A stretch of DNA of 36,816 bases from a virus, in the IMG/VR virus record IMGVR_UViG_3300019730_000001, positions 1-36,816 of that record; one strand, given 5' to 3'. The position numbers and the translations under genes are program-made. Every line of letters begins with the position of its first letter. Positions within the stretch are counted from its first letter, which is position 1. Shown here in pieces: positions 1 to 36,816 of this stretch. A model generated the notes under the pieces. It searched no databases and was not told the DNA's origin. It saw nothing but the letters and a program-made list of their open reading frames with translations.

Positions 1-123
1 AAGCATGTCAAATATAAAGAGAATTAAAGTATCAATAGTAGCTTATATGGATAATGAATTACCACCAACTATCAAAGACTTATTTAATAAAGCAGATAAG
101 CCAGAGAATATAGATGTATATAT
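1..123. repeat. Terminal direct repeat, left copy
   Basis: The first 123 bases are identical to the last 123 (36694-36816). Both copies hold the start of the glycosyltransferase gene, which is complete only from the left copy. An exact repeat cut inside a gene, with no regulatory sequence, is what a circular assembly with an overlap gives; a real short terminal redundancy cannot be excluded from sequence alone. The unique genome length is 36,693 bases. Confidence 0.95.
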
Positions 124-1051
124 TTACAATCAAGATACAGTAGATTATGTATATAAAGGTAAATATAATGTTAATATATTTCATATTACACCAGAAGATA
201 GTGATGGTTATTCTTCTTGTAGATATGAATTAAATGAAGAGATTATTAAAGATGGAGATGATAAGGATTATTATTTACAAGTTGCACCTCATAGTAGATT
301 TGCTGAAAATTGGGATAGTATTTTAATAGAAGAATATGAAACACTAGCTAAAGAAAATGATAAATTTATATTATGTCATAGACAACATGAATATGATTTG
401 CCTAATAATATTAGAAGTGCACCATATTTCTATGCACCTATTATAGATTGGAATACACAAACTATAACAGGTAGAGAGAAGACTAGTATAATTTCAGATA
501 AAACATTTGAAGTTACTTCTTTTCAAGCAGGTGGAGTATTCTGTAAATTAGACTGGGTTAAAGATGTTAAAGTTAATCCTGAGATATTCTTATGGGGAGA
601 AGAAACTGATATACCTTTAAGAACATTTGGTGCAGGTTATAAAATGTTTCATTTACATAAACCTGTATGTTATCATTTATATCATCAGAAGAATAGAAAA
701 CAAGTAGGTAGGTTATATGAGCCTGAAAGATATGAAACTAGAAATAATAGAGGTAAAAAAATAGTATTTAATAAGTTAATAAACTATGAATATCATAAGC
801 AAAAAGAATGGATGGAGTTAAATAACTTAAACTATAATAAATTATATGAAGTATATAATCAATTTATCAATGGATATAATTTAACAGCAGAACAGAGTAA
901 TTTCTGTAATAATGTAGATAATAGAGTAACTCAGATGAAATTAGATGGTGTTATTAATAAAAACTTCGATGAATTATTGTTTGCAATCAATAAGATAAAT
1001 GATATAATTACAGACTATGAAAAAAAATTAAATAAAAACTTGACAAACTAA
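5..1051 (+). CDS. Glycosyltransferase, GlcNAc-transferase-like (PF11397-type fold)
   Basis: This 348-residue soluble protein resembles the UDP-GlcNAc:polypeptide GlcNAc-transferase family. Visible family blocks are an N-terminal Rossmann-like strand (VSIVAYMD, residues 9-16), a nucleotide/metal segment at 91-104 (LQVAPHSRFAENWD), the acceptor-side block FEVTSFQAGGVF (168-179), WGEETD (197-202) and HLYHQKNRK (224-232). The usual DSH-type metal motif in the 91-104 block reads APH here, so the canonical Asp is missing. No signal peptide or membrane segment is seen. It could modify phage DNA or protein, or host surface sugars. It overlaps the preceding 80-residue gene by 23 bases on the circle, and its 3' end contains the promoter of the recombination genes. 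A 119-base partial copy of the start recurs at 36698-36816 because of the terminal repeat. Confidence 0.75.
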   Translation: MSNIKRIKVSIVAYMDNELPPTIKDLFNKADKPENIDVYIYNQDTVDYVYKGKYNVNIFHITPEDSDGYSSCRYELNEEIIKDGDDKDYYLQVAPHSRFAENWDSILIEEYETLAKENDKFILCHRQHEYDLPNNIRSAPYFYAPIIDWNTQTITGREKTSIISDKTFEVTSFQAGGVFCKLDWVKDVKVNPEIFLWGEETDIPLRTFGAGYKMFHLHKPVCYHLYHQKNRKQVGRLYEPERYETRNNRGKKIVFNKLINYEYHKQKEWMELNNLNYNKLYEVYNQFINGYNLTAEQSNFCNNVDNRVTQMKLDGVINKNFDELLFAINKINDIITDYEKKLNKNLTN

Positions 1052-1068
1052 ACAAAGTATGCTATAAA
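1040..1068 (+). promoter_or_regulatory. Sigma70-type promoter before the recombination genes
   Basis: TTGACA (1040-1045), 17-base spacer, TATAAA (1063-1068), with TG one base upstream of the -10 (extended -10). It overlaps the last codons of the glycosyltransferase gene and lies 33 bases upstream of the annealing-protein start. It belongs to a family of near-identical host-type promoters in this genome. Confidence 0.85.
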
Positions 1069-1100
1069 GGAAATATCTAACAAAGAAAGAGGAGAAAAAA

Positions 1101-1739
1101 ATGACAGAACTATTTAATAAACTATCAAAGATAAATGTAAATGATAAAGTAGAGAAGAAGGGAAACCTTTCTTATCTTAGTTGGGCTTTTGCAGTAGAAG
1201 AAATATCTAAAGCTTGTCCTGACTTTACTTATTCAATACATATGTTTGAAGATAATAATGGTAATCAGTTACCTTATATGTATGATGAGAGAACTGGTTA
1301 TATGGTTATGACATCAATTACTATAGACAAACAAACTAAAACAATGTGGTTGCCTGTAATGGATTTTAAAAATAAATCTAATATGGATGCTAAGATGACA
1401 GATATAAATAAAACACTTATGAGATGTTTAACAAAGAATATCGCCATGTTTGGATTAGGATTATATATATATGCAGGAGAAGATTTACCAGATGCTAATA
1501 CAGAGGTAAGTAAACCTGCTACTCAACCTAAGGTTGAAGTTAAACCTAATAAAGAACAGGCTACTTTAAGTAGTATGTCAGTAGAAGCTAACTTAAAGGC
1601 TATTAACGAAGCTAAATATGTAGAAGAATTATCTGAACTATATAAAGGCTGGAAAGATTTACAAGGTATGGACTCTGATGCTTATAATAAGTTATTAAGA
1701 GCAACTAAAGCTAAGAAACAAAGTGAAGGCTGGAAATAA
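1101..1739 (+). CDS. Single-strand annealing protein, DUF1071 / Sak-like (Rad52 superfamily)
   Basis: The 212-residue protein carries the DUF1071 single-strand annealing core: LSYLSWAFAVEE at 23-34 and a C-terminal core helix/strand block, TDINKTLMRCLTKNIAMFGLGL, at 100-121, followed by YIYAGEDLP. The rest (about 135-212) is a low-complexity linker and a helical tail. Proteins of this type anneal complementary single strands during phage recombination. The gene sits just upstream of a YqaJ exonuclease, with TAATG overlap of stop and start; this is the classical annealase-exonuclease pair. SD AGAGGAG lies a few bases upstream of the ATG. Confidence 0.85.
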   Translation: MTELFNKLSKINVNDKVEKKGNLSYLSWAFAVEEISKACPDFTYSIHMFEDNNGNQLPYMYDERTGYMVMTSITIDKQTKTMWLPVMDFKNKSNMDAKMTDINKTLMRCLTKNIAMFGLGLYIYAGEDLPDANTEVSKPATQPKVEVKPNKEQATLSSMSVEANLKAINEAKYVEELSELYKGWKDLQGMDSDAYNKLLRATKAKKQSEGWK

Positions 1740-2338
1740 TGATTATTCATGAGGAGATAGAGCAAGGAACACCAGAATGGCATGACTTACGTAGAGGTAA
1801 ATTAACTGCGTCTCATGCTACTTCTATAGGTAATTGTGGTAAAGGTTTAGATACATACTGTGTAGAGAAGGTAGCTGAGAGATTATCATGTGGTGAATTA
1901 GAACATTACTCTAATAGACATACTGATAGAGGTAATGAATATGAACCAATGGCTGCAACTATGTATGAATTAGAGACTGGTAATACTACCAAGGAAGTAG
2001 CCTTTGCAGAGTATAATGATTATGTAGGTTGTTCTCCTGATAGATTATGTAATGAAGATGGTTTAATAGAGATTAAATGTCCAGACGATAAAGGATTTTT
2101 ATATGCACTATTAGGAGCAGATATTAAATCAGAATATAAATGGCAAATGCAGATGCAGATGTTAATCACAGGAAGAAAATGGTGTGATTTCGTACAGTTT
2201 AATCCTAACTTCAAGAAGTCTATGCTTATTAGAAGAGTATATCCTGATAAAGAGAAGCAAGATAAGTTATTAGAAGGATTTAAATTAGGTGAACAAAAGA
2301 TAAAAGAAATAGAGGAAAAAGTAAATGCAGTTCAATAA
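1739..2338 (+). CDS. YqaJ-type recombination exonuclease (lambda-exonuclease-like)
   Basis: The 199-residue protein shows the YqaJ viral recombinase pattern: QGTPEWHDLRRGKLTAS (9-25), RGNEYEP (64-70), GCSPDRL (97-103, catalytic Asp101), then EIK (111-113, the E-x-K of the PD-(D/E)XK core) and a Gln/Met-rich helix (QMQMQM). Such enzymes resect one strand of duplex DNA to make the single strand loaded by the annealing protein. It is translationally coupled to the annealing gene upstream (start overlaps the stop) and overlaps the next gene by 14 bases. The length is normal for the family. Confidence 0.9.
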   Translation: MIIHEEIEQGTPEWHDLRRGKLTASHATSIGNCGKGLDTYCVEKVAERLSCGELEHYSNRHTDRGNEYEPMAATMYELETGNTTKEVAFAEYNDYVGCSPDRLCNEDGLIEIKCPDDKGFLYALLGADIKSEYKWQMQMQMLITGRKWCDFVQFNPNFKKSMLIRRVYPDKEKQDKLLEGFKLGEQKIKEIEEKVNAVQ

Positions 2339-2594
2339 AAAAAATAAAGTAACTAAGAAAGAACTACAAGAACAGATTGTACATTATAAGACATTATGTG
2401 AAAATCATATGGAAGGTATTAATAAACTTGTAGCTAAACTAGTACAAGAAGTTGCTAAGACTAAAGATAAAAGAGAGAAAACTAAATTGAAGAAGAAATA
2501 TATAGATTTTTTAGAGACTCTTATCCAACCTTTAGATAAGGATAAGTATATTATTAAACAATGGTTTATACCAGTACCAAAGAAAAGGAAATAA
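2325..2594 (+). CDS. Hypothetical Lys-rich coiled-coil protein
   Basis: An 89-residue, very basic helical protein with no family I recognise. Its start overlaps the end of the exonuclease gene by 14 bases and its stop lies 1 base before the next ATG, so it belongs to the recombination/nucleotide operon. It might be an accessory DNA-binding factor, but nothing in the sequence demonstrates this. Confidence 0.7.
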   Translation: MQFNKKNKVTKKELQEQIVHYKTLCENHMEGINKLVAKLVQEVAKTKDKREKTKLKKKYIDFLETLIQPLDKDKYIIKQWFIPVPKKRK

Positions 2595-2595
2595 T

Positions 2596-2919
2596 ATGTC
2601 AGAAGGAAATAAATTTGATAAAGATAAATTAAGATTAGATTTAATACCAGTAGAAGTATTAGAAGCATTAGCTGAAGTATTAACTTTTGGTGCAAAAAAA
2701 TATGATGCCAGAAACTGGGAAAAAGGAATGAACTGGAGTAGAATCTATGCAAGTGCACAGAGACATTTACTGCAGTTTTATAAAGGAATTGATATAGATG
2801 AAGAAAGTGGTTATCCTCATTTGTATCATGCATTAACGAATCTTGCATTTCTAGTAACATACTATGATAGAAGTGTAGGTAAGGATGACCGTGTAATTAT
2901 TAACAAAGGAGAAAAATAA
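2596..2919 (+). CDS. MazZ-like dATP/dGTP diphosphohydrolase (DUF5664 type)
   Basis: This 107-residue protein matches the small all-alpha nucleotide hydrolase family annotated as dATP/dGTP diphosphohydrolase. The family signature is visible: FGAKKYDARNW near residues 32-42, an acidic DIDEESG segment, and YPHLYHALTNLAFL near 75-88. Related phage enzymes hydrolyse purine dNTPs, and in some phages this supports Z-DNA synthesis; no PurZ or DpoZ partner is visible here, so a nucleotide-pool or anti-defence role is only inferred. It sits between the recombination genes and the SSB-tailed protein, with start/stop overlaps on the 3' side. Confidence 0.8.
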   Translation: MSEGNKFDKDKLRLDLIPVEVLEALAEVLTFGAKKYDARNWEKGMNWSRIYASAQRHLLQFYKGIDIDEESGYPHLYHALTNLAFLVTYYDRSVGKDDRVIINKGEK

Positions 2920-3173
2920 TGACAGAACAAGAATTTGTACAAGGATTATTCGTAGATAAGAAAACATTTGACTGGGGTGAAATTACTACTCTAAGTTTCA
3001 AAGTAGAAGAAATCGTAGAATGGTTAAATAAGAATAAGAATGATAAAGGTTATGTTAATGTAGATATTAAACAATCTAAATCAGGAAAACCTTATGCAGT
3101 AAAGAATACTTTTGTTCCTAAAGCTCAAGCTGAAAGTAAGCAAGATGACTTTAGTGATGAAATACCTTTTTAA
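2919..3173 (+). CDS. Small protein with SSB-like acidic C-terminal tip
   Basis: An 84-residue protein whose last nine residues are DDFSDEIPF, very close to the acidic tip (DDDIPF) by which bacterial SSB recruits its partners. The body carries a plausible beta-rich segment (GYVNVDIKQSKSGKPYAV), and the linker before the tip is Gln/Ser-rich, as in SSB. It is too short to be a clear canonical OB-fold SSB. It may be a minimal ssDNA-binding protein, or a mimic that docks on host SSB-interacting enzymes. It is the last gene of the recombination operon. Confidence 0.6.
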   Translation: MTEQEFVQGLFVDKKTFDWGEITTLSFKVEEIVEWLNKNKNDKGYVNVDIKQSKSGKPYAVKNTFVPKAQAESKQDDFSDEIPF

Positions 3174-3191
3174 GAAAAAAGTAAGAAAAGG

Positions 3192-3220
3192 TTACATTAA
3201 TTAAAATTATATGTTATAAT
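3192..3220 (+). promoter_or_regulatory. Sigma70-type promoter before the lysis cassette
   Basis: TTACAT (3192-3197), exactly 17 bases, TATAAT (3215-3220). It lies 69 bases upstream of the holin-like gene, so the lysis genes can be expressed separately from the recombination operon. Unlike the other plus-strand promoters it has a perfect -10 and no TGn extension. Confidence 0.7.
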
Positions 3221-3227
3221 GAAATTG

Positions 3228-3263
3228 TAGCCATAGGTATTTCGTAATTTTTCCCTATGGCTA
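3228..3263 (+). promoter_or_regulatory. 5' leader hairpin of the lysis transcript
   Basis: TAGCCATAGG (3228-3237) and CCTATGGCTA (3254-3263) form a perfect 10-bp stem with a 16-base AT-rich loop. It begins about where the transcript from the promoter at 3192-3220 would start. No U-run follows, so it is more likely an mRNA-stabilising or regulatory 5' hairpin than a terminator. Confidence 0.6.
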
Positions 3264-3289
3264 TACTTAACTAAAGAAAGGCAAATATT

Positions 3290-3463
3290 ATGGAAGATTT
3301 AATTTATCAAGTAATTACATTAATCTTATCAGTAACAGGTGCATGTGCATGGATTGCTACAAGATTAAAAGAAACACCTGAAAACAAATGGTTAGCTTTA
3401 TTATATAAAGTAGTTAACTATGTAGGTGCTAATGTATTCCACGCAAAAAATAAGGTGGACTAA
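3290..3463 (+). CDS. Small membrane protein, holin candidate
   Basis: A 57-residue protein with a short acidic N-terminus, one hydrophobic helix (about residues 5-24) and an amphipathic, mildly basic C-terminal part. It has an AAAGG SD and its stop overlaps the i-spanin start as TAATG. Position just upstream of the spanin pair, plus its size and single membrane segment, suggest a holin or other lysis membrane protein. No sequence family was recognised. Confidence 0.6.
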   Translation: MEDLIYQVITLILSVTGACAWIATRLKETPENKWLALLYKVVNYVGANVFHAKNKVD

Positions 3464-3666
3464 TGAATACGTACGTTATACTAGTAGTGGTTTCAATCCT
3501 GTTCTCACTACTAGTTATAGCTTATAGAGCAGGTAAAAAGATACAACAAAATAAACAGTTAAAAGAAGATGTAAGGAGTTTAAATAATGCAAATAAGATT
3601 CGTAAAAATAATAGCAGTCTTACTCGTACTCAACTTCTTGACAAGCTGCACTCACTGCGTAAATGA
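3463..3666 (+). CDS. i-spanin (Rz-like inner-membrane subunit)
   Basis: A 67-residue protein with an N-terminal membrane anchor (about residues 4-22, type II orientation with Arg/Lys after it) and a polar, charged periplasmic helix to the end. The o-spanin gene starts out of frame inside its second half. Rz-like proteins pair with an outer-membrane lipoprotein to fuse the inner and outer membranes in the last step of lysis. It is shorter than lambda Rz, but small phages often have such short versions. Confidence 0.75.
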   Translation: MNTYVILVVVSILFSLLVIAYRAGKKIQQNKQLKEDVRSLNNANKIRKNNSSLTRTQLLDKLHSLRK

Positions 3667-3763
3667 GTGTAGTTTTTCTTTTGACTTAAATGATAAGGCT
3701 ATAGAGAGACTATCAACAGAGAATATTAGAACTATAATTAGTATAGAGGAATACTGTAGGTAG
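3587..3763 (+). CDS. o-spanin (Rz1-like outer-membrane lipoprotein), embedded in the i-spanin gene
   Basis: A 58-residue ORF in a different frame that starts inside the i-spanin gene and runs 97 bases past it. The N-terminus is a lipoprotein signal: MQIRFVK, a hydrophobic stretch, then the lipobox LTSC with Cys21 as the lipidation site. Asn/Cys-rich and acidic sequence follows. SD GTAAGGAG precedes the ATG. A nested, frame-shifted lipoprotein immediately after a type II membrane protein is diagnostic of the Rz/Rz1 arrangement and implies a host with an outer membrane. Confidence 0.85.
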   Translation: MQIRFVKIIAVLLVLNFLTSCTHCVNECSFSFDLNDKAIERLSTENIRTIISIEEYCR

Positions 3764-3782
3764 TTATATAAGGAGATAAAGA

Positions 3783-4154
3783 GTGAATAAGAGAAAAGAA
3801 GATTGGGCGAATGACGATAATAAGTTTGATATCGATTTAAGAAGAGGACAGTTAGCTGAGAGTGAATTAGTAAAGGTATTATGTTCAGATACTATAGAAG
3901 TAAAGAGAGATTTCTTAGCAAATAAGACAGGTAATATAGCAGTAGAGTTTGAAAGTAGAGGAAACTTATCAGGTATATTAACTACAGAAGCAACTCATTG
4001 GGCTTTCGTTTTAGATAATATGACAATCATAGTAGAGATATCTAAATTAAAGAAGTTTATGGATAATACTAATAGTAAGATTGTTAAAGGTGGAGATGAT
4101 AATACAAGTAAAATGGTTCTTATACCACTAATGGAGTTATTTAGATATGCTTAA
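3783..4154 (+). CDS. PD-(D/E)XK nuclease-fold protein
   Basis: This 123-residue protein starts at GTG after SD AAGGAG. The layout is that of a small restriction-endonuclease fold: Glu26 in an N-terminal helix, then TIEVKRD (37-43) with the E-x-K pair Glu39/Lys41, then GNIAVEFESRG (50-60) and SGILTTEATHWAF, a pattern known from phage resolvase/endonuclease-like proteins. It probably cuts or processes branched DNA. It lies two genes upstream of a RusA resolvase. Confidence 0.65.
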   Translation: MNKRKEDWANDDNKFDIDLRRGQLAESELVKVLCSDTIEVKRDFLANKTGNIAVEFESRGNLSGILTTEATHWAFVLDNMTIIVEISKLKKFMDNTNSKIVKGGDDNTSKMVLIPLMELFRYA

Positions 4155-4389
4155 TACTAGGGCTCAAAGAGCAATACAAAAGAATAGATTTGTTGCACTT
4201 AAAGATTATGGTTTTGCACAAACTATTAATTATGCAGGTAAAGATAGAGAAATGTTTTTAAAGATGTGTAAACGTATAGTTAAATATATAGAAGCTAAAG
4301 CATTTGTAGATGGTAAATCAGTTGGTGTACAGAACTATATAGATAGTAGAAAAGGTATTAGGGGGAAACAGAAATCTAATGAAAAGTAA
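4147..4389 (+). CDS. Hypothetical basic protein
   Basis: An 80-residue basic protein, helical by inspection, overlapping the genes on both sides (8 and 11 bases). No family was recognised. The tight overlaps with a nuclease-fold gene and a RusA gene suggest it belongs to the same DNA-processing module. Confidence 0.7.
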   Translation: MLNTRAQRAIQKNRFVALKDYGFAQTINYAGKDREMFLKMCKRIVKYIEAKAFVDGKSVGVQNYIDSRKGIRGKQKSNEK

Positions 4390-4810
4390 AGATGTATATT
4401 ATTATAATATAAACCCTGTTCCTAAACCTAGAATGACACAGGCAGATAGATGGCGTAAACGCCCATGTGTATTAAGATATTTTGATTTTAAAGATAAGGT
4501 TAGAGAATTAGATATTAAGGTAGATAATGGAGACCATATCATATTTGTACTTCCTATGGCTAAATCATGGGGTATGAAGAAGAAGAGAGAAAAATGTAGG
4601 CAACTACATGACCAACGTCCCGATAAGGATAACTTAGAAAAAGCTTTATTAGATGCAGTCTATGATGAAGATTGTGAGATAGCAGATACTAGAGTAACAA
4701 AAATATGGGGGTATAATGGGGAGATAATTATAATAAAGGGAGAATATACTTGGACAGAAAAGTTATTCGCCCAATTAGAGGATATGTGCAATAAATTAAT
4801 CAATAAATAG
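4379..4810 (+). CDS. rusA: RusA-type Holliday junction resolvase
   Basis: The 143-residue protein has the RusA signature: an N-terminal strand with NPVPKPRMT (11-20) and the catalytic block RPDKDNLEKALLDAVYDED (80-98), in which Asp82, Asp84 and Asp92 occupy the metal-binding positions. RusA cuts four-way junctions, debranching recombination intermediates before packaging. This fits with the annealase and exonuclease of the same arm. The length is typical. Confidence 0.9.
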   Translation: MKSKDVYYYNINPVPKPRMTQADRWRKRPCVLRYFDFKDKVRELDIKVDNGDHIIFVLPMAKSWGMKKKREKCRQLHDQRPDKDNLEKALLDAVYDEDCEIADTRVTKIWGYNGEIIIIKGEYTWTEKLFAQLEDMCNKLINK

Positions 4811-4824
4811 GAAGGGAAAGTTAG

Positions 4825-4971
4825 ATGCAAGAAGATATTATATTAAACACAGAAGAAAGAACACCGTGTGAAGTGTGGACAAGAGTTATGGGATATTATA
4901 GGCCTACTAATAGATACAACCAAGGAAAAAAATCTGAATATAATGAGAGAATATTCTTTGAAGAGAAATAA
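4825..4971 (+). CDS. Stand-alone peptide like the C-terminus of anaerobic ribonucleotide reductase NrdD
   Basis: A 48-residue ORF with a clear SD (GGAAGGGAAAG upstream). Residues 15-43 (CEVWTRVMGYYRP, then NQGKKSEYNER) resemble the end of class III ribonucleotide reductase (CEVxxRVxGYxRPxxNWNxGKxEEFxxR). Neither the catalytic barrel nor the Zn-binding CxxC pair is present, and the glycyl-radical RVxGY motif keeps only its core residues. It may be a degenerate remnant or a small modulator of the host enzyme. It is the last plus-strand gene before the shared terminator. Confidence 0.7.
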   Translation: MQEDIILNTEERTPCEVWTRVMGYYRPTNRYNQGKKSEYNERIFFEEK

Positions 4972-4975
4972 AAAA

Positions 4976-4995
4976 AAGCCCCTTAATTGGGGCTT
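4976..4995. terminator. Bidirectional terminator at the convergence of both arms
   Basis: AAGCCCC and GGGGCTT form a 7-bp stem around TTAATT. Reading the minus strand, a run of seven T's follows (A's at 4971-4977 on the plus strand), which suits the end of the late operon. On the plus strand the following AATTATTGTCTTT is a weaker U-tract. It lies 4 bases after the last early gene and 23 bases after the end of the last late gene. Confidence 0.85.
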
Positions 4996-5018
4996 AATTA
5001 TTGTCTTTAGTAATATAT

Positions 5019-5843
5019 TTATTCTACTATATGTCCTTGTGCTATTACTTGAAAGCTATCCAATCCTGTCAAATCATCTTGTATAATACATTGAAACTCA
5101 TCATTAGTATCAGCTGATAGTCTTACAACAACACCATTTTTATCTTGTCCACTGAAACTTCTTCTTCCTCTTAACCCATATAATCCTGCTGGTCCTAAAG
5201 TATCAGGTATATAAGTTACATCATACATATGAGCAGCTAAATCTCCATTAGTTTTAGCATTAAATATATTTTTAGTAATACCGTCTACTTTTCTAAAAAC
5301 TATTCCATTTGTTAATGCTGCAGCACCACCAAATTTACCATCGTCCATAGCTGTAGCATCTGTAATTGATATTAAAAATCTTGTTATATCCCACTTAGTA
5401 CCTGCTGTTAAATTAGCTGGGCTTACTGAGAATATAACTGGAGTTGCACTACCATTTACATTCATATTTTCTGTTCTTTCACTACAACCTCCTGCTGTTG
5501 TAAATGCGAAGTCTAAAGGTGTATCTAAAACTATATCCCAATTACTAGCATTTGCTGAATGACTTAATATTTGTCCTTGATAAAAAGCTGTTCCTTCTTT
5601 AAAACATACTGCATTACCATCTGTTGGCTCTGCGTCTGATGTTATTGTTACTGTTGTATCATCTATAGATGTATTAGTTGTTATTACTAATTCTTGTATT
5701 ATTCTACTTAAATGTAAATCAATTATCTCCGTTGTTTGGTCTTGTACATTTACATCCAAACCATTATTAGTTACATTAGCAAATTCTCTTGTTTGTGGGT
5801 TATATGGTAAAACCCTAGTTACTGTATTAAATATTCTTCTCAT
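5019..5843 (-). CDS. Probable virion/tail-associated protein
   Basis: A 274-residue protein rich in Thr, Asn, Asp and Gly with beta-strand character, as in phage surface proteins. Its C-terminus (GLRGRRSFSGQDKNGVVVRL, then FQCIIQDDLTGLDSF) matches a recurring but unnamed phage late protein I have seen near tail genes. It has no signal peptide or membrane helix. It is the last gene of the late operon, after a holin-like gene, so a decoration or fibre-associated role is inferred. Confidence 0.55.
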   Translation of the reverse strand: MRRIFNTVTRVLPYNPQTREFANVTNNGLDVNVQDQTTEIIDLHLSRIIQELVITTNTSIDDTTVTITSDAEPTDGNAVCFKEGTAFYQGQILSHSANASNWDIVLDTPLDFAFTTAGGCSERTENMNVNGSATPVIFSVSPANLTAGTKWDITRFLISITDATAMDDGKFGGAAALTNGIVFRKVDGITKNIFNAKTNGDLAAHMYDVTYIPDTLGPAGLYGLRGRRSFSGQDKNGVVVRLSADTNDEFQCIIQDDLTGLDSFQVIAQGHIVE

Positions 5844-5854
5844 AATAATCCTCC

Positions 5855-6082
5855 TTATGTCTTATTAGATTTTTCTTTCTCTTCTTTCATTTTATGTTTT
5901 CTTACTTCCCATCTATGCATCCAATGGTACCATGCATCTATAACTTTAAATATAGTATATATTAAAGTAAATACTGCAATAAATAAACCAAGCCAAGTTG
6001 TTGCATTAGATACCCATACAGGTGCTGTTATTCCTGCAGGTATTACTACTGCATCAGTTTTTGTTAACATAGTATGTTTCAT
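5855..6082 (-). CDS. Holin-like small membrane protein
   Basis: A 75-residue protein with one strong hydrophobic helix (about residues 28-48) followed by an aromatic/basic segment (WYHWMHRWEVRKHK) and a highly charged C-terminal tail, the usual design of small holins. It overlaps the upstream membrane-protein gene by 4 bases (ATGA-type coupling). Together with the candidate at 3290-3463 the genome has two possible holins; one may be an antiholin or a different membrane effector. Confidence 0.6.
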   Translation of the reverse strand: MKHTMLTKTDAVVIPAGITAPVWVSNATTWLGLFIAVFTLIYTIFKVIDAWYHWMHRWEVRKHKMKEEKEKSNKT

Positions 6083-6801
6083 ATTCTATTTCTCTCTTTC
6101 ATAATTTTATTTAAATAAATACTAGGTAAGAACTCACCCTTGTATTCATAACCTTTAATATGATTTAATATATGCCTACAACTTCTTAAACAGTTTAATC
6201 GTAACCATAATGTTCTAGCTTGCCTAGCTCTCTGTGTTAATAATAAATTTATATCATAAATATCTAACTTACTGATAGAATAACCTGTGTCAATAACTAT
6301 ATATTTATTGTTAATATCTTGTTTATTATACTTTATTTTTTGCATAGTAGATTTATTATACTTAAATTGATATAAATAATCTCCTGCAATTATACCAAAG
6401 CTAGATACAGGCTCCCCAAACCAGCTAAAGATATTTTGTTTTAAACTCTTATTCTTTCTATAGAATACTAAATTTACATTATTAGGATTTATCTCATCAC
6501 TTACAATATTGTAATTTCTATTATAAATATAAGATGATATTATTGATAATAATATTAACTCTATTATAAAGAACCTAGTAAAGAAATTATAAAAGAATAA
6601 ATCAGTTATTAGAGTAAAGATATGATATATCATTAAGAAACCAAATACACTTCTTCCTCTAATAGAATCTGTCTTCATCCAGAACCATCCACAAAAGAAT
6701 ATAAGTAATGATTCTATCTGCATTAACAGTTCAGCTATTATGTGATTATCTGAATAAAATATTAAATAATTAATAATAACTAAACTGAAAATTAAAAACA
6801 T
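6079..6801 (-). CDS. Polytopic membrane protein with papain-like (permuted NlpC/P60-like) C-terminal domain
   Basis: 240 residues. The first 93 contain about four hydrophobic helices. From about 108 the protein is soluble and recalls the permuted papain-like fold: FGEPVSSFGIIAGDYLYQF (128-146), YIVIDTG (167-173) and NCLRSCRHIL (203-212), with Cys204 as the candidate nucleophile. In active relatives the first block has SHxG with the catalytic His; here the matching residue appears to be Ser134, so activity is doubtful. It sits between the tail-fibre genes and a holin-like gene. The assignment is a fold guess from motifs. Confidence 0.5.
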   Translation of the reverse strand: MFLIFSLVIINYLIFYSDNHIIAELLMQIESLLIFFCGWFWMKTDSIRGRSVFGFLMIYHIFTLITDLFFYNFFTRFFIIELILLSIISSYIYNRNYNIVSDEINPNNVNLVFYRKNKSLKQNIFSWFGEPVSSFGIIAGDYLYQFKYNKSTMQKIKYNKQDINNKYIVIDTGYSISKLDIYDINLLLTQRARQARTLWLRLNCLRSCRHILNHIKGYEYKGEFLPSIYLNKIMKERNRI

Positions 6802-6804
6802 ATA

Positions 6805-7344
6805 TTAACCTGTTATATCCATTGTTACCCAACCACTATCTATATCAATATCTAACACTTGTTCTTTTGTTGTACAAGATAATATTTGACCTGTTAAAGT
6901 ATTATAGTTACCCCAATTTATTCTTGATTTATCTATAACACTATCTAATATTGATATTGAATCTTCTCTAGAATTAAAACTATATAATGTATTATTTGAA
7001 CATCTCCAAGTATGTAAATATGTTTTAGAATTATAAACTGTATCGTCTATACTATTAAGATAAGATAACCTGCTTTCCATAGCAGTGAGACTATTATCAT
7101 CTGATTGGAAATACTTATCGGTATCTACTTTACATAATCTAATAATTATATCTTTTTTAAATCTTAATCTTTTAATTTTACGCTTCTTATGTTCTTCTAA
7201 AGGTCTTATTGGGTCAGCAGGTTTTGTAAAAATAGAACCATTATAAGTCCACCCTTTATCTACATATTCAGGACATTCAACTCCTGCATTACCATCAATA
7301 ACCACATTAATTACTAATCCATCTTCTATAATTGCTTTTCTCAT
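6805..7344 (-). CDS. Tail-fibre-associated protein (chaperone-like N-terminus)
   Basis: A 179-residue protein whose N-terminus (MRKAIIEDGLVINVVI, then GWTYNGSIFTKP at about 31-42, followed by a Lys/Arg-rich helix) has the layout of proteins encoded just behind tail fibres, such as fibre-assembly and DUF4376-like proteins. The C-terminal half is helical and polar. It lies directly downstream of the tail-fibre gene in the late operon. The link to fibre assembly rests on position and layout only. Confidence 0.55.
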   Translation of the reverse strand: MRKAIIEDGLVINVVIDGNAGVECPEYVDKGWTYNGSIFTKPADPIRPLEEHKKRKIKRLRFKKDIIIRLCKVDTDKYFQSDDNSLTAMESRLSYLNSIDDTVYNSKTYLHTWRCSNNTLYSFNSREDSISILDSVIDKSRINWGNYNTLTGQILSCTTKEQVLDIDIDSGWVTMDITG

Positions 7345-7354
7345 AATCTTCTCC

Positions 7355-9055
7355 TTAATACCATGTTATAACAGCTAATCCAGCACCACCAGCACCACCA
7401 GCAGTCCCACCAGTTCCAGCACTACCACCAGCTCCGATTACAATAGTTAAATTAGCAGCATCATCATATTTAATACATAAACCACCAGCACCACCACCAG
7501 CTCCAGCTTTAGTAGCAGATTTACCTCCACCACCACCAGCACCTAAGCCACCAGCCTCTCCTGTTAAAGCTGCAATATTAACTCTTTCTCTAGCACCAGC
7601 ACCACCATAAGCACCACCAGCACTACCACCACCACCAGTGTAGTCTTCTGAACCATAACCTCTAGTTCCACCTTCTCCGAAGTAATTTAAATCTCCACCT
7701 GAAGCTGTACCACCAACACCTCCATCTTCTTTAGAAGCACTATCTCCAGTACCTCCAGTACCACCATTTGCTGTTAATGTAACTGCTGCATAGTTTACTG
7801 TTGATGTTCCACCTGTTCCTGCATTATCTCCATCAGAGGCTCCACCACCTCCGCCTCCACCATGAAGTTCTATAAGCATTTTAGTTGCTCCTGCTGGAAC
7901 TGTAAGGTTACTTGTAGAAGTAACAAATTGAACTTGTGGTACAAAAGCTGCTCCAAGAGTCTCTATTTTATCATATATAGCATTCTTAGTTGGTACTTCT
8001 ACTGAAGCATCCCAACCTACTCCATAAGCTTCATCTGGCACTGATATATCTCCAGAGAATGTTCCACCTGTTAAATTAGCTTTTAAATCTAATTCATTTT
8101 GTAAATCTGTTTGGTCTGATAATGTTCCTCCAATTGTCCCCCAGTCAGCACTAACACTATCACCTTTATTAGCTAAATCATCCCAATATGCAGTTCCTCC
8201 AACTACAGGAGTTTGTCCTGTACCTGCTTGTATACAAATAAAAGAAGAACCTAAATATGTTACTGCATCATTTAATGCATAAGCTGTTCCTGCGTTATAT
8301 GTTCCTTGCCATTCTATCTTAGCTACTTCAGCTGCTGCTGCACTTGCTGCTGCATTAGTCTCACTAGTAGCTGCATTAGTCTCACTAATACCAGCATTTG
8401 TTTCAGAAATACCTGCTGCTACTTCACTAGCTGCTGCATTTGTTTCTGATGTTGCAGCATTAGATTCTGATGTTGAAGCATTACTCTCTGATGTTGCTGC
8501 ATTCGTTTCACTTATAGCTGCTGCTGCTGCACTTGCTGCTGCATTAGCTGCATCTACTGAAATTTGAGATACAGTTGTACCTGAGTTTTCAAAGTTACCA
8601 TCAGATGTCCATACAGGAAATTCACCTTCTTCTGCAACTGGTAATTGTATTGGAGTACCACTATCATCTAAAATATTAGATTGAACTCCACGAGATAATT
8701 GTTCTTGTAATTGTTGGTCTATTAATACACCTTTATCGTACTCTCTTTCACATTCTTCAGGTGGAAAATCTCTTTTACCTAAATTTAATGTTTGTGTTAA
8801 GTCTTGAATACTTTGTAATACTACCTTATCTGCAACTACAGCTAAAGTCGCTGCATCTGTGATAGTCAGTATACCTGTACTATAAGTAGTAGATATTGTG
8901 TATTTATCACTGGTAATATCCTGTACTTTTGTACCATCATTATCATATAGTGATACAAATAAGTCAGTACCATCTTGTATACGAGGGTATGAAAATTCAT
9001 CTACCACATTATCCCAAGTATATATCTTCTTATTGTCTGTTGTTGTTACTGTCAT
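7355..9055 (-). CDS. Tail fibre / receptor-binding protein
   Basis: 566 residues in clear modules. The N-terminal ~130 residues (YTWDNVVDEFSYPRI, then LTQTLNLGKRDFPPEECEREYDKG) resemble the adaptor domain that fixes T7-like fibres to the tail. Next is an Ala-rich heptad region of SETNAAT/SESNAAT units (about 165-240), expected to form a trimeric coiled coil. A carbohydrate-binding-like module follows (YNAGTAYALNDAVTYLGSSF and PVVGGTAYWDDLA, about 250-290), then a small domain with an EVPTKNAIYDKI motif. The C-terminal ~165 residues are glycine-rich repeats ending in AVITWY, likely a polyglycine-type receptor-binding tip. Confidence 0.85.
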   Translation of the reverse strand: MTVTTTDNKKIYTWDNVVDEFSYPRIQDGTDLFVSLYDNDGTKVQDITSDKYTISTTYSTGILTITDAATLAVVADKVVLQSIQDLTQTLNLGKRDFPPEECEREYDKGVLIDQQLQEQLSRGVQSNILDDSGTPIQLPVAEEGEFPVWTSDGNFENSGTTVSQISVDAANAAASAAAAAISETNAATSESNASTSESNAATSETNAAASEVAAGISETNAGISETNAATSETNAAASAAAAEVAKIEWQGTYNAGTAYALNDAVTYLGSSFICIQAGTGQTPVVGGTAYWDDLANKGDSVSADWGTIGGTLSDQTDLQNELDLKANLTGGTFSGDISVPDEAYGVGWDASVEVPTKNAIYDKIETLGAAFVPQVQFVTSTSNLTVPAGATKMLIELHGGGGGGGASDGDNAGTGGTSTVNYAAVTLTANGGTGGTGDSASKEDGGVGGTASGGDLNYFGEGGTRGYGSEDYTGGGGSAGGAYGGAGARERVNIAALTGEAGGLGAGGGGGKSATKAGAGGGAGGLCIKYDDAANLTIVIGAGGSAGTGGTAGGAGGAGLAVITWY

Positions 9056-9072
9056 AATTTACTCCTTTATAT

Positions 9073-9081
9073 TTTATACCA
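9073..9081 (-). promoter_or_regulatory. Possible extended -10 promoter before the tail fibre
   Basis: On the minus strand TGGTATAAA is an extended -10 (TGnTATAAA) 18 bases upstream of the fibre start codon. The hexamer 17 bases further up (AAGCAT) is a poor -35. It could raise fibre expression, but in AT-rich DNA it may be a chance match. Confidence 0.3.
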
Positions 9082-9099
9082 GTTTAAAAAATAATATGC

Positions 9100-12000
9100 T
9101 TATTTCTTTATTTCTTCTTTAATTTTCTTATATTTACTATTTGCTTGTCTAGCTTTTCTTAAAATTCTCTCTTTAAGAGGTTTTATAGCATCAACCTTCT
9201 CTTTATTAGTCATAGTAGTAGATTCATTTATTTTATCTATCTTTTTATTAAAACTAGAAATATCTTTAGCTGCAGTATTAAGAATATTAAATCCTCTATC
9301 TTCAACTCTAAATTTCTCTTTTAATATAGCTTTCTCCTCACCTTTAGCTCTAGAGATAGATTTATGAGCTTGTCTAGCTTCATTTAAATCTTCAAAGAAA
9401 TTAGATATAGATTTAGCTTTAAAGCCTGTAGGAGCTTCCTTAACAAATGTTCCTACAAATGGCAAGTCTTCTACAGTTTTAGCTCTCTGTGCTGTCTCTA
9501 TTCCTTGTCTTTCTTCAAATCTTTTTAATCCATAATCTAATAAGAATTCTGCATATTTAGCTGAACCAGCCATAGTTGAACGGAATCCATGTTGAATCAT
9601 AGCAGGAGATACATTAAACTCTTCTCCTAATTTCTTAGTTATTTCTGGAGTAGAACGATTATATCTATCTTGCGGTAATAAATCTGCTTTCCATTCAGGA
9701 TAAATATTATTTCCTGTAAAGAAACTATAATTAGTCATTGTTTCAACAGCCCACTGAACTGAGTTAGGCATAAATCCTCCAACATCAGCTACAGGAGATG
9801 AAGTACTCCAAATTTCATCAATCATATCTTTAACACTATATCTCATCTCAGGTTTATCACCTTTATAACCTGAAATCATAGCCTTTTCTGGAATAGTACC
9901 AAATAGAGAACCTAATAAATGTGCTCTAGGAATAGGTATTACTTTACCATTTATAACTAGATTAGAGAACATAGCTCTCTGCCAGTCAGGTATTTCTAAA
10001 TACTTTTCTCTATCTTCTTCTGGTGCTTGATATAACATATAATAAGATATAATTAATTGAGGGATTGTTATAGTTGGTATTGCTCTCATAGCAACTCTTT
10101 TAGGATTATTAATCAACTCAGATATAGTTTTACGTGTACCACCAATACTAGCTGAAAAAAATGCTTTATATTTGTTTATTTCTTTAGCTTTTCTGCCTGC
10201 TATTGTGAAATTTAAAGTTGCATTTTTTGCTTCAGATATTGCTTCTATATTAGTTGCCCCTTTATCTAATGCAGTTAAATATATCGACATTCTATTAGAC
10301 ATTTCTGATACTAAGCCTGCATGTTTGAATGCTTTTATAATATTGCCTTTTGTAACTGGTTCTCCAATTAATTTTTTATAATCTAATGATAATTTATCTA
10401 ATTTTGATAATTCGTTTTGTGTTAATGTATGTTCAAATGAACCACCTTCTGAAATAAATTGTTTATATAAATCACCATTTCTAATAACTTCATCTAAACC
10501 TTTAAATATATTCTTAGTAGAGATACCATATTTAGATTGCACATGCCCTGCTACTAAGTCTCTTACCCAGTTCTTTACCCAGAATGCTGGTTCAAATGCT
10601 GTTGCAAATGCTCTAAATACTGTAGTATGTAATTCTGCAGCTCTAAATGGTATATTTAATTTATGATTCATCCAATTTAATACATTAGTATCAAATCCTT
10701 TCATTTCATTATATATATCTTCTGGCACGTTATAAAATACCTCTTTACCATTTTCAAATACAGATAATTTGCCTTCTGAATATCTAGACTGCCTAAATAT
10801 AGTTTTCCCATCTACTTCAATAGGAACTGTTTTTTTATCAGATTTTTCTGCTAATCCTTGTTTAACTAAAGTATCAACTATTAATTTATTTCTTTTATTA
10901 GTCTCTGCAGTTGCTATAATGTCATGAGTATTACCAATTATACTTTCTATAAAGTTTTTAAACTCTACATCTTGTATATCACCTAATCTTTTAATACCTT
11001 TTTTAGCTTTCTTCTTCTTCTTACCATCTACTTCAACTTCCTTCTTCTTAATAGGAATATAGTGAGGGTTTTCTTTTAATATTGCATTAAATTCAGTTTT
11101 GCTTAAAACTTCAGCATCTACTAATTTTTCTAATATTTTTGTTTGGAAATCATATACTTCTTCTGAAAAAGTATCAAACCAAGCAATATCATCTCCGTAT
11201 TTATTTTTAATATTTTGTATATCTGCATTAGCTTTATCTAGTTTCTTTTGACTAACTGTAATATCTTTTCTTGACTCTGCATCTAATAATAGCCTTCTGG
11301 ATACTAAGTAATCATTCATATCTTGTAATCTAGTTTCTAAATTACCTTCTATTGGAATTATCTTATTACTCCAATCTTCAACCACTGCTTTTAGTGATTT
11401 ACCTATAACCTTATTAGAACCATCTTCTTGTCTTTCTAATACACCTACTTGTAAATTTGCACTAGAAAAGCCAGATAAACCACCTATAAAGTCTAATGAT
11501 TCACTTACATCAGATGATAAATCTCTGATATTACCTTTATCATCTAATAATTCATATCTTGTCTGCTTTAAGAAATCTTTAGTTGACTTAATAAATGGAC
11601 TTTCTTGTTCTAATACAAAAGGAGCATCTTCTAAAGATTCTGTATCTAATAAATTATTCATATTAGTAGCTTGTACACTATCACCTATAACTGTTGAATC
11701 ATAATCAGTTGTCGGTGCAGGCAATTCCTTATCTGCATAATTATCTAACTCTGATTGTGTTAAACTAGATGTTATATCTGTAGCTTTTTTATTTCCATAT
11801 CTTTTAGATAATGAATTCTCTACTACAGCAGAAGAAGCACTAACAACACCACCAATACCTGCTAGCCCTGCAATAGCTAATCTATCTTGTAAATTACCTT
11901 TAATTATATTTATAGCACCATCAGCATCTACATCTCCACCAGTTAAAGCTACTCCTGCATTTAATATATTAGCAAATTCTTCTTCAGGAATCTCTAATAA

Positions 12001-12996
12001 TCCATCATATCCTACTTTAGAAAATAGTTTACTTAACTTAGGTGGTATTCCTGTATTCTTCCCAACACCTTTATATATAGCTTGTTGTATTTGTTGTGGT
12101 ACTTCTATAATAGCTGATGTAATAGGAGTCTTTGGTAATAATTTAGTTCCACTCTTATATAAATATTTTAATCCTTTTCCTGCTAATTTACCACCTACAA
12201 ACTCTGACACTACTTCACTAGATTGATAACCTAATGTCATAAATGCAGCTTTAGTTGGAGACTCTTTAGATTCTCTTACATATGCCTCACCTTTATCAGT
12301 AATGGTCATTCCATCACTAAATCTTCTCTCATTATAATTTGCAATAGTAGAAGGCATAAGAGAAGCTGTTGCTATCCCTGTTCCTACAGTTCCTCCAATT
12401 TTCTTCCCTAAACTTTTCTTTACAGCTTGTTTTACAGTTGTTTTAATAGCTTTTTTACCAGAAGCTACAACTCCACCTGCTAATACTAAATCAGTTGCAA
12501 ATGCAGGTATAGCAGAACCTATGTAACCAATTTTAGCACCAAGAGAAAAACCTCTCTTTTCTTTTTCAATTTCTAACTTCATAAAGTTATCTAATTTATC
12601 AATAGCTTCTTGATTAGGTTCCTTACCTTCTGCCATTCCTTGTGCTATCTCATTAAGAAATGCATAATCGAAAGCTTGTTTAGCTGTTCCTGCTACTGGT
12701 GTAACATCTTCCCAATCTATAAATTTATCTAACTCATCAAAAGTAATTGGATTATTATCAAAAGCTAATAATTCTTCATCAGAAAAATACTTTCTAGCTA
12801 ATGCTTCATTTATATCTTGTTGCTCTGTTATTTCTTTTGTTACTTCTGGGACTTCATCTGGAGATATTAAATTAGCATTAAAATTTATATTCTGTTTTTC
12901 AGGTGTAATATTAGTATCTAAAGGAATAAATTCCTCAGATAATATATCTATAGACTGTTTCTCAGATGTAAAATTATCGCTTAATATATCTACCAT
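9100..12996 (-). CDS. Large internal virion/ejection protein (gp16-like position, LPD38-like region)
   Basis: At 1298 residues this is the largest gene. The N-terminal ~120 residues are acidic and disordered. Hydrophobic and glycine-rich stretches near 150-230 could enter membranes. A Lys-rich segment lies near 650-665, and the C-terminal half (from about FRAAELHTTVFRAFATAFEPAFWVKNW onward) has the pattern of the large polyvalent protein domain LPD38. Its place after two smaller internal-protein genes matches T7 gp14-gp15-gp16, whose products are ejected to form the trans-envelope channel. I see no transglycosylase motif at the N-terminus, unlike T7 gp16. Confidence 0.7.
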   Translation of the reverse strand: MVDILSDNFTSEKQSIDILSEEFIPLDTNITPEKQNINFNANLISPDEVPEVTKEITEQQDINEALARKYFSDEELLAFDNNPITFDELDKFIDWEDVTPVAGTAKQAFDYAFLNEIAQGMAEGKEPNQEAIDKLDNFMKLEIEKEKRGFSLGAKIGYIGSAIPAFATDLVLAGGVVASGKKAIKTTVKQAVKKSLGKKIGGTVGTGIATASLMPSTIANYNERRFSDGMTITDKGEAYVRESKESPTKAAFMTLGYQSSEVVSEFVGGKLAGKGLKYLYKSGTKLLPKTPITSAIIEVPQQIQQAIYKGVGKNTGIPPKLSKLFSKVGYDGLLEIPEEEFANILNAGVALTGGDVDADGAINIIKGNLQDRLAIAGLAGIGGVVSASSAVVENSLSKRYGNKKATDITSSLTQSELDNYADKELPAPTTDYDSTVIGDSVQATNMNNLLDTESLEDAPFVLEQESPFIKSTKDFLKQTRYELLDDKGNIRDLSSDVSESLDFIGGLSGFSSANLQVGVLERQEDGSNKVIGKSLKAVVEDWSNKIIPIEGNLETRLQDMNDYLVSRRLLLDAESRKDITVSQKKLDKANADIQNIKNKYGDDIAWFDTFSEEVYDFQTKILEKLVDAEVLSKTEFNAILKENPHYIPIKKKEVEVDGKKKKKAKKGIKRLGDIQDVEFKNFIESIIGNTHDIIATAETNKRNKLIVDTLVKQGLAEKSDKKTVPIEVDGKTIFRQSRYSEGKLSVFENGKEVFYNVPEDIYNEMKGFDTNVLNWMNHKLNIPFRAAELHTTVFRAFATAFEPAFWVKNWVRDLVAGHVQSKYGISTKNIFKGLDEVIRNGDLYKQFISEGGSFEHTLTQNELSKLDKLSLDYKKLIGEPVTKGNIIKAFKHAGLVSEMSNRMSIYLTALDKGATNIEAISEAKNATLNFTIAGRKAKEINKYKAFFSASIGGTRKTISELINNPKRVAMRAIPTITIPQLIISYYMLYQAPEEDREKYLEIPDWQRAMFSNLVINGKVIPIPRAHLLGSLFGTIPEKAMISGYKGDKPEMRYSVKDMIDEIWSTSSPVADVGGFMPNSVQWAVETMTNYSFFTGNNIYPEWKADLLPQDRYNRSTPEITKKLGEEFNVSPAMIQHGFRSTMAGSAKYAEFLLDYGLKRFEERQGIETAQRAKTVEDLPFVGTFVKEAPTGFKAKSISNFFEDLNEARQAHKSISRAKGEEKAILKEKFRVEDRGFNILNTAAKDISSFNKKIDKINESTTMTNKEKVDAIKPLKERILRKARQANSKYKKIKEEIKK

Positions 12997-14475
12997 TTAT
13001 CTTCTCTCCACTTTTTTAATATATGCCTTAATTACTTCCTCTTCAGAAATCCCTCTGCTCTTAGCAGTGGAAAGAACTTGGGCCCTTGTAATATTATATT
13101 TATCATAAAATGTATTTATATCAGTCTTTTGATTATATACATTATCAACTGCAATTAGACCCTGCTGTCTTCTTTTATTTTGTATCTCTGTAGCAATTTG
13201 ATTAGCTATTCCTCTTTGTTGATTTTTATCTAACTCTCTACCATCAATTATATTAAAGTATTCTATAGTAGCTTGCCCTCTATAATCAGGTGTTAAAGTA
13301 TTATTAAATACTTCATTTGCAGGAGTCATAGACCATTGTATATCTTGTACAGCTTTTGCATTTTCAGCTGATGAATATTTAACTGTCTCTCTAGTTATTT
13401 TACCAGCATCTTCTTTAGTTAAAGTTCCATTTGCTTGTGCATTAACAATTTCTGTTTGTAAATTTTGCATTCCTCTTAGATATTCTTTATAATCCTCTGG
13501 AGCTGATTCTTTCAACATTGATAATCTTTGAATAAATCCTGAATACACATCAGTACTTGTTTTAGCTGTTACTGCTTCTTTTGAGGTTAATAGTTTTTCT
13601 AAACTAGTAGCAAATGATTTAGTAACATCTCCTTGTAAACTTAAACTAGTAATTGCAGATTCTATATCCTCACTAGTACTTTCTGGATTATTTATAATCT
13701 CAGAAGCTGACGTGATAGTTATTGTGTCTGTTTTAGTATTATTAAGAAGAAGTTCTTCATTTAATACTTGTCTTCTTTTGTTAGCAGCATTTGTTATTTC
13801 TTTTTTTTGTTTTGAAGACATATTATAAGTATCAATGGTTTCTAAAACTTTATCTGGGTTATCAAATAAATCTCTTTCAGCTGCTTGTACTCCCCATTCA
13901 TTTTGGATTCTATTTAATGAATCAAATCTTTCTTCTAAAGAAATAAATCCTTTTGCATATGCATCTTCTGTATTAGCCTTTGCATTTACTATAGATTCTT
14001 GTCTCATCTCTAAATTAGGTGCTAATCTATAATTATCAAATTCTAATTTATTAGCTATCCCAAAATGAGATTTACCTGTTTTTATCATTTTATTATTAAA
14101 ATCATTAGATAGTTCTATATTATTATATGATGCTTTATGATTTATTTGTGCACCATATTTCTTTCCTATATCTGAATCAGGTAACTGACTTAATGAATTT
14201 TCTAATAATGTATTATACTCATTTTGCCATTTTTCTTTATTTTTATAATCTATATCTGTATCAGCCTGTTGTTTTAATTCTGCAGATTTAATATTATATT
14301 CATTTAATGTAGATAAAGATTTCTCAGTATCTTCTGCATCTCTCCAATCTTTTGCTATTTCAAAACCTTTTTCACCTAATGCACTTATGACTTTTCCTAA
14401 AGGATTAACTGTATTAGCTGATGAAATATCTGTTGTTATTGTTCCTCTTGATTGATATCTTGGTAATCTTGCCAT
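12997..14475 (-). CDS. Internal virion protein (gp15-like position)
   Basis: A 492-residue, strongly helical, Asn/Lys/Glu/Gln-rich protein without membrane segments. The N-terminus MARLPRYQSRG is typical of the middle internal-core protein of T7-like phages. Its stop is directly adjacent to the start of the 1298-residue gene, and its own start overlaps the stop of the smaller internal protein. It probably stacks with its neighbours in the internal core and leaves the virion with the DNA. Confidence 0.7.
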   Translation of the reverse strand: MARLPRYQSRGTITTDISSANTVNPLGKVISALGEKGFEIAKDWRDAEDTEKSLSTLNEYNIKSAELKQQADTDIDYKNKEKWQNEYNTLLENSLSQLPDSDIGKKYGAQINHKASYNNIELSNDFNNKMIKTGKSHFGIANKLEFDNYRLAPNLEMRQESIVNAKANTEDAYAKGFISLEERFDSLNRIQNEWGVQAAERDLFDNPDKVLETIDTYNMSSKQKKEITNAANKRRQVLNEELLLNNTKTDTITITSASEIINNPESTSEDIESAITSLSLQGDVTKSFATSLEKLLTSKEAVTAKTSTDVYSGFIQRLSMLKESAPEDYKEYLRGMQNLQTEIVNAQANGTLTKEDAGKITRETVKYSSAENAKAVQDIQWSMTPANEVFNNTLTPDYRGQATIEYFNIIDGRELDKNQQRGIANQIATEIQNKRRQQGLIAVDNVYNQKTDINTFYDKYNITRAQVLSTAKSRGISEEEVIKAYIKKVERR

Positions 14476-14951
14476 TATGCTATTCCTTTCATTACACTTT
14501 GTAATTGAGTAACATTAGGTGTCGTTGCTGTTCTAGAAAATATACCTGCTTTTGATAATCCTGTCCCTGCACTAGCAACACTACCTAATAAAGAAGCTGT
14601 CCCTGCTGCTCTAGCTGCTCTACCTTGAGATATAAAGTTTTCTGCTTGTACTTTAGCATTAAACCCTATCATTTCTCTATCTAATTCTGCATTAGTCATA
14701 GAACGATTAAGATTCTCTAAATATGAACCTGTTAATGTTCCTCCACCTCTACCAGCCTCAGCTGTTGCTTGTCTTCTAATTCTTTCAGCTTCTTGTTGTT
14801 GTTGGAACTTAGCTATATTTCCTTTTGCTATTGAAATTCTAGCTTGTTGCTTTGCTATATCTTGCTGTGCTCTACCTTGTTGGAATTGCATTATTCCATC
14901 AGCTACTGAAGCTACTGCACTACCTATAGCTAACGCTGTTACTGCTGCCAT
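14475..14951 (-). CDS. Internal virion protein (gp14-like)
   Basis: A 158-residue protein with an Ala/Gly-rich hydrophobic N-terminus (about 1-20), a long Gln/Ala/Arg-rich helix (25-70), the conserved GTLTGSYLENL segment, and a hydrophobic Ala/Gly C-terminal stretch. This is the usual organisation of the small ejection protein that inserts in the outer membrane in T7-like phages. It lies between tail tubular protein B and the other two internal proteins. Confidence 0.75.
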   Translation of the reverse strand: MAAVTALAIGSAVASVADGIMQFQQGRAQQDIAKQQARISIAKGNIAKFQQQQEAERIRRQATAEAGRGGGTLTGSYLENLNRSMTNAELDREMIGFNAKVQAENFISQGRAARAAGTASLLGSVASAGTGLSKAGIFSRTATTPNVTQLQSVMKGIA

Positions 14952-17117
14952 TTAGTCCTCCTCTATCTCTACTTTTACTGCTAAACTTAATAAGTTCATT
15001 GGTAAAGGAAGTTCTTGTTTAATTTTTATTGTTGAATTTAAATTACTATCATTTGTAAAGTTTACTGTTACATCACCTGTATACAATGGATTAGGTTTAC
15101 CCATTTCAAGATTCCATCTTCTTTCAAAAACATCTTCATCAAAACTACCACCTTCTATCTCAATCCACATAGTATCTATAACTTTTAATACACCTTTAAC
15201 TGGACGTTTTAATTGTCCTTGACTTGTACCAAAACTCTGTGTTTGTACTGCTATAGGCATAGTTTCTACTTCTGCAGTATATCCTAATCCTATAATAATA
15301 TCATAACCAGGTTTAGTTAAGGTTATTTCTCCACCAGAAACTGTCTGTTCTTCTTCTACAGCACCATCTCTTAATATCTGTACTGTCTTACCTTCTAAAT
15401 AATCTAAATCATCTATAGTTGTCTTAGAAATAGCCCATTCTGTTGAATCAATATCTGTTCCTGAATAATCTACTTCTACTACTGTACTGCTTGTAAATGA
15501 GGTAATCTCTAAATCTAAATTATTAACTTCTATAAATTCTCCTACCATATCACTTGTAAATACTGCACTTCCAGCTGTTGCTGTAGTTCCTACAATATCT
15601 AGTTGTATAGTTTGATTTCCATTATATACTGATGCAGAATCACAGAATATTCCTGTCTGTAAGTCTGTTTTTCTAGGTTTAGTAAATAATTCTATATATT
15701 GTTTAGTGCTACCATCAATCTCTCTTTGCACTATTACATAAGTATCATCCCAGAATTGTGCATCATTTGGTACGGAGGCAACGCTAATGAAATCACCATC
15801 AGTTTCATGAGGAGATAAAGCAGAAACATCTTGTGCTATTACTCTCGTCAACGTTGCCATATCACCATTTTCTAATACTTGATATAATACATTATCTTCA
15901 GTTTCTTGAATACTCATTTCTTTTATTCCAGATACTAATACATCTTCATTTAACATACTCACTTCTGCTGTTTGATAACCTTCTACTTCCCATGAATATT
16001 TAAATTCCATAAGCTTTTCACCAGCTCTTTGAGGATAGTATATAAAGTCTCCTATTCTTACAGCTTGTACTCCTGAAGAACCTATATTTGATTGTTGGTA
16101 TGATGTTATATTTTCTGTTGTAATAGCTTCTCTATTAGAACCAGAGTTAACAATAAAATTACCACCAGCTGTAAAAGCTGCTAAATCTCTACCATTCACT
16201 AAACTTCTTATTTCATTAAATTTATTACTTGGTAATTCTATTTCTACAGATTCTTCTTTATCAAAATTATTATAAACAAATACTTCTGAACCCCATACTG
16301 TTTGTGGTTGGTTTTCTGTATTTGCAAACCATAATCTACTATTTGAGAATGCTACGGCTTTAGGATAACCTTGAACATCACTCCATGCACCTTCAGCCCA
16401 TATAGTTGTGGCTGTTGCATCTTTTAATTCTTTTGTTACTACTGCATCTACTACTGTTGTAGAAGTAAATCCAGTTATTTGAACAACACCTTGAACAAGC
16501 ACATCATCAACTAATTTCTTAACATTTATACTCCAAAAAGAGCCAACATGTCCTGATTCAAATATAGGGTCACTTGCTGTTAATGTAATTGTTCCAGTTG
16601 TCGCACTAGGTGTTATTGTTGTTGTACTTGTATTCTCTAATAAGAATGGACCATCCTGAAAATCTAAGTCTTCATAAGTCCAATTTGTATCTGATATTCT
16701 ACTTAATGTTTTTGGTGAATCTGAACCAATAGCTAAAAATAAAACATCATTACTTTGTGTAAATTTTAAATTAGTTACATCATCTGCTGTTAAAGTATTT
16801 ACTACTTCATAAGGTGTATCAGGTGCTGTTTCTATAATAGCACCATCCTTATAAAATCTAAAATATCCTACTCCAACTTCAATTATATATGTATCACTTA
16901 CAGAGAATGCAAATGGTAATAATCTAGTTGTTCCTGTTGTCTTTGTTTCATTTATATATAGTGTACCTGGTCTTTTAAATACACCACCAAATGGTCTTGT
17001 CATGCAATTCTTTAATAGTCTTGCACCTTTAGTATATGCGGCAGTATCTGTTCTGCCTTCCATCCATTCACATAATTGACCTGCTGTAAATGTATTTATT
17101 AAAAGATTAGTACGCAT
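14952..17117 (-). CDS. Tail tubular protein B (gp12-like, nozzle)
   Basis: The 721-residue, beta-rich protein has the characteristic N-terminus of the podoviral nozzle protein: NTFTAGQLCEWMEGRTDTAAY (about 8-28), then GARLLKNCMTRPFGGVFKRPGT (31-52), followed by AFSNSRLWFANTENQPQTVW. It forms the lower tail tube below the gp11-like ring. The start overlaps the end of the tail tubular A gene by 11 bases. Confidence 0.88.
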   Translation of the reverse strand: MRTNLLINTFTAGQLCEWMEGRTDTAAYTKGARLLKNCMTRPFGGVFKRPGTLYINETKTTGTTRLLPFAFSVSDTYIIEVGVGYFRFYKDGAIIETAPDTPYEVVNTLTADDVTNLKFTQSNDVLFLAIGSDSPKTLSRISDTNWTYEDLDFQDGPFLLENTSTTTITPSATTGTITLTASDPIFESGHVGSFWSINVKKLVDDVLVQGVVQITGFTSTTVVDAVVTKELKDATATTIWAEGAWSDVQGYPKAVAFSNSRLWFANTENQPQTVWGSEVFVYNNFDKEESVEIELPSNKFNEIRSLVNGRDLAAFTAGGNFIVNSGSNREAITTENITSYQQSNIGSSGVQAVRIGDFIYYPQRAGEKLMEFKYSWEVEGYQTAEVSMLNEDVLVSGIKEMSIQETEDNVLYQVLENGDMATLTRVIAQDVSALSPHETDGDFISVASVPNDAQFWDDTYVIVQREIDGSTKQYIELFTKPRKTDLQTGIFCDSASVYNGNQTIQLDIVGTTATAGSAVFTSDMVGEFIEVNNLDLEITSFTSSTVVEVDYSGTDIDSTEWAISKTTIDDLDYLEGKTVQILRDGAVEEEQTVSGGEITLTKPGYDIIIGLGYTAEVETMPIAVQTQSFGTSQGQLKRPVKGVLKVIDTMWIEIEGGSFDEDVFERRWNLEMGKPNPLYTGDVTVNFTNDSNLNSTIKIKQELPLPMNLLSLAVKVEIEED

Positions 17118-17679
17118 TTCCTATATCCACCATATCATTTGTTACTTGTTCTGGAACTTCTTGTAATACATCTGAACCTATAGTATCAGGTAATACCACT
17201 TGATAATAAACTTGAGTTAGTCTATCTTCTCTTTTAGTTGAAGTTGTTAATATATAACAACATTCTAATGCTAATAGATAACTAATACATTTACCAAATC
17301 CTATACTCCATTTACTTATATCATCAACATATTGATTACTTACATATTTAAGTGTTAATTCTTCTGTGTTACTATAAATTCTATCTCCCTGCACTTTAAC
17401 TCTTAGGGTCTTATCTCCAATAGGTGCTAATACACGTATACAATCTGATGGAAATAGATATACACTTGTATAATCTGTAATTCCTGTTTCTTCTAATTTT
17501 GCAATTCTTTGTTCTTTAATACAAAAATGCCATGGTAATGTATTCATTAACTCAGGCACTACTAATTCCCAAGCTGCATTCATAGCTAGAGTTCTTTTAT
17601 TTTCTTCTTCATCTGAACTGATTGAGTTCTGTCCTAATAGATTTAATGCTCTATTTATTATTTTTACTTTATCTAACAT
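17107..17679 (-). CDS. Tail tubular protein A (gp11-like, adaptor)
   Basis: The 190-residue protein begins KIINRALNLLGQNSISS (6-22) and continues with AWELVVPELMNTLPWHFC (32-49), the hallmark of gp11-like adaptor proteins that form the ring between portal and nozzle. The length matches the family. It is the first gene after the capsid terminator, so it is expressed by read-through or from an unseen promoter. Confidence 0.88.
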   Translation of the reverse strand: MLDKVKIINRALNLLGQNSISSDEEENKRTLAMNAAWELVVPELMNTLPWHFCIKEQRIAKLEETGITDYTSVYLFPSDCIRVLAPIGDKTLRVKVQGDRIYSNTEELTLKYVSNQYVDDISKWSIGFGKCISYLLALECCYILTTSTKREDRLTQVYYQVVLPDTIGSDVLQEVPEQVTNDMVDIGNAY

Positions 17680-17701
17680 ATTTATTGCCTCTTCTTGATT
17701 T

Positions 17702-17734
17702 AAAATAAGAGGCGAGCGAACCCGCCCCTATTTT
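17702..17734 (-). terminator. Rho-independent terminator after the capsid gene
   Basis: Read on the minus strand, AAAATAGGGGCGGG, a TTCG loop and CTCGCCTCTTATTTT form a 14-bp stem with one bulge and two G-T pairs, ending in a T-rich 3' arm. It is one of the few GC-rich spots in the genome. Such a terminator behind the major capsid gene gives more capsid mRNA than downstream tail mRNA, as in T7. Confidence 0.85.
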
Positions 17735-17752
17735 AAGTTTACATAATTTTAA

Positions 17753-18610
17753 TTATGCACTAGCTGCTGTTATTGTTACTTCAACAACTCTTTCTTCTTC
17801 TAAACGAGTAGCACCTAAGTTTAACTCATAATAGATTTGTTGAGCATAAGATTTATCAGCTCTTTCGTCAATTTTAACGTAAGGAGTTTCATTTAATCCT
17901 AATACAACACCATCTTTTTGGAAGAAGTAACACTTACCAGCAGTTGCTGCTGTTGTTGAAATCCATTCGAATCCCATCCAAGTGTTAAATTCACCTCTGA
18001 TTAAAGCTTTAATTGAGTTATAATCAGTAGATGTAAGAGTAGTATCTCTTAACATTTCATTAAGGTCAGTAGGGTTAATCATAACCATTCTGCCTTCAGC
18101 TGGAACGTCAGCTGCATCTAGTTTTGTTTTAACATCAACAATAAAGTCTGTGTCTAAAACTTCACCAGCTACTGTAGCTAGTTTTTGAGCTGCTGGTAAT
18201 GCTACTGTAGTACCACCATCAACACCTGAGAAAGCATTTCCACCTAAAGCATTATAAACTGCTAAGTCTATTTCTTTACCATAAGAAGCAACTGCTGCTT
18301 GAACCCAAGGAGAAGTAACTTCAACTACTGTTTTAAGTTCTTCATCTCTAGCAAGAATTCTTGTATCATGTTTTGTTACCATTGTACAAGTTCTTCTTGA
18401 ATAATCTGGGTCATTTTCTGGAGTAGATACAACACCTTGCGATTTTGTAGCCATTGTCCATTTTCCGATTCTTTCTTGTGTGAATTTGTTTCCTTTAATG
18501 CTAGGTTTTAGCATTACTTTACTCATCATTACTGATGCTTTTTGTCTAGCTAACATCATTATGTTATCACTAAACTCTTTTGCGTATATATTTACTGCAC
18601 TGTCTGCCAT
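17753..18610 (-). CDS. Major capsid protein
   Basis: A 285-residue protein of HK97-type capsid character. The N-terminal helix (AVNIYAKEFSDNIMMLARQKASVM) is followed by the usual capsid blocks: HDTRILARDEELKTVVEVTSPWVQAAVASYGKEID near 95-130, ML..PTDLNEMLRD near 175-190, and a C-terminal LGATRLEEERVVEV. It is the only structural gene with its own candidate promoter upstream and strong terminator downstream, and it has an AAAGGA SD, all expected for the most abundant virion protein. Confidence 0.88.
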   Translation of the reverse strand: MADSAVNIYAKEFSDNIMMLARQKASVMMSKVMLKPSIKGNKFTQERIGKWTMATKSQGVVSTPENDPDYSRRTCTMVTKHDTRILARDEELKTVVEVTSPWVQAAVASYGKEIDLAVYNALGGNAFSGVDGGTTVALPAAQKLATVAGEVLDTDFIVDVKTKLDAADVPAEGRMVMINPTDLNEMLRDTTLTSTDYNSIKALIRGEFNTWMGFEWISTTAATAGKCYFFQKDGVVLGLNETPYVKIDERADKSYAQQIYYELNLGATRLEEERVVEVTITAASA

Positions 18611-18656
18611 TGTTTTATCCTTTCTAAGATAATTGGTTTATTTAATTTTCTAAGAA

Positions 18657-18715
18657 AGCTTGTCCTTATTATAGGGGCTTGTAATTTTTATTGTCGGGGG
18701 CGACTAGGCTTGTCC
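18657..18715 (-). repeat. Three GGACAAGC-like repeats upstream of the capsid gene
   Basis: On the plus strand the tract holds AGCTTGTCC (18657-18665), GGCTTGT (18676-18682) and AGGCTTGTCC (18706-18715), all in the same orientation, inside a GC-richer intergenic stretch with a small GTCG-CCCC-CGAC hairpin. They bracket the candidate capsid promoter and could be protein-binding sites; this is inference. Confidence 0.45.
18668..18697 (-). promoter_or_regulatory. Candidate capsid promoter
   Basis: A perfect TATAAT lies on the minus strand (18673 to 18668), with CCGACA 18 bases upstream (18697 to 18692). There is no TGn extension. It sits about 58 bases before the capsid start codon in the only sizeable gap of the late operon. 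Confidence 0.5.
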
Positions 18716-18730
18716 CTGATAAGAATACTA

Positions 18731-19549
18731 TTAAGAATTCTCCATTGCTAAATAAGCTCTATACTTTTCAATTACAGCATTATGTTCTGGATGTAATTGA
18801 TTAGTATATGCATCACTTTGCATAAGCTTAAGCTTTTCAGCTGAAGCCTCTTGAGGAGATAAAGCTCCTCCTTTAGGAGTTTCACCTAAACTAGTTTCAC
18901 CAAATGATTTACTTAATTTAACTAAATCTTTAACGAAATTAGGATTATTTGCTAAGTCAGTTCCTTTTAAACTAGGAAAATGACCTTCAAATATTTTATT
19001 TGCAGCTTGCATATTAGCTTCATATGCTGCTCCAAATTCTTTTCTTAATGCAACTTTAGCTTGATTAACTTGTTCGCTAACCTGCTCTTGTGTTTGTGCA
19101 TTATTATTTATAATATCTTCTTTATAGAAATTTAAGATACCTTCTACTTGTGAAGGAGTCATTCTTAACTCTCTAGCTACTTTTGAAAATTCTTCTACAG
19201 GTATTACTGTATCAATTCCATCTTCACTTAAATCTATATCTTTTAAATCATATCCTGCTGCTGTTTCTGGCATTCCTAATTTAGAGAATAACTCATCCAT
19301 TTGTGAATCATAGTTTTCTCCTTCTTTAGGTAATACTACTTTATCAGAACCAAGCATCTTTGATAATTCTGTATAACTTTTTGCTAACCCATTAATATCT
19401 TTAAATTTACTAATATTCGGGTCATCTTTATATGCCGCATCTAAATTGTCTAGAAACCCATTTGTTGGTGTTTCTGTAGGTGTAACATCTGGTGTATCTA
19501 CTGTATCAGTATCTACAACTTCAGTTTTTGTATTGTTTTCTTCAGCCAT
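18731..19549 (-). CDS. Capsid scaffold/assembly protein
   Basis: A 272-residue acidic, helical protein between portal and capsid genes. It has a disordered Thr/Asp-rich N-terminus, a central block with KDINGLAKSYTELSKMLG (about 46-63) and GMPETAAGYDL (92-102), both typical of podoviral scaffolds, and a charged helical C-terminus. It should guide procapsid assembly and leave before or during packaging. Its start overlaps the preceding gene by 37 bases. Confidence 0.85.
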   Translation of the reverse strand: MAEENNTKTEVVDTDTVDTPDVTPTETPTNGFLDNLDAAYKDDPNISKFKDINGLAKSYTELSKMLGSDKVVLPKEGENYDSQMDELFSKLGMPETAAGYDLKDIDLSEDGIDTVIPVEEFSKVARELRMTPSQVEGILNFYKEDIINNNAQTQEQVSEQVNQAKVALRKEFGAAYEANMQAANKIFEGHFPSLKGTDLANNPNFVKDLVKLSKSFGETSLGETPKGGALSPQEASAEKLKLMQSDAYTNQLHPEHNAVIEKYRAYLAMENS

Positions 19550-19779
19550 TCTATATCTCCATTTTGTTCTAATAGTGCAATCAACTCTTCATCTTTTAAT
19601 TCATAAAAGCTTCTTAATGTTAATGCAATATCTCGTTTTGCTTCACGTACGATAAGTTCATCAGTGTCCCCATCCCACATACCTTTGTGTATATAGCACA
19701 TCTCATCTAAAAAATCTAATTGATTAGAATTTAATGTACAATATTCTTTTAATTTAGCTACCGCTTCCTTGTTGTCCAT
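19513..19779 (-). CDS. Hypothetical late protein between portal and scaffold
   Basis: An 88-residue, acidic, helical protein overlapping the portal gene (26 bases) and the scaffold gene (37 bases). No family was recognised. Podoviruses often carry a small gene at this spot, and conserved position suggests a role in head assembly. GAGATAG precedes its ATG. Confidence 0.65.
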   Translation of the reverse strand: MDNKEAVAKLKEYCTLNSNQLDFLDEMCYIHKGMWDGDTDELIVREAKRDIALTLRSFYELKDEELIALLEQNGDIEWLKKTIQKLKL

Positions 19780-21370
19780 TGTCTATCTCCTGAGCTTGTT
19801 GAGCCATATTCATTCCCTCTTGTACAGCAGCAACTTCTTCTTGCTGTTGTTGAGCTTGTAATCTAGCTTCTCTAATTTCCTGAACTTTCTCTGGTGTTCT
19901 AAAGATTCTAGTTGTTGCACCAGAAACATCTCCTACTTCTCTAATAGTAACATCAGGGTCGATATTATCTATTACTTCAGGAGTAACCTGAGACATCTGT
20001 CCAGCTGTAGATAATACTGCATTAATAGATTGTAATTCATTATTTCTTTGTGCTTTTGCTAAAGGTGAAATAAATTCAATCTTATATTCAAAACCATCAC
20101 CTAATTCTGTTGGTGGTTCTGGCAGTTTACCTCTTCTAGCTAATATAGCTAGACTTCTTGATATAACGTTCCCTGCAAACTCTTCCTGGAATCTTCCAAC
20201 TGCTGGTCCTAATAAAACCATCTTTTCTGCGATAAGCTCGCTAACTTCGAGATTGTGCATACGTTTAGTTACATCACCAAGTGCTACTATAGCCTTGTTA
20301 AATAATCCATCTTTCAATGAATCTGACCAGTAATTTACTAACCAATCAGCAGGTGCTAATTGTGAATTTGTACGTATAGGAGTCATTTTTTCATCACCTT
20401 TACGATACAGTAATTTACCTGGATTTAAATCTATTTTACCTACATAAGCATTTAAAGGAACATCTATTGGTCCATCTATAGCCATACTCATTGCTCTTAA
20501 TGAGATTTTTAATGTTTGATTTAATTGTTTAGCAGATTTTAAACTCATCATACATGGAGAATATCCATAAGGAGTTTGTTTTCTTTTATAAAATCTATGA
20601 TATGCAAAAGGAGATTCTAAGAACCCACCTTCTTGTACTATATTTCTTTCATCCACTTCAATCCAATAAGAAGCTATAGGCATATTTCTTGAATCTTGTT
20701 TAGATTCATCCCTTATATCTCTTGGGCAAACATGGAATATAAATTCATATTTTGTATCTGATGCAGATGATTTATTATATTCATCTTGTATAACTCTAGA
20801 TACATTTTCTATACCAAATCTACTTACTGCTTGATATGCAGTATATCTATATCTAATCCACCATCTATCTATTTTACCTCTAGCATTTTCTTGCCAGAAT
20901 ATATCTTTAATAGGAATACTATTAAATCTTAAATCTTCTTCTTCATCTTCTTCTATATACATACAAGCAGAACCATAACATGCAGATTCTGCATAGAAAT
21001 CATCCTGTTCTGTATCAAAGTTCGTATTTGAAATTGCTGCTCTTAATGTAATTTCTAATTCTTCTATAAAAGCTTGTACCTTAGCATTATTCGCTAATTT
21101 TCTATCTTTTACTTTTAATGCAAACCAATTTTGTGTTGGTCCTGTTAAAAATGAATGTAATCCAGCTGATAATACTTGTAGTGCTTGAAAAGGCTCATCT
21201 GTATATTGGCACTTTCTATCTACTTTAGCATCCGCTGGAGACTCAGACTGTATCTCATCTGATTGAGGAAAGAATATATCTCTTAACTCATCCCAGTTAG
21301 CTTCCATAGGCATACGAGATGTCTTTATTGTCTGATAATCTTTAACTATTTGTTTTGCATTGGCTTCCAT
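19754..21370 (-). CDS. Portal protein (head-to-tail connector, T7 gp8-like)
   Basis: The 538-residue protein has the features of the podoviral connector family: a helical N-terminus with PMEANWDELRDIFFP (about 20-34), LQVLSAGLHSFLTGPTQNWF (63-82) and a Gln/Glu-rich C-terminal helix with EEVAAVQEGMNMAQQAQEI. It forms the dodecameric ring through which DNA enters and leaves. The length is in the usual range. The start overlaps the acetyltransferase gene by 25 bases. Confidence 0.9.
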   Translation of the reverse strand: MEANAKQIVKDYQTIKTSRMPMEANWDELRDIFFPQSDEIQSESPADAKVDRKCQYTDEPFQALQVLSAGLHSFLTGPTQNWFALKVKDRKLANNAKVQAFIEELEITLRAAISNTNFDTEQDDFYAESACYGSACMYIEEDEEEDLRFNSIPIKDIFWQENARGKIDRWWIRYRYTAYQAVSRFGIENVSRVIQDEYNKSSASDTKYEFIFHVCPRDIRDESKQDSRNMPIASYWIEVDERNIVQEGGFLESPFAYHRFYKRKQTPYGYSPCMMSLKSAKQLNQTLKISLRAMSMAIDGPIDVPLNAYVGKIDLNPGKLLYRKGDEKMTPIRTNSQLAPADWLVNYWSDSLKDGLFNKAIVALGDVTKRMHNLEVSELIAEKMVLLGPAVGRFQEEFAGNVISRSLAILARRGKLPEPPTELGDGFEYKIEFISPLAKAQRNNELQSINAVLSTAGQMSQVTPEVIDNIDPDVTIREVGDVSGATTRIFRTPEKVQEIREARLQAQQQQEEVAAVQEGMNMAQQAQEIDNGQQGSGS

Positions 21371-21798
21371 ACGTATTTCCTTTCAAGGTCTACTAAACCA
21401 AGTTTATTATATAATTCAAATATTCTATCTCCTGCATCTGCCATACATCCCATTATTAACCCATCCAAACCAGCGTCAACTACAAATCGTTTAACTGCTT
21501 TAATTAAAGGAACTGAATAAGCTCCACAATCTGGTCTAAATACAAATAAACATTCATTAAAGAATCTCTCTTTGTTTAAAGTTGGTGTATCAACAAATCC
21601 TGCTAATATTCCTAATATCTTACCTTCCTTCTCATATACAAAGCATGCAGAGTTAGGGTCTTGTAATATATGGTCAGCAAGAGCATTTATTGAATCTTTG
21701 TTAGGTTCACCTAATATAAGGTCTCCTACATGTTCTATATGATAATTTGCTAATTCTAATATCTCCTCTTTATCTTTTATAGTAGCAATTCTTATCAT
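21346..21798 (-). CDS. GNAT-family acetyltransferase-like protein
   Basis: A 150-residue protein with the GNAT layout: MIRIATIKDKEEILELANYH at the N-terminus, CFVYEKEGKILGILAGFV (52-69) as the central strands, and a C-terminal ELYNKLGLVDLERKYVW, the usual 'fYeklGF' end. The acetyl-CoA loop (FRPDCGAYSVPLIKAVKRF) is only loosely like Q/RxxGxG/A. Small GNAT-like genes occur beside podoviral portal genes; the substrate is unknown. Confidence 0.75.
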   Translation of the reverse strand: MIRIATIKDKEEILELANYHIEHVGDLILGEPNKDSINALADHILQDPNSACFVYEKEGKILGILAGFVDTPTLNKERFFNECLFVFRPDCGAYSVPLIKAVKRFVVDAGLDGLIMGCMADAGDRIFELYNKLGLVDLERKYVWKPMQNK

Positions 21799-21802
21799 AT
21801 TT

Positions 21803-21970
21803 CTATCCTAATAACTTAGCTCTTTCTTCTGTACTAGATAATAGAGTTGATTGCTCTTGTATTCTTCCAGAACGTAATTGTTGTTTTTTTCTTGTTTTCA
21901 CTTCAGCTTCTTCAGGAGTTGGTTCCTTTGGTATTGCTGGTGCTTTTGGTTTACTAAATATTCCACCCAT
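21803..21970 (-). CDS. Small structural-type protein
   Basis: 55 residues, basic and Gln-rich. I take the ATG at 21970 (MGGIFSKPKAP), which follows a good SD (AGAGGAAT); an upstream in-frame extension of 12 codons would overlap the previous gene and lacks this signal. Short proteins beginning MGGxFSKPKAP are common in podoviral head modules beside the portal gene. Function unknown; probably a virion or head-completion component. Confidence 0.7.
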   Translation of the reverse strand: MGGIFSKPKAPAIPKEPTPEEAEVKTRKKQQLRSGRIQEQSTLLSSTEERAKLLG

Positions 21971-21974
21971 AATT

Positions 21975-22388
21975 TTATTCCTCTTCTTTTTTAACTTTAT
22001 CGCCAATTTTTAATTCTAAATCTTTTCCATCTTTAATAACATTACCCATTTGGACTTTTTCTCCTCCTGAAGTAATATCAACATCTTTAGGAGTAAGAAT
22101 CTTTAAAATATCAATCATAGGTCTAACATCACCTTTTTCAGCCAAGTCTACAATCTTATCCATAGCCTTACTTACTCCATCACCTTTAGTAATATCAAAA
22201 AACATATCATCCTTTAAAGCTTTTCTCTGATGATATCTTTTAATACCTGCATTAATTTTATCTTGAATCTCATGTCTATTCTCAGAATTTATTCTTCCAA
22301 TATTACCCATCCATTCCTCACTCTTCTGCCATTCGGTATTACCTTTGACAAATCTACCTTTGTTATCTCTTTGTCCTTCTTCGCTCAT
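21975..22388 (-). CDS. Small terminase-like protein
   Basis: A 137-residue charged protein with an N-terminal DNKGRFVKGN motif (8-17), recurrent in phage small terminase/DUF5681-like proteins, and a helical middle. It sits directly downstream of the large terminase gene with one base between stop and start. No clear HTH is visible, so the assignment rests on the motif and position. Confidence 0.6.
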   Translation of the reverse strand: MSEEGQRDNKGRFVKGNTEWQKSEEWMGNIGRINSENRHEIQDKINAGIKRYHQRKALKDDMFFDITKGDGVSKAMDKIVDLAEKGDVRPMIDILKILTPKDVDITSGGEKVQMGNVIKDGKDLELKIGDKVKKEEE

Positions 22389-22389
22389 A

Positions 22390-23685
22390 TTATACTATCC
22401 TATATTCTGTTTGCAATTGTGCTTGGTTATCAAATGTAAGCTTATCAATCCCCCAAACTGCCATACTACACATATCTGCAAAGTCAGGAGAACGCTGAAT
22501 CTCTTTCTTTATCTTAGATTTAGATGTTATAATCTTACGTCCATCACTTCTAACTTCATAAGACATTACCTCTAAATCCTTCAAAATACGACTGTCAGTG
22601 ATTTTAATCTCACCTTTTTCTAATAAGTCTCTAGTCATAAAGTAAGCTTCTGCTCTAGTATTAAAACTTTCTTTCTTATTAGATTTACGTGCACCTTTAA
22701 AATCAAACACTGGAGAACCTAGTTCACAAAGTCTATCATAAACTCCTTCTCCAATTCCAGTCGCATCTATAACTATTAAGTCAGGTTGATACTTGTGTTT
22801 TAAATCTTGTATTCTACCTGTAGTTTCCATTAAGTTCTTTACATCCCATGTATGCACTTTACTTAATTCATATCTAGTAGGGCTCTTCCACTCCAATAAA
22901 CCTGCAACTGTTAAGTCCCCACCACCATTAGCTATATCCACAGCTAAAATAGAGCCCTTAGTCTGATTACATCCAAAAAATTCTACTGCTTGTGCATTAT
23001 CTAAATCCTCTGAACTAAATACCATTAATTCACCATGAGCTAATGGTTGTCCAAGCCAGATATGATTATAATCCAACTCAGAACGTTCTTTACAGTCCAT
23101 TGCTTCATTAATTAATTCTTTCGGGCAGTACTTATTTTCATTATAGTTTATTGTTATAGATAAGCAATCATCCCTTAAATCATTATCAATAAAGACTGGG
23201 TCAAACCTTGTCTTTCTATTCATAGTAAAGATTAACATACTGTTACTCTTACGAATAGTAGGATTTACAATATCAAGAGTCTCCTTAGTAATAGTCTCTG
23301 CTTCATCAATCCAAAGGATGTCAACACCTTCTAAACCTTTAATATTAGCACGACCCTGGTCCCTAAACCCTTTAAATCCTATAGCACTCTTAGTTTCGTT
23401 ACATTCTATCTTATTTGCATAAACTGTAAAGTCTAAGTTATATTGTTCTATTAAATCACAAAAAACAGTATAAACTGATTCTTGTATAGAAGATTGTAGT
23501 TCACGTCCACATACTATTCTAACTTTTCTCTTACTAGCGACCCAGAGAAGCAACCTAGCTACTGCTTGTGTTTTCCCTCCGCCACGTCCACCTGTTAGTA
23601 GCATTCTACGGAAATTATTAAATTCAAACACAATAGGTAATAATTTCTCTGGGATATCTAGTATTTTAGGTAATTGAACCTGCAC
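22390..23685 (-). CDS. terL: Terminase large subunit (Terminase_3 / PBSX type)
   Basis: A 431-residue packaging motor. The ATPase domain has Walker A GGRGGGKT (32-39), Walker B VDILWIDEAET (121-131) and a coupling segment LIFTMNR. The nuclease domain starts around LAVDIANGGGD (metal-binding Asp) and continues with IVIDATGIGEGVYDRL and a C-terminal DSRILKDLEVMSYEV block. The length is typical of the shorter terminases. The start overlaps the preceding small gene by 20 bases. Confidence 0.93.
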   Translation of the reverse strand: MQVQLPKILDIPEKLLPIVFEFNNFRRMLLTGGRGGGKTQAVARLLLWVASKRKVRIVCGRELQSSIQESVYTVFCDLIEQYNLDFTVYANKIECNETKSAIGFKGFRDQGRANIKGLEGVDILWIDEAETITKETLDIVNPTIRKSNSMLIFTMNRKTRFDPVFIDNDLRDDCLSITINYNENKYCPKELINEAMDCKERSELDYNHIWLGQPLAHGELMVFSSEDLDNAQAVEFFGCNQTKGSILAVDIANGGGDLTVAGLLEWKSPTRYELSKVHTWDVKNLMETTGRIQDLKHKYQPDLIVIDATGIGEGVYDRLCELGSPVFDFKGARKSNKKESFNTRAEAYFMTRDLLEKGEIKITDSRILKDLEVMSYEVRSDGRKIITSKSKIKKEIQRSPDFADMCSMAVWGIDKLTFDNQAQLQTEYRIV

Positions 23686-23878
23686 TATCTTCTCCTCTTA
23701 ATCTTCTTAATATATCAGCTACATCCATCATCATTCTACTACAATGTTCAAAGTCTTCAGGTGTGGAACAATCAACAAAATCTATTCCCTGCACCTTAAA
23801 TGAATTTAAATTACAGTCAAATACTACTGTAGCTTCAAAGTTCTCTCTCTTATATTTAGCTTCTAATGTACGGAACAT
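23666..23878 (-). CDS. Hypothetical small late protein
   Basis: 70 residues starting MFRTLEAKYKREN. I choose the ATG at 23878, two bases after the stop of the preceding gene, rather than an upstream TTG that would overlap it. The middle (ATVVFDCNLNSFKVQGIDFVDC) suggests a beta sheet. No family was recognised; it is coupled to the large terminase gene, overlapping it by 20 bases. Confidence 0.65.
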   Translation of the reverse strand: MFRTLEAKYKRENFEATVVFDCNLNSFKVQGIDFVDCSTPEDFEHCSRMMMDVADILRRLRGEDSAGSIT

Positions 23879-23879
23879 A

Positions 23880-24206
23880 CTAGTCTCTAAACTGCTTCTC
23901 AGCACATAAATCACAGACAAATACCTTCTTATAGTAGTATTTACCTTTTACAGTAGTACCATTGCTTAAATGTGTATCAGGGTGTCTAAATGTCTGTATA
24001 TATGAAAATACAAAGGCATCCTCACCTTTTATCTTATGAGGACACTTAGGCTCTTCTGTAACAGCCTCACCTTTAACTGCATCAGATTCAATAATCTCTA
24101 CAGTCTCTTTTGTTTCGTAAAATTCTTCTATATCAGCTTTAGTTGTCTTATTATTTACAATCATTCCATCTAATTCTGCTTGTTTTTTCTTTTCTTGAAA
24201 ACTCAT
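23880..24206 (-). CDS. Hypothetical protein with C..H / CxxC zinc-like motif, first late gene
   Basis: A 108-residue protein: a charged helical N-terminus (1-50), then CPHKIKG near residue 53 and FVCDLCAEK near 96-104, which could bind one zinc ion. SD AGGAG precedes the ATG. It is the first gene behind the late promoter, so it is a candidate early-acting late gene, for example regulatory; no family was recognised. Confidence 0.7.
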   Translation of the reverse strand: MSFQEKKKQAELDGMIVNNKTTKADIEEFYETKETVEIIESDAVKGEAVTEEPKCPHKIKGEDAFVFSYIQTFRHPDTHLSNGTTVKGKYYYKKVFVCDLCAEKQFRD

Positions 24207-24239
24207 TTTTTTAATCTCCTATTAAAAGTTTATTTCTAA

Positions 24240-24268
24240 GTTTTACCATGGTTTGAGACGGCTGTCAA
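24240..24268 (-). promoter_or_regulatory. Late-operon promoter (left half of the divergent pair)
   Basis: Reading the minus strand: TTGACA (24268 to 24263), 17 bases, TAAAAC (24245 to 24240), with TGG giving an extended -10. It is placed about 34 bases upstream of the first late gene. The weaker -10 and the site TTTCCGTGCAAA 13 bases upstream of the -35 suggest control by an activator or repressor. Confidence 0.75.
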
Positions 24269-24281
24269 GGGCCTTCCTTAG

Positions 24282-24373
24282 TTTGCACGGAAATAATTTA
24301 ATTAATCTTATTAAAAAAAAGAATAACCTATTATCAATAACTTAGTAAAAATATGAAACTTTTTCCGTACAAA
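24282..24373. repeat. Inverted-repeat regulatory sites between the divergent promoters
   Basis: TTTGCACGGAAA (24282-24293) and TTTCCGTACAAA (24362-24373) are inverted copies with one mismatch. Each lies exactly 13 bases upstream of a TTGACA, one per promoter, and the 13-base linkers are also similar (8 of 13 identical). The 68 bases between the arms are almost pure AT. They look like binding sites for one shared regulator. Confidence 0.75.
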
Positions 24374-24386
24374 GTGAGAAAAGCTC

Positions 24387-24415
24387 TTGACAAAGTAAAA
24401 TAAAAGTGCTATATT
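24387..24415 (+). promoter_or_regulatory. Early/RNA promoter (right half of the divergent pair)
   Basis: TTGACA (24387-24392), 17 bases, TATATT (24410-24415) with TGC before the -10. Transcription should begin near 24422, at the edge of the GC-richer tract read here as a structured RNA. Confidence 0.8.
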
Positions 24416-24421
24416 ACCTTT

Positions 24422-24790
24422 ATGTCCAAATAAAAGAGGTTTTCGACCTGGGTTTAGAAACCAAACACGTAACTTGAATAATAGTAGAGTGAACCTCAGA
24501 CATAAGAACCAGGTAAATGAGTATGCAGGTGAAGAGCCTGGACATACACTAGTTATAACTATCTCACTTAGTTTTAACTATACCATTATCATTCGGGAAT
24601 GCATCGAAGAGCTAGGTAAGCCACTCAGGGTTTCGGATAATCGCCAGGAGTACATTAGATGTAGTGAGAGTTACTAAGTATAAACTCAGTTTAGCAGAAG
24701 TAATAATTCTCCATTATGAGCACCATTACGCCTTTTTTATAGGCTATCTCTCATAGGGGGGAATTGAAAACTAGTAAAATCTAGATTAGC
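24422..24790 (+). ncRNA. Candidate structured non-coding RNA
   Basis: This roughly 370-base tract starts where the divergent promoter should fire and is clearly richer in G+C than the rest of the genome. Possible helices: GTATGCAGG (24521-24529) with CCTG (24537-24540) and CATAC (24543-24547); ACCTGG (24446-24451) with CCAGGT (24509-24514), which competes with AGGT (24437-24440)/ACCT; AACT-AT-CTCACT (24557-24568) with AGTGAG-AGTT (24663-24672); inside that, ATTATC (24585-24590) with GATAAT (24636-24641); and TATGAG (24715-24720) with CTCATA (24750-24755). A 67-codon TTG-started frame exists but has unusual codons and no SD. I cannot match it to group I/II introns, tmRNA or another named family. 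The 3' end is uncertain; a terminator follows at 25022-25044. Confidence 0.6.
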
Positions 24791-24801
24791 AGGTATAATA
24801 T

Positions 24802-24951
24802 ATGAAGGAATATACAGTATATACAAGATTCCGTAAACCATACAAGGTTAACGGAGATTCAATAATTATCAATAACAAATTCTTAATTATTTACTATAAT
24901 GGATTTATCCAATGTATGTTTAAAGTAAAAGATATTATCAAAATACTATAA
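24802..24951 (+). CDS. Small hypothetical protein in the hub
   Basis: A 49-codon ORF (MKEYTVYTRFRKPYKV...KDIIKIL) with AGCAGG eight bases before the ATG. Basic N-terminus, then a beta-like, Ile/Tyr-rich middle. AT-rich codon use like the phage genes. It would be carried on the same transcript as the candidate RNA. No family was recognised. Confidence 0.5.
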   Translation: MKEYTVYTRFRKPYKVNGDSIIINNKFLIIYYNGFIQCMFKVKDIIKIL

Positions 24952-25021
24952 ATAACCTATAATCATATAACTAATTTAAGCAAAATTGTATTCAATTAAA
25001 GGTACTATAATACCATCACCT

Positions 25022-25044
25022 CTCTCTAAAAGGAGAGTTTTTTT
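25022..25044 (+). terminator. Terminator-like hairpin / possible attenuator
   Basis: CTCTC (25022-25026) and GAGAG (25033-25037) form a short stem followed by seven T's. It would end a transcript of about 620 bases from the promoter at 24387. The stem includes AGGAG, the only SD for the ORF at 25045, so terminator and SD overlap. A possible TATAAT at 25006-25011 lacks a convincing -35. Confidence 0.55.
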
Positions 25045-25203
25045 ATGCCAGATATTCTGAAAATCACTGTAGAAAAGGGTACCCCTCCTCTTTTAAAGGA
25101 AAGACCGCCGAAAGAGCCGAATTTTCAGCACAGATGCATTTTGAATGGTATATATATATTACGCCCCGCTTGGGGGACTTTGCCTTTAATATATAGGCAC
25201 TAA
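25045..25203 (+). other. GC-richer foldable tract: 52-codon ORF or structured RNA
   Basis: An ORF of 52 codons (MPDILKITVEKGTPPLLKER, then PPKEPNFQHRC) follows AGGAG by 9 bases. Codon use (CCG, CGC, GGG) differs from the other genes. The same DNA folds well: CTGAAAAT (25057-25064) pairs with ATTTTCAG (25121-25128), and TATATATTA (25153-25161) pairs with TAATATATA (25187-25195) around a CCCC-GCTT-GGGG hairpin (25164-25175). I cannot decide between a small gene of foreign origin and an RNA element. Confidence 0.4.
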
Positions 25204-25231
25204 CGATTACAGCGTATATGTAACCTATTCA

Positions 25232-25255
25232 GTGTAGACATGGTAAACACTACAC
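25232..25255. repeat. Inverted repeat left of the DnaA boxes
   Basis: GTGTAG (25232-25237) and CTACAC (25250-25255) form a short inverted repeat with a 12-base centre, between the foldable tract and the DnaA cluster. It may be a protein site at the origin edge; it is too short to say more. Confidence 0.35.
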
Positions 25256-25270
25256 AAGCCATTGAATCTA

Positions 25271-25484
25271 TTGCATAAATGAGTGATAATTGTATAGTTA
25301 TCCACAGGTATATATACTTATCCACAGGTTATCCACAGGCTAATGAAGTTATCCACAATTTATACATGGATTCTCAGGCTCATAATTTATTTTATGCGTA
25401 TAATTCCATGAAGAATAACACGAGAGAGACATCATTCTGCTTAATTTTTAAGCATTCCGTGTAGAATAAGTGTTGCATAAATGA
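25271..25484. other. Putative replication origin with four DnaA boxes
   Basis: Four perfect TTATCCACA boxes stand on the plus strand at 25298-25306, 25318-25326, 25329-25337 and 25349-25357. Start-to-start spacings are 20, 11 and 20 bases, close to whole helical turns. A 12-base direct repeat TTGCATAAATGA lies on either side (25271-25282 and 25473-25484), and AT-rich DNA follows. The consensus is that of the bacterial initiator DnaA, which the phage does not encode, so host DnaA is the likely binder. All genes on both arms point away from this site. Confidence 0.8.
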
Positions 25485-25734
25485 CACACTCTTACATTCT
25501 TTACTCACATTATAGTCTTTCTCTGCACTATATGGATTAATTACCTTTATTAAATATGCCTATTATTTAAGCATAATCTCCTTTATTTTCCTATTTCCTT
25601 AATATTGCGATATAGCTTTAACTCTCTTTTAAGCCCTCTCTAATACATTGTATATAAAATAGTATATTAGTATTATTTTCTTTTCTCTACACTACAGCCC
25701 TCTTAAAATGTATTATTAATAAAACATTATATCT
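25485..25734. other. AT-rich non-coding stretch right of the origin boxes
   Basis: About 250 bases of very AT-rich, pyrimidine-rich DNA without an acceptable ORF. It could be the unwinding element of the origin. I see no further DnaA box, clear iteron or promoter in it. Confidence 0.5.
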
Positions 25735-25765
25735 TGCACTTTATCTTGTATAAGGTGCATTTTTT
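25735..25765 (+). terminator. Rho-independent terminator before the HNH gene
   Basis: TGCACTTTAT (25735-25744), loop CTTGT, ATAAGGTGCA (25750-25759): a 10-bp stem with one G-T pair followed by six T's. It would stop plus-strand transcripts that cross the origin, one base before the -35 of the next promoter. Confidence 0.85.
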
Positions 25766-25766
25766 A

Positions 25767-25795
25767 TTGACAAATCTTTATATATATGTTATAGA
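25767..25795 (+). promoter_or_regulatory. Promoter of the HNH gene
   Basis: TTGACA (25767-25772), 17 bases, TATAGA (25790-25795), with TGT before the -10. It starts right after the terminator hairpin and lies 20 bases upstream of the HNH start codon. Confidence 0.8.
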
Positions 25796-25814
25796 ATAAG
25801 TAGGAGGACAGCTT

Positions 25815-26177
25815 ATGAAAAAAGAGAAATACTCATATAATAGAAGAATACTAATAAAACTATTATCTTTATCAGTTAGTCGTGAGGTAATGACACAAGA
25901 ACAGCTTATTATTATGCAGAGAGAGGGAAGTTTACCTGAAACATGGAATGTACATCATATACTCCCTAAGAAGTATGGAGGCGACAACTCTTTAGGTAAT
26001 TTATGCATTATTCCTTATGATAAGCATATAGAACTATCAAAAGAATTAAATAAATTAAAACCTAAGTTCTTTAATAAGAAGAATTATCCATTTTTAAAAG
26101 ATATATCTCGTAAATATGGAGGCATTTTATTAAAATATAATCGTTATCCTAATGCATATAAATACTTTAATATTTAA
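25815..26177 (+). CDS. HNH endonuclease
   Basis: The 120-residue protein has an HNH core at 45-74: WNVHHILPKKYGGDNSLGNL with His47/His48, Asn62, then CIIPYDKHIEL with His71. The rest is basic, in keeping with DNA binding. SD AGGAGG is strong. It may be a free-standing homing nuclease or a nuclease used in host takeover; it is the first protein gene right of the origin and has its own promoter and upstream terminator. Confidence 0.85.
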   Translation: MKKEKYSYNRRILIKLLSLSVSREVMTQEQLIIMQREGSLPETWNVHHILPKKYGGDNSLGNLCIIPYDKHIELSKELNKLKPKFFNKKNYPFLKDISRKYGGILLKYNRYPNAYKYFNI

Positions 26178-26233
26178 CAAATATGAGTATATATTAACCA
26201 TTTATTAATAATTTTTATTCCTTATTTCTCAGA

Positions 26234-26259
26234 TACTTAACACGAAGTAAACGTTTTTT
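26234..26259 (+). terminator. Weak terminator after the HNH gene
   Basis: TACTT (26234-26238) and AAGTA (26245-26249) form a 5-bp stem, followed after four bases by six T's. The stem is short, so termination would be partial at best. The 165-base gap otherwise holds only the next promoter. Confidence 0.4.
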
Positions 26260-26271
26260 ATAAAAAAATAC

Positions 26272-26300
26272 TTGACAGAATAGTAAATATATGTTTAAAT
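26272..26300 (+). promoter_or_regulatory. Promoter of the early accessory operon
   Basis: TTGACA (26272-26277), 17 bases, TTAAAT (26295-26300), with TGT before the -10. The -35 and most of the spacer are nearly identical to the promoter at 29759-29787. Confidence 0.75.
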
Positions 26301-26342
26301 ATGATTATAGCAATTAAACTATTATAGAAAGGATAAAATAAA

Positions 26343-26630
26343 ATGAAAGCATATAATTTAATAAACGACAGAGGGAATATTGCAAATAATCAAATAGTGG
26401 TTGAACACAATAACGGCATAATTGATTTTGTGAGTTATGATTCACATATAGCAAGAATTAATAAAAAAGGAGACTTAATTTTTGGGAAAAATTGGGATTA
26501 TTCAAAAACTACATTAAAGCATTTATATATATTTTTAAGACAACAAGGTTTATATAATTATAATGTATGTAAAAAGGGACTGCAAAAAGCTATTGATTGT
26601 AAACAAATTCAAGTTAATAATAAAATGTAA
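26343..26630 (+). CDS. Conserved phage protein of DUF8033 type
   Basis: The 95-residue protein has a pattern seen in many small phage proteins: NQIVVEHNNGIIDFVSYDSHIA (21-42), then NWDYSKTTLKHLYIFL (50-65), with a short helical end. The blocks match the uncharacterised DUF8033-like group as I remember it. No biochemical role is known to me. It is the first gene after the promoter at 26272. Confidence 0.65.
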   Translation: MKAYNLINDRGNIANNQIVVEHNNGIIDFVSYDSHIARINKKGDLIFGKNWDYSKTTLKHLYIFLRQQGLYNYNVCKKGLQKAIDCKQIQVNNKM

Positions 26631-26644
26631 AGGAGAGAACTAAA

Positions 26645-26869
26645 ATGATAACAAAAGAATTAATAACACAACTATCAAAATTAGATACTGAAAAAGATAT
26701 TTATTTTCACTATGAACCTGGTATTGAGGTAAATAATATAAGTATTGGAATATTAAATATTAAAAACAATGATATATTTACAGGTTGGGATATATTAGAT
26801 GTTAGTGCTGAATTTGATATTGATAAAAATGACTTAATAGAAGTAAATGTTATAACAATAGGAGGTTAA
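26645..26869 (+). CDS. Hypothetical acidic protein
   Basis: A 74-residue acidic protein with alternating hydrophobic residues (beta-like) and SD AAAGGAGAG. No family was recognised. It lies 14 bases after the DUF8033-like gene, in the same operon. Confidence 0.65.
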   Translation: MITKELITQLSKLDTEKDIYFHYEPGIEVNNISIGILNIKNNDIFTGWDILDVSAEFDIDKNDLIEVNVITIGG

Positions 26870-26873
26870 TAAA

Positions 26874-26960
26874 ATGATAAAATATATTAAAAGACTAATT
26901 AAAAGAAACTTAGTAGAGTTTACTGATTTAACTATAAAAGAAGCAGGAGAATTAATATAA
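26874..26960 (+). CDS. 28-residue hypothetical peptide
   Basis: MIKYIKRLIKRNLVEFTDLT and a further 8 residues, basic and amphipathic, with SD GGAGG. Its stop overlaps the next start as TAATG, which supports translation by coupling even if the peptide has no function of its own. Confidence 0.5.
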   Translation: MIKYIKRLIKRNLVEFTDLTIKEAGELI

Positions 26961-27307
26961 TGACGTTTGAAAGAATAAAAAATCCTAATTTATATAATAA
27001 ACACTTTACAACTATAACAGATTGCGGTTATTTATCCTTTTCTAGTGCAATAGTTAAAGAGTTTAATATATATGAGTATGATTATTTAAATATATATTAT
27101 AATACAGAGACTAAACAGATTGGATTACATTTAATAAAAGAGCAAGACAGTAATTCATATAAGTTAATAAATAGTAATTATAATCAAAGAGTAAATATTA
27201 ATTATTTACTGCAAGAATATAAAATTAAAGACAAAGGGAGATTTAAAACCTATCAATTAGATGATATGATTATAATAGATTTAAACCAACAATTAAGAAA
27301 GGATTAA
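26960..27307 (+). CDS. Hypothetical beta-rich protein (AbrB-like fold possible)
   Basis: A 115-residue protein. Residues 17-60 (ITDCGYLSFSSAIVKEFNI, then YDYLNIYYNTETKQIGLHLI) have the strand-helix-strand rhythm of swapped-hairpin AbrB-like domains. No diagnostic residue proves DNA binding. Its start is coupled to the small peptide upstream. Confidence 0.6.
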   Translation: MTFERIKNPNLYNKHFTTITDCGYLSFSSAIVKEFNIYEYDYLNIYYNTETKQIGLHLIKEQDSNSYKLINSNYNQRVNINYLLQEYKIKDKGRFKTYQLDDMIIIDLNQQLRKD

Positions 27308-27311
27308 GATT

Positions 27312-27494
27312 ATGAAAGAAGGACAAATGATTACATTTAACGGTCAGGAATGGCTAATAAAAGATGTAGATGAGGGAGTTTTAACTATAACAAATATAGA
27401 TGAAACAAAGAAAATACATTTATCAGACTTAAAGGCTGAGCAGTTAATAGATGAATTACTAAATGATAGAGAGGTGAAAGATGAAACAAACTAA
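27312..27494 (+). CDS. Hypothetical small acidic protein
   Basis: 60 residues; the first half (GQMITFNGQEWLIKDVDEGVLTI) looks like a small beta barrel, the rest is an acidic helix. It overlaps the next gene by 14 bases. No family was recognised. Confidence 0.65.
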   Translation: MKEGQMITFNGQEWLIKDVDEGVLTITNIDETKKIHLSDLKAEQLIDELLNDREVKDETN

Positions 27495-27762
27495 GCAACA
27501 ATTGATAAAGAAACTTGAAGAATTACAAGATAAAAAAGAACGTTTATTATCTGAAAAACAAAGATTAGAAATAAAACTAAATGATACAATTCGTGCTAAA
27601 ATAAATTTAAAACAAGAGATGGAGATGTTAAAACAAAATATGTCTAATGAAACTGGACAAAATATAGTTTTGAGACAACTATTTGATAGAATACAATCTT
27701 GCGAATTAAAAACTATATTAACTGAGAATGAAAGAATGGACAAAAGCTATGGACAATTTTGA
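27481..27762 (+). CDS. Coiled-coil protein
   Basis: 93 residues, almost all charged helix with heptad-like Leu/Ile spacing (about 3-65), ending in a Cys-containing short helix. SD GAGAGGTG. Function unknown; it is overlapped by the previous and the following small genes. Confidence 0.65.
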   Translation: MKQTKQQLIKKLEELQDKKERLLSEKQRLEIKLNDTIRAKINLKQEMEMLKQNMSNETGQNIVLRQLFDRIQSCELKTILTENERMDKSYGQF

Positions 27763-27886
27763 TAAAGAATTAGAGGCCTTATTAAAGGAAAATGATGAAT
27801 ATCTATCAGAAGACCAGAAAGAGGCTATTAAAGTGCAGGATAAAAGGGATTATATGAATGATTTCTTATGTAAAATAGAATTATAA
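27728..27886 (+). CDS. Small acidic hypothetical protein
   Basis: 52 residues from the ATG at 27728 (MKEWTKAMDNFDKELEALLK). An in-frame ATG at 27749 would give 45 residues; neither start has a clear SD, but overlap with the upstream gene suggests coupling. The protein is an acidic helix. No family was recognised. Confidence 0.55.
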   Translation: MKEWTKAMDNFDKELEALLKENDEYLSEDQKEAIKVQDKRDYMNDFLCKIEL

Positions 27887-27898
27887 AGGAGAAATAAT

Positions 27899-28198
27899 AT
27901 GAAAAAAAAATATAAAACATTTAAGGATTTAGAGTGGAATAAAAATATTAGTATATTCTCATATGAACCAAAAGAACGAGCAAGAATAGATTTTGATAAT
28001 GAATATTCTATTTCTGTTATATATGGAGGTGGAGCTTATGGAGATAGAGAAAACCCTTATGAATGTGCTATCTGGAAAAATAATAAGTTATGTTACGACA
28101 CTAATATAACAGACGATGTTATTGGTTATTGTAATGAAAAAAAAGTAACAAAAATAATGAAACAGATACAAAAATTAAAACAAGTAAAGGAGAAATAA
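27899..28198 (+). CDS. Conserved phage hypothetical protein
   Basis: 99 residues: KTFKDLEW near the N-terminus, then FDNEYSISVIYGGGAYGDRENPYECAIW (about 32-59), DTNITDDVIGYC and an ITDDV-then-helix end. The pattern of a strand pair with YGxxxNPYE and ITDDVIGYC recurs in uncharacterised phage proteins. Function unknown. SD AAAGGAGA. Confidence 0.7.
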   Translation: MKKKYKTFKDLEWNKNISIFSYEPKERARIDFDNEYSISVIYGGGAYGDRENPYECAIWKNNKLCYDTNITDDVIGYCNEKKVTKIMKQIQKLKQVKEK

Positions 28199-28199
28199 T

Positions 28200-28832
28200 A
28201 TGACAAGTTTTAAAATAAAAAAAGGTATGAAAGAAGGGGAACATTATTTAATTTGTGGTATTTGTGGAAAGCCTGTAAGAAGTTTAGGGGGGCATATTGC
28301 AAGGGCACATAGTTTATCTATCAAAGAATATAAAGATATGTTTAAACTACCATATTCAAAGGGATTAGTTTGTAATGAATTACATAGCAATCTACATGAT
28401 TCTGCTATTAATAGGATTAAAAGAGATGGTTTAACAGGTAAATTATATAATAAAGGACGTAAACAAAGTTACACAAAAAGAAAATGTTCTGAATATCATA
28501 AAGAGGTAAATATCAATAGATTAAAAAAATATCAACAAAATCATATAATAACAATAGAAGAAAGACAAGCTATATCTAAAAGAATGAAGGAATATATAAA
28601 ACAACCAAACAGTAGCCATTTTTCAAAAACTGAAACATGTAAAAAAATATTAAATAATAATGCTCAATTATCAAAACACAAAGCATTATCAAAATATAAT
28701 AAAATTATAGAGGAATATAAATCTTCTAATTATAAAAACATGAAAGTTTTCTGTAATGAAAATAATATTAATTATAAATCATTGATGAGTAAAAGAAGCC
28801 AATTAAGAAAAAGAGGAGAAATAAATGACTAA
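28200..28832 (+). CDS. MucR/Ros-type zinc-finger DNA-binding protein
   Basis: A 210-residue, very basic protein. Residues 19-37 have CGICGKPVRSLGGHIARAH, a C2H2 finger (Cys19, Cys22, His32, His37), followed by SLSIKEYKDMFKLP, as in Ros/MucR regulators and related phage proteins. The long Lys-rich C-terminal part ends with a possible helix-turn-helix (NMKVFCNENNINYKSLMSKR). Ros/MucR regulators are mostly alphaproteobacterial. It may regulate phage or host genes, or be a nuclease accessory. Overlaps the next gene by 8 bases. Confidence 0.75.
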   Translation: MTSFKIKKGMKEGEHYLICGICGKPVRSLGGHIARAHSLSIKEYKDMFKLPYSKGLVCNELHSNLHDSAINRIKRDGLTGKLYNKGRKQSYTKRKCSEYHKEVNINRLKKYQQNHIITIEERQAISKRMKEYIKQPNSSHFSKTETCKKILNNNAQLSKHKALSKYNKIIEEYKSSNYKNMKVFCNENNINYKSLMSKRSQLRKRGEIND

Positions 28833-29451
28833 ACCTAATTATTATGCAGTTATACCTGCACCAATACTATTTAATGAGAAATTATCTAATAATGCAAAGA
28901 TAATGTTCGGAGTTATTGCAACTCTAACTAATCTTAATAAAGAATGTTACGCAACAGATGATTATTTCTCCAGGATATTAAATACCTCTAAACCTAGTGT
29001 GCAGCGTTGGTTGAAAGAACTAGAGGAAAATAATATAATAGATAGAAGATTAATATATAAAGAAGGGACAAAATCTATAGAGAAAAGGTATATTTATATT
29101 CAAGAATACGCCCAATCAAAAACAATAGAAGTCTCTAATCAAAAACAATTTACCCCTCCAATCAAAAATGATAGAGATAATACTAGTCTTACAGACAGTA
29201 ATAATAATCTTACAGATAGTAAATATATATTTGAGGGTGATACAATAAAATTAACTGCAAAGGATTATGATGCACTTAAAAATATGTATTCTAATATTGA
29301 TTTAGATTTTCACTTAAAGAAAGTGGATTTAGAGTTTATGCACGATAAACCTAAAAAGTGGTTTGTTGTATTATCTGCTAAGTTAAATTATCATAATACA
29401 CAAGCAAAGAGTAAAGTTGAACAGCAACAGAACAATTATAATAGATTTTAA
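28825..29451 (+). CDS. Winged-helix replication-type protein (HTH_36-like)
   Basis: 208 residues. The N-terminal ~90 residues are a winged helix: YYAVIPAPILFNEKLSNNAK, ATDDYFSRILNTSKPSVQRW (recognition helix near 50-62), LEENNIIDRRLI and a wing. The linker is Gln/Asn/Thr-rich, and the C-terminal ~60 residues are helical (KWFVVLSAKLNYH). Phage initiator and helicase-loading proteins of the DnaD/O type have this layout. With a DnaA-type origin and no phage polymerase, a helicase-loader or initiator role is plausible but unproven. Confidence 0.7.
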   Translation: MTKPNYYAVIPAPILFNEKLSNNAKIMFGVIATLTNLNKECYATDDYFSRILNTSKPSVQRWLKELEENNIIDRRLIYKEGTKSIEKRYIYIQEYAQSKTIEVSNQKQFTPPIKNDRDNTSLTDSNNNLTDSKYIFEGDTIKLTAKDYDALKNMYSNIDLDFHLKKVDLEFMHDKPKKWFVVLSAKLNYHNTQAKSKVEQQQNNYNRF

Positions 29452-29460
29452 GGAGAAGAG

Positions 29461-29751
29461 ATGTCAAAAAGAGAGAATAAATACTATGGAAGAAAGCAAT
29501 ATTTAGTTGAAGATAGATGCAAAACACTATCAGATGATAAATTAATTGCAGTTAGAAAGAGATTTAGAAAAGATATATACAATGGAAAGAAGACTATTAG
29601 GTTTTCAGGTGATTCAGATGAAACTATGACTCTATACAAAGTTGTTAGGATAATATACGATGAGTTAATGAGCAGAGGTTATAGTAGAAAAGAATTAGCT
29701 ATCCCTAGAGGTGCTTATGATACATTTGAAGATGATGAAAATTTATTTTAA
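29461..29751 (+). CDS. Hypothetical basic protein
   Basis: 96 residues, basic and helical in the first two thirds (KLIAVRKRFRKDIYNGKK), acidic at the end (DTFEDDENLF). SD AAGGAGAAG. No family was recognised; it closes the operon begun at 26343, just before the next promoter. Confidence 0.65.
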   Translation: MSKRENKYYGRKQYLVEDRCKTLSDDKLIAVRKRFRKDIYNGKKTIRFSGDSDETMTLYKVVRIIYDELMSRGYSRKELAIPRGAYDTFEDDENLF

Positions 29752-29758
29752 TAAAAAC

Positions 29759-29787
29759 TTGACAGAATAATAAATATATGCTATAAA
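29759..29787 (+). promoter_or_regulatory. Promoter of the small-gene cluster
   Basis: TTGACA (29759-29764), 17 bases, TATAAA (29782-29787), with TGC before the -10. This is the best match to the genome's own consensus and shares its -35 and most of the spacer with the promoter at 26272. Confidence 0.85.
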
Positions 29788-29808
29788 AGAAAATAGGAGG
29801 ATTAAATT

Positions 29809-29976
29809 ATGGATATAGATGAAAAGATTGCAGTATTAGAAGAAGAATTAGAAAGAGTAAAATTTAAGAGAGAGTACTCTGATTCATGGGAACTTAGCTC
29901 ACAGTTAAGTTCTCAACAGAGAGAATTAGAGGGAGATATATATACATTAAAGAGACAGAAAGAAGAGGGTAAATAA
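29809..29976 (+). CDS. Small coiled-coil protein
   Basis: 55 residues, acidic heptad-like helix (IAVLEEELERVKFKREY), with SD AGGAGG. First gene after the promoter at 29759. No family was recognised. Confidence 0.65.
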   Translation: MDIDEKIAVLEEELERVKFKREYSDSWELSSQLSSQQRELEGDIYTLKRQKEEGK

Positions 29977-29977
29977 A

Positions 29978-30160
29978 ATGAAAGAATTTTTAATGAGTGC
30001 TATTTTAGTGATGTTATTTTTAATATTTATGATATTGATTAGAACATCTGATGATATAAACCACATAGCTAATAATATGTTTTTAGAAGAAACAGTACAA
30101 GAGATAGAACCTATATCAATAAGTATAAAAGAATTAAAAGAAATAGGGATAGGAAAATGA
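29978..30160 (+). CDS. Small single-pass membrane protein
   Basis: 60 residues: a hydrophobic helix at about 4-22 (FLMSAILVMLFLIFMILI) followed by an acidic cytosolic or periplasmic tail. One base separates it from the previous stop, and its stop overlaps the next ATG. Possibly an inner-membrane effector; function unknown. Confidence 0.6.
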   Translation: MKEFLMSAILVMLFLIFMILIRTSDDINHIANNMFLEETVQEIEPISISIKELKEIGIGK

Positions 30161-30237
30161 TTAAATGGATAATAGAAATATATAAAGACATATTCGGAGA
30201 ATCTATAGAAGATTACTATGATAGGGAAGGATACTAG
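30157..30237 (+). CDS. 26-residue hypothetical peptide
   Basis: MIKWIIEIYKDIFGES followed by an acidic tail. The ATG overlaps the previous stop (ATGA) after an AGG-containing SD. Amphipathic; it might be a small membrane-active peptide or simply a coupling ORF. Confidence 0.45.
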   Translation: MIKWIIEIYKDIFGESIEDYYDREGY

Positions 30238-30238
30238 A

Positions 30239-30451
30239 ATGACTAAAATAAAACCAGACTTATTTAATACATCAGCTGAACTTAAAAGTTTACAAGAACT
30301 AGAAAACTTATTAGTAGCTTTGAATATAGGAGTAATAACAATAGATGAAGGTATAGAATATTTTGAAAGAAAAAATAAAGCAAGAGATGAAGAGCTTGAT
30401 ATTAAAAGAGATGTTGAACAAATGAAACGAATAGAAAAACTTAATATGTAG
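30239..30451 (+). CDS. Hypothetical helical protein
   Basis: 70 residues from ATG 30239 (MTKIKPDLFNTSAELKSLQE), preceded by AAGGA at a good distance; an upstream in-frame ATG at 30218 would overlap the previous ORF and is not preferred. Charged, helical. Function unknown. Confidence 0.65.
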   Translation: MTKIKPDLFNTSAELKSLQELENLLVALNIGVITIDEGIEYFERKNKARDEELDIKRDVEQMKRIEKLNM

Positions 30452-30460
30452 GAGGATGTT

Positions 30461-30646
30461 ATGGTTCAATATGTAAAAGGAATAAGCAGGAATAAACCTA
30501 AAAAAGAAGAAAAGATAAGGGGTTGTATAGTAACTGATAATGGTTTTATGTGTTCAAGAAAAGGTATGTCTAAAGAAGCTTTTGAAAAGAATAAAAAAAT
30601 CATAGATGAATTTGTTAAAAAATTAGAGGAGAAAGAAAATGGATAA
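30461..30646 (+). CDS. Hypothetical Lys-rich protein
   Basis: 61 residues with strong SD AGGAGG. Basic N-terminus (KGISRNKPKKEEK), two Cys residues (CIVTDNGFMC) and an amphipathic C-terminal helix. No family was recognised. Overlaps the next gene by 8 bases. Confidence 0.65.
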   Translation: MVQYVKGISRNKPKKEEKIRGCIVTDNGFMCSRKGMSKEAFEKNKKIIDEFVKKLEEKENG

Positions 30647-30788
30647 ATATATAATAGAATGTGAAAATTGTGGAAATAAACTAACAGTTTCAAATAATGT
30701 TTTAATGACAACATGTGATAAATGTGGAAGAATTATGACAAGTCTAAATGAAGAAGGTAAACAAACATTTGAAGATAAGTTATATTAA
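30639..30788 (+). CDS. Small zinc-ribbon protein
   Basis: 49 residues with two CxxC knuckles: CENCGNKL (8-15) and CDKCGRIM (26-33), a four-cysteine zinc ribbon. Such small ribbons bind nucleic acid or proteins. SD AGAGGAG lies in the end of the previous gene. Confidence 0.7.
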   Translation: MDKYIIECENCGNKLTVSNNVLMTTCDKCGRIMTSLNEEGKQTFEDKLY

Positions 30789-30853
30789 CATGTACGGTTA
30801 TCATTTATACAGAAGACTAACAGACTGGTTAATTTAAACAATAGGAGGTAAAT

Positions 30854-31051
30854 ATGGAATTTGTACACAAAAAAGTAACTAATATTAAGCCTAAGTACTT
30901 AGATGAGTATAACCATATATACTTTATGATAAGTACAAGTAAGATAACACTAGAAGAAGCCTTAATTAGGGTAAAAGAACTAGCTGAAACTAAGAGAGTT
31001 AAGCTTGGAATCACAAAGGATAATAAAAGTAAAAGATTGGAGAAAGAATAA
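30854..31051 (+). CDS. Hypothetical small basic protein
   Basis: 65 residues with strong SD AGGAGG seven bases upstream. A helical, basic C-terminal half (EEALIRVKELAETKRVKLG). Its stop overlaps the next ATG as TAATG. Confidence 0.65.
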   Translation: MEFVHKKVTNIKPKYLDEYNHIYFMISTSKITLEEALIRVKELAETKRVKLGITKDNKSKRLEKE

Positions 31052-31362
31052 TGATTTATACAGCAATAGCACTACTTATAATATATTTTATTTTTTTTAG
31101 ATTTAAGAAAGATATATATTTTAATTTTCACAGCGGGAATAGTGTTTTAATAGGTTATGTAACTATAGAAAAAGACCCTATTGATATACTCGGTCTATCT
31201 TGTCTTTGGGAATGTAGAATACCAGATAGATATTTATATAAAAGTATTTATTTTATACCTAAAGGTACTACTATTATGAGTTATAGAGGGTGTAGAAGAA
31301 AATTCAGAAAAGATATAGTAAAAAGATTGCAAGAATCAGATGTAATTTTTAATGTTAAATAA
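31051..31362 (+). CDS. Membrane-anchored hypothetical protein
   Basis: 103 residues: an N-terminal anchor (about 2-16, TAIALLIIYFIFF) followed by basic residues and a soluble domain with three Cys (SCLWEC and GCRRKF). No family was recognised. It is coupled to the gene before. Confidence 0.6.
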   Translation: MIYTAIALLIIYFIFFRFKKDIYFNFHSGNSVLIGYVTIEKDPIDILGLSCLWECRIPDRYLYKSIYFIPKGTTIMSYRGCRRKFRKDIVKRLQESDVIFNVK

Positions 31363-31386
31363 CAAAGGATAAGAAGGAGAATAAAT

Positions 31387-31617
31387 ATGAAGTGGATTGA
31401 CGTTAAAAAAGAAAAACCTATAGAAGATGAAGCCATATACCTAAAAGGAATAAAACAATCAGAAAGTTTTGTAGATATATTTGCAGATGTTTTGAAAGGA
31501 GTAGGGGAAGAAGTTGTTTGTTTTGGGTATTATAATAAAGAAATAGGTTTTATAGCAAATGGGTTAATAGATATAACACATTGGACATATATTAACAACA
31601 ATAAAGAAGAGGTGTAA
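31387..31617 (+). CDS. DUF551-like protein
   Basis: 76 residues. The ends fit the DUF551 pattern common in phage accessory regions: MKWIDVKKEKPIEDEAIYL at the start, CFGYYNKEIGF in the middle and DITHWTYI at the end (consensus WIxVxxxxP ... VTHWxPLP). Role unknown. A second DUF551-like end is fused to the protein encoded at 31789. Confidence 0.7.
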   Translation: MKWIDVKKEKPIEDEAIYLKGIKQSESFVDIFADVLKGVGEEVVCFGYYNKEIGFIANGLIDITHWTYINNNKEEV

Positions 31618-31619
31618 GT

Positions 31620-31796
31620 ATGAGTAAATTTATAGGCACAATACATGATAAAGAAAATAGAAAATGGTTTGATTTTTATTTTGATTTAGGTAATTACAAA
31701 GATGGTTTAAGTCCTCATAGTTTTGTAACTATTCGTACATCTAGTTACTCAAAAATAGATACAAACCAACAAAAAGGAGAAGTAGAATATGAGTGA
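31620..31796 (+). CDS. Small hypothetical protein
   Basis: 58 residues (MSKFIGTIHDKENRKWFDFY) beginning 3 bases after the previous stop; beta-like first half, with SD AGAAGAGG. It overlaps the next gene by 8 bases. No family was recognised. Confidence 0.6.
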   Translation: MSKFIGTIHDKENRKWFDFYFDLGNYKDGLSPHSFVTIRTSSYSKIDTNQQKGEVEYE

Positions 31797-32280
31797 ATTA
31801 TTAACAGTTGAAGAAATAGAAACACAAATTATATTTTGGCATCAAAAGATGTTAAAAACAAAACAAATAGATGCTAAAGAAAGTTATGCAATTAAAGAAA
31901 TTGAATGGAGGAATATACTTAAATATGCAGAAAGAATACAAGAACAACAAGAAACAATAGATATGCTAAAACAATCTGAACAAAATGCTAAAGAACATGC
32001 TGATGACTTTGCTGTTGATTGTAAAAGACTAGAAGAAGAACTTAAATCTAAAAACGAAACAATAGATAAGTATTCTAAATTATTAAAAAGAGATATAGGG
32101 TTAATCGATGATTGGCGTAAGGTGTCTGAGGAACTTCCTGAACCAGGAGAATATAATGGTTATTTTGAAAAGTATGGCACTATGCAAGTATGCTATAATA
32201 GTGGGGTATGGTTTAATAAATTTGGTGTAGAAGATAATCCTACCCACTGGAAACCAATTAAAGCTCCTAAGGAGGAATAG
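31789..32280 (+). CDS. Coiled-coil protein with DUF551-like C-terminus
   Basis: 163 residues: charged helices and a heptad coiled coil (about 45-105), then WRKVSEELPEPGEYNGYF (109-126) and NPTHWKPIKAP at the end, again the DUF551 pattern. So a DUF551 module is fused here to an oligomerising helix. SD AAGGAG. Function unknown. Confidence 0.7.
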   Translation: MSELLTVEEIETQIIFWHQKMLKTKQIDAKESYAIKEIEWRNILKYAERIQEQQETIDMLKQSEQNAKEHADDFAVDCKRLEEELKSKNETIDKYSKLLKRDIGLIDDWRKVSEELPEPGEYNGYFEKYGTMQVCYNSGVWFNKFGVEDNPTHWKPIKAPKEE

Positions 32281-32283
32281 ATT

Positions 32284-32457
32284 ATGGCTTGTTTGAAAGA
32301 TATGAAGTTTTATTGTATTGATATATCAAATAGAAATAAACTATGTGTACATTCAGGAGAAGATTGGGAATGGTCTTTGAATTTATATAAAACAAATCTT
32401 ATATTCACAACACTAGAAGAAGCAGAAGCTAAGTTAAAGGAAATGAAAGGAGAGTAG
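32284..32457 (+). CDS. Small hypothetical protein
   Basis: 57 residues with three Cys (MACLKDMKFYCIDI ... LCVH) and an amphipathic C-terminal helix (LEEAEAKLKEMK). SD AAGGAGG. Two bases separate its stop from the next start. No family was recognised. Confidence 0.65.
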   Translation: MACLKDMKFYCIDISNRNKLCVHSGEDWEWSLNLYKTNLIFTTLEEAEAKLKEMKGE

Positions 32458-32459
32458 AT

Positions 32460-32738
32460 ATGGAAGAAGAAGAAATAAAAATAAATCATATACCTGATAT
32501 AAGCCGTTATAATAGTAATTATTATACTTTTATTGGATTTAGTGATGAATTTAATATAGTTCATGAAGAATGTTCTGATTTATGGAACGGAGAATCTATA
32601 TACAGAATTGGTATTATAAAATGTAGAGAAATGAAATGGCTTGATAAATGGTTTATGTTAAATGATAGTGAAATAACTAAAGTTACAAAAGATAGTTTTA
32701 AAGATTTAGAAATTAAAGATAGTTATATATGGACTTAA
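32460..32738 (+). CDS. Hypothetical acidic protein
   Basis: 92 residues, acidic and rich in Tyr/Trp, likely a mixed alpha/beta fold. SD AAAGGAGAG. No family was recognised. Confidence 0.65.
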   Translation: MEEEEIKINHIPDISRYNSNYYTFIGFSDEFNIVHEECSDLWNGESIYRIGIIKCREMKWLDKWFMLNDSEITKVTKDSFKDLEIKDSYIWT

Positions 32739-32749
32739 AGGATTAAACA

Positions 32750-32890
32750 ATGGGAAAGAAAAAACATAGTAACTCTAATCCTAGATGGGCTAATGAGATA
32801 AAGACTACACATAAGGGTCTTTGTCCTAATAAAAAGTACAAGATTAAAGCTAAAGAAGATAAACAACAAATAAGATTGGAGATAAGATGA
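32750..32890 (+). CDS. Small very basic protein
   Basis: 46 residues with 13 Lys and 3 Arg (MGKKKHSNSNPRWANEIKTT), consistent with nucleic-acid binding. The SD is weak (AAAGGATTAAACA). Its stop overlaps the ATG of the metallopeptidase gene (ATGA). Confidence 0.55.
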   Translation: MGKKKHSNSNPRWANEIKTTHKGLCPNKKYKIKAKEDKQQIRLEIR

Positions 32891-33186
32891 AAGATTTTAA
32901 GATAAATATATTAGGATGTGTATGGGATGTTAAATATGTAGAACATAACAACCCTGTATTAGATGGGAATAGAGGATTTTGTGTATATAGAAAAGACTCA
33001 ATATATATAGATAAAACATTGAGTAAACAACAATTAGAACATACATTATATCACGAATTAACTCATGCCTTATTAGCAGAGAGTGGATTTAATATAGATT
33101 GTAAAGACGCTTTAGGAAATTATTATGAACATTTTGTAGATTCATTAAGTAAATGTATTAGAAGTTGTATGAAATTAAAGAAATAG
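32887..33186 (+). CDS. HExxH zinc metallopeptidase-like protein (ImmA/IrrE-like)
   Basis: 99 residues. YHELTHALLAESGF holds HELTH (56-60), the gluzincin-type HExxH motif, and a downstream Glu in NYYEHFVD can serve as third ligand. Length and layout fit the minimal phage peptidases related to ImmA/IrrE and SprT. Known relatives cleave repressors or damaged DNA-protein complexes; the target here is unknown and no phage repressor is present. Confidence 0.75.
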   Translation: MKDFKINILGCVWDVKYVEHNNPVLDGNRGFCVYRKDSIYIDKTLSKQQLEHTLYHELTHALLAESGFNIDCKDALGNYYEHFVDSLSKCIRSCMKLKK

Positions 33187-33210
33187 AAAAACAAATAAAG
33201 GAGAAACAAA

Positions 33211-33372
33211 ATGATAAGAAAAGTTAAAGAAATAAAAAAACTTACTACTAGAGAACTAACAGAAAAAGAATTATTTCTAGTAAATAAACAAATTAGAACA
33301 GCACCTAAATGTGCAGGACATGCTCTAAGAAGTAAGGCTGAAAAGCTAAGAAACAAATTAAATTTAAGTTAA
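33211..33372 (+). CDS. Small basic helical protein
   Basis: 53 residues (MIRKVKEIKKLTTRELTEKE), basic and helical, with SD AAAGGAGA. Last gene before the primase-helicase promoter. No family was recognised. Confidence 0.6.
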   Translation: MIRKVKEIKKLTTRELTEKELFLVNKQIRTAPKCAGHALRSKAEKLRNKLNLS

Positions 33373-33380
33373 TTTTTTTC

Positions 33381-33409
33381 TTGACATTTTTAATTAAGTA
33401 TGCTAAGTA
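33381..33409 (+). promoter_or_regulatory. Promoter of the primase-helicase operon
   Basis: TTGACA (33381-33386), 17 bases, TAAGTA (33404-33409), with TGC before the -10. It drives a leader of about 110 bases with a strong hairpin ahead of the primase-helicase gene. Confidence 0.75.
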
Positions 33410-33427
33410 ATAGATATATAAAGATAT

Positions 33428-33519
33428 AAGGGTAGATGAACATAAATATAAAAGCCTCCTTTCTGCGTCTACCCTTTTCCCTTAGGAGGTTGGGATAAGT
33501 TACACTATATTGTAGGAGG
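33428..33519 (+). promoter_or_regulatory. Structured 5' leader with anti-SD loop
   Basis: AAGGGTAGA (33428-33436) and TCTACCCTT (33468-33476) make a perfect 9-bp stem. Its 31-base loop contains CCTCCT (33455-33460), complementary to two AGGAGG sites downstream (33484-33489 and 33514-33519). The second is the SD of the primase-helicase gene. The loop could therefore mask the SD; a few T's after the stem (TTTTCCC) also allow attenuation. Confidence 0.6.
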
Positions 33520-33524
33520 TAATA

Positions 33525-35177
33525 GTGCAAAATAAATTAGATAATTTAGGGATTACATTAAGAAAAACAGGTCGTCAAGTTTGTCCTAAATGTAGTCATA
33601 CTAGAAAAAACAAGACTGATAAATGTCTACAAGTTACATATAAAGATGATTGTGTATTATATAACTGCCATAACTTTGGATGTGGATTTACAGGGATAGT
33701 ATCAGATAAGAAATATAACTTTGAAATACAACCTAAAGTATACAAAAAACCTCTTCCAGCTAAGGAAGTTTCAGATAAAGAAAAAGTATATAAATACTTT
33801 GAATCAAGAGGGATAAAGCGAGAGACAACGCAACTCTTTAATATAGGATATAATGGTTCTGAAATAATATTCCCATATTATAAGCATGGAGAGTTAGTAA
33901 ATAATAAATATCGTACAGCTAATAAAACATTTAGACAAGAAGCAGAGTCAGAGAAAACTCTTTTTGGTATGGATATCTGTACTAATTTAGTAGCTGATAC
34001 TGAGGACTATACATTAACTATAGTTGAAGGTGAATTTGACGCTATGAGTTTTATACAAGCAGGTATTCCTGCAGTTAGTATACCTCAAGGTGCAAGTGAT
34101 AATAAATTAGAATGTATATCTAATTGCTTTGATTTTATTTCTGCATTTGATAATATAGTTATTGCAGTAGATGCTGATAAAGCTGGAGATAATATTAAAG
34201 AAGTATTACTAGAGAGATTTAATAAAAGTAAAGCTTGTTATGTTATAGACTGGAGTAAATATGATTCTAAAGATGCTAATGATGCACTAATAAAAGGTGG
34301 TATTGACTTATTACAGAAAGCTTATTCTGAAAGAGAACACGTTCCAATTAAAGGGTTAGTGAATTTAGAATTACAAAGAGAGAGTATTAGAAAGTTTATC
34401 TTCTCAGATTATAATAAAGGATTATCAACTGGTTGGAGTAACTTAGATAACATTATAAATGTAGTAGAAGATGGTGCTTTAGCAGTTGTTACAGGTTATC
34501 CTGGTAGAGGTAAATCAACCTTTGTTGATAACTTATTATATAACCTTAGTGTAAACGAAAACTGGAAACATTTAGTATGTTCTTTTGAGACTACAGTAGA
34601 GAGACATGTAGCTAACTTTATACAAATGCATACAGGTAAGAGTGCTAAAACTCAAGGAGATTATGCAATAAAAGAAGATGAATTTAATGATTCAATAGAC
34701 TACTTCTCTAATAAGTTATTCTTATATGATACAGATGAAAGTTTATCTATAGATGATATAATAGAATTAGCTAAATATGCAGTAGAAAGATATGGAGTTA
34801 AATCTTTAACTATTGACCCTTATAATAGAATTAAAAGAAATATAGGAGATAGAGAAGATTTATTTATTGGTGAGATGTTGGCTAAACTAGCTTTCTTTGC
34901 TAAACAGTATGGTATATTAGTTATCTTTATTGCACATCCTAAGAAGACTTTTGATACATCTGTTATTCCTACAGGTTATGATATATCAGGTTCTGCTGAC
35001 TGGGTTAATATGGCTGACTATTTATTATCAGTACATAGAGATAAGAATAAAGATACAGGAAGATATATAGGTAATACTATATTACAAGTACAGAAAGTAA
35101 AGTCTGAACATCATGGAGACCCATCAGGTGGAACAGTAGAGTTTAATATGTTTAGAAATAGATTAAAGGAGATATAA
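33525..35177 (+). CDS. TOPRIM primase-helicase (T7 gp4-like)
   Basis: 550 residues, starting at GTG five bases after SD AGGAGG. A zinc-binding domain has CPKC (20-23) and CHNFGC (48-53). The TOPRIM primase core has VEGEFDAMSF (167-176; Glu168) and AVDADKAGD (214-222). The C-terminal RecA/DnaB helicase has Walker A GYPGRGKST (324-332), a Walker B-like LTIDPYN and a downstream VIFIAHPKK motif. It unwinds DNA and lays down primers at the fork, and it is the only clear replisome enzyme in the genome; the polymerase must come from the host. Confidence 0.92.
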   Translation: MQNKLDNLGITLRKTGRQVCPKCSHTRKNKTDKCLQVTYKDDCVLYNCHNFGCGFTGIVSDKKYNFEIQPKVYKKPLPAKEVSDKEKVYKYFESRGIKRETTQLFNIGYNGSEIIFPYYKHGELVNNKYRTANKTFRQEAESEKTLFGMDICTNLVADTEDYTLTIVEGEFDAMSFIQAGIPAVSIPQGASDNKLECISNCFDFISAFDNIVIAVDADKAGDNIKEVLLERFNKSKACYVIDWSKYDSKDANDALIKGGIDLLQKAYSEREHVPIKGLVNLELQRESIRKFIFSDYNKGLSTGWSNLDNIINVVEDGALAVVTGYPGRGKSTFVDNLLYNLSVNENWKHLVCSFETTVERHVANFIQMHTGKSAKTQGDYAIKEDEFNDSIDYFSNKLFLYDTDESLSIDDIIELAKYAVERYGVKSLTIDPYNRIKRNIGDREDLFIGEMLAKLAFFAKQYGILVIFIAHPKKTFDTSVIPTGYDISGSADWVNMADYLLSVHRDKNKDTGRYIGNTILQVQKVKSEHHGDPSGGTVEFNMFRNRLKEI

Positions 35178-35178
35178 T

Positions 35179-35664
35179 ATGATTAAAATACCAGAAGAAA
35201 AAAAAGGAAAATATGTTCAATTTAATGTTTTCCCAGAATTTAATTTAAAAGTAGGTGGTTTACTTTATTTAATGAAAGCAACTTATACTTGGGAAGAATT
35301 AGAAGGTAAAACAGAATTAACAGAAGAAGAAGTTAGATTAAGAGCAGAACAACAAATAGAAGATGAAAAGAAGAAGAATAAAGAATGTAAAAGAAGTAAA
35401 ATAAAAGAAAAATTACATAGGTATTCTAAACTATATGGTGGAGATTTAATATTAATGGTATTAAAAGATTGGGATATAATAGATTTAAGAGAATACGATG
35501 ATAATGTTGACTGGTATAATAATTTTAATGAATTTAGTTATTATGTAGAACAATGGGAGTCTGGTGGTTATGCTGATATACTAACAGAATTGATAGAAGA
35601 TAAAGTAGTGGAATTTAAGCAATTAAGTAATGGTAAAGCAGTATATAAATTTATAGGAGAATAG
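35179..35664 (+). CDS. Hypothetical acidic protein after primase-helicase
   Basis: 161 residues, strongly charged with a Lys/Glu-rich helix (about 50-80) and an acidic Trp/Tyr-rich C-terminal half. It starts one base after the primase-helicase stop, so the two are probably co-translated. No family was recognised; a replication accessory role is only positional inference. Confidence 0.65.
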   Translation: MIKIPEEKKGKYVQFNVFPEFNLKVGGLLYLMKATYTWEELEGKTELTEEEVRLRAEQQIEDEKKKNKECKRSKIKEKLHRYSKLYGGDLILMVLKDWDIIDLREYDDNVDWYNNFNEFSYYVEQWESGGYADILTELIEDKVVEFKQLSNGKAVYKFIGE

Positions 35665-35665
35665 A

Positions 35666-36127
35666 ATGAAGAATCATAGATTAGATATAGAGAATATTAT
35701 AACATTTTTATTTAACCCAAATGTAGATACTAAGGAGAAGTCAAAAGTATCTAGGATTATATTAGATGCAGATAATAGAGTATTAACTATAGATGATTTA
35801 GAATTCTGGGAACACCCTAATAGAACTTTAGACTCTGAATTATTAGAGGAAACTTTAGTATTCTTCCCTAATGGTTATGGAGTTAATATAACTAAGCTAG
35901 ATAACAAAGAATATCCTTATCATATATTAAGAATCAGAAGAGATAGATTTGAGTTTACAGAACATTGTAACTTAAAGAAGTATGATATAAGATGTAAGAA
36001 TAAGGGAGAAGTTAACAAAGAGTTAGCTAAATTACAGAAGAGATTAAGATATAGAAGTGGATTACAGGTAATTAGAAATATATTAAACTACTTAGATACA
36101 CTAGAAGTAACAATGAAAGGAAAGTAA
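35666..36127 (+). CDS. Hypothetical protein
   Basis: 153 residues with a beta-rich middle (YGVNITKLDNKEYPYHILRI) and a helical basic C-terminus (ELAKLQKRLRYRSGLQVI). One base after the previous stop. No family was recognised. Confidence 0.65.
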   Translation: MKNHRLDIENIITFLFNPNVDTKEKSKVSRIILDADNRVLTIDDLEFWEHPNRTLDSELLEETLVFFPNGYGVNITKLDNKEYPYHILRIRRDRFEFTEHCNLKKYDIRCKNKGEVNKELAKLQKRLRYRSGLQVIRNILNYLDTLEVTMKGK

Positions 36128-36128
36128 G

Positions 36129-36476
36129 ATGAATTATTTTAGAGAAGATGAATTTAATATGGATGGCAAACCTTGTTTTGAGTTTATGAATCCTGTAATA
36201 TTAAGTGCAATAGACGAATTAAGACATATAGTAGGTAAACCATTTAGGATTAATTCTAGTTATAGAGATAAAAAGTATAATGAATATGTTGGAGGTAGTA
36301 AACACTCACAACATTTATTAGGTAATGCAGTTGATATATCTACTAGAGGAATGAATGCTGAAGATAAAGCTAATCTAGTTAGAGAAGCTTTAAATAAAGG
36401 ATTATCAGTAGGGATATATAAAACATTTATTCATTTAGATTGTCGTGCAAGTCAATCAGTATTATGGTGGGGTTAA
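36129..36476 (+). CDS. M15-family peptidase, endolysin
   Basis: 115 residues with the D-Ala-D-Ala carboxypeptidase (M15) pattern: RINSSYRDKKYNEYVGGSKH (40-59), SQHLLGNAVDIS (60-71; zinc ligands His62 and Asp69) and FIHLDCR (100-106; His102). Such enzymes cut peptidoglycan cross-links. No signal peptide, so it needs a holin to reach the periplasm. It lies more than 3 kb upstream of the holin/spanin cassette (on the circle) rather than beside it. Confidence 0.88.
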   Translation: MNYFREDEFNMDGKPCFEFMNPVILSAIDELRHIVGKPFRINSSYRDKKYNEYVGGSKHSQHLLGNAVDISTRGMNAEDKANLVREALNKGLSVGIYKTFIHLDCRASQSVLWWG

Positions 36477-36477
36477 T

Positions 36478-36720
36478 ATGAATTATATAGATAAATTATT
36501 AGAAGAAGCAGAAAATAGAAAAAAGGAAATTGAGATTGTAAAAGAATATACAGAAAGTAATTTTCAACCTAAAGATGGTGAGTTTTTTTGGAATTTAGAA
36601 TTTGAGATTGAATCATTAAATAAAGAAATACACGAACTTAAACTACTTAAAGCTCAAGGTCAAATAATTATAGATGGATTAAAGGGAGATAAAAAGCATG
36701 TCAAATATAAAGAGAATTAA
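36478..36720 (+). CDS. Coiled-coil hypothetical protein
   Basis: 80 residues from ATG 36478 (MNYIDKLLEEAENRKKEIEI), two bases after the endolysin stop; a longer frame from 36445 would overlap the endolysin and is not preferred. Charged helices throughout. The last 23 bases overlap the glycosyltransferase start at 36698. Confidence 0.65.
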   Translation: MNYIDKLLEEAENRKKEIEIVKEYTESNFQPKDGEFFWNLEFEIESLNKEIHELKLLKAQGQIIIDGLKGDKKHVKYKEN

Positions 36721-36816
36721 AGTATCAATAGTAGCTTATATGGATAATGAATTACCACCAACTATCAAAGACTTATTTAATAAAGCAGATAAGCCAGAGA
36801 ATATAGATGTATATAT
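36694..36816. repeat. Terminal direct repeat, right copy
   Basis: Exact copy of bases 1-123; includes a partial glycosyltransferase start (ATG at 36698). See the left copy for interpretation. Confidence 0.95.

Follow-up and report, generated by a model that had tools for sequence, protein, structure and literature searches.

The window analysed here is the whole 36,816-nucleotide stretch of a virus record (IMG/VR IMGVR_UViG_3300019730_000001), and the main non-coding control region of this phage carries four consensus DnaA boxes in a phased array. We propose, with a probability of roughly 0.45, that these boxes are an array of binding sites which captures or sequesters the DnaA of the host and is set apart from the phage's own origin.

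Four consensus DnaA boxes form a phased array in the control region

An exact search for TTATCCACA confirmed the four same-strand boxes, with start-to-start distances of 20, 11 and 20 bp, that a sequence-only reading had described (Table 1), and these four sites are the only exact matches in the whole window. The consensus boxes are clustered beyond chance: four copies were reached in 0/100 shuffles of the whole window, and of 20,000 sequences generated from the intergenic region by a first-order Markov process none held more than two. The array can be read as two diverged copies of a 31-bp unit. The spacers between the boxes differ, and all four box copies are at consensus. Boxes 2 and 3 form a double DnaA box with a 2-bp gap, and a double box of the 2-3 bp class combined with helical phasing is the bacterial style of arrangement. 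Double boxes with 2- and 3-bp gaps are favoured by E. coli DnaA in vivo (PMC11317965). As judged from sequence, the identity of the sites as DnaA boxes is well supported by the consensus, by a spacing class and GG flank like those of bacterial and viral arrays, and by the central double box (PMC11317965). We also observed a 12-mer, TTGCATAAATGA, on both sides of the array (25271-25282 and 25473-25484, 202 bp apart).

Table 1. Positions of the features discussed, numbered from the first letter of the window
Feature	Position	Strand	Details
DnaA box 1	25298-25306	+	Exact TTATCCACA; followed by GG
DnaA box 2	25318-25326	+	Exact TTATCCACA; followed by GG; first half of the double box with 2-bp gap
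DnaA box 3	25329-25337	+	Exact TTATCCACA; followed by GG; second half of the double box
DnaA box 4	25349-25357	+	Exact TTATCCACA
Two 31-bp units (box-N11-box), 77% identical	25297-25358	+	Repeat comparison
Divergent intergenic control region, 1.6 kb	24207-25814		Separates the leftward packaging/virion genes from the rightward early/replication genes
Intrinsic-terminator-like hairpin with T run	25735-25759	+	Downstream of the boxes, ahead of the first rightward promoter
Sigma-70-like promoter, TTGACA-N17-TATAGA	25767-25795	+	Before the first rightward gene
Replication initiator gene (rep)	28825-29451	+	HTH_36 N-terminus; PHROG replication-initiation and DnaD-like helicase-loader families
Three 18-bp iterons, CYAATCAAAAAYRATAGA	29112-29175	+	23-bp period, out of frame; probable Rep-dependent origin
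Two 21-bp repeats adjoining the iterons	29178-29219	+	Repeat search
Short AT-rich stretch after the 21-bp repeats	29220-29260		78% AT (composition)
Primase-helicase gene, Toprim and DnaB_C	33525-35177	+	Domain matches

The last leftward gene starts at 24206 and the rightward genes run from 25815. The earlier description of the setting of the boxes as non-coding holds for most of the region, though not strictly, because two small ORFs are present: a 61-aa frame (25279-25464) that overlaps the boxes and is without a recognisable ribosome-binding site, and a 52-aa frame (25045-25203) with a good one, AAGGAGAG. An Rfam search gave no match and a tRNA search found none. The same description had called the setting AT-rich. 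This is incorrect, as AT content is 63% in the array and 66% and 70% in the 100-bp flanks, compared with 70% in the genome.

The phage encodes a primase-helicase without a recognisable DNA polymerase

The portal and tail-tube proteins match those of the HTVC010P-type pelagiphages, which are podoviruses, at ~30-33% identity. Besides the Toprim/DnaB_C gene, the replication genes include a Sak-like annealing protein, a YqaJ exonuclease and a RusA-like resolvase. The sequence-only reading had stated that DnaA is not encoded and that there is a primase-helicase but no DNA polymerase, and both statements agree with our searches, in which no DnaA domain IV and no A-, B- or C-family polymerase were found in the phage genome. 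Since no phage DNA polymerase was found, the phage presumably borrows that of its host. Its labelling as T7-like suits the virion genes but not replication or transcription: the single-subunit RNA polymerase of the Autographiviridae was not found, as a search with PF00940 for the T7-type enzyme gave no match here, and the same search succeeded in another phage (contig L022).

Searches of the phage collection with megablast and blastn revealed no close relatives, nor did patterns for the terminase, portal or Rep in viral contigs or for Rep in genomes. An alignment-based portal search returned 80 relatives, all ~29-33% identical. Related phages had been suggested as the place to look for conservation of the boxes; the box pair occurred in 0/42 distant portal relatives, a weak test because the nearest of them are only ~31% identical in portal.

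A protein with DnaA domain IV is encoded in 7/28 of such relatives' records, in open frames of 142-190 aa, which are too short to hold an AAA+ motor as well, so the protein consists of domain IV only. The carriers are HTVC100P (7099-7659), HTVC010P (26998-27531) and five viral contigs, and DnaA has been listed as a feature of the HTVC010P-type family (PMC6811365). Such a protein might, we speculate, rival host DnaA for binding to the boxes, and it would then be a protein route to the effect that we propose for the DNA array.

Iterons within the initiator gene are the likelier origin

The gene for a replication initiator lies in the rightward block, and three iterons and two further repeats lie within it (Table 1). 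The iteron score was equalled by 0/150 and 0/300 codon-order shuffles, and because the 23-bp period is not a multiple of three the repeats fall out of the reading frame. They are thus repeats at the level of DNA that coding does not explain. The iteron consensus forms an array only in rep, and no iterons were found near the DnaA boxes. A phage origin inside the initiator gene is the arrangement of the lambda O type.

The same arrangement is found in the Lactobacillus/Lacticaseibacillus phages R23.9 and PL-1, where the iterons of rep differ in sequence but have a 23-bp, out-of-frame period that is significant in both. Their place, where the gene encodes the linker of the initiator (around codons 98-108), is the same as here. 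A point of difference is that no TTATCCACA occurs at the rep loci of PL-1 and R23.9. In the initiator homologue of iLp1308 the best period was also 23, without significance, and no 23-bp iteron pattern was found in the homologues of FNU4, Ceridwen and TMW. From these sequence patterns, we consider the iterons, 3.8 kb from the boxes, a likelier origin than the boxes themselves.

Similar arrays recur in other viruses

We surveyed viral contigs and bacterial genomes with a pattern of three boxes separated by gaps of up to 30, using the reversed pattern as a control. The viral contigs, some of which may be plasmids or fragments, held at least 120 array stretches, compared with 19 for the control, whose matches were dominated by 9-bp tandem repeats. 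Among the matches listed, viral spacings peaked at 11, 12, 21-22 and 33, and 78% fell in the phased classes (11/12, 21/22 and 31-33) where 32% was expected; the figure was 80% for the bacterial arrays, among which 34 lie at a locus that also has a DnaA-like Walker motif. Spacings of 11 and 12 correspond to double boxes with 2- and 3-bp gaps. In the arrays surveyed GG typically stands 3' of the boxes, as it does for 3/4 boxes here. Sixty-six percent of the viral arrays listed had no overlap with an ORF of at least 80 aa, compared with 2/19 controls, and the share of contig sequence outside such ORFs is ~21%.

A DnaA_C or DnaA DNA-binding domain was encoded by 0/40 array-bearing records, and the binder should therefore be host DnaA. 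A family-A DNA polymerase was present in 10/40, and contig L022 encodes both a T7-type RNA polymerase and a DNA polymerase. The exact four-box architecture of this phage had no other instance in the viral contigs. Records of Microviridae and a bajarodmic virus (hits H109-H112 and H131), which are small ssDNA phages, also align to the box array, and one of these alignments falls under a replication-initiator gene.

Arrays were also present in named phages. Exact boxes, at least four and all on one strand, occur in a non-coding early region of Berlinvirus P483 and nasanit and of the Molineuxvirinae FBKp16 and PmP19. These T7- and SP6-type phages therefore resemble our phage in having an array, but box number and spacing differ, and P483, unlike this phage, encodes its own RNA and DNA polymerases. 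The stretches of BA14, Kvp1, P694 and ETEP21B that match the array-bearing stretch of P483 and nasanit contain no boxes. Because the array is present in some of these phages and absent from others, it is an optional element there and not an essential origin.

The array is disfavoured as the main replication origin

The sequence-only reading had favoured an origin that recruits host DnaA. We found no AT-rich unwinding element adjoining the boxes, as the flanks are at or below the AT content of the genome. Nor were DnaA-trios found beside them: the longest run was one triplet, in a test that is insensitive because only 6/34 dnaA-linked bacterial arrays pass it. Trio runs occurred in 2/113 of the viral arrays listed, compared with those 6/34 (Fisher p ~0.002), and the AT excess directly 3' of the array was 0.003 for the viral matches listed and 0.078 for dnaA-linked bacterial arrays. 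We regard the absence of an AT-rich element and trios as weak evidence. Together with the iterons in the phage's own HTH_36/DnaD-like initiator gene and the arrays in phages that have polymerases of their own, it leads us not to favour the boxes as main origin. Origins predicted in phages by Ori-Finder include DnaA boxes (PMC11512268); the presence of DnaA boxes in a phage does not by itself prove an origin.

The chief rival to our preferred reading, which we consider unlikely, is a DnaA-assisted accessory origin, where host DnaA at 25.3 kb would open the duplex or assist Rep and so bring in parts of the host replisome. Consensus boxes that are phased and intergenic would suit this role, as would the presumed use of a host polymerase by a phage in which none was found. 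A cumulative GC-skew minimum lies at 25745, inside the control region, and its most AT-rich stretch (25700-25799; 81% AT, 97th percentile) lies 340-440 bp from the boxes. The skew, however, is confounded with gene direction, and we rejected it as origin evidence; third-position skew keeps the same sign on either side of rep. The accessory role is also opposed by the missing AT-rich element and trios beside the boxes and by the occurrence of such arrays in phages with their own polymerases. The distance to the iterons inside rep counts against it as well. DnaA-assisted Rep origins are known from P1 oriR, pSC101 and RK2, which like this phage have DnaA boxes as well as Rep iterons on the same replicon, but in P1 oriR and pSC101 the two are adjacent, and here they are 3.8 kb apart.

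Genome ends and transcription are improbable explanations

DnaA bound near a physical end of the genome might halt or pace the entry or processing of DNA, as has been proposed for T5-like phages. The proposed injection stop signal of T5-like phages contains DnaA boxes (PMC13250531), and the left terminal repeat of BF23 contains exact boxes in two groups, three at 5377-5458 and two at 8994-9063. T5 and BF23 share with this phage the presence of DnaA boxes in non-coding control DNA, but they are unrelated to it, and no A1/A2-type transfer genes were identified here. The array of P483 and nasanit falls in a stretch whose aligned counterpart in BA14 and Kvp1 is the terminal-repeat end. Among the matches listed, 28 viral arrays lie at most 500 bp from a contig end where 12.9 were expected, an excess that can also arise as assemblies break at repeats. 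In five large viral contigs (L022, L012, L072, L075 and L052) the array is less than 200 bp from the contig end, which suggests placement in a terminal repeat. In the window itself the ends of the record share an identical overlap of 123 bp that lies within coding sequence and looks like circular assembly, and we judge a genome-end role of this array to be improbable.

Control of transcription, with DnaA acting as a repressor, activator or roadblock that ties phage expression to the DnaA state of the host, seems to us quite improbable. DnaA is a known transcription regulator (PMC11317965), and the gene blocks on the two sides of the array diverge, with the first rightward promoter (25767) ~0.4 kb downstream of it and a strong promoter-like site (24387) upstream. 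The control-region scan, however, found no promoter of clear strength overlapping the boxes, and its 16 promoter-like matches compare with 15.5 by chance. The site at 24387 is extended (TTGACA-17-TATATT, 11/12) and is followed ~600 bp on by a terminator-like hairpin, and 24387-25045, which precedes the boxes, may give rise to a non-coding transcript. Similar TTGACA-N17-TATARA promoters stand at 1040, 25767 and 29759 and are probably early promoters of the phage used by host RNA polymerase.

That the array is a chance or neutral repeat without function is very improbable: it is not conserved in the distant relatives found and varies among the close T7-like phages described above, but the Markov sequences did not reproduce it, the consensus is intact in four copies though the spacers differ, and enrichment, phasing and intergenic placement recur in other viruses.

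A model for capture of host DnaA by phage DNA

In our preferred reading, the capture of host DnaA by the array, we infer that DnaA in the real host would most likely occupy the central double box and, with cooperativity, both flanking boxes, which are about two helical turns away and would present the same face of the DNA. The phage genome would multiply from the predicted Rep/iteron origin in the initiator gene (29112-29219), and the growing number of high-affinity sites would keep host DnaA on phage DNA and off the host oriC, with an effect on host initiation. Bound DnaA may in addition influence the activity of the early promoters that flank the array. The sequence-only reading had named titration of DnaA as its alternative to an origin, and of the two titration fits better, while sequestration itself is what we infer. 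Several points count against capture: with four boxes in each genome, an effect requires that many copies have already been made, the array is absent from distant relatives, and the iteron origin is a prediction.

The array resembles the double boxes of bacteria and the DnaA-titrating loci datA, DARS and the boxes of oriC, with which it shares TTATCCACA, the pair with a 2-bp gap and spacings of one or two turns. It differs from them in lying on a phage genome that is to be multiplied and in having no AT-rich element or trios of the oriC type beside it. Work cited in PMC12371093 probed titration in E. coli with added DnaA sites, in the form of extra copies of oriC or datA.

DnaA boxes in phages are already known from P1 oriR, from the T5-type stop signal (PMC13250531) and from Ori-Finder predictions (PMC11512268). 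In the literature covered, which included few subscription papers, we found nothing linking DnaA boxes to Autographiviridae, no description of recurrent phased and mostly intergenic phage arrays without an unwinding element, and none of an array set apart from a Rep/iteron origin.

A broader proposal, possible but doubtful, is that the capture of host DnaA on non-coding and often terminal multi-box arrays is a general device of several unrelated phage lineages, some with complete replication machinery of their own, and that a protein consisting of DnaA domain IV only may serve a comparable purpose in some of this phage's distant relatives. Annotation pipelines miss a route through DNA sites because the array encodes nothing, and caution is needed with origin-finding software, which takes DnaA boxes as proof of an origin. 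If the proposal is true, many phages would disturb or make use of the master initiator of replication in bacteria, and would do so by DNA sites and not by a protein.
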